Positions 1-64,000 of a DNA stretch of 64,000 bases are shown piece by piece. The translations under genes were made by a program, and so were the position numbers. The notes under the pieces are model-generated. The model saw only the letters and a list, made by a program, of their open reading frames with translations. It did not search any database and was not told where the DNA came from. Source of the DNA: Prevotella sp. (lineage in GTDB: Bacteria; Bacteroidota; Bacteroidia; Bacteroidales; Bacteroidaceae). The first letter of the stretch is position 1. Each line of letters opens with the position of its first letter. The stretch spans positions 47,371-111,370 of the forward strand of contig JAGCOB010000024.1 of NCBI GenBank assembly GCA_017645645.1, written 5' to 3'.

Positions 1-1565
1 TCGGGGTCTCCTTGTGCACCTTCGTAGTGGACGGGACGGGTGGGGTCGAACTCATGGAGCCATGCTGACATAGCGGCTTGGTTAGGACCGTAACCGCTCT
101 CGTTACCAAGACTCCAGAAGATGATACATGGATGATTCTTGTCACGTTCAGCCATACGGATGGCTCTGTCGAGGAAGGCGTCTCCCCAGTCAGGTGTCGA
201 TGCCAGCGTACCACGCAGACCATGTGTCTCACAGTCTGCTTCGTCCATCACATACATCCCCATAGAGTCGCAGAGCTCATACCAGCGGGGACAGTTGGGA
301 TAGTGTGACAGTCGTACGGCATTGACATGGGCTGCCTTCATCAGCCTCAGGTCCTTGAGCATCAACTCCTCTGTCATCACACGGGCTTTGTATGGGTCGT
401 GCTCATGACGGTTGACACCCCGTATCTTGATGGGGTGTCCGTTGATGAGTAACTGTCCGTCTTCGATACGGATGACGCGGAAACCAACCTTCTGGCTGAC
501 TTGTTCGACGACGGTGCCGTCTCCTTTTTGTAATTGCAGACAGAGGGTATAGAGATAGGGACTTTCTGTACTCCACAAGTGAGGGTTGTCGACCTTCATC
601 TCCATACGGTTGAACTTACGATAGCCACGTTGTGGATACCATTCATTCATACGGGCTGCTTTGTGGGCGAGGTCCAGGACTTCATTTGCCGCGACCGTGT
701 CAACAGCTATGGGACGGTTGCCGTCTGACAACGTGGCGACGAGACGATAGTCATCACCCGTCTCACCACCGTAGACGGAGAATTGTGGATTGATGGCAAG
801 CGTCCATTCCCCCTTCTCTTTGGAGGGGGTCAGGGGGAGGGTCCTTATGGCGACATCTCTCAGACGGATGTCAGGGGTGTGATAGAGCAGCACGTCCCGG
901 TGAATACCACCAAAACGCCAGAAATCCTGGTCTTCCAGATAGGAGCCGTCACTGTATTTGTATACCTCTATGGCAATCTGGTTTGTTCCTTTCTTGATAT
1001 AACGGGTGACATTGAACTCCGAGGGCTCCATGGAACCTTGGCTATAACCGACTTTCTCACCGTTGATCCATACATAAAAGGCACTCATCACTCCCTCAAA
1101 GCGTAGGAACGTCTGTCCCTCTTGCCAGCCGTCAGGTAAGGTGAATGTCCGCCTGTATTGTCCGGTAGGGTTACGCTCCTCATAAGTTGTCCAATCCTTC
1201 TTCGGCTCCTTCATGACGTATGGCGGGTCTATCTTGAAAGGATAACCGGCGGAGATATAGATGGGTGTACCATAACCGTTGACCTCCCAGTTGGCTGGAA
1301 CACTTAGCGTCTTCCACTTGGACACATCATAGTCTGTACGATAGAAGTCTACGATGCGCTCATCGGGTGTCTTCGTCCAGCGGAACGCCCATGTACCGTT
1401 GAGCGATAACTGACGGTCACCCTTCTGTTTGTCATATGGAATGAAATAGGCACGTGCTGGCTCGCGGTTGATCTGCAACACGTGATTGTCTTCCCAGTCG
1501 TGGTGCTCTTGTGCAGCAACGGTGAGGGAGGATAACAGGGAAAGTAGGAATATCTGTCGTTTCAT
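1..1565 (-). CDS. GH2 beta-galactosidase, N-terminal part (runs off window)
   Basis: Secreted or periplasmic family 2 glycoside hydrolase, expected to remove terminal beta-galactosyl or related residues. The 521 visible codons start with a signal peptide ending near LTVAAQ. They continue through the GH2 sugar-binding jelly roll (about 40-220) and the Ig-like domain into the TIM barrel, with RGVNRHEHDP, NAVRLSHYPN and SLGNES; Glu489 in the last motif is the expected acid/base. The nucleophile Glu lies beyond the window edge. The gene starts one base after the stop of the upstream GH2 fusion gene, so they are surely co-transcribed. Around residues 242-254 a C-rich repeat-like stretch (LPLTPSKEKGEW) interrupts the Ig-like domain. 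The family is certain; the exact sugar is not. Confidence 0.9.
   Translation of the reverse strand, partial: MKRQIFLLSLLSSLTVAAQEHHDWEDNHVLQINREPARAYFIPYDKQKGDRQLSLNGTWAFRWTKTPDERIVDFYRTDYDVSKWKTLSVPANWEVNGYGTPIYISAGYPFKIDPPYVMKEPKKDWTTYEERNPTGQYRRTFTLPDGWQEGQTFLRFEGVMSAFYVWINGEKVGYSQGSMEPSEFNVTRYIKKGTNQIAIEVYKYSDGSYLEDQDFWRFGGIHRDVLLYHTPDIRLRDVAIRTLPLTPSKEKGEWTLAINPQFSVYGGETGDDYRLVATLSDGNRPIAVDTVAANEVLDLAHKAARMNEWYPQRGYRKFNRMEMKVDNPHLWSTESPYLYTLCLQLQKGDGTVVEQVSQKVGFRVIRIEDGQLLINGHPIKIRGVNRHEHDPYKARVMTEELMLKDLRLMKAAHVNAVRLSHYPNCPRWYELCDSMGMYVMDEADCETHGLRGTLASTPDWGDAFLDRAIRMAERDKNHPCIIFWSLGNESGYGPNQAAMSAWLHEFDPTRPVHYEGAQGDP
805..840. repeat. C-rich partly palindromic repeat inside the GH2 gene
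   Basis: On the coding strand this reads as a run of C, a short spacer, then CCCCCTCCAAAGAGAAGGGG, a hairpin of C-rich and G-rich arms. A similar C-rich/G-rich hairpin followed by GGGGGTGAGG occurs inside the ABC ATPase gene (43253-43292). Both are read in frame without a stop. They look like two members of one dispersed repeat family. Confidence 0.5.
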
Positions 1566-1566
1566 C

Positions 1567-4500
1567 TTATTCTATCGTGAGGTTATCAAATAGCATATCG
1601 TTAATACCGTCTCCTGTGAGGACGACATGGTAGTGGCCGGCATTGATCTGGGTACCTGTCGTGATACTGGTCATCTTACGCTTGGTCTTTTTTTGCTGGG
1701 TCTGCAGGAACGAGACATCGGCATCCTTATACACCACGCCCTTTGTGTCGGTAATGCGGACTTTCAACTGACGGGCTTTTTCCGGGTTGTAGTATTTCCA
1801 TCGGAGTGCATAGACCTTGGCGACACCAACATTAAAGTCCCATTCCATTCTGTTCTTCACTTTCTTGCCTTCCACCTCCATGGCGGTCTTGGCACGCGGC
1901 GGCAACAGGGAATCTGGTGTCTTGACCAAGATGTCGTTGTTGAAGTCTGCCCATAACGATGGAGAGGTGGACAGGATATCCTGTCGTCGGGTCTTTGTCA
2001 TAGCCTGATTGTCATCAGTAGCAATGGCGATGGCGGCAATCATGGCCTGTCCTGCCTTGACCTTGGGGAAGTCAATCTTAATCTCTTCTCCTTGGTTATC
2101 AATTTCTATCACCCGTTGATAGGGCTTTCCATAATGTACCTGTGCCCAGATATCCAGGTCATGGATATAGGTCTTTCCATTAACGGCGACATCAAAGATA
2201 CGCAGTCCTTCTGCATCTTGCTGGCGGTACCACGGCTCTATGAAGTACAGTTCAATGCGGTATTTGCCTGGACTGGCAGGAAAATGGAAACTCAGTTTAT
2301 GACGACCGAAACGGGATGTCTGGAAAAGGGGAGAGGAGACGGCATCGTTATAAGTCTGTGATGCCTGATAGGGACTGACCCGTAAGGAATCTGACTGGTA
2401 ACAGTCTCCCCAGGATTGCGACCATTGCCGGTTGTCTTGCATCCATCGGTTGCCGTTCTTGTCGGTATAGTCATCACCGCCGCAGTTCAGGCGATACAGG
2501 TAGGTATAGCCTTTGGCAGGCATCAGGCATATCTCGTCGATGTCAGCCGTCTTGGGGGCAATCGGCTGATTGTTGTAATGCTGCTGATACATATAGAACG
2601 CATCGGTCGGTTGGTCCCAGATGGTGAAGAGTCCTTTATAATTGAATGGTCCCACTTTGTCAACACGGCGCAGTGCCTCGTCTGGCTGTCGTCTGCCAGG
2701 ATTGTCATGACTGGTGAGCAACCAGAGGAACTGTCCGCAGATACTGTCTCTCGCCTGTTCGGCAAGGAGAACTTTCTTCTGGAGTATCTCACAGAACTTC
2801 TCTTCTGTGTAGTTCTCACCGGTATGGTTACCAAGGGTACGCCAAGCCCCGTATTCCCCGTTCAGCAGTTGCTCAGGTCTCTTCATCTCATTTCCGTAGT
2901 TGTCGATGTCTCCGCCATAGGTACCGCTCCAGTTCTGTACCACGTTCCAATCGGTACCTTCTCCACCATTACAGGTGGTGATGAGACGTGAACTGCCACA
3001 ACGGGGATCCATCTCGCGGATGATGGCACAACACTCTTCGGCAAAGTCTTTGGGCAGCGTACTCTCGTTCTGGAGTCCCCAGAGAATGATGGAGGGGGAG
3101 TTGCGGCGCTCCTTTACCCATTGGCGCAGATGACGCTTGAAACTTTCACGGAACTCGGGGGTGTCGTACCAGATATGGGCAGAGAACTGCGGCCACCAGA
3201 GAATACCTTCTTTGTCAAGCAGTTCCTGATAATGTAGGTTATGGGGCTGGTGGGCGTCACGGAAGGCATTGAAACCGGCATCCTTCACCATCTTGACACG
3301 GGCCTCTATCTGTTCGTTGATGAAAGCATGACTCTGTCCGAACTCATGTTCATACTCACAGACACCATTGATAAAGACGGGTTTGCCATTCAGCATAAAT
3401 CGCTGGTCACCATCTTTTCTGCTGAGCGGCCAGGAGGCGACGGAGAAGCCATAAGGCGTATCGGTACTTTCCGTAGCTTTCCCGTTGCGCTTGACAATGG
3501 TATTGACATGATAGAGATAGGGATGATCTGTACTCCATCGTATGGGATGGGTGACGCTTGCCGACTGGCGGATGGTCTTGGTCTCTCCAGCCTTCAGTGC
3601 TACGGTTTCGGTAAGTCGGACGACTTGTTTTCCGTTCTTCTCACATAACTTGTTGACCAGTTCTATCGTTGTCGCTGTTGTGCTGTAGTTTTTGATCTCT
3701 GTCTCGATAAAGAGACTGTCACAGGCTTCGTTGTTCCATACATGCACTCCGAAGGGCTCAATCCTGACAGGGTCGGTCACTTCCAGTACCACGGGGCGGT
3801 AGATGCCGAAAGGCTGACTGCCTTCACTGAATCCCCATTCACTGCTGCATCCCCCACATACCCATGGCATATCCGTAATGCCTGAGGGATGGGATACCAG
3901 GACGGTGAGCGTGTTCTCTTTTCCTGGTTGTACATAGGGGGTAATATCAATGGTCTCGGTGGTACGTCCGATGTCATGCCGTCCCAGGTTGTGACCGTTC
4001 AAGATAATTTCTGCATAGGTTCCGACTCCCTCAAAGCGCAGGAAATACCGCTTATTTTTCAGATCAGGAACAAGGAATGTCTTCTGAAAGGTGGCATCAC
4101 CATGCAGGTTACCGTGTTCTTTCTGTACGGCACCATCATAGTCGTCGAGGTTGAGGGGAATGTCATTGGTGAATGTCCGTCCGTTGAAGGTGACTTCCCA
4201 GTTGTCGTTCAACGACTGTGTATAGCGGTGTCCCGTAGGTTCCGGGGTGGGGAAGTTGACTTCGCTCTTGCCCAGATGTTTGCTGGTGGCTACGGCAATA
4301 CCGCGCTGCTGGTCGTTGTTGACGGCACAATAGAAATGGTATACCACACCGTTATGCTTCACCACATAACTCTTATGGGCAAACATCTCGTCATAGGGCT
4401 TGGAGGGGATAATCAGGTCGTCGCCTGTCCAGTCCGTCCAGTTGACGAGGTCGCGACTGACGGCGAAGGTGTTGAAGGCATTGTATTCACGGGTGGGGTT

Positions 4501-5373
4501 AAAGGCAGAGAAATAGAACATCACCCACAGGTCGTTCATCCTGACGATCTGGGCATCACCTGTAATCGTCCCGTCACTATCGTGGGCAAACACGGGATTG
4601 CCGTTGTAGCGCTTCCATTTCTTCAAGTCCTTGGAGAGGGCGATACCGATACGCTCCCCTTTGGGATGGGTGTCGTCCTTGCCTCCGGCATTGTAGAACA
4701 TCACGAAGGGATATTGCTCCTCACCCTTGATACGCTGTTGCTTGTCCTTCATCCAGTAAATGGTACTCTTATACTGCGTCAGCCGTTCCCACCATTGGGC
4801 ATCTTTGTCGTCGTAACTCATCAAGGGGGTAGACTGCGTGTCCCACTGATGGACTGTGGTGATGTCCTTGTCTGTGGAGGCGATACCGATACTCAATGGG
4901 GCATTGACGGCTTCATAGCCTGTTCCGGGTCCGCCGATATAGGTGATATAATGGCGGTTCTTGTAAGGTTGCATCTCATAGGATCCGTCCCATTGGTAGT
5001 CGATGAGGGCAGGAAAACCGCCCCGTTGGTTCTGGTCCCATAACTGCTGTCCGTCGGCAGGGTAGGCGAGGATGCGTCCCAAGGTCGTCCAATGTAACAG
5101 GTCGTCAGAGGTGGCAAGCCATGTCTCATAGCCGCGTCCGTCAGTACCATCCTTGCCATTATAGCAGACATAGGTCATCAGCCACTTGTCGCCTTCGCGA
5201 AACACGGTAGGACAGTCTATTTTGTGATAGTTGTCGGTTGGTGCCACCACCATACCATATTTATAGGGCGTACGCACCTCCTGGTAAATGCGGCTCATCT
5301 CTTCTTGTGTGACGGGCTGGGCACCTACCGCTAATGGTAATATAGATAGCAGGTAAAGGATAATCTTCTTCAT
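1567..5373 (-). CDS. Beta-propeller (GH137/GH43-like) + GH2 + malectin fusion glycosidase
   Basis: Large secreted enzyme of 1268 residues with a signal peptide (cut near VGAQ). Residues about 35-370 form a repetitive beta-propeller with blade motifs such as WLATSDDLLHW and IALSKDLKKW, resembling GH43/GH32/GH137 folds. Residues 390-660 are the GH2 sugar-binding and Ig-like domains and 665-960 the GH2 TIM barrel. The barrel has acid/base Glu770 (WGLQNES) and nucleophile Glu840 (LLNGEYGAW). Residues about 970-1120 look like a malectin carbohydrate-binding domain, followed by a beta-rich tail. A propeller fused to GH2 is known for the rhamnogalacturonan II enzyme GH137-GH2 of Bacteroides, and the neighbours fit that polymer. 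The GH2 part is certain; the propeller family is a guess. Confidence 0.85.
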   Translation of the reverse strand: MKKIILYLLSILPLAVGAQPVTQEEMSRIYQEVRTPYKYGMVVAPTDNYHKIDCPTVFREGDKWLMTYVCYNGKDGTDGRGYETWLATSDDLLHWTTLGRILAYPADGQQLWDQNQRGGFPALIDYQWDGSYEMQPYKNRHYITYIGGPGTGYEAVNAPLSIGIASTDKDITTVHQWDTQSTPLMSYDDKDAQWWERLTQYKSTIYWMKDKQQRIKGEEQYPFVMFYNAGGKDDTHPKGERIGIALSKDLKKWKRYNGNPVFAHDSDGTITGDAQIVRMNDLWVMFYFSAFNPTREYNAFNTFAVSRDLVNWTDWTGDDLIIPSKPYDEMFAHKSYVVKHNGVVYHFYCAVNNDQQRGIAVATSKHLGKSEVNFPTPEPTGHRYTQSLNDNWEVTFNGRTFTNDIPLNLDDYDGAVQKEHGNLHGDATFQKTFLVPDLKNKRYFLRFEGVGTYAEIILNGHNLGRHDIGRTTETIDITPYVQPGKENTLTVLVSHPSGITDMPWVCGGCSSEWGFSEGSQPFGIYRPVVLEVTDPVRIEPFGVHVWNNEACDSLFIETEIKNYSTTATTIELVNKLCEKNGKQVVRLTETVALKAGETKTIRQSASVTHPIRWSTDHPYLYHVNTIVKRNGKATESTDTPYGFSVASWPLSRKDGDQRFMLNGKPVFINGVCEYEHEFGQSHAFINEQIEARVKMVKDAGFNAFRDAHQPHNLHYQELLDKEGILWWPQFSAHIWYDTPEFRESFKRHLRQWVKERRNSPSIILWGLQNESTLPKDFAEECCAIIREMDPRCGSSRLITTCNGGEGTDWNVVQNWSGTYGGDIDNYGNEMKRPEQLLNGEYGAWRTLGNHTGENYTEEKFCEILQKKVLLAEQARDSICGQFLWLLTSHDNPGRRQPDEALRRVDKVGPFNYKGLFTIWDQPTDAFYMYQQHYNNQPIAPKTADIDEICLMPAKGYTYLYRLNCGGDDYTDKNGNRWMQDNRQWSQSWGDCYQSDSLRVSPYQASQTYNDAVSSPLFQTSRFGRHKLSFHFPASPGKYRIELYFIEPWYRQQDAEGLRIFDVAVNGKTYIHDLDIWAQVHYGKPYQRVIEIDNQGEEIKIDFPKVKAGQAMIAAIAIATDDNQAMTKTRRQDILSTSPSLWADFNNDILVKTPDSLLPPRAKTAMEVEGKKVKNRMEWDFNVGVAKVYALRWKYYNPEKARQLKVRITDTKGVVYKDADVSFLQTQQKKTKRKMTSITTGTQINAGHYHVVLTGDGINDMLFDNLTIE

Positions 5374-5423
5374 CTGTTAGTCGTTTTAGTAGTTTTCTTC
5401 TTTCGTTTGTCTATTATGTTTTA

Positions 5424-7004
5424 TTACCAAGACATAACGACCTTTTTGCCACGATGGATATATAGGCCTTTCTCAGTGGGTCTGCCAGCAAGTTTCCGAC
5501 CACTCAGGTCGTACCATGCATCATCCATCAGATCTCTTTCATCAGTTATCGTCTTGATACCTGTGGGCGTTGAGCCGTCAACCCATTCGAAATAACTGAA
5601 AAACTCACTTGACAACTTTACCAAGAACTTGCTGCCTGAGTTAAGATGGTCGCTATCACTATAGGTGTCGTCTATGCGGTATATGTCGTTCTCACCACTG
5701 GGATGGGCACCGCGGAAGGCAAGATAATTGCCGTAGGGCACCACCATATCACCCTTCGAGTGTGCAAACTGTATGCGGTGCTGAGGCTGCCAGCCAGTGC
5801 AGACATTGTTAGCCTCCAAGGCGTAACGCAAGTCCTCATAAGGATCACCTGTCAAGGCTGGTGTGCTGTTGAAGTTGTTGGAATTCTTCAGATAGTTGTA
5901 TAATCCAGGGGAGAAGATTTTATCGAGATGGGCCCACGCTACAGTCTCTGTGCCCCAAATCATACCTGGTACCTCTTGCTTGAAAAACATCTCGCTCATG
6001 TTAGCCGGTGCAGTGTAGGTCTTCTCTCCAATGGTGACTGCTCCTTCGTCCATCTGCGTGAGCCACGCCTTGTTGATGTCACTGGTGCTCATGTTTTTGT
6101 TATTCAACCAGTCCAAGATGCCAGTGTCGAGGAACGATTGTGCCAAGTAGTCGTTAATAGTGTGACTGGACATGTTGGGGTCACAGACAATCATGCCATT
6201 CATGATCATTGGAAGGACGACAGGCATGGTAGCCTGTTCTTGGCGGTGGCTAGTGGTAGTGCCATAGCTGGTACCGTCGTCATCCATGTAGTAACGCATG
6301 GTAGCAATGAGATCGTAGGGACCGTCACCGCATATGGTGCCGCGGAAGTGCAACTGGTCGCTGAGGTCGTTCATTTCGATATAGCGTTGCACGGCAAGGG
6401 CAGCTGCACCGCCTTGCGAATAGCCAATGCTGAAGCAGCGCCAATCGTCTTTCAGCGGCAGCGTGTTGTCTGCTCCGTTAAGTTTACCATAAAGCTCCAG
6501 TCCGTAGGTTACTGCTTCAATGACCTGCTTTGCCGTTATCTCCTCAGCAAGGTAGGGATGTGTCCTGTCACTCGACACACCGTAACCCTCGTAATCTGGC
6601 ATAATGACGATGCTGCGCTTGACGATGGATTTGTAGGGATTTTTCTCATCGTAGGCGTAGCCTTCAAATAAAGGGACAAGAACAACAAAGTCGGCAGACG
6701 AGGTCGTATAACTGGTGGGACACTGCGAATTGGAGGTGACAGTATAGTGGCTGTATATGTGTACGGATTCGATGGCTGCACCCTCCTCTGGCTCTTTTGG
6801 TGCCCAGCATGCCAATAGTGACGAGAGCACAATGGGCTCCCCCGTCACGCTGGTCGTTGGGTAGTTGAACTTATAGACCATTCTGTTTCCCAGCGTCGTT
6901 ATGTATGGTTCCAACTCGGTGGAAGGCACAGGTGCTTCTGCCCATGCTCCCTGTACGACTGCGCACAGCAGTAAAACTACGTAATATAAAGAATTCTTTT
7001 TCAT
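5424..7004 (-). CDS. Secreted alpha/beta-hydrolase (esterase/lipase-like)
   Basis: A 526-residue exported serine hydrolase, probably an esterase removing acyl or methyl groups from plant glycan. It has a signal peptide ending near QGAWA, the oxyanion-side motif PDYEGYG (136-142), nucleophile elbow GYSQGG with Ser196, and late acidic and histidine candidates in KGDMVVP and SDSDHLNS. The layout resembles secretory lipases. The C-terminus (YDLSGRKLAGRPTEKGLYI) is the short beta-rich tail typical of Prevotella surface proteins, similar to a type IX secretion sorting tail. The gene has its own promoter and lies 50 bp upstream of the GH2 fusion. The substrate is unknown. Confidence 0.75.
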   Translation of the reverse strand: MKKNSLYYVVLLLCAVVQGAWAEAPVPSTELEPYITTLGNRMVYKFNYPTTSVTGEPIVLSSLLACWAPKEPEEGAAIESVHIYSHYTVTSNSQCPTSYTTSSADFVVLVPLFEGYAYDEKNPYKSIVKRSIVIMPDYEGYGVSSDRTHPYLAEEITAKQVIEAVTYGLELYGKLNGADNTLPLKDDWRCFSIGYSQGGAAALAVQRYIEMNDLSDQLHFRGTICGDGPYDLIATMRYYMDDDGTSYGTTTSHRQEQATMPVVLPMIMNGMIVCDPNMSSHTINDYLAQSFLDTGILDWLNNKNMSTSDINKAWLTQMDEGAVTIGEKTYTAPANMSEMFFKQEVPGMIWGTETVAWAHLDKIFSPGLYNYLKNSNNFNSTPALTGDPYEDLRYALEANNVCTGWQPQHRIQFAHSKGDMVVPYGNYLAFRGAHPSGENDIYRIDDTYSDSDHLNSGSKFLVKLSSEFFSYFEWVDGSTPTGIKTITDERDLMDDAWYDLSGRKLAGRPTEKGLYIHRGKKVVMSW

Positions 7005-7031
7005 TGTCTTATTCTATATCTAATCTTCTTG

Positions 7032-7063
7032 CAAAATTACAAATTAGTGAGAAGAAAACCAAA
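7032..7063 (-). promoter_or_regulatory. Bacteroidota promoter of the esterase gene
   Basis: On the minus strand TAATTTTG (7039-7032) is preceded 20 bp upstream by TTTG (7063-7060), matching the TTTG / TAnnTTTG consensus. The expected transcription start lies about 24 nt before the ATG at 7004. Confidence 0.65.
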
Positions 7064-7157
7064 TATAAAAAGACAAAAGTGCTCATGAAGGTCATGACCA
7101 GTAGCAGGAAGGTAGCAGGATAGCAGGATTATTTCTTTTTTATCAATATGGAAGGAA

Positions 7158-7332
7158 CGGCTTCCAAGGGTTGTTCCGATGGCTTCCAAGGGTTGTGCCG
7201 ATGGTTGCCATGGGGGTGAGGAAAAACATCCATGGGTGAAAGAAATGGCTCCCAAGGGTCGTGCCGATATCTCCTATGGGGGTATAGGGATGCTTCCCAT
7301 GAGTGATGGGAGATATCGGAACACCCCATAGG
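7158..7332. repeat. Non-coding minisatellite with a 22-bp period
   Basis: The 391-bp gap between the esterase gene and the RHH gene holds a degenerate tandem array. The near-palindromic core (CCAAGGG, CCATGGG or CTATGGG) recurs at 7164, 7186, 7208, 7230, 7252, 7274 and about 7296, exactly 22 bp apart. A further weaker CCATAGG follows at 7326. The best-conserved unit is close to CCAAGGGTTGTGCCGATGGC. Apart from the esterase promoter I see no gene in the gap. It is not a CRISPR array: units are contiguous, without spacers, and there are no cas genes. Confidence 0.75.
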
Positions 7333-7395
7333 AGGTATCGGAGTAAGTGACAGATGGCATCCCTTTCTTATATTGACCCGATGGAAATACTCTCT

Positions 7396-7656
7396 TCATT
7401 TCGCATCATCCTCTATAGCCTTAAACATATCCTCTGCACAACAGTAGAGTTCTTCTTCAGGATATTCAGTTCTAGACATGGCTTCCTTGATGGCAGCCTT
7501 AGTTGTCTCATTAGGCTCATGGTACACAATATCAAGCAGCACGCTCTCCACATAGTTGTTCAATGTGCGATTTTCTCGTGCAGCATTGCGCTTCAGTCCT
7601 TCAAGGAGATCAGCCCTTAGACGGAAAGATGCAGGTTTCCTTACTATTGTTGCCAT
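7396..7656 (-). CDS. Ribbon-helix-helix protein, solitary antitoxin-like
   Basis: An 86-residue protein with an N-terminal RHH-type pattern: a beta strand (KPASFRLRADLLEGLK) followed by two helices with ENRTLNNYVESVL. Such proteins are usually antitoxins of type II toxin-antitoxin pairs and bind their own promoter. No toxin gene follows; the DNA downstream is the 22-bp minisatellite. The acidic tail (residues 60-86) could bind a toxin encoded elsewhere. The gene lies between the esterase and the remnant left by the island insertion and may be an older solitary gene. Confidence 0.7.
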   Translation of the reverse strand: MATIVRKPASFRLRADLLEGLKRNAARENRTLNNYVESVLLDIVYHEPNETTKAAIKEAMSRTEYPEEELYCCAEDMFKAIEDDAK

Positions 7657-7689
7657 ACTATTGAGTTTAATTGTATTACATTTAATTGC

Positions 7690-7697
7690 AAAGATAG
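7690..7697 (-). promoter_or_regulatory. -7 element (TATCTTTG) of the RHH gene
   Basis: Minus-strand TATCTTTG lies 34 nt upstream of the ATG at 7656, with an ATTTG candidate -33 element about 20 bp further upstream. Confidence 0.55.
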
Positions 7698-7771
7698 GAA
7701 TAAATTCTTAAAGTCACAAATAATTGAGGAAAAAGTTGGAAAAACATAATGACGACAAAAGAATTAGGGAA

Positions 7772-7798
7772 ACAAAAAGGAGTGCTTGGGGCACTCCT
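7772..7798 (-). terminator. Rho-independent terminator at the left island edge
   Basis: Minus-strand hairpin AGGAGTGC / GCACTCCT with a 5-nt loop, followed by TTTTTG. It was probably the terminator of the glycosidase gene now at 15420-18026. The copy next to that gene (from 15405) keeps only the arm nearest the gene, so the island insertion split gene and terminator. Confidence 0.75.
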
Positions 7799-7903
7799 AA
7801 GATGTTACTTTTGGAACAGCCACTCGACTTCTCCGGAGGGACTGTTGAGGCCGCAGTCGCGGGGTTTGATGTCGCTAGTAGTGAAGCCTGCCACCATGAG
7901 GAT
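7790..7903 (-). pseudogene. Duplicated 3' end of the TIM-barrel glycosidase gene (left copy of 114-bp repeat)
   Basis: Aligns without gaps to 15405-15518 with 8 mismatches in 114 bp (about 93% identity). On the minus strand it would encode the last residues of the glycosidase, ending in GPSGEVEWLFQK-like sequence and a stop at 7805. It has no start and is a remnant. It marks the left boundary of the 7.5-kb island and still carries the complete terminator hairpin. The end of the nuclease gene (7875) runs into it in another frame. Confidence 0.85.
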
Positions 7904-10019
7904 TGCGGCAAGCTTGATGGAAGTATTCCCAGATGAATACCATCGACATGGTATCAAGTTCGCAATAACGTAGCAGAGCCTGACGCAGGGCATCATTCAT
8001 TCCCTCACCTTCACAGAACATCAGTTTATTATAGGCAGTCAGGGCAGCACCACCATTGGCGACTTCAAAGTTGTCCTCGTCGGCAGTCAACTGTTCCATC
8101 TGTTCCATATCCTCTTCACTCATGCCAATCAGTTGACCTACAGACGGCAGTTGATGATAAGGACTGTCAACATGGCCGTCAGCATCTATTTGAATCCATG
8201 CCAACGGATCATCCTGACTGATGTTCAGACTCTTCATCTCAGAGGTACCATAAATAGGTTTGCTATACTTGTCCTTTAGATACTGGCTACTGTTCAGAAC
8301 GGCTGGTAGCACCTGTTTGATACTATTACTGCCATGCATCTCGTCGAGTTGGTAGAAATAGCGCTTTACCACTTGCAACAGGTCTACCATATCACGTGGA
8401 CCCTCGTAGAGATCGCCTTTCTTCTCATCGTGGTTATGTGTGATGCTACGAATGAAGGCTATCAGTTCATCCTTATCGCTTTCATTACTCTCAGCCAATT
8501 GTTGGGCAATAGTCCGCAGGATGCTGTTCTCATGGGTGGCATAGCGGAAGATAGTGCCTTCGTCCTGAGATAACTGACGACGTAATTCGCGAACAAACTC
8601 GAAGTTGGGGAACTTCGTCACGTCCTCGTTCAGATACTGTCCGGCATGCTCTATATGTCCATCTTCATGGATGATATGGTGCGAGAACTGGAACGCAACC
8701 TGTTCGTAGGGTTTCATATCGATATAATAAGGTAGAGCAACAGCTGTGGTCTCGAAGTCAATCATGTGTAGCGGATAGTGCCATGTTTTCATTTCTTCGC
8801 GCAGGCCATCCACGTCCAGATAAGTGTTGCCATCGATATGGTTAGCAAATCGGCTGAGGATGTCTTTGTCATTCGTCTCCATTCCTATCTGCAACCATTT
8901 GCGCTGATAGTCGTCCAAGCCTGGTGCATCTGGTGTCTTCTCATTAAAGAATTTCAGTTCCTTTTCAGTCAGTTGGTCCATGAAATATTTTCCTTCGCTG
9001 ACCCATTTGCCACGATTGGTACTAAGACTACTGCCGTTTAATGTGGCGATAAGCGGACGATGCTCGTAGTCATCTTCACTCACTTGAGTGAGCCAGCATT
9101 CACGTTGGCCGTCTTTCTTTTCACTATCAGTAGTACAATGGAACTCACACTTCAGACACTTGCCTGCCAGTTCTATTGGTGCAGGGCAACGATTGCCATT
9201 ACAATAGAATTCAGCTGCCCAGTTGATGAATGGTACAAAGCGCATCCCCATGCAGGTAGGATTCTTTTCCGTCTTCTGCTCAGTGGTCTCGCCTGCAATG
9301 ATGGTATCACAGAGTTCATCCACATCGAAAGGCGTTACTACCTGTACCTTACTTTGGGCTATCCGTTGGCGAGCATCATTCGCCATCACAGCCTCGGCAC
9401 GACCTTGCTGGTTCTTCTCAATCTTAAACAATTGGTTCAGACCATCGATGTCAGCACACTTGCTCTTATCTGCCATCATGAGAAAGGCTTTGACGCTATA
9501 GGTCTCGTTGGGATACAGTTCTTTGAGGGCATTACATACCACATATTTCTGGAATGCCACATCGTAGACGTAGGGACGGATGCCGCTAGCAACAGCACCT
9601 TTGGGCCTGGAACTGATAAACTTATCCGTTTCTGGATTCCACGACTTCGCCTTCACCTCTATCAGTTCGATGTTATTGCCATCCTTCTTCAGAATATCCA
9701 CACGCACAAACAGATTGCCATAAAGGAAGGCAGCCTCTGCGATGTTCACCTGGTCGCGCTGCATCAACTCCTGCGTACGATGCAGCGATTCCTCATGTCC
9801 CATGATGTCCTTCAGGTCGCAGTCATCAGGTACATCACAATACACCTTTGCCAGTTCACCTACTTGGAAACCGCCTTCTGCCAACGACTCTAAGAACTCG
9901 TCGTTGGCATTGGCGTTCTCATACTCGTCCGAATGGCCGTAATAATATAGTTTATGCGGACAACTTAGCGCAATCTTAAACGCTGATTTGGTCAATAATC
10001 GAGAGTTGGTAACAGCCAT
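7875..10019 (-). CDS. Cas4-like (PD-D/ExK) plus DEDDy exonuclease fusion, DUF2779-type
   Basis: A 714-residue predicted nuclease. The N-terminus has the Cas4/RecB-type opening LTKSAFKIALSCPHKLYYYG and a nuclease core with Asp108 (FVRVDIL) and Glu121-x-Lys123 (LIEVKAK). A cysteine group follows (Cys256, 273, 278, 288, 291, 295) that could hold an Fe-S cluster. The C-terminal half is an RNase H-fold exonuclease of DUF2779 type: Asp421-x-Glu423 (MIDFET), an Asp near 546 (DMVDLL) and Tyr685-x3-Asp689 (YCELD), that is, DEDDy. The ATG overlaps the stop of the HTH gene by 28 nt, so translation is coupled. The last eight residues (PHGGRLHY) and the stop come from the duplicated glycosidase sequence, so the native C-terminus was lost or fused on insertion. 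Cellular role unknown; DNA or RNA processing in defence is plausible. Confidence 0.75.
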   Translation of the reverse strand: MAVTNSRLLTKSAFKIALSCPHKLYYYGHSDEYENANANDEFLESLAEGGFQVGELAKVYCDVPDDCDLKDIMGHEESLHRTQELMQRDQVNIAEAAFLYGNLFVRVDILKKDGNNIELIEVKAKSWNPETDKFISSRPKGAVASGIRPYVYDVAFQKYVVCNALKELYPNETYSVKAFLMMADKSKCADIDGLNQLFKIEKNQQGRAEAVMANDARQRIAQSKVQVVTPFDVDELCDTIIAGETTEQKTEKNPTCMGMRFVPFINWAAEFYCNGNRCPAPIELAGKCLKCEFHCTTDSEKKDGQRECWLTQVSEDDYEHRPLIATLNGSSLSTNRGKWVSEGKYFMDQLTEKELKFFNEKTPDAPGLDDYQRKWLQIGMETNDKDILSRFANHIDGNTYLDVDGLREEMKTWHYPLHMIDFETTAVALPYYIDMKPYEQVAFQFSHHIIHEDGHIEHAGQYLNEDVTKFPNFEFVRELRRQLSQDEGTIFRYATHENSILRTIAQQLAESNESDKDELIAFIRSITHNHDEKKGDLYEGPRDMVDLLQVVKRYFYQLDEMHGSNSIKQVLPAVLNSSQYLKDKYSKPIYGTSEMKSLNISQDDPLAWIQIDADGHVDSPYHQLPSVGQLIGMSEEDMEQMEQLTADEDNFEVANGGAALTAYNKLMFCEGEGMNDALRQALLRYCELDTMSMVFIWEYFHQACRNPHGGRLHY

Positions 10020-10732
10020 AATAAGGGTCTTTTCGTTTTATGAATACGTTCAGTCAGATTACCTATGTGGAACTTGATATCATTATCGCCAAGGCAGTAC
10101 CAGTCGTCATCATCGCTTGGCTCCTCGTAATTGATATGATTGCGATATTTTCCATCTTTATCATCTGCTATCAGTTCAGTCAGCGCATCTTCGGTCGCAT
10201 ACCAGATGGCTCCCGCTAATCGCGGATGGTTCTTCGCTAACCAAGGGAAGAAGTTCTCGTCGAGTGCCTCGTAGTTCATATCGCTTAATGGACCTTCTTC
10301 AATAGCATTGCTATAGACATATACGAGTAACGGGAACAATTCTTGTGGCAGCATATCGAGGGTCACATCGTATTTCACACCATTGATGATCAGAGTGACA
10401 TCAAGCACATCGATTTCCTGATAGCCATCCTTGATATCCTCATCGACGAAAAACTCTTTCTCGTCGTCTTGCAGTGTGAACGCCAGCATATCCGTTGTGG
10501 GTTCTGCTGGTTCGTGACACCCTTCTTTCTCCATCTCTTTGGCGTAAAGGGCAAAGAAGTTGGTTTTCAGTGCACGACTGATGAGCATCAACAACTTCGT
10601 ATCTATGCTGTCGCGCTTTATGATATTATACACATTGGTGCGTGTGGTGAAGATGGGATTGGCCAGCTTTGGAGCTTTTACGCCTTGGCGCTTCATCTCT
10701 TCTTCAATGAGTTTTCCAATATTAATTTCCAT
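9992..10732 (-). CDS. HTH-domain protein, putative island regulator
   Basis: A 246-residue protein whose first 70 residues form an XRE-like helix-turn-helix (LIEEEMKRQGVKAPKLANPI, then TRTNVYNIIKRDSIDTKLL), a type common in Bacteroidota. The rest is acidic, with a mixed alpha/beta middle (VTLIINGVKYDVTLDMLP) and Trp-rich pieces, and matches nothing I know. It is the second gene of a three-gene operon and overlaps the nuclease gene by 28 nt. It is the only protein in the island with a clear DNA-binding domain, so it is the natural candidate to bind the TGTC-N9-GACA operators. Confidence 0.6.
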   Translation of the reverse strand: MEINIGKLIEEEMKRQGVKAPKLANPIFTTRTNVYNIIKRDSIDTKLLMLISRALKTNFFALYAKEMEKEGCHEPAEPTTDMLAFTLQDDEKEFFVDEDIKDGYQEIDVLDVTLIINGVKYDVTLDMLPQELFPLLVYVYSNAIEEGPLSDMNYEALDENFFPWLAKNHPRLAGAIWYATEDALTELIADDKDGKYRNHINYEEPSDDDDWYCLGDNDIKFHIGNLTERIHKTKRPLLWLLPTLDY

Positions 10733-10804
10733 AAGCGTTGTTGTTTTAAATTATTATAATATTGTTGCAAAAATAATCAATAATTTCCAATCAAGCAAAT
10801 TATT

Positions 10805-11167
10805 TCAAGAAAAAGGGATAGGCTTGACAATCGCTTCAATGGTGTTGATGACTTGGGTAAGTTTGTCAACATCGCCAGGATTGTATTTGCGGTCTTGTTC
10901 CAGAATGGCTTTCAAGCCTGCCAATGCATCGGCTGGTTCCTCAAACGCCATCTTGTCCAGATGTTCAGGTACTCTTTGGGGGTAATCAGGTAAAGAAGCC
11001 TCAAGCAGTTGAAACAGGAACTTGTAATAGAGCATCATTCCCCAGTTTCCGCTTTCAACAGCAGCACGATGCTGGTCACGTACTTGAATTAAGGGAAGGT
11101 TACGAAACAGGTGGTCACTGATTTGTCTCTGTCTGTTGTCTTTTGTAGTAGGAAAGTTGTACGCCAT
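10805..11167 (-). CDS. Hypothetical helical protein, first gene of the nuclease operon
   Basis: A 120-residue protein, predicted mainly helical, starting MAYNFPTTKDNRQRQISDHL. It has no signal peptide, membrane segment or motif I recognise. It leads the operon (72 bp before the HTH gene) and is read from a promoter at 11210-11217 with the shared island operator just upstream. Its place suggests a partner or regulator of the HTH and nuclease proteins. Confidence 0.6.
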   Translation of the reverse strand: MAYNFPTTKDNRQRQISDHLFRNLPLIQVRDQHRAAVESGNWGMMLYYKFLFQLLEASLPDYPQRVPEHLDKMAFEEPADALAGLKAILEQDRKYNPGDVDKLTQVINTIEAIVKPIPFS

Positions 11168-11209
11168 AATTATTAAATTTTAAATTGTTAAACATCTAAT
11201 TTCCGCAGG

Positions 11210-11315
11210 CAAAAGTACTACATTATTTAATACCTTCCAAGCAAAAAGTGTCAATTAAATGGACAAAGATATGTGTGGAATAATTTTGCTGTTATAAATA
11301 TTGTTTGTATATTTG
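11210..11315. promoter_or_regulatory. Divergent promoters with shared operator TGTC-N9-GACA
   Basis: Minus strand: TACTTTTG (11217-11210) serves the 120-aa gene. Plus strand: TTTG (11285-11288), 19 bp, then TATATTTG (11308-11315) serves the 449-aa gene. Between them lies the 17-bp palindrome TGTCAATTAAATGGACA (11249-11265). The same palindrome type is found before the 127-aa gene and before the AAA gene, so one regulator probably controls all island promoters. Confidence 0.7.
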
Positions 11316-11355
11316 CAGGAGATAATAATAACGTTAAACTTAAAACAAGAGAATT

Positions 11356-12705
11356 ATGGCAACGCAAAAAAAAGAAACAATCGCAGAAAAGCTGCAAAGA
11401 GCTCAAAAGATTATATTGGACTCTTTTGTGGACTCATTAAAGGATAAAGATGGAAATAAATTGAGTTCACGTGAATATTATAGAAATGTTATTAATGCAT
11501 TGAAGATGGAGGAAGCTTTCTCGTCTAATAGGGAAAGAAACTTCATGGAACTATTAATAAGAAAGTTGCCAGCAAAGTCTTTAGCTAATGAAATCGATAA
11601 TCTTTTAAATTCTATGGATGACGCCTTGAAACGTTTTAAATGCAATACTGACCCTAAATACAAAAAAAGCTATAAGACATATGTGAACAAATTTATTCTT
11701 TTTTTAAAAAATAAGGAAAATCAAAATGATTTGAGAGCAAATCTGACTCAGGCTAATTTAAATTTTAAGAATGATGCTGAGACCAATGCACTATACTTAG
11801 ATAAACCCGGTATGATATATATGCCAAATATGTTACGAACAAAACTCCAATCTAGACTTAGGTGTCAAGACAGAGTATCTGGAGATAAGATATGGTTGCC
11901 ATTAAGATTTATAGCTAAAATTTATAGTACAGCCATAAAAATGAACATAATTACCGAAAATTTATTTTTAGATTGGCTTGATAATTTAGTTGATAGTGTT
12001 AATATACATTATAATGATAACGGTAAAGTTCAGCATTTTACAATCAATCAAGGAGTGTCACTATGGTTGACCCCAAATGATAATGAATATGATGTTATCA
12101 TAATTGATCCTAACGGTAAAGAGCATAAAGCATTAACACCAACAGGAAAAGGAAATGAGAAAATACCTATGAAAGTTAAAAGTATTTCTGAAATAGCCAT
12201 TGACCATGTTAAGTCTATTGATCGAACACTTAGAGATTTGTCAGACGAAGATCATTACTATAATGATAACAAACTGCCAGAATTGATGAAGGTCTCAGAT
12301 AAATATAAAGCAATACAAGCGGAAGATGACCCTAACGAGGACGAGGCTATAAAAGAATTATTAACTTCATGGAATAATCCAATTGATCTTCTAAAATTGA
12401 AAGACGAGTTATATTCAATCAAAAAAGATGGGTTGCTTAGGCTTATGGCTTCAAAATATAACTCACAAAAAAGTAATGGAGATACATTTAAAGAAATTCG
12501 CAAAATAGACAATGATAAGTATATTGGTGTTATAGAAACAGGTATTAAGAGAGCAAACTCAAAAGACAATAAAGAGATGACACTATACCAAGAATTGAAT
12601 AATAATTATCCGGCAGAATCTCTTCTTATAGATGTCAGTGGTAGTCTAAAAGGAACAAATATTTATGAGATAGAAGAATTAGAGGATATTATCGACAGAA
12701 TCTAA
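11356..12705 (+). CDS. Hypothetical 449-aa protein, AT-rich, island gene
   Basis: Soluble, highly charged protein without signal peptide or membrane segment. It opens with a basic helical region (KETIAEKLQRAQKIIL) and has a beta-rich middle (residues about 225-255, VSLWLTPNDNEYDVIIIDP) and an acidic helical C-terminal half. I recognise no family. Base composition is clearly more AT-rich than the flanking chromosome, a sign of foreign origin. It is followed one base later by a 66-aa two-helix membrane protein, a pairing seen in abortive-infection systems (cytosolic sensor plus membrane effector). That parallel is inference only. Confidence 0.7.
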   Translation: MATQKKETIAEKLQRAQKIILDSFVDSLKDKDGNKLSSREYYRNVINALKMEEAFSSNRERNFMELLIRKLPAKSLANEIDNLLNSMDDALKRFKCNTDPKYKKSYKTYVNKFILFLKNKENQNDLRANLTQANLNFKNDAETNALYLDKPGMIYMPNMLRTKLQSRLRCQDRVSGDKIWLPLRFIAKIYSTAIKMNIITENLFLDWLDNLVDSVNIHYNDNGKVQHFTINQGVSLWLTPNDNEYDVIIIDPNGKEHKALTPTGKGNEKIPMKVKSISEIAIDHVKSIDRTLRDLSDEDHYYNDNKLPELMKVSDKYKAIQAEDDPNEDEAIKELLTSWNNPIDLLKLKDELYSIKKDGLLRLMASKYNSQKSNGDTFKEIRKIDNDKYIGVIETGIKRANSKDNKEMTLYQELNNNYPAESLLIDVSGSLKGTNIYEIEELEDIIDRI

Positions 12706-12706
12706 A

Positions 12707-12907
12707 ATGAAACACCTCCTTGCAGCCCTCTCCCTCCTGCTATCAATAGCACTGATATGTAGTCCGCTATATTTGGTATATATTGGTTTCGCAGGATCAA
12801 ATGTCAACTTTTGGGTGAGAGTGACGCTCGTGGTGATAGGGTTGGTACTTTGCCGAGTGGTAAAGCCCATCTCTATCATCACGGGCAAGGACTGGAAGGT
12901 GGTTTAG
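12707..12907 (+). CDS. Small two-helix membrane protein
   Basis: A 66-residue protein with two hydrophobic segments (about 4-29 and 36-53) separated by GSNVNFW, ending in a basic tail (ISIITGKDWKVV). The ATG follows the stop of the 449-aa gene by one base, so both are translated from one message. The last 26 codons lie inside a 129-bp repeat. A second copy at 13452 keeps only this 3' part, a remnant of another copy of the gene. Possible membrane effector; function unknown. Confidence 0.65.
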   Translation: MKHLLAALSLLLSIALICSPLYLVYIGFAGSNVNFWVRVTLVVIGLVLCRVVKPISIITGKDWKVV

Positions 12908-12956
12908 AAACCGATTTTTGGTTGCTATCTTCTCTAACTTTTCCTGATCACACTGG
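12828..12956. repeat. Nested direct repeat, left copy (129 bp)
   Basis: Matches 13452-13579 with about 92% identity and one single-base indel. It holds the 3' end of the 66-aa gene and, in the opposite direction, a remnant of the 3' end of the AAA ATPase gene (CDQEKLEK is still readable), that is, the junction of two convergent genes. The remnant lost the AAA stop codon through the indel. Confidence 0.85.
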
Positions 12957-12963
12957 GGATTGT

Positions 12964-13019
12964 TGTCTAAAATATTGACAACAAAACCTTTGGTTGTATA
13001 ATAATAGTTTGTACATTTG
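12964..13019 (+). promoter_or_regulatory. Promoter and operator of the 127-aa gene
   Basis: Palindrome TGTC-N9-GACA at 12964-12980, then TTTG (12989-12992), 19 bp and TACATTTG (13012-13019). From the -7 box to the ATG the sequence closely resembles the leader of the 449-aa gene (both end ...AACTTAAAA...AATTATGGCAA-like), so the two promoters are related by descent. Confidence 0.7.
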
Positions 13020-13060
13020 CTGCCGATAATAGAAACGTTTAACTTAAAAACAAAACAATT

Positions 13061-13444
13061 ATGGCAAGTATTCTTATTGGAATTGTAATTAATCAGAGTT
13101 GTTGTGACCTGGATTTTGGAATAAAGTTGGCAGATGATGTCATTGAAAAGATTGAGCAAAAGTACAAAAAGGCTCTTCAAGAATCTGGAATGGATGAAGA
13201 TGATTTTGGTCCTACTTATTATGAGCAATTGAAAAAAGAAGATAAGGAGTTAGCAGATAAAATTGAAGATGCAGTATGGGATACTTTTTATGACTTGATT
13301 AAGTATGGATACGACTGTGAGGATGATCGTGTTGAAGCCATGTATAGAGTGGATGAACAAGACGAAGAAGGAAACTGGTATCAGACATATGCTATCGGCA
13401 ATAAATTTGAAATCGACTTAACTGATTTTCCAAGAATTTTATAA
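13061..13444 (+). CDS. Hypothetical acidic 127-aa protein
   Basis: Strongly acidic small protein with an N-terminal hydrophobic strand (SILIGIVINQSCC) followed by helices rich in Glu, Asp and Lys, and a C-terminal beta-like part (WYQTYAIGNKFEIDL). No family recognised. It has its own operator-bearing promoter and is bracketed by the 128/129-bp repeats, so it is a separate cassette added between the 66-aa gene and the AAA gene. The acidity would fit a DNA mimic or a partner of the ATPase, but nothing shows this. Confidence 0.6.
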   Translation: MASILIGIVINQSCCDLDFGIKLADDVIEKIEQKYKKALQESGMDEDDFGPTYYEQLKKEDKELADKIEDAVWDTFYDLIKYGYDCEDDRVEAMYRVDEQDEEGNWYQTYAIGNKFEIDLTDFPRIL

Positions 13445-13451
13445 GAAGATT

Positions 13452-13579
13452 TCGTGGTGATAGAGTTGGTATTTTGCCGAGTGGTAAAGCCCATCTCTAT
13501 CATCACGGGCAAGGATTGGAAGGTGTTTTAGAAACCGATTCTTGGTCGCTGCTTCTCTAATTTTTCCTGATCACAATGG
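13452..13579. repeat. Nested direct repeat, right copy (128 bp)
   Basis: Right partner of 12828-12956. It contains a decayed 3' end of a 66-aa-type gene (ending VVKPISIITGKDWKVF-like, no start) and the true 3' end of the AAA ATPase gene, stop at 13528. Confidence 0.85.
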
Positions 13580-15285
13580 CTGATGAGTACTGAGAGGTCA
13601 TCAGCATCGTCACCATGCAAGATGCTGTCGATAGCATGATGGCGGGCGATATTCTCTATCTGACCACCACTGAAGTCATAGCTGGCAGCCAATTGACTGA
13701 CGGCATCGGCTGAAAGCGAGGGAATCATAGTCTGCCAGATATGCTGGCGAGCCTCAACAGTAGGCTTGTTGAACTTAATCTTATAAAGGAAACGACGCTC
13801 GAAAGCCTTGTCCATATTCTGTTCCAAGTTGGTGGTAGCGATGAGGATACCATCGAGCGTTTCCATCTCTTGCAGGATGATATTCTGGATGGAGTTCTCC
13901 ATCTTGTCCACACTATGCTCCGCCATCTCTTGACGGCGGTTGATGATAGCATCTGCCTCATTGAATAGCAAGATGGGCGTCACCTTGCAGTCCTTTACCT
14001 TCTGGCGATAATCATCGAACAGTGCCTTGATGTTCTTCTCCGAGTCACCCACCCACTTGCTCTTAATCTCCGAGACATTCACCTGCATGATGTCACGACC
14101 AGTCTGACGAGCCAACTGCAAAACAGTCTCCGTCTTACCCGTTCCAGGCGTACCATAGAACAGGCAGGTAAAGCCACAACGGAAGCCTTTGTCCTGCAAA
14201 CGCTGGTGAATCTGCTGGTAGTTCTCTTCGTTAAGTAGACTTGTCAGTTCGTCGACCTGCTTGCTGGTAGCCTCGTCGAAGAACAGTTGGTGGGCAGTGA
14301 TGTCCTTATGGCTCTTCAATCCAGGGGCAGGTCCGTCGTCTTGTGTCAACTTGATGTCCAGTTCTTTAAACAGCACACGCTTGGCTTTCATGGACAGACA
14401 GAAAACTTTTCGGTTGCCAAATCCTTCATCGTTGGCAAACTCTATCAATTTACGCTGTTGTAATCCCGTTTCTTCTTTCAGCAACGATGAGCGGTATTTA
14501 CGCCAATCATCGTTCTCAATGAAATCACTAAACTCATGCAATTGGATATGGTTATCGAAATAATTGACAGAACGACTGACCATAAACAACAAGACAATGA
14601 AATCGTAGCAACCCAAATCGTAAACCGACAGCATTTCCGAGAAATGCAATTCCATATTACTGTCAATCAGCAAGTGAAGGCGTTTCTCCATTCCCTCGAT
14701 AGTCAACTCATCATTATTGCGCTGTTCGAAGATTCTGCTCAACTCAAACACCAGGTCTTTGCACGACAGATTCGTCAGCTTTCTTTTCTGAGGCACTTCG
14801 TTATTGTTCAGTGCTTCTACATTATGATAAGGAATACGATAGGTGGGCCATCTACCACTTTGGTTGCAAATCACAAAGTCGCGTTCCACCAGCCCTTCTA
14901 TCTCTTTCATATAAGGCAGAATATCAATGGGGGCACAATCCAAATGCTGGCAGAACTGCATTATGTGAATCTGCTGGTCGTGAAAGAAATTCACTATCAG
15001 GGAAAACATTAATGCCTGCTCATGGTTGATGTCGAGTCGCTTGCTAATATAATTCAGAGCCTCTTCCGCCCCGATAAAGAATTCGCCACTCAGTCTTGAA
15101 TCCTCCGATAGTTTAATGACTGCTTTGATGGCTGCCAACAATGTTGGCTCCTCGTCACCGAAGGTGAAACGTTCTACCTCCAACGTGTCTCCGTCGTCGG
15201 CAGTTATCTTCGTCGTTTTGGTTTTACACTTCTTACCGTTGAGAGCGGCGATAATGCTGGGGTGGATGTCTTTCTTTTTAGCCAT
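13528..15285 (-). CDS. AAA+ ATPase of the FtsH/katanin-like class
   Basis: A 585-residue ATPase. The first 370 residues are helical and unlike known domains; they probably bind the target or partner. The AAA module has Walker A GTPGTGKTE (378-386), Walker B ILLFNEAD (438-445, Asn in place of the first Asp), sensor 1 ATTN (483-486) and an arginine finger in ERRF (496-499). The ATG at 15285 is chosen because a longer reading would start inside the promoter; TACCTTTG sits at 15327-15320. No protease or nuclease domain is present, so it would remodel or activate another island protein. The 3' end is duplicated at 12906-12956. Specific function unknown. Confidence 0.8.
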   Translation of the reverse strand: MAKKKDIHPSIIAALNGKKCKTKTTKITADDGDTLEVERFTFGDEEPTLLAAIKAVIKLSEDSRLSGEFFIGAEEALNYISKRLDINHEQALMFSLIVNFFHDQQIHIMQFCQHLDCAPIDILPYMKEIEGLVERDFVICNQSGRWPTYRIPYHNVEALNNNEVPQKRKLTNLSCKDLVFELSRIFEQRNNDELTIEGMEKRLHLLIDSNMELHFSEMLSVYDLGCYDFIVLLFMVSRSVNYFDNHIQLHEFSDFIENDDWRKYRSSLLKEETGLQQRKLIEFANDEGFGNRKVFCLSMKAKRVLFKELDIKLTQDDGPAPGLKSHKDITAHQLFFDEATSKQVDELTSLLNEENYQQIHQRLQDKGFRCGFTCLFYGTPGTGKTETVLQLARQTGRDIMQVNVSEIKSKWVGDSEKNIKALFDDYRQKVKDCKVTPILLFNEADAIINRRQEMAEHSVDKMENSIQNIILQEMETLDGILIATTNLEQNMDKAFERRFLYKIKFNKPTVEARQHIWQTMIPSLSADAVSQLAASYDFSGGQIENIARHHAIDSILHGDDADDLSVLISHCDQEKLEKQRPRIGF

Positions 15286-15319
15286 AATATATCCTTTCTT
15301 TAAATTATTAATTTCGCTG

Positions 15320-15375
15320 CAAAGGTAAATAAAAGAAAAACAACCTATCAACAAAAACTGTCAATATAATGGACA
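15320..15375 (-). promoter_or_regulatory. Promoter and operator of the AAA gene
   Basis: Minus-strand TACCTTTG (15327-15320) with a TTG/TTTTTG -33 region just downstream of palindrome TGTCAATATAATGGACA (15359-15375, plus-strand reading). Position and sequence of the palindrome relative to the -33 region match the minus-strand promoter at 11210. Confidence 0.7.
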
Positions 15376-15404
15376 GCGTTTGTTGGTACGTATCGTCATC
15401 TAGA

Positions 15405-15518
15405 GGCACTCCTAAGATGTTACTTCTGGAACAGCCAGTCGACTTCACCGGAGGGACCGTTGAGGCCGCAGTCACGGGGTTTGATGTCGCTGGTTGTGAA
15501 GCCAGCCACCATGAGGAT
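15405..15518 (-). repeat. Right copy of the 114-bp island-flanking repeat
   Basis: Contains the intact last 33 codons of the glycosidase gene and one arm of its former terminator. The matching copy is 7790-7903. Confidence 0.88.
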
Positions 15519-18022
15519 GCCCTTTGGGAGGTGCAGGGTCTGGTGACCAGCGGGTAGGGTATACTGGTGGATATTCACCTTCGGCATCTGGACGATGCTG
15601 ATGGCATTGGTGAGCAGTGGCTCCGCCTGTCCGTACTCATTACCTGTGGCATCAATCTCCAGTTTCGGCGCCTTTGCCCACTTCGGGTCGTCATCCTTGA
15701 AGAGACCCACGAGCAACTTCACGGGTTGGTCACTCTCAAACTCGATGGTGGTTCCTACGATGCGTGTCGTGTCACGATTCAGTACGAGTGCCTGTAGCCC
15801 AACCAGTTCCGGGGCAACAGAGTCAACAGGCGTGTCAGGACGGTTCTCGAAGACGATGGCTCCCTTTTTTAAAGTTGAGAGTGTAGAGTGTAGCGTGTAG
15901 AGTTTTACCTTAGCAGGTTGGACAGGCTGGATATAGGTATCTTTCTGTGCAACAGGGTTCTTCAGTTTCTCGATATTAATTTTTAAGGCATCCAGTTCAT
16001 CCTGATAAACGACAGCCAGTTCACTCCATGTCTTCATCTTGCCGCCATCGCCACCTACGGGGACACGACGCTGGGAGGTCTGCATGGAATTGGCATAGAG
16101 ATAGGCGTCTTGCGTGGACATACTCAGTGTGTTCCACCAGTTCTGACTTTGTTCCAGATACTCTACGGCTTTTTCCAGATATTTGATATCCTGTGACCAT
16201 TTGTAATTCAGTACCTGTTGTGCTGCCATCACTTTCCAACGGAAAGACGCAGCGAACATCCGGTAGAAGATCATGTCTTTCCTCACACGCTCGAACTCGT
16301 CGGCATGACGGCTCGGCTTGGCTGTAATCATGTTGACAGCGTCTTCAGCCTGTATACCGTGCTCTACACACTGGTCGACAATATCCAGAGGCAGTTCTCC
16401 GATATGTTGTTCCCCCTTCCATTCCTTCTCGACATACTCGATGAGTTTCTCACCCTGAGGTCCGCAGCTCTCATAGAACCCAGGATAGATGGTGTACTTA
16501 TAAGGATTCACCAGTTCACCCATCGTCATACTAAGCAACAAGGTCTGACGATTGCCCTCTGTGATACCGAAGCGGCGCAGCAGTTTGGGTGCTATCTCAC
16601 CAGCCTCGTCGTAAGCCTTCAACAGTTGTCCGGCAGCAATGGTGTCGATGCCATAGTAGTCGGAAAGCTGTTGCTTCCAGTAAGTCTGGTCTTGTCCGCG
16701 GTCGCAGTTCCAGGCATAGCGTCCCCAGACACGGTACCACATCCAGTCACGGTCAATCTGTAACAAACGTTCTCCGTTGGGTAGCTTATCTGCTGTATAG
16801 GGCCAGTCCCAATAGGAAGCCTGTGGATAGAGATGCAGTCCCTTCGAATGATGCACACGGTGCATTGCCTGGACGGCTTTCTGTGTGAAGGCAGGTGACG
16901 ACCACCGCCAAGGCTCCAGGTTGGCGAGGATATGTACATTGTCAATATGTATCGGTGCTGCAGCAGCAAGCATACGATGTGTCTCACCCCAGGGACCACC
17001 AGGCTCATAGGTCGTCAACGACTCTCCCGTGTATTTGTTCATCGTATAGATGTTCGGGTAGAGTGGGAGGGAGGCTTGCAGCACGGCAGGACCATCCGTG
17101 TCGTGGTTACGCAGGATGATAGGCGGTATGTCCGTCCGTCCTGACGCCTTCAGACCGTCTTTGATACCTGGAATCACTGTCTCCGTCATCCATTTGATGT
17201 CGTTGTCGATACCCGACATCGCCTCACCCAGACAGACCAGGAATCCCACCTTCGGATATTTCTCGATGAAGGCGGCAATCGATTTACGGGTGTAGTCGGC
17301 AATCAACGGGGTGATAGGACGGTTACGATCTTGTGTCTTCAGTCCGTAGTGGTCGGCAAAGGGTTTGCTGAGGATGATATTATAGAACATCTGGATGACA
17401 CGGATACCACGGCGGTCAGCCTCGTCGACAAGGAAGCCGAACATCTCCTGATTCTGTTGCATCGTGGCATCATCGACTTCCGGGGCGAAAGGATAGTCGT
17501 CGAGCTTCACCAAGGAGGCGAAGGGATGACCGTTCCAGAGATAGACCGTGTTCATATTGTTCTCTGCGAGTAAATCCAGATACTTGATCCATAAAGCCTT
17601 GTCATAGAACCAAGGGAAGTTCTCGGGGGTATAAGGATATTCATAGACACGATGACCAGGAAGGTAGACTGTCTTCTGCAGACCTACACAGGCACCTCGC
17701 AGTTTCATCTGTGGCACCTCACGCTGTGTGGTCAGGTTGCTGAGAGTGGGGTCTTCCCGCAACAGTTCCAATAATTTGTTGACACCATAGATCGCACCAG
17801 CGCCATCGTTGCCGATAACACGGACATGTTTGTCTTTTCTGAGAAGTGTGAACCCTTCAGCCTCACCGTTGTCAGCCACTTCAACAGACACATTGAATTT
17901 ACCTTCCTTACCCGTCAACAGACTGGCGGCATAGTTGGTCTGCGGACTTACGTTCTTGACTTTTACCTTTGCATAGGTAACTGGTGTATTCAACAAACAG
18001 AGGGCGAATATCAGTTTCTTGA

Positions 18023-18026
<4 letters not shown>
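15420..18026 (-). CDS. Secreted TIM-barrel glycosidase, family unassigned (GH138-like by context)
   Basis: An 868-residue exported enzyme. A signal peptide (1-19) is followed by a GH20/GH67-type N-terminal beta/alpha domain (HVRVIGNDGAGAIYGVNKLL, 67-86) and a TIM barrel from about 105 to 440. Candidate catalytic acids are Glu268 (LVCLGEAM), Glu335 (YTGESL) and Glu371 (ANLEPWRW). A helical region and a C-terminal beta domain follow. It lacks the motifs I know from GH115 and GH67. Because GH127, GH141 and GH78 genes precede it in the operon, the alpha-galacturonidase family GH138 of rhamnogalacturonan II is my best guess, not proven. The start overlaps the GH78 stop by 4 nt. A heptamer array encodes LYTLHSTLSTL in a linker. 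The 3' end is the target of the island insertion. Confidence 0.7.
15874..15904 (-). repeat. Heptamer array (GTGTAGA type) within the glycosidase gene
   Basis: Plus-strand units GTTGAGA, GTGTAGA, GTGTAGC, GTGTAGA, then GTT. Read in the gene direction it encodes LYTLHSTLSTL without a stop; the reverse direction would contain TAG and TGA. Confidence 0.85.
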
Positions 18027-20086
<2,060 letters not shown>

Positions 20087-20114
20087 CGTTTGTTGTTTAT
20101 TGGTTATTGTTTCT
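20087..20114 (-). repeat. Heptamer array abutting the GH78 start codon
   Basis: Plus-strand units CGTTTGT, TGTTTAT, TGGTTAT, TGTTTCT, ending one base before the GH78 ATG (20086-20084). It also contains the end of the GH141 gene (NNNQ and stop). Confidence 0.8.
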
Positions 20115-21857
20115 GCCTGCGGCATTCTTGATGCTGTCGCTGACTTGCGGTCCGTTATTCTCCCATACATTGCCGGGACCATTGGCATTCTGGAGGTACT
20201 TGTCGGAAGGGGTCCAGTTGTCACGGATGGTGATGTTGGATGACCCTTCGTCTGTATAGAGGTAGAACCAGTGATTCGGGTCGTGTACATAACTCGGTTT
20301 GGCAATGTCACGCACTACATTCTCTGAGATGATAGTACCGGGCTGGTTACCGAGGGTATAGATGCCGGCACAGTCGTACATATGCCGGGCATAGTCATAG
20401 ATCAGGTTCGCATGTACCTTGTTGTCCTTCATACAGACGAGGTCGCGGTTCCATCCCCAACCTAATGAGATACCTGTATAACTGACATCATGGATGGTGT
20501 TATGCTCGATGGTGATGCCGCTGACATAACCGGCTGCGATGGCCACACATCCCCAGTCCTCGTTGGTGATGTCATAGAACTCCGACTGTTCAATGGTCTG
20601 TCCGCTACATATCTCCCGGAAGTCCACAGGCTGGTAGGGGAGATGGGTCTCCAGTCCCTCTGGTGAGAAAGAGCCGCATACGTAGCCGTTCATGGCGATG
20701 TCGGTAAACGTACAATGGGTCGTCGTGCCACGACGACAGGCAAGGACATAGTCAAGACCAGAGCCGCCGAGGTGTTCGAAACGGCAGCCTTCGAAGTTGA
20801 TGTCCTCAGTATAGCACAGTTCCACGGCAGCATCGGCACGTCCGAGCCATCCTTGGTTGTCGAGTTTGTGGTTATTGGGACGGTCTATCTGCGGACGCAG
20901 TTTATAGGCTTCCGTCAGATACATACCCGCCTGCAAAGGCACATGTCCTTTCTCTGACGGACGCATCCAGGTGGTATGACTGAAGGTAACCCCCTTGATG
21001 GTGATGTTACGCACGGGATGCTCTGCAGAGCCGATAAACTCCACCAAGGTCTCCAGTACAGGTACAACGGCATCGCGGACGACCTCACTTTCTCGAGGCA
21101 TGTAGTAGAGCTTATGCTCCCGGATATCATGATACCATTCGCCCGGCTCGTCGAGCAGTTCCTTGGCATTTGTCAGATAGAACGGTGACGGATGCCCTGT
21201 ATTGGGTGTCATCGGAGAGGGCCATGGATGCTTGAACTGTATGTTGGCCTCTGGGTTATGAAAGCGGATAGCGGCAGAGTCACCTTGTATCTTGATGCTT
21301 TTGATACGCAGATTGGAGGTACACCACATTTCATGCAGCACGAGTTCTGCATATTGAGAATTGAGAATTGAGAATTGAGAATTGGCAACTGCCTTTTTGG
21401 GTACCCACAACACTTGGTTTTTCTTGTCGTAAGTACGGATACGGAACATCTTTTCGAAGTCACTCACATCACGGGCTCTTATTGCTTTCTTGCCATTGAC
21501 CCATAACTGGCGGAAGTCAATGGGACGACCGTTGAAGTCGGGAACGTCAGCCACCAGGAACTTGCCTTCTTTCCTCCAGTCCTTGATTTCCATGCCACCA
21601 CTGATGACGGCGTTCTCTCCCAGTATCGTCAGTCCACTGTCCTCCGGGCGCAGCCGCAGCGGTTCATAGAGATAATAGGTACCAGCACTCAGGTGAATCG
21701 TCACAGCTGTTGCCTTTCCTAACCTCTTCGCCTCACGGGCCTTCTGTATGGTCTCCGCCAGGGAAGAGTCGGGTGTTATATAAAAGTCTGATGGGGACGC
21801 ATATGCTGATGCGCCCCTCATCAATAGACCTAATAGGATGATGGTGATTATTCTCAT
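20097..21857 (-). CDS. GH141-like secreted right-handed beta-helix enzyme
   Basis: A 586-residue exported protein (signal peptide to about residue 20). It has a right-handed parallel beta-helix: an entry segment VTIHLSAGTYYLYEPLRL, then repeated rungs such as VELCYTEDINFEGCRFEHLG and GITIEHNTIHDVSYTGISLG. The arrangement and its position between GH127 and GH78 match the GH141 alpha-L-fucosidase/xylanase family of rhamnogalacturonan II loci; catalytic residues cannot be assigned by eye. It starts 4 bp after the GH127 stop. A heptamer array in frame (NSQFSILNSQ, residues about 160-169) lies in an early loop. Family call is likely, specificity inferred. Confidence 0.75.
   Translation of the reverse strand: MRIITIILLGLLMRGASAYASPSDFYITPDSSLAETIQKAREAKRLGKATAVTIHLSAGTYYLYEPLRLRPEDSGLTILGENAVISGGMEIKDWRKEGKFLVADVPDFNGRPIDFRQLWVNGKKAIRARDVSDFEKMFRIRTYDKKNQVLWVPKKAVANSQFSILNSQYAELVLHEMWCTSNLRIKSIKIQGDSAAIRFHNPEANIQFKHPWPSPMTPNTGHPSPFYLTNAKELLDEPGEWYHDIREHKLYYMPRESEVVRDAVVPVLETLVEFIGSAEHPVRNITIKGVTFSHTTWMRPSEKGHVPLQAGMYLTEAYKLRPQIDRPNNHKLDNQGWLGRADAAVELCYTEDINFEGCRFEHLGGSGLDYVLACRRGTTTHCTFTDIAMNGYVCGSFSPEGLETHLPYQPVDFREICSGQTIEQSEFYDITNEDWGCVAIAAGYVSGITIEHNTIHDVSYTGISLGWGWNRDLVCMKDNKVHANLIYDYARHMYDCAGIYTLGNQPGTIISENVVRDIAKPSYVHDPNHWFYLYTDEGSSNITIRDNWTPSDKYLQNANGPGNVWENNGPQVSDSIKNAAGRNNNQ
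21353..21380 (-). repeat. Heptamer array, four perfect ATTGAGA units, within the GH141-like gene
   Basis: Four identical units followed by a partial one. On the coding strand it encodes NSQFSILNSQ. Same architecture as the GTTGAGA array in the next gene, differing by one base per unit. Confidence 0.92.
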
Positions 21858-21861
21858 AATG

Positions 21862-23916
21862 TTATCGTGCTAATGGCAACCAGAGAGACATGTCCTGGAT
21901 ACCCCGGTTGTCCCAGGCATAATAGGGAATGAGTCGTATCTTCACTTTCTTTGGAGTAACGGGACGTACCTCTCGATAGAGTGTCTGGTTGTCCCATTGC
22001 TCATGATTCACAAGGACGGCCTCACCTTCCAGTACCGTCATCTCATGACCATAAAGGGTCATCTTCTGTTCCGTAAACTGGATGTCGGCAGGAATGGCAA
22101 TGTCGTTAATGCGATAGCCGCCCTCGATATCCTCACCTTCGAGACAGTAGACAATGGGACCACGCTGGACGGCAATCTGGTTCTTCGCTTCCTCGACCAG
22201 CGGATTCGCCTCTATCAGTCGGGGACGCATGTCGAAGTTGATCTCGACGACATCCCCTTTCTTCCATTTGCGGGTGATGTCAAGGTCTGCTGGTTCGCCG
22301 TTCACCTTCACCGCATACTGTCCTGTCCAGTCGGGCTTGTGCAACTTGACGGTCGACAGGTTCTTGGCATTCTTGATGGTCAGTGTGACTTTGCCATCCC
22401 ATGGGTAGTTGGTCGTCTGTTCCACCTCCATGTCTTTGGTCTTCAACACGTTTTGTCCGTAGAGGTTGACATAGAGTGTGTTTCTATTGACAGTGTACGC
22501 ATATTCCTGTGCCTGACAGAGGGTACGCAGAGTATTCGGCGGACAACAGAAACAGGTGATGTAATGCTGGCGGTGCTTGGGCCATCGCATGACATAGGGA
22601 AACTCCTTCGTGCGACGCAGTGCCTCCGTATAGAAGAAGTCCTTGCCGTCGAGGGAGATACCCGAGAGGATACCGTTATACAGTTCGTTCTCGATGTTGT
22701 CGATATACTTGCCGTCACCTGTCGTCTGGAACATACGCCATGAGAAGAGCATCATGCCAATCTGGGCACATATCTCATTATGGGCAGCCTCCTGCGGCAA
22801 CTGAAACTGTCGTCCGTATGCCTGGTGAATCTGTTGGATGGAAGGCTGGTCGTAGGTGGTGCCGTCAGGTGACACCCCATCGTAGAGGGCACCACAACCA
22901 CCCATGATGTATATCTTATGCTGGATGATGTCATCCCAGATGGAGGAGAGGTTCTTCATCAACTGTTCCTCACCTGTCTCCGCATAAAGGTCGGCAACAC
23001 CGGCATAGAGGTAGTTGGCACGGACGGCATGACCCATCGCCTCATACTGGTCGCGGAACTTATGACGGTCCTGGTTATGGTCCTCGCCGTTCGTCACACT
23101 GTCACGGATGGCAATAAGACCTTTAGCCAGTTTCAGGTATTTCTCATCACCCGTCTCACGGTACATCTCTGCAGCCCCCATATAGTGGGAGGGGCAGATG
23201 GCATTGCGCGACAGTTCCGCAGCGTCGTTGGTCAGGAAGTTATAGAGGAAGTCAGCGGCTTTCTTGCCACAGTTAAACAAGGTCGTCTTCCCTGTGGCAC
23301 GCTTGTGGATGATACCTGCTGTCATCAGGTGTCCGAGGTTGTAGGTCTCGAAGTTCAGACGGGAGGCAAAGGCATGTTTCTGGTCTTTTCCAATCTCAAT
23401 ACCTGCAGCGTTCTCCGTATTGGTATGCGAGTCGATGCCTGCATTGCGTTCCGAGATGACGACGGGGGTATGGATGTAGCCGTCGGCACGCTGGGCGAGT
23501 GCCACCTGCTCGATGAACTTGTCCATCAAGGCATCAATCTTCGGGTCCTTGGTGATGGCATAGACGGTGGCACATGCCTCCAGCCATTTATACATATCAC
23601 CGTCGTGGAAGGGAGGACCGTGATGCTTGCCTTTCACCGTTCCGGCTGCCACCTCGAAGTTACGGAAACCGTTACTGCCGTGCAGTCCCATGTCATCAAT
23701 GACCTCCCAAGGCGTGTTCCAGGTGTTCCACATATCCCATATTCCTGTAGTGGAAAGCATGTTGAAACGGTCGCCCCAGAAACCGCCTGTCCATTGGACG
23801 GCTCCCATCGGGGTGTTCTTCATCCGCGCCTGACGACTGTTACTCATGTCTGTCAGTCCCTGTGCCGTTGCTGCAGTGGTGCAGCACAGCATCATTGCAA
23901 TGATCATTTTTCTCAT
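21862..23916 (-). CDS. GH127 beta-L-arabinofuranosidase-type enzyme
   Basis: A 684-residue exported enzyme (signal peptide to about residue 19) with the DUF1680/GH127 (alpha/alpha)6 barrel. It has the Zn-thiolate site ITCFCCPPNTLR (Cys455, 457, 458) together with Cys341 (GGCGALYDG), the cysteine set known from GH127, in which one Cys is the nucleophile. Family members cleave beta-L-arabinofuranose; a rhamnogalacturonan II member releases aceric acid. Its 4-nt overlap with the upstream TIM-barrel/DUF3826 gene and 4-bp gap to GH141 show a tight operon. Substrate by context: a side chain of rhamnogalacturonan II. Confidence 0.88.
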   Translation of the reverse strand: MRKMIIAMMLCCTTAATAQGLTDMSNSRQARMKNTPMGAVQWTGGFWGDRFNMLSTTGIWDMWNTWNTPWEVIDDMGLHGSNGFRNFEVAAGTVKGKHHGPPFHDGDMYKWLEACATVYAITKDPKIDALMDKFIEQVALAQRADGYIHTPVVISERNAGIDSHTNTENAAGIEIGKDQKHAFASRLNFETYNLGHLMTAGIIHKRATGKTTLFNCGKKAADFLYNFLTNDAAELSRNAICPSHYMGAAEMYRETGDEKYLKLAKGLIAIRDSVTNGEDHNQDRHKFRDQYEAMGHAVRANYLYAGVADLYAETGEEQLMKNLSSIWDDIIQHKIYIMGGCGALYDGVSPDGTTYDQPSIQQIHQAYGRQFQLPQEAAHNEICAQIGMMLFSWRMFQTTGDGKYIDNIENELYNGILSGISLDGKDFFYTEALRRTKEFPYVMRWPKHRQHYITCFCCPPNTLRTLCQAQEYAYTVNRNTLYVNLYGQNVLKTKDMEVEQTTNYPWDGKVTLTIKNAKNLSTVKLHKPDWTGQYAVKVNGEPADLDITRKWKKGDVVEINFDMRPRLIEANPLVEEAKNQIAVQRGPIVYCLEGEDIEGGYRINDIAIPADIQFTEQKMTLYGHEMTVLEGEAVLVNHEQWDNQTLYREVRPVTPKKVKIRLIPYYAWDNRGIQDMSLWLPLAR

Positions 23917-25370
23917 ATCTTTCCTCTTCTTGCTTTGATCCGTTCATACCATGCCTCACGCTCCTTGACCAAGTCATAGCCCCGTTTGGTCAGGTAGTTG
24001 TTAATACGTCCCTTGTATTTCCCGAATACCTCATGTTTCTTTTTCGAGCTCTCTGCATCGATGGCGAGTTCACGTGCCTCTATCAGCCAGGCGATGATCT
24101 GTGCCTTCTCCTCTTCCTTTAGGGTGGGAATCATGTCACAATGTGCCTCGTAGGTCACCTTCAATACGTTGAAGGTCATCACGTCCTTGACCCGCTCAAT
24201 GTCCTGTGGCTTCAGGTACATTGACAGGTCGGCATCGAAACCGAAGTGGGAACGGTACAGTTTTGAGTCACACTGTGCCTCAGCGAGTTTCTTGTCCGTC
24301 TTTTTCACAGAGTCACGCTCGGCATAGATATCATTTAGTTTGAAATAGCGGTTAGCAATGATGTTCTGAACATTCTGTCCCAAAGGAGTCCATGTGATCC
24401 CCAGTTCATCAGTGGCTTTCCGGGCACGTCCTATAATAGTCTCTACATACTTGCTGTCGCGTCCGGCACTGTCGAGGAGTACCGCAGGGGCAGGGTAGGA
24501 GTTAAAGGTCTCTTTCAGGTACATGACGTTATTGCCGTAGTTCATCTTGACATTACGTACCATCTTCACGTCACGGCTCCGCTCTACGAACAGCCATCCG
24601 CTCCAGCCCATCTCGTCAAGGGTCTGTTTGATGAGCGGCAGATTGACGGCAGGGTCGTTGCGCAGACACAAGCTGTCGGTATTTGAGGCATGGATGGCAC
24701 AGATATTTTTGGCACCCAGTTTCTTCATGTCCTTGACGATTTCCCAGTTGTTCTCCAGGATGGTCTGCCACTTATAGAAGATGGCAATGCCGTCGCTCTT
24801 GATCTCCTTCAACAGTTTCAGGTTGCCTGTAGCATCCAAGGGTGTGTCGATGCCGACCACGACACCATGTGTCTTGGCAGCCTCACCGATGTCGTGGAGG
24901 CGGTTGACAATCTCCTTACGCTTCGTCTTATTGGTCGTCCAGTCGTTACTGCATCCGCCTAAGGGCAGGAAGGCAACCTTGACATCTCCCATACGCTTCA
25001 TCGTCTCGAAACAGTCTTCCATCAAGGCGAGATAGTTGTCACGCTGTGTGAGGTCTTGTCCGTAGAAACCGCTCATGGCGATGGCACCGATACGGATACC
25101 CAGACTGTCTGCCGTATGCTTGAAAAATGCAGCAGTATTCGGGTCACGCATCTTATTGTCGAACAGCTCACGCTTGCCGAGTCCGCCCATATCCATCTCT
25201 ATACCGTCACAAGCCAAGTCCTTGGCGAGTTGGAACTCACCCAGTTTCTGACGTTTCAGTACCATCCAGTCGCAGACTCCCACCTGGTAGCGTTCTTGTG
25301 CCATCAGGGTGTCTAGGCATGAGAAGACACATGCCAAAACGGAAAAAAGTGTAATACGTAATTTGTTCAT
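23913..25370 (-). CDS. Xylose-isomerase-like TIM barrel fused to DUF3826
   Basis: A 485-residue exported protein (signal peptide ending near DTLMAQ). Residues 30-285 form an AP-endonuclease-2/sugar isomerase-type barrel (CDGIEMDMGGLGKRELFD, VVVGIDTPLDA, LFVERSRDV). Residues about 290-480 match the DUF3826 pattern with the tail KYKGRINNYLTKRGYD. Single-domain relatives of both parts occur in glycan loci; the fusion suggests a periplasmic sugar-acid or keto-sugar handling step. It is the first large gene after the sigma factor and overlaps GH127 by 4 nt. Reaction unknown. Confidence 0.7.
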   Translation of the reverse strand: MNKLRITLFSVLACVFSCLDTLMAQERYQVGVCDWMVLKRQKLGEFQLAKDLACDGIEMDMGGLGKRELFDNKMRDPNTAAFFKHTADSLGIRIGAIAMSGFYGQDLTQRDNYLALMEDCFETMKRMGDVKVAFLPLGGCSNDWTTNKTKRKEIVNRLHDIGEAAKTHGVVVGIDTPLDATGNLKLLKEIKSDGIAIFYKWQTILENNWEIVKDMKKLGAKNICAIHASNTDSLCLRNDPAVNLPLIKQTLDEMGWSGWLFVERSRDVKMVRNVKMNYGNNVMYLKETFNSYPAPAVLLDSAGRDSKYVETIIGRARKATDELGITWTPLGQNVQNIIANRYFKLNDIYAERDSVKKTDKKLAEAQCDSKLYRSHFGFDADLSMYLKPQDIERVKDVMTFNVLKVTYEAHCDMIPTLKEEEKAQIIAWLIEARELAIDAESSKKKHEVFGKYKGRINNYLTKRGYDLVKEREAWYERIKARRGKI

Positions 25371-25388
25371 ATCTGATTTGGATTATCT

Positions 25389-25529
25389 CTAATTTGTTGC
25401 TACCGATTGGCGGATAGCAACAATAATCCGTATCTTCAGCTCTTCCTTTTCTTCTTTGGAAAGAGGCTGGAGAGACGGGATAAAAGAATAGAGGCGTTCT
25501 TTTTTCTTGGTTTTTCCTTTTGTTGCCAT
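25389..25529 (-). CDS. Small basic hypothetical protein
   Basis: 46 residues from an ATG in the context GGAGATAATG; an in-frame ATG at 25577 would give 62 residues. The N-terminus is Lys-rich (TKGKTKKKERLYSF) with a short helix (LSKEEKEELKIRIIVAI). It lies between the ECF sigma factor and the glycan operon, where an anti-sigma factor is often found, but has no membrane segment. Confidence 0.45.
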   Translation of the reverse strand: MATKGKTKKKERLYSFIPSLQPLSKEEKEELKIRIIVAIRQSVATN

Positions 25530-25593
25530 TATCTCCTGTTTTATCTTAGGACGGAATAATGGCATTGGTGTAACCAATGGAAGGGAAGGGCTT

Positions 25594-26106
25594 TTATAGG
25601 GTCTGTGTCATCTGTCCTGCATATTCACGAAGCCGACTGATACTTCGGTGCATCAGGTTACGCACACTCTGATAATTGATGCCCATGATGCGGCAGATGT
25701 CTTCGTATTTCCGTTGTTCGATATAGTACAGGTTGATGATCTGACGCTGACGGGGCGACAATTTCTCAAAGAATTTCTCCACGTTGTTCGTGAGTTCCTG
25801 TTGCTGTTCCATCTGTTCCTGATTATATTCCTCATATTCGGCAACAGCCTGCATATTGGCATCATTGACCTCGTCGCCAGTGATTTTCCCGTTGCGGCGG
25901 AACTCATCGTGGATACGATTACGCAGGGAGATGAAGAGATAGCTGTCCACATTGTCTATCGGTCCCAGACTCTCCCGTCGGGTAAATAGTTTCACAAAGA
26001 CATCCTGTATGCAGTCCTTGAGCATCTCACGGTCTGACGTGAAACGGGAACCGAACGCAAATAATTGGTCGATATGTTTGTTATAAAGTTGCGAAAAATT
26101 AGTCAT
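25594..26106 (-). CDS. ECF-type RNA polymerase sigma factor
   Basis: A 170-residue sigma-70 family protein with region 2 (ASRFT-like helix, DCIQDVFVKLFTRRE, SYLFISLRNRIHDEFRR) and region 4 (LSPRQRQIINLYYIEQRKYEDI, then the recognition helix of an HTH). It probably drives the glycan operon that follows directly (16-65 bp). No FecR-type anti-sigma gene is next to it, unusual for ECF factors in glycan loci. Its own promoter -7 box TACTTTTG is at 26153-26146. Confidence 0.88.
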   Translation of the reverse strand: MTNFSQLYNKHIDQLFAFGSRFTSDREMLKDCIQDVFVKLFTRRESLGPIDNVDSYLFISLRNRIHDEFRRNGKITGDEVNDANMQAVAEYEEYNQEQMEQQQELTNNVEKFFEKLSPRQRQIINLYYIEQRKYEDICRIMGINYQSVRNLMHRSISRLREYAGQMTQTL

Positions 26107-26145
26107 CTTAGGTAGACCCTATTAAGTAGTTCTTGTTTGTCGATG

Positions 26146-26153
26146 CAAAAGTA
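26146..26153 (-). promoter_or_regulatory. -7 box (TACTTTTG) of the sigma factor gene
   Basis: Minus-strand TACTTTTG, 40 nt before the sigma factor ATG. Confidence 0.6.
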
Positions 26154-26220
26154 GCAATATTTTTTTGAAAACCACCATAATCAGACATCTTTTTTCTCTT
26201 TTTTTACTATAGGACGGCTT

Positions 26221-29200
26221 TTATAGTTTGCGGAGCCAATAAATCATGTCCTTCTTGGAGGAGTCGGGACGGAAAGAATCCTGTAGGCGCAATGTCTTCT
26301 GGATGACTGTAATGTCTCCGCTGCGGGTATCGATACCGCATAACTGGTATTTACCGCTTGCTAGAGGAATACTTGCCTGGGCAGTCTGTGGATAGACAAG
26401 GTAGCCTTTCTGACTGTCTCCGAGAACGATGCAGCCGTCAGCATCGATGGCTTTCATATAATTGATGTCCTTCACGAGTGTAGCGTGTAGCATGGAACGT
26501 GTAGCATGGAGGGGGACGTTAGGCAGGGAACCGCCAGCCATGAGTATCGCCCAACCGTAGGTGGGATATTGCTGGGAGAAGAAGGTGACGGCCTTCTCAG
26601 GATAACGGTCACGGTATTCACGGACGGCACGGTAGGCTTCCTCAAAGCCTGTCTTGCCCACTTTAATCTTACGCATCCACTGGCGTGGTGCCATGTTCTT
26701 GCCTCCTTCGGGTGCCCATAGACCGTTGGTATTGTAATGCCAGTAGCGGATGTCGATGATGTCGACGACCTTACGCAGTTCCGGATCAGCGAGGATGCTG
26801 TCCTGTACGTCCTTGGTACAACTGAGGGCTATCAATGGATGATGACCTGTCTCTGTCTCCCATTCAGCAACAGTCTTCAGCCAGAAACGGGTGAAATGCA
26901 GTGGACCCGTGTATTCAGCACTGATGGAGTGTATCACGTTAGGCTGGTCTTTGGTCTGTTCCAGACACATCCGGATATACTGGCGGTGCAGGGGACGGAG
27001 GATGGGATCCTGTTCGTTATAGAACTGTTCCGCCATGAAGATACGCTTGTCACCGGCAAAAGGAATGGGCTCGGGGAAGTCTGTTCCGTTGATGTTGTTG
27101 ACGGGTCGCCATGGACAGTCTACCCAATGGGCTCCTGCCTCCAAGATGTTATGTTGGAAATAGTGCTCGTTATAGAGCAGGATATGTCGATCGGAAGCCT
27201 GATGGGCAAACTCGTTCAGACGACTCCAGTACCAGCGGTTGGGTTTGGTGAGGTCATAGCGTGACAGACCGTCCCATGCAGTACCCTCTCCAGAGCGGGC
27301 GAAGGGCTGTTCATAGAAAGGTGCCCATACATCTCCGTCGGCACGACGGACGCGCTCATGGTCTGTCCTGCGCAGGTCATACCAGAGACCGTAGTTGTGG
27401 TATAAAGAACTATAATGATTATCTGCTAAGTAACTGATTACCTCGAAGATACGATCAGTCCATCCAAGCCCCTCGCGACCTGGTACGAAACGAGTAATGG
27501 CAGGCTTAGCACCATGTTCTATGAAGTTGTCCTTGACCCTACCGCTCCACCAGGGCACGGTGTATTGGTTGCCAGTTATGAGCATACCGTCAGCAGTCAG
27601 ATGACCGTTAATAATGGAGTAGGTGGGGGTATGGGGGGAGGTGGTGATTTGGGAAGAATGGGCTGATTGGGCATGAAGGGGGGATTGGGTGGCAGCAGTG
27701 AATGGGATGCTGTCGAGCCACATCTCCATAGTGAGTCTCGGCTGGGTTAGCGATTCCTGTGCCAAAGCCATCGCCTGTTCCACCGTAGGAGAACTGGACG
27801 CATTGGTGGGTCGGGGGAGGATATAGGGGTCAAAAGGCAGTTTGCCTATGCGTTTTTCCAACTGGTCGTAGAACAGACTGCGGGGCATTACATGGTCGTT
27901 GCTACTGGTCCATTCGCCATTTCCTGTCAGTGTTCCCCAACAACCATGACCGCTACAGCGATTGTCTGCATCGGGGGAATAGCATTCGATAGTGGAGGCA
28001 GTACACTGCCACAGCATGGAGTTGGCAGTATTCCATCCTGTACCGAACTGAAACTGTTCCAAATTGGCATAGCGGATGTCGCTGCCGTCGATATTGACGA
28101 TGTCGAAGAGCAGTCCTGCAGCCCATGAACCGATACTGCCGCTGAACCCCAGGGACTCCTCGCCCTCACATTGTACGAAGGCGTTAGGACCTGCGGCACA
28201 GTAGCCTGCGGCAAAGTCGTGAATACCCTGACGGGAGATACAACGCTGGAAGAGTGTCTGTTGTCCGCGAGTCAGGAACACCTGTCGACGCCAGCCTCCT
28301 ATCTCAGAGACAGGCTCTTGGGCAAGACAATCTTCCACGGTGATCCGATTGACCTGCTTCTGCAGGTTGACGGCAGAGCCTGCCAAATGCAGGAAGTTCA
28401 CCCGTCTAACCCATCCGTCGCGGACATTATTCATGAAGATACCGTCCCAACAGTGGTCTTCGTCCTTGACATTCTGTGTGTTCCATTCCGTATCAATCGT
28501 CAGGTTCTCCACACCGCATTCTGTAATCTCTCCTGTGTTGTAGGCATTGACGATATAAGCACCGCCGTATGCATGGGAGAGGGTAGTGGTGATGGGAGCG
28601 TCAAGAGTGACAGTGGTGCCGTTGACTGCCGTGACGGTACGATCCCACGTGATGTCGATGTCAGTGGCTTTCCAACCCGTATAGTCCAGTCCGCCGCCAA
28701 AGTCTTCCATCTTCAGCGACTGGATCCATTCGGTAGTACTGGGACGGACAATTGTGACACGGCTGCCTGTCTGTAGTCCCTTGGTGGTCTTCAGTGTGAG
28801 CAGTGTACTGCCTGCCACCACTTTCTCATCGACAATGGCAATCGTGTCACCTTCAATCTTGGTGGCTTCTCCCTCTATATAGATGACTGCTCCACGGTCT
28901 GCTCCCGTCTTCCTGATGACGGTATTTTGCTTGTCGACACCTCTCAACACCACACCGGAAGTAGTGATGCGGATAGGTTTACTGATGTTGAAAACACCCT
29001 TGCCCAACAGGACACAGCCCCTATGACCATTCTTGTCGGGTTTGAGTTGTGAGACATAGTCGACGGCTTGTTGGATGATGCTGGAGCAGTCACTATTCTG
29101 CACTGCCACAAACACGCTGACCGCTACGTCTGGTATAGCCTGCTCCGAGGCATGATAACCGCAAGTGGAGTAATCCATGGGGATATACACTTCTTTCTTG

Positions 29201-29277
29201 GGCTTTGGAGCGGCCTGTAACTGAGTTGCCAGAAAGAACGTCACCAGCAGGGTGACAAGGTTAGACAAATATTTCAT
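26221..29277 (-). CDS. Large secreted beta-helix protein with C-terminal glycosidase-like domain
   Basis: About 1018 residues. The signal peptide follows the second ATG (29277); the first ATG (29295) lies only about 8 nt after the predicted transcription start. The N-terminal half is a pectate-lyase-3-type beta-helix: an entry with VLLGKGVFNISKPIRI, then rungs with VENLTIDTEW and RRVNFLHLAGSAVNLQ. The second half (about 560-1018) is a separate Trp-rich domain with NYGLWYDLRR and LLYNEHYFQHN. It resembles the uncharacterised C-terminal domains found fused to beta-helices in Bacteroides glycan loci (DUF6298-like, from memory). Function inferred as a pectin-directed enzyme. Two repeat-derived segments lie in frame (PLHATRSMLHATLV and a Ser/His/Pro-rich linker). 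Confidence 0.65.
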   Translation of the reverse strand: MKYLSNLVTLLVTFFLATQLQAAPKPKKEVYIPMDYSTCGYHASEQAIPDVAVSVFVAVQNSDCSSIIQQAVDYVSQLKPDKNGHRGCVLLGKGVFNISKPIRITTSGVVLRGVDKQNTVIRKTGADRGAVIYIEGEATKIEGDTIAIVDEKVVAGSTLLTLKTTKGLQTGSRVTIVRPSTTEWIQSLKMEDFGGGLDYTGWKATDIDITWDRTVTAVNGTTVTLDAPITTTLSHAYGGAYIVNAYNTGEITECGVENLTIDTEWNTQNVKDEDHCWDGIFMNNVRDGWVRRVNFLHLAGSAVNLQKQVNRITVEDCLAQEPVSEIGGWRRQVFLTRGQQTLFQRCISRQGIHDFAAGYCAAGPNAFVQCEGEESLGFSGSIGSWAAGLLFDIVNIDGSDIRYANLEQFQFGTGWNTANSMLWQCTASTIECYSPDADNRCSGHGCWGTLTGNGEWTSSNDHVMPRSLFYDQLEKRIGKLPFDPYILPRPTNASSSPTVEQAMALAQESLTQPRLTMEMWLDSIPFTAATQSPLHAQSAHSSQITTSPHTPTYSIINGHLTADGMLITGNQYTVPWWSGRVKDNFIEHGAKPAITRFVPGREGLGWTDRIFEVISYLADNHYSSLYHNYGLWYDLRRTDHERVRRADGDVWAPFYEQPFARSGEGTAWDGLSRYDLTKPNRWYWSRLNEFAHQASDRHILLYNEHYFQHNILEAGAHWVDCPWRPVNNINGTDFPEPIPFAGDKRIFMAEQFYNEQDPILRPLHRQYIRMCLEQTKDQPNVIHSISAEYTGPLHFTRFWLKTVAEWETETGHHPLIALSCTKDVQDSILADPELRKVVDIIDIRYWHYNTNGLWAPEGGKNMAPRQWMRKIKVGKTGFEEAYRAVREYRDRYPEKAVTFFSQQYPTYGWAILMAGGSLPNVPLHATRSMLHATLVKDINYMKAIDADGCIVLGDSQKGYLVYPQTAQASIPLASGKYQLCGIDTRSGDITVIQKTLRLQDSFRPDSSKKDMIYWLRKL
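26476..26510 (-). repeat. Heptamer array (GCGTGTA/GCATGGA) in the beta-helix gene
   Basis: Units GAGTGTA, GCGTGTA, GCATGGA, ACGTGTA, GCATGGA on the plus strand; coding strand gives LHATRSMLHATL in frame. Confidence 0.8.
27600..27690 (-). repeat. G-rich low-complexity insertion in the beta-helix gene
   Basis: Plus strand has repeated GGG-rich words (TATGGGGGGA, TGATTTGGGA, TGATTGGGC). It encodes a linker rich in Ser, His, Pro and Gln (QSPLHAQSAHSSQITTSPHT) between the beta-helix and the C-terminal domain. A clean period is not visible. Confidence 0.5.
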
Positions 29278-29306
29278 GATTTGCTTTTTAGACATAGTAT
29301 GTGGGG

Positions 29307-29314
29307 CAAAGTTA
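29307..29314 (-). promoter_or_regulatory. -7 box (TAACTTTG) of the beta-helix gene
   Basis: Minus-strand TAACTTTG, 30 nt before the chosen ATG at 29277; used here to prefer that start. Confidence 0.55.
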
Positions 29315-29345
29315 CGAATAATTCATGAATCTTCCAAACATTTTG

Positions 29346-29385
29346 ATAGAAAGAAAACGGATGCACTATCATGGTGCATCCGTTT
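29346..29385 (-). terminator. Terminator after the SusC/SusD operon
   Basis: Minus-strand perfect 12-bp stem AAACGGATGCAC / GTGCATCCGTTT followed by TTTTCTTTC, 22 bp after the SusD stop. Confidence 0.8.
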
Positions 29386-29407
29386 GATTGCAGTATATTT
29401 GATTATC

Positions 29408-31609
29408 TTATTCTGCCAGAGGGTCAAAGGTACCAGGAGCACCCCCCTTGTTGTAGTCACCCCAACCGATGGTCTGTTCCAACTGCTTGTTCTGGTTCTG
29501 TACACCACTGCTGAAACCAAGCAGGTAGTAGAATGGCTGGAACTTAATATACAGGTCATTATGCTGAGAGTCACGACCGTCACCCTTCTGTGTCTTGACA
29601 GCCAGGTTGTCCTGATACCAAGTCTTCAGGTTAGCAAGGTCGTCAGCCAGTGTAGTACTGTTGAGGTTGACACCAGCAGGACGAACGCCACCACCATCTA
29701 GTAGAGGATCACCGTCCCATTGAGCTTTACCAAGACCGTATCTGTCAGCAGTACGATACTGGATCTTCTCACGACGCTGTCCGTTCAGAGCTTTGAAGCC
29801 CAACCATGTGCAGGTGTTGCCATCCCAGCCGGTAAGAGCCCAAGAACTCTTGAGGGTACCCTGTCCCTCGCCACCGTCGAAGAGCATCCAGCGACGCATG
29901 TCATCAAAACGCTTACCCTCAAAGGCGAACTCGATCTGACGCTCATACAAGATAGCACTCATACATGCAGCCTGCACATCACCAATGAAGTCAGCAGTTG
30001 TCCTGTCGGGAACACCAGCGCGTTGGCGGACCTGGTTCAGATAACCCAGTGCGGCAGGCACGTCGCCAGCACCACATGCAGCCTCTGCCAGGTTGAGCAG
30101 TACCTCTGCATAGCGAAGTTCGATAAGAGGAGCGGCAGAGTAGAAAGGACCGGCACCAGACTTCCAACCAGAAGGATTATAGACGTAGAGTGGTGAGCCG
30201 TTCACATCGAGGTCGTCACTCTTCTTACGAACAATAATACTGTTGCTGTATGTGCTACCAGCACCTAAGTTGTCGGCACCATAGGAGTTTCCACTCTCAG
30301 GGTTGCCTTGCTGGCTTTCTTCTGTATACCATACATAGCTCCACAAGGTGTAGTTAGGACCATCGCTAGGGTTGTGTGCGTCATGCAGGGAGGCATCACC
30401 ATTATATGCCCAACGGAAACCTGGGAAACTGAAGGTACGATAGAAACGTGGGTCACGATTCATGAACGGATAGTCCGTATCCAGCGCAAAATCGGAAGTC
30501 TGCAACTTCGTATAGTTGTTAGCTTCAGCAGGAACCTTTCCATCAGCCATTGGGAAGAGGTTGATGATCATACTGGAGGGAGACGCTCCGTTACCACCTG
30601 TGTTGTCAGGACGAATCATACGCTCCCATGTGTTGTTCTTCGCTGCATCGTCAATACCAGTCAAGATGACGGTGGTGTTGTAAAGGGTGAAGAATACAGC
30701 CTCACGATTATTAGTCTTTCCTATCTGTGTGAAGATCTTGGCAAAGTCGCTACCGTTTACGTCACTACCAGAAGAATAGAGTCCATAGCCACATGCGTTG
30801 ATGGTGGATAGGTCTTCCCTCATCTCATTGTAGGCGACCGTCCAGCGAGACTTGTCATTGCCGCGGTTGAAGATGGGGCTTGCCCACAGCAGCAGGACAC
30901 GACCCTTCAGAGCCAGTGCGGTACCAGAGGTGATGCGACCGTAGTTTGCACCGTCTTTCCAACCACCGTCTGTAGTCTCGTCTGCCAACAATGCAGCAGC
31001 AGTCTCCAAGTCTTCCAAGATGAATTCGATGGTTTCTTTAGTGGTAGAACGTGGGGTGTAGTTGCTCTCAACGGGTTCGAGTACCTCTTTCACCAAGGGC
31101 ACACCACCATACCATTTTACCAGGTTATAGTAGCACCATGCACGGAAGAAGTAAGCCTGTCCCATCAGGACACCTTTCTGTGTCTCTGTCAGAGAACTGC
31201 TCTCTATACCACGGAGGAAATCGTTGATGTTACGGATACGTCCATAGACAGCCTCTTGGATATTGTTGGATGTTCCCATGAAGTAGTCGGGAACAGAAGT
31301 AGAAGTGGAGTTGTCGCTTGACAGGATATTTTCAGGGTTAACAAACACACTGAAGCCTGCGTATTCCTCTGTTGACTGACTGGCATTATCACTCAATCCA
31401 CATGCAGGATACTTCCATGACATCGTAGAAGTGGTGGGCAGACACCAACCATAGAGGTCGTTGAGACGTCCATTAGCTCCATCGTAGTCATTGTACACCT
31501 CAGCACCCACCTGGTCGTAATTCTTCTTGTCCTGCAGGAACTGGTCACTGCAAGCAGAGAATGCTAACATGGATGCAATGCCAAAGCTGAAATATTTAAT
31601 TGCTTTCAT
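29408..31609 (-). CDS. susD: SusD-like outer-membrane glycan-binding lipoprotein
   Basis: A 733-residue surface lipoprotein (lipobox near FSACSD, Cys20) of the RagB/SusD family. It shows the TPR-type helical pattern (QAYFFRAWCYYNLVKWYGGV) and the C-terminal signature (LRYAEVLLNLAEAACG and YERQIEFAFEGKRFDDMRRW). It binds oligosaccharide on the cell surface and caps the SusC pore. It is longer than many SusDs (about 500-600), which would fit a large branched ligand. It starts 24 bp after the SusC stop. Confidence 0.95.
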   Translation of the reverse strand: MKAIKYFSFGIASMLAFSACSDQFLQDKKNYDQVGAEVYNDYDGANGRLNDLYGWCLPTTSTMSWKYPACGLSDNASQSTEEYAGFSVFVNPENILSSDNSTSTSVPDYFMGTSNNIQEAVYGRIRNINDFLRGIESSSLTETQKGVLMGQAYFFRAWCYYNLVKWYGGVPLVKEVLEPVESNYTPRSTTKETIEFILEDLETAAALLADETTDGGWKDGANYGRITSGTALALKGRVLLLWASPIFNRGNDKSRWTVAYNEMREDLSTINACGYGLYSSGSDVNGSDFAKIFTQIGKTNNREAVFFTLYNTTVILTGIDDAAKNNTWERMIRPDNTGGNGASPSSMIINLFPMADGKVPAEANNYTKLQTSDFALDTDYPFMNRDPRFYRTFSFPGFRWAYNGDASLHDAHNPSDGPNYTLWSYVWYTEESQQGNPESGNSYGADNLGAGSTYSNSIIVRKKSDDLDVNGSPLYVYNPSGWKSGAGPFYSAAPLIELRYAEVLLNLAEAACGAGDVPAALGYLNQVRQRAGVPDRTTADFIGDVQAACMSAILYERQIEFAFEGKRFDDMRRWMLFDGGEGQGTLKSSWALTGWDGNTCTWLGFKALNGQRREKIQYRTADRYGLGKAQWDGDPLLDGGGVRPAGVNLNSTTLADDLANLKTWYQDNLAVKTQKGDGRDSQHNDLYIKFQPFYYLLGFSSGVQNQNKQLEQTIGWGDYNKGGAPGTFDPLAE

Positions 31610-31633
31610 AATTTCTTACCTTATTTGTTTATA

Positions 31634-34600
31634 TTAGAAACTCAAGTTGACACCAATCGTCCATTTACGCAGGTTAGGATACTTGCCATAAGCACCTGCC
31701 AATGGGCTCATGAAACTGTCAGGATACGGATTGTAGAAATTAAGCAGGTTTTGACCTGTAATGTTCACACGTATACTCTTGATACCAATCGATCTGTACA
31801 GATTATTAGGAATGGTATAGGCAATCGTCAGACGGCTCAGACGTACAGTGGCAGCACTGACACGCCAGAAACTGGATGCATTGCTGTTGATACTATAGGC
31901 GAGGTTTGGATAGTGGGCATCGCGGTTCTCCTTCACAACTAGATTACCACTGCCGTCATAGACATCCTGATATGCATACATGTTATCGGGATTCCAGAAA
32001 GAAGGCATATTATAGAACTCGATATTGCTACCAGATGCTACACCACGGGCCTCAGCAGGAATGAGGGTGTAGCCGCCCCAACTGGCTCCAAACTGGGCAG
32101 TAAGCGAGAGACCCTTCCACTCTGCATTCATATTGATGGTGAAACCATAAGGATTCGAACGATTAGACAGACATACCTGGTCGTTGTCAGCATCTACAAC
32201 ACCATCAGGACCTGCATACGTCTTAGTTTCCTGGTTATAAGCACCACGGATATCCTTGTAGATCAACATACCTGGACGAACCTGGTCTTTGGTCATACCC
32301 ATGTAGGTAGTGATGTTGTACTTGGCAAAGTACTCTTCGATATCCTGGAACGAACGGAACATACCGATGCACTGCATACCCCAGGTACCGATGTCTGTAC
32401 GTCCGCCGTAGACAATCTGACGGTAAATGTAGTCGTCCTCAAAGTCCATCACCAGTACCTCGTTGTCGTGGTAACCAGTATTCAGTCCAATCTTGTACTT
32501 GAAGTCCTTACCAATCTTGTCACGCCAGTTGATGCTGAATTCCCAACCCCAACTGTTCATTTCACCAAGGTTGGTAGAAGCAGACTGCGTACCAACGGTA
32601 GATGGGACATTCTGGGCGAGGTTCATCAACATCTCGCGATTGCGCTCTTTGTAATAATCGACAGTAATACCCAGTCGTCTGTTGAGCACCTGTAAATCGA
32701 AACCGATATTGGTCTTGTATGACTTATCCCAGTGTACGTCACGGTTGACGGCAGAAGTATTCTTATTAATAGAGATACGGGTATTCTTACTTGGGTCGAG
32801 ATTGGTACCCTCACCGAATATAATACTCTTGTTTTTATCGAGGGTATAGATCTGCAACCACTGCCAAGGTGTCAGGTTATCACGACCAGTGATACCCCAG
32901 CTGGCACGAATCTTCAGGAAGTCGATCCACTTCAGCCATTTCACATTCTGGAACCAAGGCTCCTCACTGACAACCCAACCTGCAGAGATAGCAGGGAAGG
33001 TTCCCCAGTAATTCTCAGGAGCGAACTTCGTAGAAGCATCTGAGCGAAGCAGGAACTCAAACAGATAACGATCGGCATAAGAGTAGTTCAGACGACCGAT
33101 GTATGACAGCGTACCACTCTCAGCACGGTTAAACTGCAACGACTGATCACCTTTCGTAGAGTTTGACTGATGGGTAGAGAAACTATATGGCTCGTTAGCC
33201 TGACTAAGGTTGAATTCACTTTCCGTTTCCGACTTCTCGATGGAGAACAATGCTCCAACATTGTGCTTTCCGAAGGTGCGGTTGTAGTTGAAAGTCAAGT
33301 TCATCTGATAGTTGTCCGTACGAACCATCTGTCGGCTGCTATAGTTACCATTGGCATATTCAATAGGATTGAAATTGCTATAGCTCATATAGTCAAAGGT
33401 AGGATCATCACCACTTGTTGGTGTATAGAGATGTTGACCAGAGCCGTAGCGATGCAACATGGTATAGAGCGTATAGGCAGTACCAAACTCATTGGTCTTG
33501 TCCGTATTGATACTTTTAGAGTAGGAGAATTTCACCTTCAAACCCTTCAGGATCTTGCTCCATCCGAAGTCATAATTGATGCTACCACTGATATTGATGG
33601 TAGAGGTCATGCTCTTTGAGAAGTCACCATTGTTCTGCAAAGTAGCGAAATGGTAGTTCTGGTTCTGGACGCGTGCACTGTTGGAAGGACCATAGCTGGG
33701 TATAGGATAATCACCAACATACTCAGGCATGTAACGAGGACGTGTCAGCATCAGGTTGTAGTCCTTCTCGGAATTGGTACCACCTACTTTCAAAAGAGGT
33801 TTATCTTTTTTACCATAGTCACCACTAACCGTCAAGTTGGCACCCAACCAATCATTGATCTTCACGTCAACACCTGCACGGTAGTTCCAACGGTTGTAGT
33901 CGAGTTTACCCAAGTTACCATCCTGTGAGAAGTAACTGATACCTGCAAAGTAATTCACCTTTTCCGTAGCACCACTGACATTGATGGCGTGACGCTGTGT
34001 GAAACCAGTCTTCCAGTACTTGTCCAGTAAGTCGTAGTTCAGATTCTTCATCGCAGCCAACTCGTCAGCCTGGAATAAGGCTGTGGTATGGTTCAGACTG
34101 GTGTTAGTGGGATCGGCAGCGATCACTGAATTATAGAGGCGACCATAGTCATAGGCACTCAGCATCTTGGCACGAGATACCTCGTCGGTAAAGCCGAAGG
34201 TACCGCTATACGAAATAGTGGGAGCACCCAACTTACCTTTCTTCGTAGTAACAAGGATAACACCATTGGCGGCACGAGAACCGTAAACAGCGGCGGAGGC
34301 ATCTTTCAAGACAGAGATACTCTCTACCTCAGAGGGGTCGAGGTTGTTGAAAGCCTCTTCACCTAAGTTGTGATAGGTGCTTCCTACCTTTACATCATTA
34401 GGATAGATATAGCCGTCGATAACATACAGAGGAGACTGTGCATTAGAACCAATCTCACCCAGAGAATTGACGTCACGGATACGCATGGTGGCATTCTCAC
34501 CAGGACGGGCATCACCACCAGAAACGGACAGACCGTTTACCAAACCACTCAGTGAGCTGGCAAGACCTCCGTTAGCCAAGTCTTGTACGTCATTCATATC

Positions 34601-34969
34601 TACGGTAGCCACAGAACCTGTCAAGTGAGCCTTCTTCTGAGTGCCGTAACCTACGACAACGACTTCCTCCAAGCTCTGCTTATCCTCTTCCAGTTTCACC
34701 GTTCCACCAGGAGTGACGGTCTGTGTCAGATAACCGATATAGGAAATAGTTACTTTTCCGCCTTTGGGAATAGTAATTTTATAATTACCATCAAAGTCAG
34801 TGATAGTAGCAGTTTTTGTTCCTGTTACTGTCACCGTTGCACCGATAACAGGCTCACCTGCCTCGTCAAGCACGGTACCTGATACCGTTTGATTCTGAGC
34901 CAGAGCCGACAGTGAGAACAGTGACATGACAAGGCTCAGACATAAGCTGATTATAAACTTCTTATTCAT
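31634..34969 (-). CDS. susC: SusC-like TonB-dependent transporter
   Basis: A 1111-residue outer-membrane transporter. It has a signal peptide (to about residue 25), a carboxypeptidase-regulatory-like domain (VSGTVLDEAGEPVIGATVTV, 29-48), a TonB box (EEVVVVGYGTQKK, about 101-113), a plug domain and a 22-strand barrel ending in an aromatic residue (IGVNLSF). It imports oligosaccharides captured by SusD using TonB energy. It is the central gene of the operon that starts with the lipoprotein at 36522. Confidence 0.96.
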   Translation of the reverse strand: MNKKFIISLCLSLVMSLFSLSALAQNQTVSGTVLDEAGEPVIGATVTVTGTKTATITDFDGNYKITIPKGGKVTISYIGYLTQTVTPGGTVKLEEDKQSLEEVVVVGYGTQKKAHLTGSVATVDMNDVQDLANGGLASSLSGLVNGLSVSGGDARPGENATMRIRDVNSLGEIGSNAQSPLYVIDGYIYPNDVKVGSTYHNLGEEAFNNLDPSEVESISVLKDASAAVYGSRAANGVILVTTKKGKLGAPTISYSGTFGFTDEVSRAKMLSAYDYGRLYNSVIAADPTNTSLNHTTALFQADELAAMKNLNYDLLDKYWKTGFTQRHAINVSGATEKVNYFAGISYFSQDGNLGKLDYNRWNYRAGVDVKINDWLGANLTVSGDYGKKDKPLLKVGGTNSEKDYNLMLTRPRYMPEYVGDYPIPSYGPSNSARVQNQNYHFATLQNNGDFSKSMTSTINISGSINYDFGWSKILKGLKVKFSYSKSINTDKTNEFGTAYTLYTMLHRYGSGQHLYTPTSGDDPTFDYMSYSNFNPIEYANGNYSSRQMVRTDNYQMNLTFNYNRTFGKHNVGALFSIEKSETESEFNLSQANEPYSFSTHQSNSTKGDQSLQFNRAESGTLSYIGRLNYSYADRYLFEFLLRSDASTKFAPENYWGTFPAISAGWVVSEEPWFQNVKWLKWIDFLKIRASWGITGRDNLTPWQWLQIYTLDKNKSIIFGEGTNLDPSKNTRISINKNTSAVNRDVHWDKSYKTNIGFDLQVLNRRLGITVDYYKERNREMLMNLAQNVPSTVGTQSASTNLGEMNSWGWEFSINWRDKIGKDFKYKIGLNTGYHDNEVLVMDFEDDYIYRQIVYGGRTDIGTWGMQCIGMFRSFQDIEEYFAKYNITTYMGMTKDQVRPGMLIYKDIRGAYNQETKTYAGPDGVVDADNDQVCLSNRSNPYGFTINMNAEWKGLSLTAQFGASWGGYTLIPAEARGVASGSNIEFYNMPSFWNPDNMYAYQDVYDGSGNLVVKENRDAHYPNLAYSINSNASSFWRVSAATVRLSRLTIAYTIPNNLYRSIGIKSIRVNITGQNLLNFYNPYPDSFMSPLAGAYGKYPNLRKWTIGVNLSF

Positions 34970-34995
34970 AATGTATCGATTTATCGTTATTGGGT

Positions 34996-36522
34996 TTAGT
35001 TAAGCCAGCGGGGATCACCGATAGTACTGGAGATGGGACCGCTAGGCTTGAAGTTCAAACCGTAGTTTGGCTGAGTGAAGTCGATCTCCTTAGACAGGTC
35101 GTCGACGTTGAAGCCGGGATCTTCTTCCGTGCCCCACTTTTCCTTATCGGTACTATCCAGCGTTCCAAAGTAAGCCCATAAGGTATTCCTTTCTTTACTG
35201 TAATCATAGGTACAGTTCTGATGGAAGAACTTCTGCAGGCGGAAACAATCTACGAAGATGTTGTCATAATAGGTGATAACATATTGGGCCTGTTGTGGTG
35301 TTCGGTCGGCAAAGTTCTTTTTGTCGAAGATACGGACAAACGTGTTGTTCATGAAAGTACAGGTTCCGTCTGCGGTCGGGAAGCAACGGTCAATGTCCTT
35401 GTTGCTGAATCGGATGGTGAAGCATTTTTCGTTAGAAACACAGTTGTATATTGTACTCTCAGTAACGGTAATGCCCTTGATACAGCCATACCAGAAATTG
35501 CCACCACTTGGAGCAATCCAATCAGAGGAGTAGCCAGAGAAGACGGAGCTGTTGGAATTTTTAGAACCGTCATTCTTCAATTGGATAACACTGTTCAGCA
35601 CACGCAAGTCAGCGATACCCCATGAACATCTGCCTACACTGAAGAAACAATTAGGTACGTTCTTGAAGGCACACTCCTGAACGATGATGGGTTCCTGCAG
35701 GATGTAACAATCAGCAGGCTTTCCGCTGTTCTTCCCGGCGGCGATGCCCTGTGCCTCTGCGGACTTCGTTGCGGGAGGTTCCGGAGACATTTCAATAACA
35801 CCCCATTTGTTGGTCATGGCAGAACAGTCAAAATTGATGAACTTCAATTTCAGTTGGGAAGAGGTATAGATGACGGCACTTTCACCCATGATTACAATAG
35901 GATGATTAACCTTGGAACCACGTAATGTCATCTTGTTGTCCATAAAGTCAATCGAACCGTTGCAGGTGTATGTGGCACCAGCTTCTAACTCAAATGCCTG
36001 TTCGTCCTCACTTTCAGTCATGTTGGCCTTGATGAATTCTGCAATGTCGGTGCCCACAGGAATTACCTTGGCATCAATCATCGTAGAGTAAGGACATACG
36101 GTAGCCTCAGTAGCATCTGTGTTATTCAGTTTCTTGTTGCCCAGAGTTCTGACACTAACCATGTATTTGGTGTCCTCTGCCTTGGGGAAGGTAAAGGTAA
36201 CACCATCAAGGACGCCCTGGACAAGTTCAATTGGATTGTCAGGATCGTCCACATTGTAAGCAGCGTACTCATAGCCACCGGCTCCTAGTACAGCTTTCCA
36301 TGTCACGACGATACTTTCAGTACCATCGGAATTCGTTCGTGAGCTGAAGTTGTCTTTCGTCAATTCGGGTGATGTCATCTGAGTGTTTGTAACAGGGCTG
36401 ACAAACGTCTCCTCGTCGAAACCATCCTTAGCGCACGATGTAAGGAAGAGTGCACTCACTCCAATTAGAGCTAATGTGCAGATCTTACTGTACGTAAATA
36501 AATGATTCTTTTTCATAAGCAT
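34996..36522 (-). CDS. Surface lipoprotein, DUF4957/DUF5123-type beta-helix
   Basis: A 508-residue lipoprotein (lipobox LFLTSCAKD). A fibronectin-like domain (about 50-125, VTWKAVLGAGGYEYAAYNVD) is followed by a small beta-helix (about 145-500) with rungs such as IIVQECAFKNVPNCFF and CTFMNNTFVRIFD. It resembles the DUF4957/DUF5123 proteins encoded with SusC/SusD in pectin loci, probably a surface glycan-binding protein. Unusually it precedes SusC (26 bp) instead of following SusD. Family from memory, role inferred. Confidence 0.75.
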   Translation of the reverse strand: MLMKKNHLFTYSKICTLALIGVSALFLTSCAKDGFDEETFVSPVTNTQMTSPELTKDNFSSRTNSDGTESIVVTWKAVLGAGGYEYAAYNVDDPDNPIELVQGVLDGVTFTFPKAEDTKYMVSVRTLGNKKLNNTDATEATVCPYSTMIDAKVIPVGTDIAEFIKANMTESEDEQAFELEAGATYTCNGSIDFMDNKMTLRGSKVNHPIVIMGESAVIYTSSQLKLKFINFDCSAMTNKWGVIEMSPEPPATKSAEAQGIAAGKNSGKPADCYILQEPIIVQECAFKNVPNCFFSVGRCSWGIADLRVLNSVIQLKNDGSKNSNSSVFSGYSSDWIAPSGGNFWYGCIKGITVTESTIYNCVSNEKCFTIRFSNKDIDRCFPTADGTCTFMNNTFVRIFDKKNFADRTPQQAQYVITYYDNIFVDCFRLQKFFHQNCTYDYSKERNTLWAYFGTLDSTDKEKWGTEEDPGFNVDDLSKEIDFTQPNYGLNFKPSGPISSTIGDPRWLN

Positions 36523-36609
36523 TTTGTTAAGTTATTATAATATTTTATAGTAGTATCATAGGGTCTATTTATTAAAAGACGTTATTTTGTTTGAAAAGTA
36601 ATCAAAGGA

Positions 36610-37629
36610 TTAACCAAAATGTACCAATAAGCGGAAAACTTTTCCCGGATCGGCTGCCCATTGCTCCATAGCGGAGGCAGCTTCCTCTGGTTCAACCTCG
36701 TTACTAATCAGACGGTCTACGGGACAGGTGCCACGCTCTAAATAGTGGATGACAGCACGGAAATCACTGGGTAGTGCATTGCGCGAGCCACGGATATCGA
36801 GTTCTTTCTGCACAAAGTATTTGGTCTGGAACGATACTTCCGATTTGGCATAGCCAATGCATACCACACGTCCAGTAAAGGCTACTTCATTGATGGCCAT
36901 CTGATAGGTGGGGATACTGCCAACAGCCTCAATCACAACATCGGGACCGAAACCTGAAGTCATCTCCATCAGACGGGCATGTACATCCTCTGTCTTGGTG
37001 TTGACGGCATAACTGGCACCCATCTGTTTGGCAATGGACAATTTCTCATCGTCGATATCTGCAGCGATGACGACGGCTCCACGTTGTGCAGCGCGGACAA
37101 CGGCTCCCATGCCGACCATACCACAGCCAATCACCATGACGATATCGATATCTGTCACTTGTGCACGACTGACGGCATGGAATCCCACACTCATCGGCTC
37201 TATCAGGGCAGAGGTACGAGGGGACAACTGTCCGGCAGAGATTACTTTCACCCAGGGTAGTGAGATGTATTCGCACATGGCACCCCAGCGTTGCACACCA
37301 AGAGTCTCGTTATGCTCACAGGCATTCACTCTGCCGTTACGGCAGGAGGCACATTTACCACAGTTGGTGTATGGATTGACGGTGACAGTCATACCGGGTT
37401 TCAGTCCATCGGGAACTTTCTTGCCCACCTTGACAATCTCGGCTCCTACTTCATGACCGGGTACTACAGGCATCTTCACCATAGGATTACCGCCCCGGAA
37501 TGTATTCAGGTCACTACCGCAAAAGCCCACATACTTCATTTTTAACAGCACCTCATCGTCGCCCATCTGAGGCTCGGCGATGTCAATAACCTTCATGATG
37601 GAAGGCTCAGTAATTTGTATTGCTTTCAT
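36610..37629 (-). CDS. Zinc-dependent alcohol dehydrogenase, sugar-acid type
   Basis: A 339-residue medium-chain dehydrogenase. Catalytic zinc site with Cys near 37 (GFCGSD) and His near 59 (PGHE), structural zinc cysteines NCGKCASCRNGRVNAC, and NAD-binding VIGCGMVGMGAV. It is the last gene of the fucose/galactose operon and overlaps FucP by 4 nt. It resembles L-galactonate-5-, sorbitol- and threonine dehydrogenases; a role oxidising the sugar acid made by the upstream dehydrogenase and lactonase is inferred. Confidence 0.8.
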   Translation of the reverse strand: MKAIQITEPSIMKVIDIAEPQMGDDEVLLKMKYVGFCGSDLNTFRGGNPMVKMPVVPGHEVGAEIVKVGKKVPDGLKPGMTVTVNPYTNCGKCASCRNGRVNACEHNETLGVQRWGAMCEYISLPWVKVISAGQLSPRTSALIEPMSVGFHAVSRAQVTDIDIVMVIGCGMVGMGAVVRAAQRGAVVIAADIDDEKLSIAKQMGASYAVNTKTEDVHARLMEMTSGFGPDVVIEAVGSIPTYQMAINEVAFTGRVVCIGYAKSEVSFQTKYFVQKELDIRGSRNALPSDFRAVIHYLERGTCPVDRLISNEVEPEEAASAMEQWAADPGKVFRLLVHFG

Positions 37630-38939
37630 AAACTTCTTCTAATATATGTTCTATATCCGTAAATAGTTACTATCAGGAAACAAATGAAGGGCAGGATAAA
37701 AGAGGCGTTGGTTGCCGGGAATGTCCCGAACACCGTCTTCTGGTCGATAATCATAGCCTGTAGCGGAGGAAGTACTGATCCTCCGAGGATAGCCATAATT
37801 AGACCTGCTGCTCCGAATTTGGCATCATCACCCAGTCCGTCCAGGGCAATACCATAGATGGTGGGGAACATAAGAGACATACACCCACTGACGCATACCA
37901 GACAATAGATGCCCACCCTGTTCTGGAACAAGATGACACCTATCGTGAAGACCATGGCAAGTATTCCAAAGATAGCAAGCAGCTTGGCAGGTTTCAGGTA
38001 TTTCATCAAGTAAGTGGCAATAAAACGGGAACAAATGAAGAAAATCATGGCAAAGATATTGAAGCGTTGAGACAATACTTCTGCCGACTGCTCGTCCATG
38101 CCCTCCGCCATAAACACACGGGTACCATATTGTATGATAAACGTCCAGCACATGATCTGTGCACCGACATAGAAGAACTGAGCGATGACACCTTCCCGGT
38201 AGTATTTCAGGGAGAAGATACGTTTCAGTGTTGACCAAAAGTGGATGTCATGACTCTGGTCTCCGTTTTTAGGCATCTTGGAAAAGAAAATGACCAGGAA
38301 CATCGCCACGATGACCAGTCCTATTATTAAATAAGGTGAGATGAGGACGCTGAGGTCGGCATCCTTCATTGCCTCGAACTCAGCATTCCCCAATAGGGCA
38401 CGTTCGTCACTGCTCATCGGATTCAGTTTTGCCTGAATGAAGTTCATGGCGACAAACATACCGATAATGGAACCGCAGGGATTGAAACACTGTGCCATGT
38501 TCAGTCGGCGGGTGGCAGTCTCTTCCGGACCCATCGTAAGGATATACGGATTACAACTTGTCTCCAGGAAAGAGAGTCCGCAGGTCATGATGAAGTAGGC
38601 AATCAGGAAACAACCGTAAAGTCCGATACTTTTTGACGGAAAGAACAATAGAGCACCTGTCGCATATAGTCCCAGTCCCATCAGAACGCCAGCCTTATAA
38701 CTGTATTTCCGGATAAAGATGGCTGCTGGGAATGCCATACAGAAATAGCCTCCGTAAAAGGCAACCTGCACCAACGTTCCGTCTGTCACACTCATTCGGA
38801 ATATCTTGGAAAAAGCCTTCACCATCGGATTTGTGATATCATTGGCGAATCCCCATAGTGCGAAACAGAAGGTAACAAGGATAAACGGAATGAGATAGTT
38901 CACTCCGTCCTTGGAGATTAATGATTTCTTTTCTTCCAT
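37626..38939 (-). CDS. fucP: L-fucose:proton symporter
   Basis: A 437-residue major facilitator protein with 12 predicted membrane helices and the FucP-type segments FALWGFANDITNPMVKAF, FLETSCNPYI and RLNMAQCFNPCGS. It brings L-fucose, and probably L-galactose, through the inner membrane. It starts 5 bp after the FucI stop and overlaps the dehydrogenase by 4 nt, so expression is tightly coupled. Confidence 0.9.
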   Translation of the reverse strand: MEEKKSLISKDGVNYLIPFILVTFCFALWGFANDITNPMVKAFSKIFRMSVTDGTLVQVAFYGGYFCMAFPAAIFIRKYSYKAGVLMGLGLYATGALLFFPSKSIGLYGCFLIAYFIMTCGLSFLETSCNPYILTMGPEETATRRLNMAQCFNPCGSIIGMFVAMNFIQAKLNPMSSDERALLGNAEFEAMKDADLSVLISPYLIIGLVIVAMFLVIFFSKMPKNGDQSHDIHFWSTLKRIFSLKYYREGVIAQFFYVGAQIMCWTFIIQYGTRVFMAEGMDEQSAEVLSQRFNIFAMIFFICSRFIATYLMKYLKPAKLLAIFGILAMVFTIGVILFQNRVGIYCLVCVSGCMSLMFPTIYGIALDGLGDDAKFGAAGLIMAILGGSVLPPLQAMIIDQKTVFGTFPATNASFILPFICFLIVTIYGYRTYIRRSL

Positions 38940-38944
38940 ATACC

Positions 38945-40765
38945 TTATTTATATAAAGGACCGAAATTCTGGCAGGCGCGGTAGTCAGCACCCTCCTTGT
39001 CCATACCGAAGGCATTCCATGCGGCAGGACGGAAGATGTCCTTGTCGGCAATGTTATGCATACAGACGGGGATGCGGAGCATAGCACAGAGGGTGATAAG
39101 GTCAGCACCGACGTGTCCGTAGCAGATGGCCCCGTGATTAGCTCCCCAGTTGTTCATGACACTGTAGACATCCTTGAAGGCATCCTTCGTGGGGTCGAGG
39201 CGTGGGGCAAACCATGTGGTAGGCCATGTGGGGTCAGTACGCTTGTCGAGGATGTCATGGGTCTTCGGATCGAGTTCTACTGTCCATCCCTCAGCCAGTT
39301 GCAATACAGGTCCCAGACCAGCCACAAGGTTCAGGCGCAACATCGTCATCGGCATACCACCTTTCGTGACGAAATGCGAGCTGTAGCCACCTCCACGGAA
39401 ATAATCGCGGTCGGCAGGCATCCATGAGGTAGCCTTCAGACAAGCTTCCATATCCTCGTTCTTCATTTCCCAGAAAGGTTTGATGGTAGGATTACCGTCC
39501 TTGTCCGTCATCGCACCTGTAGCGTCGAGGGTTGTGGCACCACTGTTGATGAGGTGAATGAAGCCTTGTGCGGCACCTCCTTCAGGACGTTTGCCTGCTA
39601 CACGCTCTACAGCCTCAGGACTCCAATAGGTACGGATATCCGAGAACATCACACCACGGTTGGTCAATAAGTGACCGAAGAGCATGGACATACCATTCAG
39701 GAAATCGTTCTCGGTAGCCAAAGTATAAGCTTCACGTGGACCGTTCCAGTCGAAAGAGGTACACATCATCGACTCAGGGAAGTCGAAGTTAGGCTTATAG
39801 TCCGTCCACTGACGTTGTCCCTGTACACCGGCAACGATGGCGTTATGGCCGATGGCCTCTTCTTTGTAACCCATCTCCAGCAGTTTCTCACTACCTTGCA
39901 TCAGGTCGCGAATAATCATCATGTTCTTCACGGTGAACTCCCAGTCCTCGTCTTTCTCCTGACGGTTCTTGCCCTTGCCCTTACCATTGAAGGTCGTCAT
40001 GGGTACACCCGGGAATAACGGACGGTCCTCGTTATAGTCATGCCCCTCATTGGGCTTGCAGTATTTATCTACCCACTGCATAGCTTTCTCGAACTCCTCC
40101 TTATCATAGATGCCGAAGTCTACACGACGCAGAATCTCCACCAGTGACACATATTCTGTACGCATACCCAGATATTGCTGCAGGAAGTCGGCATTGACAA
40201 TAGAACCGGCAATACCCATACAGGTATTACCCAATGAAAGGTATGACTTGCCGTGCATCGTTGCCACAGCCTGGGCGGCACGGGCAAAACGTAGGATTTT
40301 CTCTGCCACGTCTGCAGGAATGGTATTGTCGTTCAAGTCTTGCACGTCATGACCATAGATGCCATAGGCGGGAAGACCTTTCTGTGCATGGGCAGCCAGT
40401 ACGGCAGCCAGATAAACAGCACCAGGACGTTCTGTTCCGTTAAAACCCCAAACTGCCTTGGGATAGTAGGGATTCATGTCCATGGTTTCGGAGCCATAGC
40501 ACCAGCAACTGGTAACGGTGATGGTGGAACCGACACCCTCACGTTCGAATTTCTCAGCACAGGCTGCCGACTCACCGACACGTCCGATGGTGGTGTCGCT
40601 GATGACACACTCTACTTTGGAGCCGTCACCATTGCGAAGATTACTCTCAATCAAGTTCTTTACTGCATTAGCCAAAGCCATGGTCTTTTCCTCAAGACCT
40701 TCGCGAATACCTCCCTGGCGACCGTCAATGGTGGGGCGGATACCGATTTTAGGATAGTTTGTCAT
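38945..40765 (-). CDS. fucI: L-fucose isomerase
   Basis: A 606-residue cytoplasmic enzyme converting L-fucose to L-fuculose. The sequence matches FucI throughout: [20 protein letters not shown] at the start, [12 protein letters not shown], the metal and substrate region [20 protein letters not shown], and the C-terminal [15 protein letters not shown] with the conserved His. Full length. No FucK kinase or FucA aldolase gene is in the window. It sits between the amidohydrolase and FucP in a five-gene operon. Confidence 0.95.
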
Positions 40766-40804
40766 ATTCTTTATTTGTTTTAGTTTGTTTATTCCTTAAA
40801 GTAA

Positions 40805-41707
40805 TTATTCACTCATGTTCTTGACATAAGGAAGATGAGGCAACTCGCCAAAGCCAAAGAAACGCTTGGCATTTTCTCCTAAGAAAAGTCGTTTCTCGTG
40901 TTTCGATAGTTCTTGTGTTTTCTGGATGAAATCATACGACATCTTATAGGTGATGGCGGTGATGGTACGGGGGTAGTCGCTGCCCCACATCAGTTTCTCC
41001 ATGCCTACCAGTTCTGCGGCTTCCTTGATGGCGTGAACAGCAGAGGGGAAAGGATAGAACTCGTCGTTAAAGAGCCAGGTGATGCCACCGCTTTCAATGT
41101 AGACATTTTCGTGGCGTGCCAGTTTGATTTGCTCTAACCATCCCGGACGGGTCACCATACCAAAATGCCCGATGGCAATCTTCAGTTTCGGACACTCCTG
41201 GATGATTTCCTCCATCTGTCCTACCTGTACGTCACCATCCATTAATTCGATACCGAGGATCTTTCCTTCTTGTTCCAACAGGTGCATCATCTGCATCATC
41301 TCATCGTTGAGAAACTGTTGGGACAGTCGGGCAGCAGGTACTTTGATACCCTTAAACTCTTTGACTAGTGTTTCTGCGTGTTTGATGAATCCCGAGTGAC
41401 GGTAGTCTGCCATACCGAATGTGAAGAAACGGTCAGGATAGTGATTCTCCACTTGTCTCAGATAACTATTCTGTAGTCCGTCGATAAACTCCTGGGTCAC
41501 CACCGCTGCTGCCACTTGTGCATAATCCATATTACTTAGGAAACGCTCCGCCGTGTTCTGACCGTCTGTCATGAAGGGTGGCAGCATCTGTCGCTCTTCA
41601 CCAAAGAATAGTGAGCGACTGCGGTTGGACTCCAGCTGATAGATGGGTTGTCCGTTAACCGTTGTGTCTTGGTTCAACCACAAGTGACTATGGGCATCGA
41701 TGATCAT
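40805..41707 (-). CDS. Amidohydrolase-2 family lactonase
   Basis: About 300 residues of the amidohydrolase-2 (TIM-barrel) family, with the N-terminal metal motif DAHSHLW and the late motif WGSDYPR. Relatives include L-fucono-1,5-lactonase and L-rhamnono-lactonase. The ATG at 41707 overlaps the stop of the aldo-keto reductase gene (ATGA); an alternative ATG lies at 41719. It follows the dehydrogenase that would make its lactone substrate, so L-fucono-/L-galactonolactone hydrolysis is the likely role. Confidence 0.78.
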   Translation of the reverse strand: MIIDAHSHLWLNQDTTVNGQPIYQLESNRSRSLFFGEERQMLPPFMTDGQNTAERFLSNMDYAQVAAAVVTQEFIDGLQNSYLRQVENHYPDRFFTFGMADYRHSGFIKHAETLVKEFKGIKVPAARLSQQFLNDEMMQMMHLLEQEGKILGIELMDGDVQVGQMEEIIQECPKLKIAIGHFGMVTRPGWLEQIKLARHENVYIESGGITWLFNDEFYPFPSAVHAIKEAAELVGMEKLMWGSDYPRTITAITYKMSYDFIQKTQELSKHEKRLFLGENAKRFFGFGELPHLPYVKNMSE

Positions 41708-42654
41708 GAGTTCTTCCATCTTACAAACATTTGGTCACCGATAATCTCTTGTACTTTCTTTACTAACTCCTCGTCCATCGGCTCGTTGACATATTGGATG
41801 TTCTTCAGCACATTCTTCGGGTTAGCACTGCTGAACAGCGTTGTGGCGATGCGCGGATTCAGACTGGTAGAGAACTGGATGGCAAGTTTGTCGATAGGGT
41901 AGCCTTGCTCTTCGCAATAGACAGCAGCCTTGGCACATGCTATCTTTAAATCCTTATTAGCAGGGTGCCAATCGGGTGCACCACGTTGTGACAACAATCC
42001 CATCGAGAATGGTGAGGCATTGATGACGCCTACACCATGTTGTTCAAAGAAACCTAGGTAATCCGCTAACAACGTGTCGTTCAGCGAATAGTGGCAGAAG
42101 TTCAGAATACTTTCCACCGTACCTGCTGGTGCATGTTCTACTACCCAGCGCAGGTTTTCCGGCTGTAGATCCGTGATACCCACATGCTTCACGATGCCCT
42201 TCTCACGGAGTTCTACCAGTGCAGGCAGGGTCTCGTCTACAATCTTCTGTAGTCCGCCCTCCATATCACCTTGGAATTCCACGTCATGAACGTTGATGAG
42301 GTCGATGTAGTCGATATTCAGACGTTCCATACTCTCATAGACACTCTCCTTAGCACGTCTTGCTGAATAATCCCAGGTGTTCTTTCCGTCTTTGCCGTAA
42401 CGTCCTACTTTGGTGGAAAGATAATATTTGTCACGCGGGATCCCCTTCAGTGCCTTGCCTAGGACGATCTCTGCCTTCAGATGACCGTAATAGGGTGACA
42501 CGTCAATAAAGTTGATACCATTCTCTACGGCTGTGAATACTGCCTGAATGCCTTCACTCTCTTTGATGTTGTGGAACACACCACCCAGGGATGATGCGCC
42601 AAAGCCTAAGTTTGACACACGCATTCCTGTCTTACCTATTTCGTTATAAATCAT
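41704..42654 (-). CDS. Aldo-keto reductase, L-galactose/L-fucose dehydrogenase-like
   Basis: A 316-residue aldo-keto reductase with Asp/Tyr in NFIDVSPYYG, Lys in STKVGRYG and His in NVHDVEF as the catalytic tetrad. It follows the pattern of plant L-galactose dehydrogenase remarkably closely (for example GFGASSLGGVF, CHYSLNDTLL, VGVINASPFSMGLL, WHPA). It would oxidise L-galactose or L-fucose to the lactone with NAD(P). The ATG at 42654 is used because TATCTTTG at 42694-42687 puts the upstream in-frame ATG inside the promoter. First gene of the operon. Confidence 0.85.
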   Translation of the reverse strand: MIYNEIGKTGMRVSNLGFGASSLGGVFHNIKESEGIQAVFTAVENGINFIDVSPYYGHLKAEIVLGKALKGIPRDKYYLSTKVGRYGKDGKNTWDYSARRAKESVYESMERLNIDYIDLINVHDVEFQGDMEGGLQKIVDETLPALVELREKGIVKHVGITDLQPENLRWVVEHAPAGTVESILNFCHYSLNDTLLADYLGFFEQHGVGVINASPFSMGLLSQRGAPDWHPANKDLKIACAKAAVYCEEQGYPIDKLAIQFSTSLNPRIATTLFSSANPKNVLKNIQYVNEPMDEELVKKVQEIIGDQMFVRWKNS

Positions 42655-42686
42655 ATTTTGTTTAGTAGTAATTAGTTTCCAAGGGA

Positions 42687-42694
42687 CAAAGATA
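42687..42694 (-). promoter_or_regulatory. -7 box (TATCTTTG) of the fucose/galactose operon
   Basis: Minus-strand TATCTTTG, 33 nt before the ATG at 42654; decides the start of the first gene. Confidence 0.6.
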
Positions 42695-42734
42695 CACATT
42701 ATTTTTTTAATAATGTATATTTTGCAATTCTTTT

Positions 42735-43469
42735 TTATCCTCCGAAATATTCTTCGAGCTCTTTAGCAGCATTTGCTTCTTGGTTGGGGAGGTCGCGGAT
42801 GACCACACCATGTTCCAAGAGAGCAATGCGCGTAGAGATATCTACGGTGTGCTGCAGGTTATGACTGGAGATGAGGAGTGTGGCTCCTGTCTCATGGGCA
42901 TAGTCGGTGAGCACATGCTTCAATACCAATTGACTTGACGGATCGAGGAAATTGAACGGCTCGTCGAGGATGACGGTCTGCGGACGACGGAAGAGGGCAG
43001 AGATGATACCTACCTTCTGTTTGTTACCTGCGGAGAGGTTGCGGATGAGTTTCTTCTGTCCGAAGACTTCACCAGCAGCAAATTGCTCGAAATTCTTTAA
43101 CCGCTCATCGACCTCTATCTGCGTCATACCAGAAATCTTGCCAAGGAAGGCGAAATACTCCTCAGGGGTGAGGAAGTCGATGAGAAAGCCCTCATCGATG
43201 TAAGCACCGACCTGTTGCTTCCATGCCTCGGATTCTGCTGGATTAATAGCCTCACCCCCATGCCCCTCTTCCATGGGAGAGGGGAGAATATAATTGACAC
43301 TACCCTCGTCGGGTTTCAAGAGGTCGAGGAGCATACGGAAGAGAGTCGTCTTACCGGCTCCGTTATTGCCGACGAGTCCGAGGATGTCCCCGTCGTTGAT
43401 GACGAACTGGTCGATGTTACAGGCGACGGTCTCGCCGAATTGTTTCTTGAGGTTTTCTATTTTAATCAT
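42735..43469 (-). CDS. ABC transporter ATP-binding protein
   Basis: A 244-residue ATPase with Walker A GNNGAGKTT (34-42), signature LSAGNKQKVG, Walker B TVILDEPFNFLDP and switch His in LLISSHNLQH. It resembles exporters of the CcmA/NatA type. No permease gene is adjacent in the window. A repeat-derived in-frame insertion (LPSPMEEGHGGEAINP, about 61-76) follows the first strands. The gene stands between SecA and the fucose operon. Transported substrate unknown. Confidence 0.88.
   Translation of the reverse strand: MIKIENLKKQFGETVACNIDQFVINDGDILGLVGNNGAGKTTLFRMLLDLLKPDEGSVNYILPSPMEEGHGGEAINPAESEAWKQQVGAYIDEGFLIDFLTPEEYFAFLGKISGMTQIEVDERLKNFEQFAAGEVFGQKKLIRNLSAGNKQKVGIISALFRRPQTVILDEPFNFLDPSSQLVLKHVLTDYAHETGATLLISSHNLQHTVDISTRIALLEHGVVIRDLPNQEANAAKELEEYFGG
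43253..43292 (-). repeat. C-rich/G-rich hairpin repeat inside the ABC ATPase gene
   Basis: Coding strand has CCCCTCTCCCATGGAAGAGG followed by GGCATGGGGGTGAGG: a hairpin plus a G-rich tail, read in frame. Similar in design to 805-840. Confidence 0.6.
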
Positions 43470-43473
43470 AATT

Positions 43474-43515
43474 CTAGGGTTTCTAGATTATCTAGTTGAA
43501 CTAGTTTATACTAGG
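43474..43515. repeat. CTAG array with a 9-nt period between SecA and ABC genes
   Basis: CTAG at 43474, 43483, 43492, 43501 and 43511, spacing 9, 9, 9 and 10. It covers the whole 36-bp intergenic gap and the end of secA. Confidence 0.75.
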
Positions 43516-46500
43516 CCTCTACCGTGGCAGTGTTTGAATTTCTTACCAGAGCCGCAGGGGCAGGGATCGTTTCGACCGGGGAGTTTATCCTTGACTATTG
43601 GGGTACGTGGTTGCTGGGCACGGGTGTCATGGGCAGCGGCAGCAGCCTGATTTGGGTCGGTCATCTGTTCTTGTGACAGGCTCTGCTTACTCTCGGTGTA
43701 TTGGTTGCGCTGGGTACGTTGCTCGGGAGCCGCCTCACGGACATCGCCCTGTTGCATCTCAGGAATGGCACCACGCATGAGGATGGAGACGATGCGGTTG
43801 TTCATCTCGTTGATCATCGTATCCCACACCTTCGCACTCTCGAGTTTGAAGATCAGCAACGGGTCTTTCTGCTCGTAGCTGGCATTCTGTACGGAGTGGC
43901 GCAACTCGTCGAGTTCACGGAGGTTCTCTTTCCACGATTCGTCAATGATATGTAGCAACATCTGTTTCTCGAACTCCTTCACGATAGATTTGCTCTCGCT
44001 GTCGTATGCTTCCTTCAGGTTACAAGGGAGATTATACATCTTACGACCATCGGTAAGAGGTACTATGATACGTTCGTACATGTGTCCCTGATTCTCATAG
44101 ACCTGTTTGATGATAGGCTGAGCCACCTCACGGATGCGCTCTGTCTTACGGTTGAAGGTCTCCATCACCTGCTGGAAAGCATTCTCTTCCAACTGTTCAC
44201 GCTGCTCGTTGAAGAACTGCTCGTTGGTGAAGGGTACCTCCATGGCGAAGATATGCAGGAACTCCTCCTTGCAACCCTCGTAGTCGTTGTTCTCGATGAT
44301 ATTTACCACGCGGTCCCACATCATATTAGAGATATCCATACCGATGCGCTCTCCCATGAGGGCATGGCGGCGTTTCTCATAGATGACAGTACGCTGTTTG
44401 TTCATCACGTCGTCGTATTCCAGCAGACGCTTACGGATACCGAAGTTATTCTCCTCGACCTTCTTCTGGGCACGCTCAATCTGTCGGCTGATCATCGGAC
44501 TCTCAATCATCTCGCCTTCCTTGAAGCCGAGACGGTCCATGACGTTGGCGATACGCTCGGAACCGAACAGACGCATCAGTTTATCTTCCAGAGAGACGAA
44601 GAACAGCGAACTACCCGGGTCTCCCTGACGACCGGCACGACCACGTAACTGACGGTCGACACGACGAGACTCATGACGCTCTGTACCGATGATAGCAAGA
44701 CCGCCAGCCTCTTTTACTTCTGGTGACAACTTGATATCGGTACCACGACCAGCCATGTTGGTGGCGATGGTGACAGCACCGAGTCCGTTCGTCGACTGAC
44801 CGGCGAGTGCCACAATGTCAGCCTCCTTTTGGTGTAACTTCGCATTCAGCACCTGATGGGGGATACCCTCACGCTTGCCCGTCTCCGGGTTCACGTACAT
44901 ATCAAGCATACGACTGAGTAATTCAGATATTTCGACAGACGTCGTACCTATCAGTGTCGGACGTCCTGCCTTACGCAGACGAACCACCTCCTCGATGACG
45001 GCACGGTATTTCTCACGGGCTGTCTTATAGACACGGTCGTCTTGGTCGTCACGGATGACAGGACGGTTGGTAGGAATCTCCACAACATCGAGTTTATAGA
45101 TGTCCCACAACTCACCAGCCTCCGTGATGGCGGTACCCGTCATACCTGCCAACTTATGGTACATACGGAAATAGTTCTGCAGGGTGATGGTAGCAAAGGT
45201 CTGCGTGGCTGCCTCCACCTTCACATGTTCTTTTGCTTCGACAGCCTGATGGAGTCCGTCGCTCCAGCGGCGCCCCTCCATGATACGACCCGTCTGTTCG
45301 TCGACAATCTTCACCTCACCGTCGATGACCACGTACTCGTCGTCCTTGTTGAACATCGTATAAGCCTTCAACAACTGCTGGAGGGTATGTACACGCTCAC
45401 TCTGTACAGCATAGTGGTTGAGCATCTCGTCTTTTTTGTTCAGACGTTCTTCGTCACTGATGGACGTGTCAGCCTCCAAAGCAGACAACTGACTAGTGAT
45501 ATCTGGCAATACGAAGAGTTCGGCATCGTTCACCTGTTTGGCAAGCCAAGCCGTACCCTTATCGGTAAGGTCGCAGGAGTTCAATTTCTCATCCACCACG
45601 AAATACAGAGGCTCTACAGCCTCCGGCATACGGCGGTTGTTGTTCTCCATATACGTATTCTCAGTGTTCTGCATACCCGACTTGATACCTTCTTCCGAGA
45701 GGAACTTGATGAGGGGCTTGTTCTTTGGCAGACATTTATGAGAGCGGAAGAGGGCCAAGAAACCTTCCTCCTCCAGTTTCTTATCATTCTTCTCACGTCC
45801 TTCGGCAATTTTCTGTTTTGCCTCGGCGAGATATTGGGTGGCGAGTTGACGCTGTACACCAACCAGTTTCTCGACCAGTGGCTGGTACTCCTCAAACATC
45901 TGGTCGTCGCCCTTAGGTACAGGACCAGAGATGATCAACGGGGTACGTGCATCGTCAATCAACACGGAGTCGACCTCGTCGACGATGGCATAGTTATGGG
46001 CACGCTGCACAAGGTCTTGTGGGGAGATTGCCATATTGTCACGCAGGTAGTCGAAACCGAACTCATTATTCGTACCGAAGGTGATGTCACATTGGTACGC
46101 CTTACGACGTGCCTCGGAGTTAGGCTGGTGCTTATCGATACAGTCGACGGACAATCCGTGGAACATATAGAGCGGTCCCATCCACTCGGAGTCACGCTTG
46201 GCGAGATAGTCGTTGACGGTTACGACGTGAACACCGTTACCTGTCAGTGCATTCAGGAAGACAGGAAGTGTTGCCACAAGGGTCTTACCTTCACCCGTCG
46301 CCATTTCAGCAATCTTACCCTGATGCAGTACGACACCACCGAAGAGCTGTACATCATAGTGTACCATCTCCCATTTCAGGTCGTTGCCACCTGCAGTCCA
46401 GTGGTTATGATAGATAGCCTTGTCACCGTCAATCGTGATGAAGTCCTTCTTCGGGTCACCAGCCAGCTCACGGTCGAAGTCTGTCGCCGTGACAATGGTC

Positions 46501-46877
46501 TCCTCATTCTCGGCAAAACGACGAGCCGTCTCTTTGACGATGCTGAACACCTCAGGCATCACCTCGTTCAAGGCATCCTCATAGATATCCAAGGCTTCCT
46601 TTTCCAACTTGTCTATCTGTCCGAAGATCTCTGCACGCTCGTCGATAGGTGTATTCTCGATAGTACCTTTCAGACGCTCAATTTCCTCTTTCTGTTTCTT
46701 TGCCGACTCCTGCACCTGCCGTTGGATGTCCTTAGTACGCTGGCGCAACTGGTCGTTGTCGAGTTTCTGAATCTCTGGGTATACGGCTTTCACTTTCTCC
46801 ACCAGTGGCTGAATGAGTTTCATGTCACGGGTAGACTTGTTGCCGAATAATGATGTTAAAATCTTGGTTAAATTCAT
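43506..46877 (-). CDS. secA: Preprotein translocase ATPase SecA
   Basis: Motor of the Sec export pathway, about 1123 residues. Walker [16 protein letters not shown]-like [15 protein letters not shown], helicase motifs [14 protein letters not shown] and [15 protein letters not shown], and a C-terminal SEC-C zinc motif [14 protein letters not shown]. It is longer than E. coli SecA because of extra segments in the preprotein cross-linking/ATPase region, usual for Bacteroidota. The ATG at 46877 ([15 protein letters not shown]) is preferred because TACCTTTG at 46927-46920 places the upstream in-frame ATG in the promoter. Confidence 0.97.
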
Positions 46878-46919
46878 ATTGTTATTTCTTATTTTGACCT
46901 TATTAATATAAAACGGGTG

Positions 46920-46927
46920 CAAAGGTA
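46920..46927 (-). promoter_or_regulatory. -7 box (TACCTTTG) of secA
   Basis: Minus-strand TACCTTTG, 43 nt before the secA ATG. Just upstream lies the palindrome GTACGAAA-N5-TTTCGTAC-like (46925-46945). Confidence 0.55.
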
Positions 46928-46979
46928 CGAAATAATTTTCGTACTTTTGCTTAGCTTTTGACTTTTTTACTTTTTATCT

Positions 46980-48353
46980 TTAAAAAAGTGGTTCTGAAGA
47001 ACAGGCGTTGGGGGCGCGGATGTGGATAGCACGGGCAATGGCAGGTGCTATACGGTCAACGGTGACAGGTGTCTGGATCCGTTCTGCTTTTATTCCTGCT
47101 CCATAGATAATGATGGGGAAGGGAACATGTGCCGAACGGGCTGTCGATTTTTCTGAAGTATCCTCGTTGATGAGTTTCCAACCGGGGGCGATGTCAATAA
47201 TTAAGTCACCGCATTTCTCTACGTTGAAACCATTACGGATACCTTCAAGTAAATAACTATCACTCGTTAGTAACTGATTGGCAGTATATACGTTACGAAT
47301 ACCAGATATTTGTAATAAAAACTCTTGTGAGCGGCTGGATATCTCGCCTATTTGAATGTTCTTCTGACGAAGCAGTTGGTGGTTGAAATATATTTGATTC
47401 TTATAGCAGAATTCCACATATTTCGCAGAACCGAAGACGGCTCCTAAATACATATTCAATAGGTTGGCGGTACGGTTGATGTAAAAGGTTCCAGTAGGGA
47501 TGCGGAAGCGTTCCTGATTGCCTTCTTCCTCTTCCTCCCGACTTGTTGTACCCGTAATGACAAATAGGACACGATCACGGGAAATCCTTTGTCCGATGCC
47601 TTTCAGCAGTACTGCTATCGTACGGTCGAGTTCCACATAAGACTCCATCTGTGTCCCTGCCTCATAAGTCAGACTCAACAAATCAGTCTTGTCATCTATG
47701 CCGATGCCAGCTTGTTCAACACACTTCAAGGCGGCATTTGTCACACTCTTGTTGGCATCAGCCTCGGGCTGATAAAGGCGTGTATATCCACTCAGCCATT
47801 GGTTGAGTGGACGATAATAGGTAGTCGTCGTCCATTTCCCTTCAGAAATCCATGCGGCACCGTCAGCAGCATGACCAGCCGACAAAATGGCAGCATCAGC
47901 CATGTGGGCAAAAGCAAAGACCTTTGCCACTCCATTGGTAGCCATCTTCAACTCATCGCTGAGGGTGGAAGTCCCTAAATATTGTGGGGAATAGCCGATC
48001 TTCTGGTCTCTTACACAGTTCTGTGGGCGTAGTGTCTGCTTGTCCAACCATTCGTAGGCAGTAATCCCGTGGTAATAAGGCGAAGTACCCGTATAGAGGG
48101 AGGCGATGGCAGAAGCACGGTCGACGGGTGTAAAGTTATAGGCTCCATTGGTAAATACCTTTCCCTCAGTCAGCAGTCGTCTCAGTCCTTCCTCACCATA
48201 GAGTGGGGAATAGGTCTCCAGATAGTCCGTGCGCAACTGGTCGATGGTGATGCAGACCACCAACCGAGGGGCTTGTGCAATGACTTGAGCCTGTGACTCT
48301 GCATGGAGTCCCAGAATACTGAGCAGGGTGATATACAGGTATTTATTTCTCAT
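46980..48353 (-). CDS. Alkaline-phosphatase-superfamily protein with degenerate active site
   Basis: A 457-residue exported protein (signal peptide to about residue 23). The fold signature is clear: VCITIDQLRTDYLETYSPLY at the start, SLYTGTSPYYHGITAYEW, and AHVPFPIIIYGAGIKAE near the end, as in PafA-like phosphatases. However the nucleophile Thr position holds Asp-Arg-Ala-Ser (78-81), the D-x-x-x-H metal pair is TYEAGT, and TADHG is TGTTS. Only the first Asp (38) and one His remain. It probably has no phosphatase activity. The ATG overlaps the DUF4105 stop by 4 nt, so the two proteins are made together. Confidence 0.75.
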   Translation of the reverse strand: MRNKYLYITLLSILGLHAESQAQVIAQAPRLVVCITIDQLRTDYLETYSPLYGEEGLRRLLTEGKVFTNGAYNFTPVDRASAIASLYTGTSPYYHGITAYEWLDKQTLRPQNCVRDQKIGYSPQYLGTSTLSDELKMATNGVAKVFAFAHMADAAILSAGHAADGAAWISEGKWTTTTYYRPLNQWLSGYTRLYQPEADANKSVTNAALKCVEQAGIGIDDKTDLLSLTYEAGTQMESYVELDRTIAVLLKGIGQRISRDRVLFVITGTTSREEEEEGNQERFRIPTGTFYINRTANLLNMYLGAVFGSAKYVEFCYKNQIYFNHQLLRQKNIQIGEISSRSQEFLLQISGIRNVYTANQLLTSDSYLLEGIRNGFNVEKCGDLIIDIAPGWKLINEDTSEKSTARSAHVPFPIIIYGAGIKAERIQTPVTVDRIAPAIARAIHIRAPNACSSEPLF

Positions 48354-49534
48354 CGACGCTTGCAAAAAATGTGAAGTATTGACTGTAACAGCAAACACAA
48401 TGCCAAACTCCAGATTCCTTCGGCATAGTGTTGGAAGAGACTGCCGATTATGAACAGGATGCACAGCACGAAGGTGATATGCCAATAGCGTGTCTTTTTA
48501 TCTTTGATGACCTGCCATAAGAAGAACCAGGGCAGTGGATTCAGCAGGATAAACTGCAGGTTGATGTTGACGGTAGGATGTTGCGAGAACAGCATGAGGA
48601 ATAGTATGATACCAATGATACCCGTGATGAGCATCAGCAGCACATCCCATACCACAAAGGCGCATCTCTTCTTCCACTCGATAAGGAAAAGGATGAGTCC
48701 TATACCTAATAGGATAGTCATACACGCTAATGGCGAGAGGGGGAATCCTTGCTTCACTATTTGGATACCTGCTGGTACTGCTAGCCTACGTTCTTTGACC
48801 AAAGGACGGTATTCTCCATTCTGGTATATCTGTGCGTGGTCGAAATCGTACATCAGGTTATAGGGTAGGAATTCCTGTTGGCGCAGGTCTGTCTTCCTGT
48901 CAGCCAACACCCCTAACAACAGGTCGTTACCAAAGGCAGACCAAGGATTGTTACGTGTCATCTCATGCACCATTTCCCGATAGGTTGGAGTATAGTTTTC
49001 CCGTGGCTCATAGACAACCTTTCCTTGGATACACTGTTCGATGATATCCCGTGCCTTTGTCGTACAATTATGATAGAAGTAATTATAGCGGTATACGCGG
49101 TTCTCTTCCTTGATGTTGAGGGCGAGAGATTGTTGTAACATTGCTTTCTCCTCATCTGTCAGGTTGAGAACCTGTTCTGTCACCATACTGCCCACACGCC
49201 GGTATTCTTCTTGGAAAAAGCGATATGGATAGGCTCCTAGCTCATAGTCGGTGAGTCCAAAAACGAAGCGAAGTGCAAAGAATGGCTTGTGGAAATTAAA
49301 TATTCCGTAATTGAAGGAAATATCCAGTCCTCCTTTCCGTAGATCGTGGTAACGGATGGCAGTATGTCCGTAGAGACTATAAATTTCATCGTGTGGTTGA
49401 CAGGTTAGCAAACTAATCTCTACCGAGTCCATCAGAAGGGAGTCCTGTTGGGCTGCAACGGGTGCCGAAGAGAGTAGGTATACCCCAACCAAAACACTTC
49501 TTAGAGCATTAAAAATGATTTTTAAATGTTTCAC
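48350..49534 (-). CDS. DUF4105 membrane protein
   Basis: A 394-residue envelope protein starting with GTG. A signal peptide is followed by a papain/NlpC-like DUF4105 domain with His in YSLYGHTAIRYHD and Cys in YFYHNCTTKARD as the likely catalytic pair (residues about 40-250), then four to five membrane helices (about 275-390). Possibly a periplasmic protease or amidase. It shares its message with the degenerate phosphatase-like protein. A TAATTTTG box lies only 5 nt before the GTG, so the message may be almost leaderless. Confidence 0.75.
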   Translation of the reverse strand: MKHLKIIFNALRSVLVGVYLLSSAPVAAQQDSLLMDSVEISLLTCQPHDEIYSLYGHTAIRYHDLRKGGLDISFNYGIFNFHKPFFALRFVFGLTDYELGAYPYRFFQEEYRRVGSMVTEQVLNLTDEEKAMLQQSLALNIKEENRVYRYNYFYHNCTTKARDIIEQCIQGKVVYEPRENYTPTYREMVHEMTRNNPWSAFGNDLLLGVLADRKTDLRQQEFLPYNLMYDFDHAQIYQNGEYRPLVKERRLAVPAGIQIVKQGFPLSPLACMTILLGIGLILFLIEWKKRCAFVVWDVLLMLITGIIGIILFLMLFSQHPTVNINLQFILLNPLPWFFLWQVIKDKKTRYWHITFVLCILFIIGSLFQHYAEGIWSLALCLLLQSILHIFCKRR

Positions 49535-49591
49535 GATGCAAAATTAACCTATATTTTCCACTTAACGTTCGATTATTTCGTTTTTTTTCAA

Positions 49592-49599
49592 TAATTTTG
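49592..49599 (+). promoter_or_regulatory. -7 box (TAATTTTG) of the outer-membrane protein gene
   Basis: Plus-strand TAATTTTG, 35 nt before the ATG at 49634. Confidence 0.6.
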
Positions 49600-49633
49600 C
49601 AGTCGAATTTTGAAAAGATAAAGCAAAGAAAGA

Positions 49634-50920
49634 ATGAAAAAGCTCCTATTTAGTAGCATTTTCCTGGGTATCGGCACCTTGTCGATGCTGGCCCAGAGTG
49701 GTACGAAATCACCATATAGTCAGTATGGCTTAGGTATCTTGTCAGACCAGTCACAGGCTTTTAACCGTGGTATGAGTGGTTTGTTTCAAGGTCTTCGAAG
49801 CGGTAATCAGGTGAATATGCAGAATCCCGCTTCATACTCTGCGGTAGACTCACTGAGTATGATTTTCGATGCAGGAGTATCAGGGCAGATTACTAGTTTC
49901 AAGGAAGGTGGCTCTAAAATAAATGGCAAGACAGCGAATTTTGAGTATGCTACAGCATTGTTCCGTATTTTCCCGAAGTTTGGTGCCAGTATTGGTATTG
50001 TTCCTTATACCAATGTCGGCTATTCCTATTCCACCTCTCAGATTATCGGAACGTCCTCATATATTGCAACGACGACTCATGAGGGAGAGGGTGGATTCCG
50101 CCAGGCATATCTGGGTCTGGGCTATGAGTTATTCAAGGGCTTCTCTCTGGGTGTCAATGCATCATATTTATGGGGAGAATACAAGCGCTCCGTCACCATG
50201 ACTGCCACCGATATCTATGTCAATACCCTTTCGAAAACCTATAAAGCGGAAGTCAGCAGTTATAAATTGGACTTTGGTGCACAATATCAGCAAAAGTTGG
50301 GGAAAAACGATTTCCTGACCATTGGTGCTACCTTTGGATTGGGGCATAAATTGAATTCCGATCCTTCTCTTTCTGTGATAAACATGGATGCCCAGACAGG
50401 TGTAACAGGAATTACGATTGACTCTATCTACAACGGTTTGTCTATCCCGATGACTATTGGCGCAGGTTTTGCCTATAACCATAACAAGTCCCTGATAGTA
50501 GGTGCTGATTATCAGTTGCAGCGTTGGGGTTCTGAGGAATTTCCCATGGTGAATGAGGAGACCGACGAGTACGAGTTGTCGAAGGATTTCTATAAAGATC
50601 GCCATAAGGTTACCGTGGGTGCTGACTGGATTCCCAATCCGATGAGTCGTCGGTTCCTGAATCGTGTACATTACCGTATAGGTGCCTCCTATGCTACACC
50701 TTATTATAAAATACACAAGCAGGATGGTCCTAAGGAGATAACGGTGAGTGCTGGATTCGGTATTCCTTTAGTTAACTCATGGAACAACCGTTCTGTGCTG
50801 AATGTCAGTTTCCAGTGGGTTAACCAGTCGGTAAAGAATTTAGTTACGGAGAACTCTTTCCGTGTTACGATTGGTCTGACCTTCAACGAACGTTGGTTTG
50901 CTAAATGGAAAGTCGACTAA
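49634..50920 (+). CDS. Outer-membrane beta-barrel protein
   Basis: A 428-residue protein with a signal peptide (to about residue 20), a GTKSPYSQYGLGIL N-terminus and alternating amphipathic strands throughout (VGADYQLQRWG, NVSFQWVNQSV), as in FadL-like or general Bacteroidota barrels. It is encoded directly upstream of LptC (16-nt overlap), which suggests a link to envelope biogenesis. The ligand is unknown. Confidence 0.8.
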   Translation: MKKLLFSSIFLGIGTLSMLAQSGTKSPYSQYGLGILSDQSQAFNRGMSGLFQGLRSGNQVNMQNPASYSAVDSLSMIFDAGVSGQITSFKEGGSKINGKTANFEYATALFRIFPKFGASIGIVPYTNVGYSYSTSQIIGTSSYIATTTHEGEGGFRQAYLGLGYELFKGFSLGVNASYLWGEYKRSVTMTATDIYVNTLSKTYKAEVSSYKLDFGAQYQQKLGKNDFLTIGATFGLGHKLNSDPSLSVINMDAQTGVTGITIDSIYNGLSIPMTIGAGFAYNHNKSLIVGADYQLQRWGSEEFPMVNEETDEYELSKDFYKDRHKVTVGADWIPNPMSRRFLNRVHYRIGASYATPYYKIHKQDGPKEITVSAGFGIPLVNSWNNRSVLNVSFQWVNQSVKNLVTENSFRVTIGLTFNERWFAKWKVD

Positions 50921-51585
50921 TTCGCTTTTGGCATTTGGCTTTTGGCATTTGGCTTTTGGTTGCTGCGTGTGAACAGCCGCGAGAGCATACGGCACCAGCC
51001 ATTCATGAGCGTGACTCCGTATCGATGATGACGACTTATGGCGTCAACACGCTGATATCTGACTCGGGTGTCATCAAATACCGTATCGTGACGGAACGGT
51101 GGGATGTGAATACCATCAAGCAGCCTACCCGTTGGACCTTTGAACGGGGCATCTTCTTGGAACAGTTTGACGAGAAATTCCATATTGAGGGTTATATCTA
51201 TGCGGATACGGCATGGTATTATGACCAGATAAAACTATGGGAACTTCGTGGAAGGGTACGCATCCGTAATGTCAACGGACTGATTTTCCGCAGTGAGGAA
51301 CTTTTCTGGGATGGGATAAAGCATGAGTTCTATTCCTATAAATATTCCAAAGTGGTGACCCCTGAGCGTGAATTAGAGGGCACTTATTTCCGAAGTGACG
51401 AACAAATGCACCATTATGAGGTTACTAACAGTGTCGGCTCTTTCCAGTCGTCAGACATGGAACCTGAGCCGGAACCGGAGGAGCCTGCAAAGAATAAGAA
51501 CGCTGCCGATACTGCCAAGCAGGAGAAGCCAATCCGTCAGGCAGCCGTCAGACATAAGGCAACAACAAAATCCGCACAGCCATGA
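50905..51585 (+). CDS. lptC: LptC-like LPS transport protein
   Basis: A 226-residue periplasmic protein, anchored as a lipoprotein (lipobox LVAAC, Cys22). The body follows the LptC beta-jelly-roll pattern (TTYGVNTLISDSGVIKYRIV, LEGTYFRSDEQMHHY), and the tail is Pro/Glu- and Lys-rich. It passes LPS from the inner-membrane LptBFG complex to LptA. The ATG lies inside the end of the previous gene. The hydrophobic signal core (FWHLAFGIWLL) is made of five heptamer units. Confidence 0.85.
   Translation: MESRLIRFWHLAFGIWLLVAACEQPREHTAPAIHERDSVSMMTTYGVNTLISDSGVIKYRIVTERWDVNTIKQPTRWTFERGIFLEQFDEKFHIEGYIYADTAWYYDQIKLWELRGRVRIRNVNGLIFRSEELFWDGIKHEFYSYKYSKVVTPERELEGTYFRSDEQMHHYEVTNSVGSFQSSDMEPEPEPEEPAKNKNAADTAKQEKPIRQAAVRHKATTKSAQP
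50924..50958 (+). repeat. Heptamer array GCTTTTG/GCATTTG encoding the LptC signal peptide core
   Basis: Five units: GCTTTTG, GCATTTG, GCTTTTG, GCATTTG, GCTTTTG. Confidence 0.92.
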
Positions 51586-52842
51586 CCTCTCTGATTATAG
51601 GACTTCTGGTGACAATGGTATTCTCCGCCTTCTTTTCTGGTATGGAGATTGCTTTTGTGTCGAGTAACCGCCTGCGTGCCGAGATGGATCGTGAGAAAGA
51701 TGGTCTTTCCCAGCGTGCCATTGCTTTCTTCTACCAGCATCCCAATAACTTCCTGAGTACGATGCTGGTGGGAAATAATATCGCATTGGTTGTCTATGGA
51801 ATCCTTTTTGCCCGTATCTTTGATACCACCTTGTTCTATTCGCTAAGCGACGGCTTCCGTGTGACGGCAGACACCTTGTTGTCCACCATCGTCGTCTTGT
51901 TTACGGGAGAGTTCTTGCCGAAGACTTTTTTCAAGGCTAGCCCGAATGCGATGTTGACCTTTTTTGCCCTGCCTGCCTGGGTGTGCTATGTGGTACTTTA
52001 TCCCATTTCCCGTTTCGCCACTTTGTTGTCGCGAGGTGTGTTGCGGCTGTTTGGGGTGAAGTTGCCGAAAGTGGAACAAGACAAGGAGTTCTCGAAGGTC
52101 GACCTCGACTATCTGGTGCAGTCGAGCATCGATAATGCCAAGAGTGAGGATGAGATAGAGGATGAGGTGGAGCTTTTTCATAATGCCCTCGACTTTGCCG
52201 ATACGAAGGTGCGCGACTGTATGGTACCTCGTACGGAGATAGAGGCAGTGGACATCGAAGACTGTACGATGGAACAGCTTCTGAACCGTTTTGTGGAAAG
52301 TGGTCATTCCAAGATCGTCGTCTATCGCGACGATATCGATCATGTCATCGGCTACATCCACTCTTCCGACCTCTTCAAGACTGCGAACTCTCAACTCTCA
52401 ACTGATAAGAGAGATGCCCTTTGTCCCTGAGACGATGGCGGCCAGCAAGCTGATGCATACCTTCCTGCAAGAGAAGAAGTCGCTGGCTGTGGTGGTTGAC
52501 GAGTTCGGCGGCACCAGTGGACTGGTATCCTTGGAGGATATTGTGGAGGAAATCTTCGGTGATATCGAGGACGAGCATGACAATACGAAATACGTTGCCA
52601 GGGAGTTAGGGGAGGGCGAGTATATGCTCTCCGCCCGTCTGGAGATAGAGAAAGTCAATGAACTCTTCGACATCGGACTCCCTGAGAGTGACGACTATAT
52701 GACTGTCGGCGGACTCATCCTGCATGAGTATCAGAGTTTCCCGAAACTCAACGAAGTAGTCAAGATCGGGCGTTTTGAGTTCAAGATTATCAAGAATACG
52801 ATGACAAAAATAGAACTGGTACGACTAAAAGTGACGGAATAG
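51582..52842 (+). pseudogene. CorC/HlyC-family protein (CNNM + CBS), frameshifted at a heptamer repeat
   Basis: The first frame (51582-52430) encodes 282 residues: the CNNM membrane domain (about 1-185, four hydrophobic helices) and the first part of the CBS pair (MVPRTEIEAVDIED), then drifts into KTANSQLSTDKRDALCP and a stop. The remainder of CBS and the CorC-associated domain (MPFVPETMAASKL, VVVDEFGGTSGLVSLEDIVE) continues in another frame to 52842. The break lies exactly at AACTCTC AACTCTC AACT (52386-52403). Deleting one 7-mer gives LFKTANSQLIREMPFVPETM in one open frame. So this is either a broken gene or the OFF state of a phase-variable one. Intact relatives are membrane ion-efflux or cobalt/magnesium-related proteins. 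It overlaps the lptC stop by 4 nt. Confidence 0.88.
52386..52403 (+). repeat. Heptamer array AACTCTC at the CorC frameshift
   Basis: Two full AACTCTC units plus AACT. Same unit as the array in the GH78 gene. Confidence 0.9.
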
Positions 52843-52933
52843 ACTAATTTTTTCGTTTTATCTTTCGTCGTTTCCCATTTATTTTGTAATTTTGCAGGCT
52901 GAAATGAAAAATAATGGGCTTTGCCCTTCAATA

Positions 52934-52968
52934 ATTAAATAGTAAATAGTTAAATAGTCAAATAAAAT
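52934..52968 (+). repeat. AT-rich 7-8-nt repeat before ppiD
   Basis: ATTAAAT, AGTAAAT, AGTTAAAT, AGTCAAAT: a short-period array ending a few bases before the ATG. Less regular than the other arrays. Confidence 0.55.
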
Positions 52969-52969
52969 A

Positions 52970-55114
52970 ATGGCAGCAATTGGAAAAATCAGAAGCTGGG
53001 GTCCCGTTCTCGCTACAGTGATCGGTCTCGCCCTGTTTGCATTCATTGCCGAGGAGATGTTCCGCTCTTGTGAAGCCACAAGCAACGAGAAACGTCAGCA
53101 GGTCGGCGAAGTGTTAGGTAAGAAAATCTCCGTACAAGACTTCCAGGCTCTTGTTGATGAGTATCAGTCAGTGATTAAGATGACCCAGGGTCGTGACAAC
53201 CTCACTGAGGAAGAACTCAATCAGGTGAAGGATCAGGTATGGCAGCAGTTTGTCAACAATACCATCCTGGAGGCAGAGACAAAGAAACTCGGTCTGACTG
53301 TAACGGATGAGGAACTGCAGAATATCCTGAAGGCTGGTACGAATCCCATGCTGATGCAGACTCCGTTCGTCAATCAGCAGACAGGTCGTTTCGACGTGAC
53401 GCAGCTCACCAAGTTCCTGGATGACTACAAGAAGATTCAGGCACAGCCGCAACAGGCACAGGTCGCTGAGCAGTACAAGCAAATCTATGACTACTGGAAA
53501 TTCATCGAGAAACAGCTCCGTATCAATACGCTGGGTACGAAATACCAGAATCTGTTGGCTCAGTGTCTGTTCTCTAACCCTGTTTCTGCCAAGATGGCTT
53601 TCGAGGACCAGAACCAGGAGAGCGACATCCAGTTGGCTACACTTCCTTACTCTGCTATTAAGGATGCCGATGTACAGGTTAGCGATGCTGAACTGAAGGC
53701 TAAGTATGACGAGGAGAAGGAGATGTTCAAGCAGTATGTGGAGAGCCGCGATATCAAATATGTTGATTTCCAGGTGGTAGCCTCTGCTGCCGATCGTGCC
53801 GCTCTGATGAAGACCATCAATGATGCCCGTCAGAAACTGGAGAGCGGTGCTGCTCCTGCTGAGGTGGTTCGTAAGGCCCAGTCGCAGATTGCCTATACGG
53901 GTATTGCTGCTACCAAGCGTGCCTTTGCTCCTGATATCGCTGCTAAGTTGGATTCCATGCAGGTAGGGCAGGTGAGTGCTCCGTTTGAGACAACCTATGA
54001 CAATACCGTCAATGTGATTAAACTCATCGGCAAGGCAGAGATGCCGGACTCTATCGAGTATCGTCAGATTCAGGTGGGTGGAGAAACTGTTGAGGCTGCC
54101 CGTAAGACTGCTGACAGTATCGCTACCGCATTGAAGGGTGGTGCCGACTTTGAGGCAATTGCCAAGAAATACGACCAGACAGGTGCAAAGCAGTGGCTGA
54201 CTTCTTCGATGTATGAGAGTGCTCCTTCTATCGATACAGACTCAAAGGCTTATCTCGCTGCCATTACGACGGCAGCTCCCAATGAGGTGAAGAACGTGGA
54301 GTTCACCAGTGGTAACATCGTCCTGCAGGTACTCTCTCGCAAGGCAATGGTCACGAAGTATGACGCTGCTGTCATCAAGCACACCATCGATTTCTCCAAG
54401 GATACTTATTCTAACGCCTATAATAAGTTCAGCCAGTATGTCAGCGAGAACAAGACACTGGAGGGCTTGGAGAAGAACGCCCAGAAGTTCGGCTTCCGTG
54501 TTCAGGAGCGTAAGGATATGGTTAATTCTGAGCATAACGTGGCTGGACTCCGTTCTACCCGTGATGCCATGAAATGGATCTTCGATGCCAAGGCAGGCGA
54601 TGTTTCTCCGCTCTATGAGTGTGGTAACAACGATCACTTGATGGTAATCGCCCTGACCAATATCAACAAGGCTGGTTATCGTCCACTCGATGCCGTTCAG
54701 GAACAGGTGAAACAGGAGGTGATTCGCGACAAGAAGTTCGTCAAGGCTGCCGAGATGCTGAAGGGTGTCAACAGTCTGGATGCCGCTAAGCAGAAGGGTG
54801 CTTCTGTCGACAGTGTCCGTCAGATAACCTTCTCCGCTCCTGTATTCGTACAGGCTACTGGTACTAGTGAGCCCGCCCTGAGCGGTGCTGTAGCCGCTGC
54901 CAAGACTGGAGACTTCAGTGCAGCTCCCATCAAGGGTAACGGTGGTGCCTTCCTCTTCAAGGTGCTGAAAAAGAAACAGCGTGAGGGTGCAAAGTTTGAG
55001 CCTAAGACACAGCAGACTCAGCTCCAGCAAAAGGCCATGCAAGCAGCTGGTCGATTCATGAGTGAACTTTACCAGAAGGCTAACGTAGTGGATAACCGCT
55101 ACCTGTTCTTCTAA
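52970..55114 (+). CDS. ppiD: Periplasmic peptidyl-prolyl isomerase PpiD/SurA-like
   Basis: A 714-residue inner-membrane-anchored chaperone. One N-terminal membrane helix (GPVLATVIGLALFAFIAEEM, 11-30), a SurA_N-type helical domain (QVGEVLGKKISVQDFQALVD; residues about 40-200), and a rotamase-like middle with helical linkers, followed by a second isomerase-like part. It helps fold outer-membrane proteins leaving the Sec channel. It is followed by a strong terminator. Confidence 0.88.
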   Translation: MAAIGKIRSWGPVLATVIGLALFAFIAEEMFRSCEATSNEKRQQVGEVLGKKISVQDFQALVDEYQSVIKMTQGRDNLTEEELNQVKDQVWQQFVNNTILEAETKKLGLTVTDEELQNILKAGTNPMLMQTPFVNQQTGRFDVTQLTKFLDDYKKIQAQPQQAQVAEQYKQIYDYWKFIEKQLRINTLGTKYQNLLAQCLFSNPVSAKMAFEDQNQESDIQLATLPYSAIKDADVQVSDAELKAKYDEEKEMFKQYVESRDIKYVDFQVVASAADRAALMKTINDARQKLESGAAPAEVVRKAQSQIAYTGIAATKRAFAPDIAAKLDSMQVGQVSAPFETTYDNTVNVIKLIGKAEMPDSIEYRQIQVGGETVEAARKTADSIATALKGGADFEAIAKKYDQTGAKQWLTSSMYESAPSIDTDSKAYLAAITTAAPNEVKNVEFTSGNIVLQVLSRKAMVTKYDAAVIKHTIDFSKDTYSNAYNKFSQYVSENKTLEGLEKNAQKFGFRVQERKDMVNSEHNVAGLRSTRDAMKWIFDAKAGDVSPLYECGNNDHLMVIALTNINKAGYRPLDAVQEQVKQEVIRDKKFVKAAEMLKGVNSLDAAKQKGASVDSVRQITFSAPVFVQATGTSEPALSGAVAAAKTGDFSAAPIKGNGGAFLFKVLKKKQREGAKFEPKTQQTQLQQKAMQAAGRFMSELYQKANVVDNRYLFF

Positions 55115-55139
55115 AGAATCATTTCATATACAGCATAAT

Positions 55140-55170
55140 AAAGCCTGGGCATATGCCCAGGCTTTATTTT
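55140..55170 (+). terminator. Terminator after ppiD
   Basis: Perfect 11-bp stem AAAGCCTGGGC / GCCCAGGCTTT with a 4-nt loop, then ATTTTTGG. A similar stem (AGAAGCCTGGGC) follows the Crp gene at 63019. Confidence 0.85.
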
Positions 55171-55206
55171 TGGAACCATTGAAAACATATTTTAGTCCAC
55201 AGAATC

Positions 55207-55608
55207 TTACTCTGTTATGGACTGGGATTTGCGATAGCCCATGCCAGTGACGTGGCAGATGAGTTGTCCTGCCTGGTTGGTTACTCGTACTTCCATGGAA
55301 GGAATCTTGGGGTGATTGGCTACATGTATGGCTTCGGCGCGTAGGTGATCGCCCTCTTTGGCACTGGATACAAACATGATATTATTGCTGATGCCGAAGG
55401 TGAGTTGTCCGCTGTGATTCATTAGGGCGGCAATCGCCAAGTCGGCCAGTGTGAACAACGCTCCGCCCTGACATACGTTCCCACCGTTCAGATGGGCTTC
55501 TGTCACCGTCATCTCTGCAACGGCATGGTGTTCGTCTACTTCTGTAATCCTGCATCCGGCATTTGCCGCGAATCGGTCTGTCCGATTCAGTAGTTCCTGT
55601 ATGTTCAT
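55207..55608 (-). CDS. PaaI-type hotdog thioesterase
   Basis: A 133-residue acyl-CoA thioesterase of the hotdog fold, with HLNGGNVCQGGALFTLADLA carrying the motif and acidic residue of PaaI-like enzymes. The start at 55608 (MNIQELLNRTDRF) is preferred: TACCTTTG at 55642-55635 is a -7 box, and longer in-frame ATGs (55626, 55647) fall at or before the transcription start. Substrate unknown. Confidence 0.8.
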   Translation of the reverse strand: MNIQELLNRTDRFAANAGCRITEVDEHHAVAEMTVTEAHLNGGNVCQGGALFTLADLAIAALMNHSGQLTFGISNNIMFVSSAKEGDHLRAEAIHVANHPKIPSMEVRVTNQAGQLICHVTGMGYRKSQSITE

Positions 55609-55693
55609 TCCTATCTCGTTTGACATTTCGGCTACAAAGGTAAGCATAATATTTTAATAAGGTGAAGTGGCATTTCAGAAAAACTCAAATAAA

Positions 55694-55725
55694 TTTGCAT
55701 TTTCGCTCACTTATTAGTACCTTTG
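55694..55725 (+). promoter_or_regulatory. Promoter of pheT
   Basis: TTTG (55694-55697), 20 bp, TACCTTTG (55718-55725): a near-ideal Bacteroidota promoter, 31 nt before the ATG. Confidence 0.75.
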
Positions 55726-55756
55726 CACTCAATTTCAGAAATAACACATCATTGCA

Positions 55757-58249
55757 ATGAATATATCTTATAAATGGTTGAAGGAGTACGTGGATTTCGA
55801 CCTCACACCACAACAGGTGTGTGATGCTTTGACATCGACGGGTTTGGAAGTCGACGCACTCGAGGAAGTACAGAGTATCAAGGGAGGACTGAAGGGCCTG
55901 TATGTAGGTAAGGTGCTGACATGTGAGGCACATCCCAACTCAGACCACCTGCACGTGACAACAGTAGACTTAGGTAAGGGTGAGCCTTCACAGATTGTAT
56001 GTGGTGCACCCAATGTGGCTGCTGGTCAGAAAGTCATTGTTGCCGACTTAGGTTGTGTACTGTATGACGGTGATCAGGAGTTTGTCATTAAGAAGTCAAA
56101 GCTGCGTGGCGTGGAGTCTAATGGTATGATTTGTGCTGAGGACGAGATAGGAATCGGTACCGATCACTCAGGCATTATTGTTTTGCCGGAGGACGCCCAG
56201 GTGGGTATGCCTGCCGCAGAGTACTACCACTTGGAAAGTGACTGGCTCATCGAGGTGGACATCACCGCCAACCGTGCTGATGCCCTGAGTCACTGGGGTG
56301 TGGCACGTGACCTGTACGCATGGCTGAAACAGAACGGCTATCAGACCGCTACGCATAAACCTTCTACAGAAGCTTTCAAGGTTGACAATCACGACCTGCC
56401 TATTAAAGTACGTATTGAGAACACGGAGGCTTGTAAGCGCTATGCCTGTGTCAGTGTGACGGACTGTGACGTGAAGGAGAGTCCTGAGTGGTTGAAGAAC
56501 AAACTGACGACCATCGGACTGCGTCCTATCAATAATATCGTGGATATCACCAACTATGTGATGATGGCTCTTGGACAGCCTCTGCACTGTTTTGATGCAG
56601 ACATGGTGAAAGGTCATGAGATCGTGGTGAAGACGATGCCGGAGGGAACACCCTTCCAGACACTGGACGGCGTGGAGCATAAGCTCTCTGACCGCGACCT
56701 TGCCATCTGTAATGTCGAGGAACCGATGTGTATCGCAGGCGTATTTGGTGGAAAGGGTAGTGGTACCTACGAGACGACAAAGAATGTTGTGTTGGAGAGT
56801 GCCTATTTCCATCCCACCTGGATCCGTAAGTCGGCACGTCGTCATGGACTGTCTACCGATGCCTCGTTCCGTTTCGAGCGTGGTATTGATCCCAACGGCA
56901 CCATCGAGGCTCTGAAATATGCTGCCATCCTCTGTCAGCAGTTGGCAGGCGGAAAGGTGTCTATGGAGATCGTGGACGAGTATCCTGAGAAGATGGAGAA
57001 TGCTGTTGTCGAACTGCAATACAGCTACGTACACTCACTCGTCGGCAAGGACATCCCTGTGGAGACCATCAAGAGCATTTGCGAGAGTCTGGAGATGAAA
57101 GTACTCTCTGAGACTCCTGAGGCATTGAAGCTTGAAGTTCCAGCCTATCGTGTGGATGTTCAGCGTCCCTGTGACGTGGTTGAGGACATCCTGCGTATCT
57201 ATGGATATAATAATGTGGAAATTCCTACTCAGTTGAAGTCATCGTTGGTAATCAAGGGTGAGGAAGACCAGAAACATAAACTTGCCAACCTCGTCAGTGA
57301 ACAGTTGGTGGGTGAGGGCTTCAATGAAATCCTGAACAACTCGTTAACGAAGTCAGCGTATTACGACGACAAACAGGACACACTGGTGAAGATCATGAAT
57401 CCCCTCAGCAGCGACCTGAACGTGATGCGTGGTGCTTTGTTGTATGGTGGACTGGAGAGTATCGAGCATAATGCCAAGCGTAAGAACGGTAACTGCCGTT
57501 TCTTTGAGTTCGGCAATGTGTACAGTAAACGTGAAACAATAAACAATAACCGTGATGCTGCGGCTGAAGAAGAGGCTTTGAAAAAGGGTAATTGGTTATC
57601 GTTTAATGGTTATTGTGAAGAGTATCACCTCGGTCTGTGGGTGACAGGCAAGCGTGTGGAAGGCTCATGGGCACATGCCGATGAGGACTCGTCTTTTGCT
57701 GAGTTGAGCGCCTACGTAGAGAATATCCTTGCACGTATCGGTGTACAACCTGGTATGCTGGTTCGTAAGAAGTCTCAGAACGACATCTTCTCTGCTGGCC
57801 TGACTATCGAGAACCGTGGTGGCAAGCAACTCATAGAGATGGGTGTCCTGACGAAGAAACTGCAGAAGCAGTTTGATATTGAGACTCCCGTTTACTATTG
57901 TGAGATGAACTGGACGGCACTGATGAAACTGATCCGTAATCAGAAAGTGCTCTACACGGAGATAGCCAAGTATCCTGCCGTCTCTCGTGACCTCGCCCTG
58001 CTCATCGACCAGAACGTGGAGTTTGCACAGATTGAGGAGATAGCCCGTCAGACAGAGAAGAAATTGCTGAAGAAAGTAGAGCTCTTCGATGTCTATGAGG
58101 GTAAGAACCTGCCTGCCGGCAAGAAGTCGTATGCCGTCAACTTCATCCTGCAAGACACGGAGAAGACGATGGGTGACAAGCAGATCGAGGCCATCATGAA
58201 TAAACTCATCGCTCAGTTGACCGCCAAACTTGGCGCTCAGCTTCGCTGA
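55757..58249 (+). CDS. pheT: Phenylalanine-tRNA ligase beta subunit
   Basis: 830 residues. N-terminal tRNA-binding (EMAP) domain (about 40-150, VTTVDLGKGEPSQIVCGAPN), B3/B4 editing domain (NNIVDITNYVMMALGQPLHC), B5 domain, catalytic-like core and C-terminal ferredoxin-fold anticodon-binding domain (KYPAVSRDLALLID). With PheS it charges tRNA-Phe. Two heptamer arrays lie in an insertion near residues 594-620 (TINNN and NWLSFNGY), between conserved parts of the core. Confidence 0.96.
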   Translation: MNISYKWLKEYVDFDLTPQQVCDALTSTGLEVDALEEVQSIKGGLKGLYVGKVLTCEAHPNSDHLHVTTVDLGKGEPSQIVCGAPNVAAGQKVIVADLGCVLYDGDQEFVIKKSKLRGVESNGMICAEDEIGIGTDHSGIIVLPEDAQVGMPAAEYYHLESDWLIEVDITANRADALSHWGVARDLYAWLKQNGYQTATHKPSTEAFKVDNHDLPIKVRIENTEACKRYACVSVTDCDVKESPEWLKNKLTTIGLRPINNIVDITNYVMMALGQPLHCFDADMVKGHEIVVKTMPEGTPFQTLDGVEHKLSDRDLAICNVEEPMCIAGVFGGKGSGTYETTKNVVLESAYFHPTWIRKSARRHGLSTDASFRFERGIDPNGTIEALKYAAILCQQLAGGKVSMEIVDEYPEKMENAVVELQYSYVHSLVGKDIPVETIKSICESLEMKVLSETPEALKLEVPAYRVDVQRPCDVVEDILRIYGYNNVEIPTQLKSSLVIKGEEDQKHKLANLVSEQLVGEGFNEILNNSLTKSAYYDDKQDTLVKIMNPLSSDLNVMRGALLYGGLESIEHNAKRKNGNCRFFEFGNVYSKRETINNNRDAAAEEEALKKGNWLSFNGYCEEYHLGLWVTGKRVEGSWAHADEDSSFAELSAYVENILARIGVQPGMLVRKKSQNDIFSAGLTIENRGGKQLIEMGVLTKKLQKQFDIETPVYYCEMNWTALMKLIRNQKVLYTEIAKYPAVSRDLALLIDQNVEFAQIEEIARQTEKKLLKKVELFDVYEGKNLPAGKKSYAVNFILQDTEKTMGDKQIEAIMNKLIAQLTAKLGAQLR
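57536..57549 (+). repeat. Short heptamer array (ACAATAA x2) in pheT
   Basis: Two perfect ACAATAA units read in frame as TINN. Confidence 0.65.
57587..57614 (+). repeat. Heptamer array in pheT
   Basis: GGTAATT, GGTTATC, GTTTAAT, GGTTATT; read in frame as GNWLSFNGY. Orientation is opposite to the array 38 bp upstream, making a weak inverted pair. Confidence 0.65.
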
Positions 58250-58251
58250 TG

Positions 58252-58286
58252 ACAATAAACAATAAACAATAACCAATAAACGTTAG
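58252..58286 (+). repeat. Heptamer array downstream of pheT
   Basis: ACAATAA three times, CCAATAA, ACGTTAG: five units starting two bases after the pheT stop. Confidence 0.9.
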
Positions 58287-58297
58287 GCTGCGCACGG

Positions 58298-58657
58298 ATG
58301 GACAGGAGCAATCCAATAGCAATTCTCTCTAAAAACTTTGCACTTCGTATAGTGAAGTTGGAGAAGTACTTGAGGGATGAAAAAAAAGAATTTACCTTGT
58401 CAAAACAGCTCTTAAGAAGTGGAACCAGTATAGGCGCAAACATACGTGAGAGCATTTATGCGCAGAGTAAGGCAGACTTCATCAGTAAGATGAGTATCGC
58501 TTTAAAAGAGTCTAGTGAGAGTGAGTATTGGTTAGAGTTATTACATGAGGCTAATTTTCTTGATGATAAGTCATTCGAGTCAATATATAATGATAATAAT
58601 AAAATATCAGCAACATTAATTAATATTATTAAAAAATCCAAGACCTCTGACGATTAA
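58298..58657 (+). CDS. Four-helix-bundle protein (S23/IVP-like)
   Basis: A 119-residue helical protein of the family first found in 23S rRNA intervening sequences (SKQLLRSGTSIGANIRESIY, then ALKESSESEYWLELLHEA). It is structurally akin to the Avd accessory proteins of diversity-generating retroelements; no reverse transcriptase is nearby. It is more AT-rich than its neighbours, lies between pheT and yebC, and has heptamer arrays of opposite orientation on its two sides. Function unknown; probably nucleic-acid binding and recently acquired. Confidence 0.85.
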   Translation: MDRSNPIAILSKNFALRIVKLEKYLRDEKKEFTLSKQLLRSGTSIGANIRESIYAQSKADFISKMSIALKESSESEYWLELLHEANFLDDKSFESIYNDNNKISATLINIIKKSKTSDD

Positions 58658-58692
58658 CGGTTATTGGTTATTGGGTAACGTTTATTGTTTTA
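58651..58692 (+). repeat. Heptamer array joining the four-helix gene to yebC
   Basis: CGATTAA, CGGTTAT, TGGTTAT, TGGGTAA, CGTTTAT, TGTTTTA. It contains the stop of the four-helix gene and ends at the yebC ATG. Roughly the reverse complement of the array at 58252. Confidence 0.85.
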
Positions 58693-59429
58693 TGGGAAGA
58701 GCATTTGAATATCGCAAAGCTGCGAAACTGAAGAGATGGGGTCACATGGCAAAGACCTTTACCAAGATTGGTAAGCAAATCGCTATCGCTGTGAAGGCTG
58801 GCGGTCCAGAGCCTGACATGAACCCTGCATTGCGTGCTATCATCGCCAATGCAAAACGTGAGAACATGCCGAAGGACAATATCGAGCGTGCCATCAAGAA
58901 TGCGATGGGTAAAGACCAGAGCGACTATAAGGAAGTGACCTATGAGGGATATGGTCCTCATGGTGTGGCTATCTTTGTAGACACCCTGACTGATAATACC
59001 ACGCGTACTGTTGGTGACGTCCGCTCGGTGTTCAACAAGTTCAATGGTAACTTAGGAACACAGGGCAGTCTGTCGTTCCTTTTCGACCACAAGGCTGTGT
59101 TTACCTTCAAGAAGAAGGACGGACTGGATATGGACGAGTTGATTCTCGACCTGATTGACTATGGTGTAGAGGACGAGTTCGACGAGGACGAGGAGGAGAA
59201 CAGCATCACGATCTATGGTGATCCTTCTTCTTTCGGTGCCATTCAGAAACACTTGGAGGAGAATGGTTTCGAGGTGACGGGTGCTGAGTTCACGCGTATC
59301 CCCAATGACCTGAAGGACGTTACTCCTGAGGAGCGTGAGACCATTGACAAGATGATTGAGAAACTCGAGGACTTCGATGACGTACAGACAGTGTACACCA
59401 ACATGAAGCCCGAGGGTGTTGAAGAGTAA
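58692..59429 (+). CDS. yebC: YebC/PmpR-family regulator
   Basis: 245 residues, starting MGRAFEYRKAAKLKRWGHMA and containing the family pattern NIERAIKNAMGK, YEGYGPHGVA and FDHKAVFTF. Members act as transcription regulators or assist translation of proline-rich stretches. The ATG at 58692 is the conserved family start; its leader is entirely heptamer array. Confidence 0.93.
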   Translation: MGRAFEYRKAAKLKRWGHMAKTFTKIGKQIAIAVKAGGPEPDMNPALRAIIANAKRENMPKDNIERAIKNAMGKDQSDYKEVTYEGYGPHGVAIFVDTLTDNTTRTVGDVRSVFNKFNGNLGTQGSLSFLFDHKAVFTFKKKDGLDMDELILDLIDYGVEDEFDEDEEENSITIYGDPSSFGAIQKHLEENGFEVTGAEFTRIPNDLKDVTPEERETIDKMIEKLEDFDDVQTVYTNMKPEGVEE

Positions 59430-59471
59430 CGGTTAGCGTTTAGCGGTTATCGTTTATTGTTTATTGTTTAC
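59430..59471 (+). repeat. Heptamer array between yebC and the convergent lipoprotein gene
   Basis: CGGTTAG, CGTTTAG, CGGTTAT, CGTTTAT, TGTTTAT, TGTTTAC: six units filling the gap between the two stops. Confidence 0.92.
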
Positions 59472-59473
59472 CG

Positions 59474-59863
59474 TTACTGATAGTCTTTTTCAAGGAACGT
59501 AGCTTCAAAAAGCTTCGTTCCTTTGTTTTTGGTGGAGTAGTAGATATAGCGGAAGTTATAGCCGGCATCCTTGTAGGGCTTCATGGCGGTGGCATTCCTC
59601 AGCTGCAGTAACATCTGGTCAGTGGGGTTGTTACGACGGATGACGGCGGAGTCGTCGAGCATGCCACCTAACGTATAGGAGTAGGTGAGGGTGTGTGTCG
59701 CCTTGTCGAAACTCATACTATCGATGGTCACGTCTTTGGCAATAGGGGCAGGACAGTGCTTCTCGGTGTATTCCTTTGCCTCACGGGCACAACGTTGTTC
59801 CAAGGTCTCCTGACAGGCTGTCAAAAACAGACAAGCCACTGATATCCATAATACTTTTTTCAT
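59474..59863 (-). CDS. Small lipoprotein
   Basis: 129 residues with a lipoprotein signal (LFLTACQE). The start at 59863 (MKKVLWISVACLF) overlaps the transporter stop by 4 nt. The body has one beta-rich domain (HTLTYSYTLGG) and four cysteines including the lipid-carrying one. No family recognised. Co-expressed with the formate/nitrite transporter. Confidence 0.75.
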   Translation of the reverse strand: MKKVLWISVACLFLTACQETLEQRCAREAKEYTEKHCPAPIAKDVTIDSMSFDKATHTLTYSYTLGGMLDDSAVIRRNNPTDQMLLQLRNATAMKPYKDAGYNFRYIYYSTKNKGTKLFEATFLEKDYQ

Positions 59864-60468
59864 ATCCGTACGTCTTGAGGGGCTATCCAACGATAGAGAT
59901 TACAACCTACGAAGTTACCCAGAACCTCAGCGATATAGACGACGAGCACCATCGGCTGGGCTAACTGTTCCCAGGGTGCCGTCAGGAAATAGAAAGCATC
60001 GGCGATGCTATGGGCGAAACCACAGAGGATAAAGACTGGGACACCCAATACCAGTGGCAGCATCTTTCCTTTACGGGCAAACTCCACGGCGGTCGTCATG
60101 ATAAAGCCGCAACCTATCGCCAAGAGGAAACACGCCCACGCGCCCTTGTCAAGACGACCAGCAAGGATGGCACCGGCCTTCTCTACACAGTCGGGCTGGG
60201 CATAGCGGATCATCAGGGCTGACAACAGACAACCGACGATATTACCTAACAGGACGATGACAAGCATCCCCCAGTCACCATGTCGACGGATAAATCCTGC
60301 CGTGCCTGTATAAAGTTTCAGTCCGTAATAGACAACAGTAGTCAGTCCGAAGGCAAAGAGTACGGCACCAGCCACACCACCTACACGCAGGTTGACAGTG
60401 CCTCCGATGGCAATACAGATACCGGCAAGGATAGCCAGGGGGAAATGGGTTCTGAAGGTTTCTTTCAT
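59860..60468 (-). CDS. Formate/nitrite transporter family protein
   Basis: A 202-residue inner-membrane channel with six hydrophobic helices and the family motifs GGTVNLRVGGVAGAVLFAFG and LCGFAHSIADAFYF. Shorter than FocA (about 280). It probably moves formate or a similar monovalent anion during fermentation. Its promoter -7 box TAATTTTG is at 60508-60501, divergent from lepA. Confidence 0.85.
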   Translation of the reverse strand: MKETFRTHFPLAILAGICIAIGGTVNLRVGGVAGAVLFAFGLTTVVYYGLKLYTGTAGFIRRHGDWGMLVIVLLGNIVGCLLSALMIRYAQPDCVEKAGAILAGRLDKGAWACFLLAIGCGFIMTTAVEFARKGKMLPLVLGVPVFILCGFAHSIADAFYFLTAPWEQLAQPMVLVVYIAEVLGNFVGCNLYRWIAPQDVRI

Positions 60469-60554
60469 ATCGTTTTGGATAGAATTGTTTATAATTTCTG
60501 CAAAATTACTAAAATAAAATCGGATAGAAATAGATGTATCTCATTTTTTTTTCG

Positions 60555-60562
60555 TAATTTTG
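60555..60562 (+). promoter_or_regulatory. -7 box (TAATTTTG) of lepA
   Basis: Plus-strand TAATTTTG, 27 nt before the ATG at 60590; rules out the in-frame ATG at 60560. Confidence 0.6.
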
Positions 60563-60589
60563 CAGAAATATTGTACTTATACGAACAGG

Positions 60590-62371
60590 ATGGACCATAT
60601 CAGAAACTTCTGTATCATTGCGCACATCGACCATGGAAAGTCGACGCTTGCCGACCGTATGCTTGAATTCACCAAGACGATTCAGGTAACGGAAGGTCAG
60701 ATGTTGGATGATATGGATCTGGAGAAGGAGCGTGGCATCACGATTAAGAGCCATGCCATCCAGATGGAGTATATGTATAAGGGCGAGAAATACATCCTGA
60801 ACTTGATTGACACACCGGGACACGTAGACTTCTCTTATGAGGTGTCACGTTCCATTGCTGCCTGTGAAGGTGCCCTGTTGGTGGTGGATGCCACACAGGG
60901 TGTACAGGCGCAGACCATCTCCAACCTCTATCTTGCCATTGACCATGACCTAGAGATTATTCCTGTCATCAACAAGATAGACATGCCAAGTGCGATGCCT
61001 GACGAGGTGGAGGATGAAATTGTAGACCTGATAGGTTGTGATCCTGAGGACATCATCCGTGCCAGTGGCAAGACAGGTGAGGGCATCGAGGACATCCTGA
61101 ATGCCGTCGTCGAGCGCATCCCTCATCCCGTAGGTGATGAGAAGGCTCCGCTGCAGGCATTGATCTTCGACTCCGTCTTCAACTCCTTCCGTGGTATCAT
61201 TGCCTACTTTAAGATTGTCAACGGTACGATTCATAAGGGAGAGAAGGTGAAGTTCTTCAATACGGGTATGGAGTATGATGCCGACGAGGTAGGCGTGTTG
61301 AAGATGGATATGATTCCACGTAATGAACTGCGTACAGGTGATGTGGGTTATATCATCAGTGGTATCAAGGACTCCAAGGAGGTGAAGGTGGGAGATACCA
61401 TCACCAGTGTGGCGAATCCTTGTGAGAAAGCCATCGAGGGTTTCCAAGAGGTGAAGCCGATGGTGTTTGCCGGCGTCTATCCCATCGACCCTACGGACTA
61501 CGAGAACCTGCGTGCGTCGCTGGAGAAACTGCAACTCAATGATGCCTCGCTGACGTTTGTGCCTGAGACCTCTGTAGCACTGGGCTTTGGCTTCCGTTGC
61601 GGCTTCCTCGGACTGCTCCACATGGAAATCGTACAGGAGCGTCTCGATCGTGAGTTCGATATGGATGTGATTACCACGGTGCCTAACGTGACCTATATGT
61701 GTTATGACAAACAGGGTGGGGTGAAAGAGGTGCATAATCCGTCAGGACTGCCTGACCCTACACTCATCGACCATATCGAGGAACCCTATATCAAGGCATC
61801 TATCATCACAGCCGCCGATTATATCGGTCCTATCATGACGCTTTGTCTTGACAAGCGCGGTGAACTGATAGACCAACAGTATGTCAGTGGTGGGCGTGTG
61901 GAACTGCGCTTCATGCTGCCATTGGGTGAGATCGTGATTGACTTCTACGATAAACTCAAGTCGATATCTAAAGGATATGCCTCGTTCGACTATCATGTCG
62001 ACTGCTTCCGTCCTTCTAAGTTGGCGAAGCTGGATATCCTGCTCAATGGCGAGTCGGTGGATGCCCTCTCGACGTTAACACATCAGGATAATGCCGTCTC
62101 CTTCGGACGACGGATGTGTGAGAAACTGAAGGAACTCATTCCGAGACAACAGTTTGACATCGCTATCCAGGCTGCCATCGGTGCAAAGATTATCGCCCGT
62201 GAGACAGTAAAACAGGTACGTAAGGACGTGACTGCCAAATGCTATGGCGGTGATGTGAGCCGTAAAAGAAAACTCTTGGAGAAACAGAAACGCGGTAAGA
62301 AGCGTATGAAACAAATCGGTAATGTGGAAGTGCCGCAGAAAGCCTTCCTCGCTGTGTTGAAATTAGACTAA
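60590..62371 (+). CDS. lepA: Elongation factor 4 (LepA)
   Basis: A 593-residue ribosome-associated GTPase that back-translocates stalled ribosomes. G1 [10 protein letters not shown]3 DTPGHVDF, G4 NKIDMP, and the LepA-specific C-terminal domain ([20 protein letters not shown]). Complete. Start [16 protein letters not shown] agrees with the family. Confidence 0.97.
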
Positions 62372-62404
62372 AACAAATAGAAAAAACTGAAAATCCTTAT
62401 AACT

Positions 62405-63010
62405 ATGGCAACAATTGGACTGACACCACGAGATGTGGCCCGTGAACTGGCTAGACGCTACAGTACGATGACACACGACGAGCTGGATGTGCTCGAGAGT
62501 ATTCTTGTTCCTTTAAAATACCAGAAAGGTGAACTGATCATCAAGGAAGGCGACATCTGTAAGAATATCTACTGGGTCGTCAAAGGACTGGTACGCCAGT
62601 TCTATTATAAGAACGGAAAGGAACTCACGGAATACATGGCGACAGAGAATACCATCTGCATGTGTATTGAGAGTCTCTTCAAGGAGAAACCTACCCACCT
62701 GCAGATGATGGCTTTGGAACCTACCATCATCTATGCCTTACCCAAGGCGTCGTTGGAGCAGCAGGCCATCAAGAATGTCAATATCCAGATGCTCTATCGT
62801 AAGATATTGGAGGAGTCGTTGATCTTCTCCCAGATTCATGCTGACATGCTCCGCTTCGAGTCTGCCCAGGACCGTTATGCGAAGTTGGTGAAGCGGAACC
62901 CCCAACTCGTCCTCCGTGCCCCGTTAGTCTATATTGCCAGTTATCTCCAGATGACACCAGAGACGCTCAGCCGCGTCCGTACCTCCGCCCTGTTGGAGGA
63001 TAAAGATTAA
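62405..63010 (+). CDS. Crp/Fnr-type transcription regulator
   Basis: 201 residues: a cyclic-nucleotide-binding beta-roll (KGELIIKEGDICKNIYWVVK, 39-58), a dimer helix and a C-terminal winged helix (YIASYLQMTPETLSRVR). No clear Fe-S cysteine set, so the ligand is unknown. It starts 33 bp after lepA and ends with a terminator. Confidence 0.88.
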   Translation: MATIGLTPRDVARELARRYSTMTHDELDVLESILVPLKYQKGELIIKEGDICKNIYWVVKGLVRQFYYKNGKELTEYMATENTICMCIESLFKEKPTHLQMMALEPTIIYALPKASLEQQAIKNVNIQMLYRKILEESLIFSQIHADMLRFESAQDRYAKLVKRNPQLVLRAPLVYIASYLQMTPETLSRVRTSALLEDKD

Positions 63011-63018
63011 TCAGAAAT

Positions 63019-63047
63019 AGAAGCCTGGGCACATTGCTCAGGCTTCT
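63019..63047 (+). terminator. Terminator-like hairpin after the Crp gene
   Basis: AGAAGCCTGGGC, 5-nt loop, GCTCAGGCTTCT. One G-T type mismatch in the stem and a weak T tract. It is close in sequence to the hairpin at 55140. Confidence 0.65.
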
Positions 63048-63067
63048 GTCTTACATTACTTTAGTTC

Positions 63068-63178
63068 TTACAGCGGACCGTGACCCATGCAACTAGTGGT
63101 GGTGATGGCGGTCAAAAAGGCGGTGAGGGCTGCTACTATCACCTTCACAGCGACCTCAATAAGCCCCTTCTTCTTCAT
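63068..63178 (-). CDS. Smalltalk protein (36 aa)
   Basis: Too short for most gene finders. Starts MKKKGLIEVAVKVIVAALTA and ends near TTTSCMGHGPL: a basic start, one hydrophobic helix and a Cys, the pattern of the Bacteroidota 'smalltalk' family usually found right after an HU-like gene, as here. The leader between the HU stop and the ATG is a heptamer array. Function unknown. Confidence 0.8.
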   Translation of the reverse strand: MKKKGLIEVAVKVIVAALTAFLTAITTTSCMGHGPL

Positions 63179-63211
63179 AACTCTAAACTCTAAACTTTCA
63201 ACTCTTAACAA
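63177..63211 (-). repeat. Heptamer array before the smalltalk ATG
   Basis: ATAACTC, TAAACTC, TAAACTT, TCAACTC, TTAACAA on the plus strand; it overlaps the first two bases of the ATG. Confidence 0.85.
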
Positions 63212-63216
63212 AGGCT

Positions 63217-63714
63217 TTAGCCGTTGCCTTCTCCTCCTTGCTCGTTGCTTGAAGACTCAAAGCCTTCGTACTCCTTGGCCTCCTCGAAGGTCACATCCTT
63301 CACAAGCTGCTTTGCAACTGCGTACTTCTGTACGACGGTACCGTTGGCACGACGGGTGTAGCCGGTGACGACGCGGACGGTCTCAGGAGAGAACAGTACT
63401 CGACGGGTGGTGATGTTCTGGGCTCCACAGTCCTCAGGAGTGTTGCCTCCAATGCTGGAGAAGCCCACCTTGAAGATACCGATACCTTCCAGTTTCACCT
63501 TCTGTCCCATCTCGAAGAAGTGCTTCATGGCTCCACCCAGCTCGTCGAGGACGGCGATGACATCACTTCGCTTCACGGATGCCTGGGTCTGGATGAAGTC
63601 TGCCAGTGCCTTAGTCCCTACGAAAGCCTTGTCGTAGATAGCTTTAGCGAAGTACTTGCCGTAGGCATTGGAACGTGAATTCTTGTTTTGCATTTTAACA
63701 AATTTCTGACTCAT
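63217..63714 (-). CDS. HU-family DNA-binding protein
   Basis: 165 residues. An HU-like domain (about 20-125; SDVIAVLDELGGAMKHFFEM, KLEGIGIFKVGF) with an extended acidic, Gly-rich tail (FESSSNEQGGEGNG), the HU-related family of Bacteroidota. It probably bends DNA. Paired with smalltalk downstream. Confidence 0.9.
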   Translation of the reverse strand: MSQKFVKMQNKNSRSNAYGKYFAKAIYDKAFVGTKALADFIQTQASVKRSDVIAVLDELGGAMKHFFEMGQKVKLEGIGIFKVGFSSIGGNTPEDCGAQNITTRRVLFSPETVRVVTGYTRRANGTVVQKYAVAKQLVKDVTFEEAKEYEGFESSSNEQGGEGNG

Positions 63715-63733
63715 AGTTTTTGTGTGTTTTTAA

Positions 63734-63782
63734 TGGTTAGTACTGTGGCTGTTTGCTATTGGCCGTTAGCAGTAAGCCGTTT
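63734..63782 (-). repeat. Heptamer-phased array in the HU leader
   Basis: Plus-strand units TGGTTAG, TACTGTG, GCTGTTT, GCTATTG, GCCGTTA, GCAGTAA, GCCGTTT: degenerate, but in constant 7-nt phase. It lies in the 5' leader of the HU gene. Confidence 0.65.
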
Positions 63783-63809
63783 AGTTTTTGTGTCGCTCGA
63801 TTGACGTTA

Positions 63810-63841
63810 CAAAGATAGTACAATTTTCACCATCCACCAAA
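63810..63841 (-). promoter_or_regulatory. Promoter of the HU-like gene
   Basis: Minus-strand TATCTTTG (63817-63810) and TTTG (63841-63838), 20 bp apart. From 63842 to the window end I see no gene; short ATG-started frames there are below 20 codons. Confidence 0.65.
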
Positions 63842-64000
63842 TTTTGGCACCCCAAACGTGCACGAAAACATTCAAAACCCAAAAGACTTATTTTTGCGGC
63901 TGCAAAAGTACGTCAAAGACAATGAACTTGACGGAATTGTACACAGATATCCACAGTTCACAATTAAAAAAATAAAAGAGTGTTTTGTTGAATATTATTA

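Follow-up and report, generated by a model that had tools for sequence, protein, structure and literature searches.

Among the described systems closest to the gene cluster considered here, an insert of seven genes in a 64-kb stretch of Prevotella DNA (the window), IetAS comprises an AAA ATPase, IetA, and a serine protease. The AAA domain of the cluster's ATPase matches IetA models (E 3.5e-33), yet the protein scores 105.6 bits where the IetA equivalog cut-off is 510, and a Pfam search of the seven genes of the insert revealed no peptidase family; membership in IetAS was rejected. A subtilase gene was seen near only one relative of the cluster (locus L050). Restriction-modification systems with a controller (C) protein likewise combine nuclease genes with an HTH protein, and C proteins are weak profile matches of the cluster's HTH protein (E 0.07-0.8), but no methyltransferase family was found by Pfam among the seven genes. 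As for BREX, in locus L127 a relative of the cluster's nuclease NUC (42% identity) has a BrxL gene and a helicase as neighbours, although no window protein matches a BREX model of PADLOC.

NUC itself is a member of the DUF2779 (PF11074) nucleases. One survey counts DUF2779 as a presumed 3'-5' exonuclease family and reports that a PD-(D/E)XK-like domain accompanies it (PMC3985635). No system built around DUF2779 is described in the papers retrieved on DUF2779/PF11074, and the open-licence papers retrieved on DUF2779, PF11074 and PF14281 hold no description of the present gene set. The product of the variable gene of the cluster, V, matches PDDEXK_4 and the PADLOC candidate PDC-S26 (E 1.4e-16) in loci L022 and L053, but not in the window. 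Indeed, the PADLOC search that a first-pass annotation of this DNA had proposed returned models matching single parts of the cluster and no full system. The cluster probably serves as a defence, not described before, against invading DNA; if so, it adds a multi-gene system for which PADLOC 2023 has no full model.

The insert and its site

The source genome (2.09 Mb, 64% complete) carries the window on its contig C24. All seven ORFs of the insert, encoding NUC, the HTH protein, U120, V, TM66, U127 and the AAA ATPase, are present in 7.5 kb of DNA within a glycan locus. This DNA is bounded by direct repeats of 119 nt (109/119 identical) whose sequence is that of the 3' end of a glycan gene of 868 aa (15420-18026), with the left copy (7785..7903) corresponding to that 3' end and the right copy (15400..15518) lying within the gene and its 3' border. 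In four relatives (L098-L101), the orthologue of the 868-aa gene lies next to that of window gene 1567-5373 (55-83% identity), with a gap of about 20 to 760 nt. Because both flanking genes adjoin in these relatives, the window has extra DNA at this site. The seven-gene insertion with flanking duplications described in the first-pass annotation is thus borne out by the ORFs, the repeats and the four relatives. The extra DNA also contains ORFs 5424-7004 and 7396-7656, both outside the repeats, and at the insert junction the final residues of NUC are replaced, such that the end of the ORF differs from that in L021.

In a fifth relative (genome G035, locus L097), the DNA beside the same flanking gene encodes type I restriction-modification, a HepT/nucleotidyltransferase pair and a protein matching AbiH in part. 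Given the presence of these other defence genes, the site is one that takes up such genes. In terms of composition, V (30.7% GC) and U127 (33.9%) stand apart from the remaining five genes of the insert (44-47%) and from the window (48.1%), in agreement with the earlier description of the 449-aa gene, V, as AT-rich.

Recurrence of the gene set

When 84,980 species genomes were scanned by pattern, 14 loci were returned, ten of which carry the cluster, all in Prevotella or Prevotellaceae; in the other four, the ATPases are more distant (40-49%) and the neighbouring genes differ. Counting the window, 11 distinct loci were obtained, with all six families (AAA, U120, TM66, NUC, HTH and V) being found in nine, while the contigs of L043 and L044 stop beyond AAA, TM66 and V. 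The gene set therefore does recur elsewhere, in ten further Prevotella/Prevotellaceae loci, and the proposal of a single system holds for these six core families, which co-occur in the 11 loci (nine complete, two at contig ends) and have an operator in common. The claim that all seven genes belong to the system does not stand, since U127, found in two of the 11 loci (the window and L043), is an add-on.

Two gene orders were distinguished, namely, type I (the window, L045, L046 and L047), with a NUC of ~700 aa and an HTH protein of ~245, and type II (L048, L049, L050 and L053), with a NUC of ~507 aa and an HTH protein of ~470. L051 is a mosaic, its AAA and NUC being of type II and its HTH protein type I-like. 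TM66 adjoins V in ten of the 11 loci; in L045, it follows NUC, an arrangement that runs counter to the defence model.

When TM66 alone served as query, 13 of 398 genomes of the genus were matched (E 1e-5). AAA lies beside TM66 in ten of these, eight with the full set, but not in the other three (G042, G049 and G461). As mostly the same genomes are involved, these counts and the scan of 84,980 genomes are not independent. Of 295 genomes at the order level, none yielded TM66 except in the window. DUF2779 occurs at 12 places in ten of 150 genus genomes, six of these places having an AAA relative on their contig at most about 10 kb away and six having none nearby. Both the six NUC places without a nearby AAA and the three genomes with TM66 but not AAA are observations that count against the defence model.

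A common operator

The inverted pattern TGTC-N9-GACA was found between U120 and V (11249..11265), upstream of U127 (12964..12980) and upstream of AAA (15359..15375), with the three sites serving four units, namely, AAA, U120-HTH-NUC, V-TM66 and U127. Within the window alone, enrichment is weak, with five matches vs 1.7 expected, five of 100 shuffles reaching five and two of the five matches falling outside the insert. The evidence becomes strong because the operator is conserved in relatives and because, in the source genome, its AT-rich form occurs nowhere but in the insert. Indeed, TGTC-N9/10-GACA is found no more than 200 nt upstream of AAA in ten of the 11 loci, as compared to a mean of 0.048 and a maximum of 2 in 1000 dinucleotide shuffles, and, among the system's other promoter regions, in ten of 12, vs a shuffled mean of 0.031. 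These counts bear out the claim that the units share one operator type, with the six gene families being kept together under it. All of the misses, at AAA and at both other promoters, come from L051, a locus whose lack of the operator again runs counter to the defence model.

By contrast, none of 21 related AAA loci without the cluster presents the operator near the start of the ATPase gene. The AT-rich form occurs at three sites in the 64%-complete source genome, all in the insert, vs one site for a reversed control pattern. Because the spacer letters differ among the related loci, the arms are the conserved part of the operator; a longer form, TTGTC-N9-GACAA, was matched in one of 42 loci examined. 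Control by the host SOS response is unlikely, given the confinement of the AT-rich operator to the insert and given that the Bacteroidetes SOS motifs GGA-N5-TCC and CTAA-N5-TTAG, presented in PMC8565304, differ from it. The protein binding TGTC-N9/10-GACA would be the cluster's own HTH protein.

The ATPase and the nuclease NUC

The AAA ATPase (13528..15285, minus strand; PF00004, E 6.3e-25) combines a classical AAA domain with a long N-terminal part, for which a PDB profile search gave no credible match. Its nearest defence model is IetA, reached through the AAA domain alone. The Walker B motif usually contains D at the position where all 32 distinct AAA proteins examined have N (LLFNEAD), while the Walker A pattern used fits 30 of the 32. 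In L046, the AAA match begins only at residue 31.

NUC (7875..10019, minus strand) passes the curated cut-off of Pfam PF11074 (E 1.1e-24; 87.5 bits vs 23.3) and consists of an N-terminal Cas4-like PD-(D/E)XK part and an RNase H-like exonuclease part. Alignment of 15 proteins, including that of the window, revealed D108, E121, K123, D421, E423, D546 and D689 to be invariant, residues that, judging by motif, we take to form PD-(D/E)XK and DEDD sites. Cysteines C20, C291 and C295 are invariant in the same alignment, as is C288 in a set of ten proteins, and these presumably hold an iron-sulphur cluster, again by motif. Retention of the catalytic residues suggests that NUC is active as a nuclease. 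A short form of NUC (L022) matches the PADLOC Cas4 model (E 1.6e-6), while the window NUC does not; moreover, Pfam and PADLOC revealed no Cas1/Cas2 or CRISPR effector genes among the window proteins searched. A PDB profile search with NUC gave no credible match.

The HTH protein and the small proteins

The HTH protein (9992..10732, minus strand), whose gene overlaps the start of NUC, was assigned on the basis of co-occurrence and of weak profile matches to Cro/CI-type structures, namely, a designed protein (E 0.0019), HipB (0.026) and restriction controller proteins (0.07-0.8). U127 (13061..13444, plus strand), flanked by a duplication, is related to the HTH protein's C-terminal domain but stands alone (E 4.9e-6 with that of L022; 18% to the window's own HTH). 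TM66 (12707..12907, plus strand) presents two hydrophobic peaks, taken as two hydrophobic helices, and may confer a membrane role on the system. U120 (10805..11167, minus strand) is a small, fast-diverging protein assigned by co-occurrence. The idea that U120 is an antitoxin matched to each V is unsupported, as U120 does not track V: the U120 proteins of L049 and L050 are 88% identical although the V genes are unrelated, whereas those of the window and L047 are 24% identical although V is of one family.

Exchange of the variable gene

V (11356..12705, plus strand; 449 aa) is exchanged between otherwise near-identical clusters. At the DNA level, L053 and L048 share 91% identity in the AAA-U120-TM66 part and 95% in the NUC-HTH part, yet V, of the PDDEXK_4 kind in L053 and of the window's family, C13, in L048, cannot be aligned. 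Likewise, L049 and L050 are 86% identical over AAA-U120-TM66 and 89% over NUC, with unrelated V genes. That the effector slot is exchangeable is thus supported by unusually direct evidence. At the protein level, L048 and L053 share 96% identity in AAA, 96% in NUC and 98% in the HTH protein; since U120 and TM66 are only 61 and 77% alike, these two may partly travel with V.

Family C13 is found in the window, L047, L048 and L050, while family C9 is found in L045, L046, L049 and L051 and, by alignment, in L043; the V of L044 is of a more distant HNH-like kind. L051 also carries a second gene, of 318 aa, which has a relative in L127. Among 150 genus genomes, C13 occurs in one and C9 in two, each time within the system, making it unlikely that V is passenger cargo. 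The window V showed no Pfam match over the cut-off, no PADLOC match and no PDB profile match, and C9 and C13 gave no convincing profile match to each other. Short conserved motifs nonetheless suggest that both are HNH-type nucleases, the window V being HNH-like by motif only; the library searches confirmed this for neither family.

Function and alternative explanations

On balance, we lean towards viewing the cluster as a self-contained, self-regulated, restriction-like defence system with an exchangeable nuclease, V. A defence role is plausible from context, that is, the residues kept in NUC, the likeness of one V to a PADLOC candidate defence family and the neighbours seen in G035. In such a system, the HTH protein would bind TGTC-N9/10-GACA and keep the units in step. 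When foreign DNA enters, the AAA ATPase would act together with U120 to recognise or remodel the target. V, which TM66 would hold at the membrane, would make the first cut, and NUC would degrade the ends by its Cas4-like nuclease and 3'-5' exonuclease. Exchange of V could then alter the target range or allow escape from anti-defence, with core and control unchanged.

The chief competing explanation is that of a toxin-antitoxin or abortive-infection system, in which V would be a nuclease attacking host nucleic acids, with restraint by U120, U127 or the HTH protein being released upon infection. The small companion proteins, the separate domain of the HTH protein with its free-standing counterpart U127, and the common operator fit such a system, but it is unlikely, as U120 follows its own course (88% in L049/L050, 24% in window/L047) and as two further large enzymes, AAA and NUC, are left unexplained. 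Less likely still is that the cluster maintains or transfers a mobile element, V acting as a homing-like nuclease that drives its own exchange. The direct repeats at the insert borders, the second duplication around U127, the clean exchange of V and its AT-rich composition would all agree with this, as would the marking of exchange boundaries in phages by nuclease genes, reported in PMC10448857. Yet no integrase or transposase match was found among the eight window proteins searched, and pattern scans of viral contigs, limited in reach, gave nothing for AAA, V (C13 and C9) or TM66; NUC was found at nine loci of the viral collection. Among plasmids, window V, V of family C9 and U127 gave no match, while three AAA relatives (44-53%), with most of the query covered, lie in other gene settings and NUC relatives are 22-40% identical among the matches listed.

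That the genes serve host DNA repair or stress functions under one regulator, a reading suggested by the repair-like nuclease domains of NUC, is improbable given their patchy spread (TM66 in 13/398 genus genomes and 1/295 at the order level), the AT-rich operator form being confined to the insert and the dissimilarity of the operator to those Bacteroidetes SOS motifs given in PMC8565304. Finally, the hotspot position and the ability of NUC and TM66 to occur apart would suit a chance pile-up of unrelated genes, an explanation already largely refuted by the finding of two gene orders among nine complete loci and by the absence of the operator from the 21 related AAA loci, and one to which we assign next to no weight.

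Returning to the preferred reading of a restriction-like defence system, a bolder version, which we put forward only tentatively and with some doubt, is that of an immune machine built on a chassis in which the regulator, operator type, AAA motor and two-domain NUC are fixed, and a membrane-anchored nuclease head is swapped whole by recombination. If true, the heads would be PD-(D/E)XK or several HNH-like kinds, and populations would share a library of them. Clusters such as L053 and L048, with V as their one major difference, provide a natural experiment on the role of an exchangeable effector, and the operator offers a direct handle for expression tests.

Duplication around U127

Within the 7.5-kb cluster, the add-on gene U127 (13061-13444, + strand) was seen to be enclosed by two copies of a duplicated region corresponding to the 3'-end of TM66/AAA, namely, the sequences at 12828-12956 and 13452-13579, which match one another over 99 nt at 94% and over a further 28 nt at 93%. 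A U127 relative in another cluster locus, L043, is likewise bordered by a copy, albeit a weaker one (56 nt; 79%).

Cluster components in other genomic settings

Examination of other genomes revealed a second hotspot (L046, L047, L051, L077, L083, and L130) where, across several genomes, either clusters or single parts are found, the latter being a relative of the two-helix protein TM66 and DUF2779. The neighbors of this hotspot are conserved small genes of the 73-aa C76 and/or the 187-aa C25 family. In one of these loci, from Prevotella sp. P6B1 (L047:11789-15399), the AAA and TM66 genes are separated by two surface-type genes, one of which contains FGE-sulfatase and PEGA domains. In L050 alone, a subtilase gene (L050:19058-21304) lies near the cluster, and for this gene PADLOC includes a subtilase model.

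At L119:9001-12696, a locus without the AAA cluster, a TM66 relative (74%) adjoins two proteins bearing the U127-type domain, with an FtsK/SpoIIIE-type gene nearby. In a contig from a viral collection (L127:7003-17691), a DUF2779 relative is flanked on one side by a WYL gene and on the other by genes for BrxL, PglZ (weak match), and a helicase (PDC-M23B). Related ATPases were also noted in L033, L034, and L036. The type of island that holds them looks similar to, yet is distinct from, the cluster considered here, its other members being sigma-70-like proteins, proteins of 72 aa, and genes of the PDDEXK_4 type.

Repeats elsewhere in the window

Direct repeats of 22 nt and an inverted repeat of 29 nt at 7159-7334 adjoin the short ORF at 7396-7656, which is repressor-like and gave a weak Arc-like match. 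Seven-base units in three or four head-to-tail copies occur at 20043, 21353, and 58252, and two of these three arrays are located either inside large ORFs or at their ends. Finally, some 33 nt (15873-15905) within the flanking 868-aa glycan gene (15420-18026) match many other genomes of the genus at 84-97%, and this segment looks like a small dispersed repeat.
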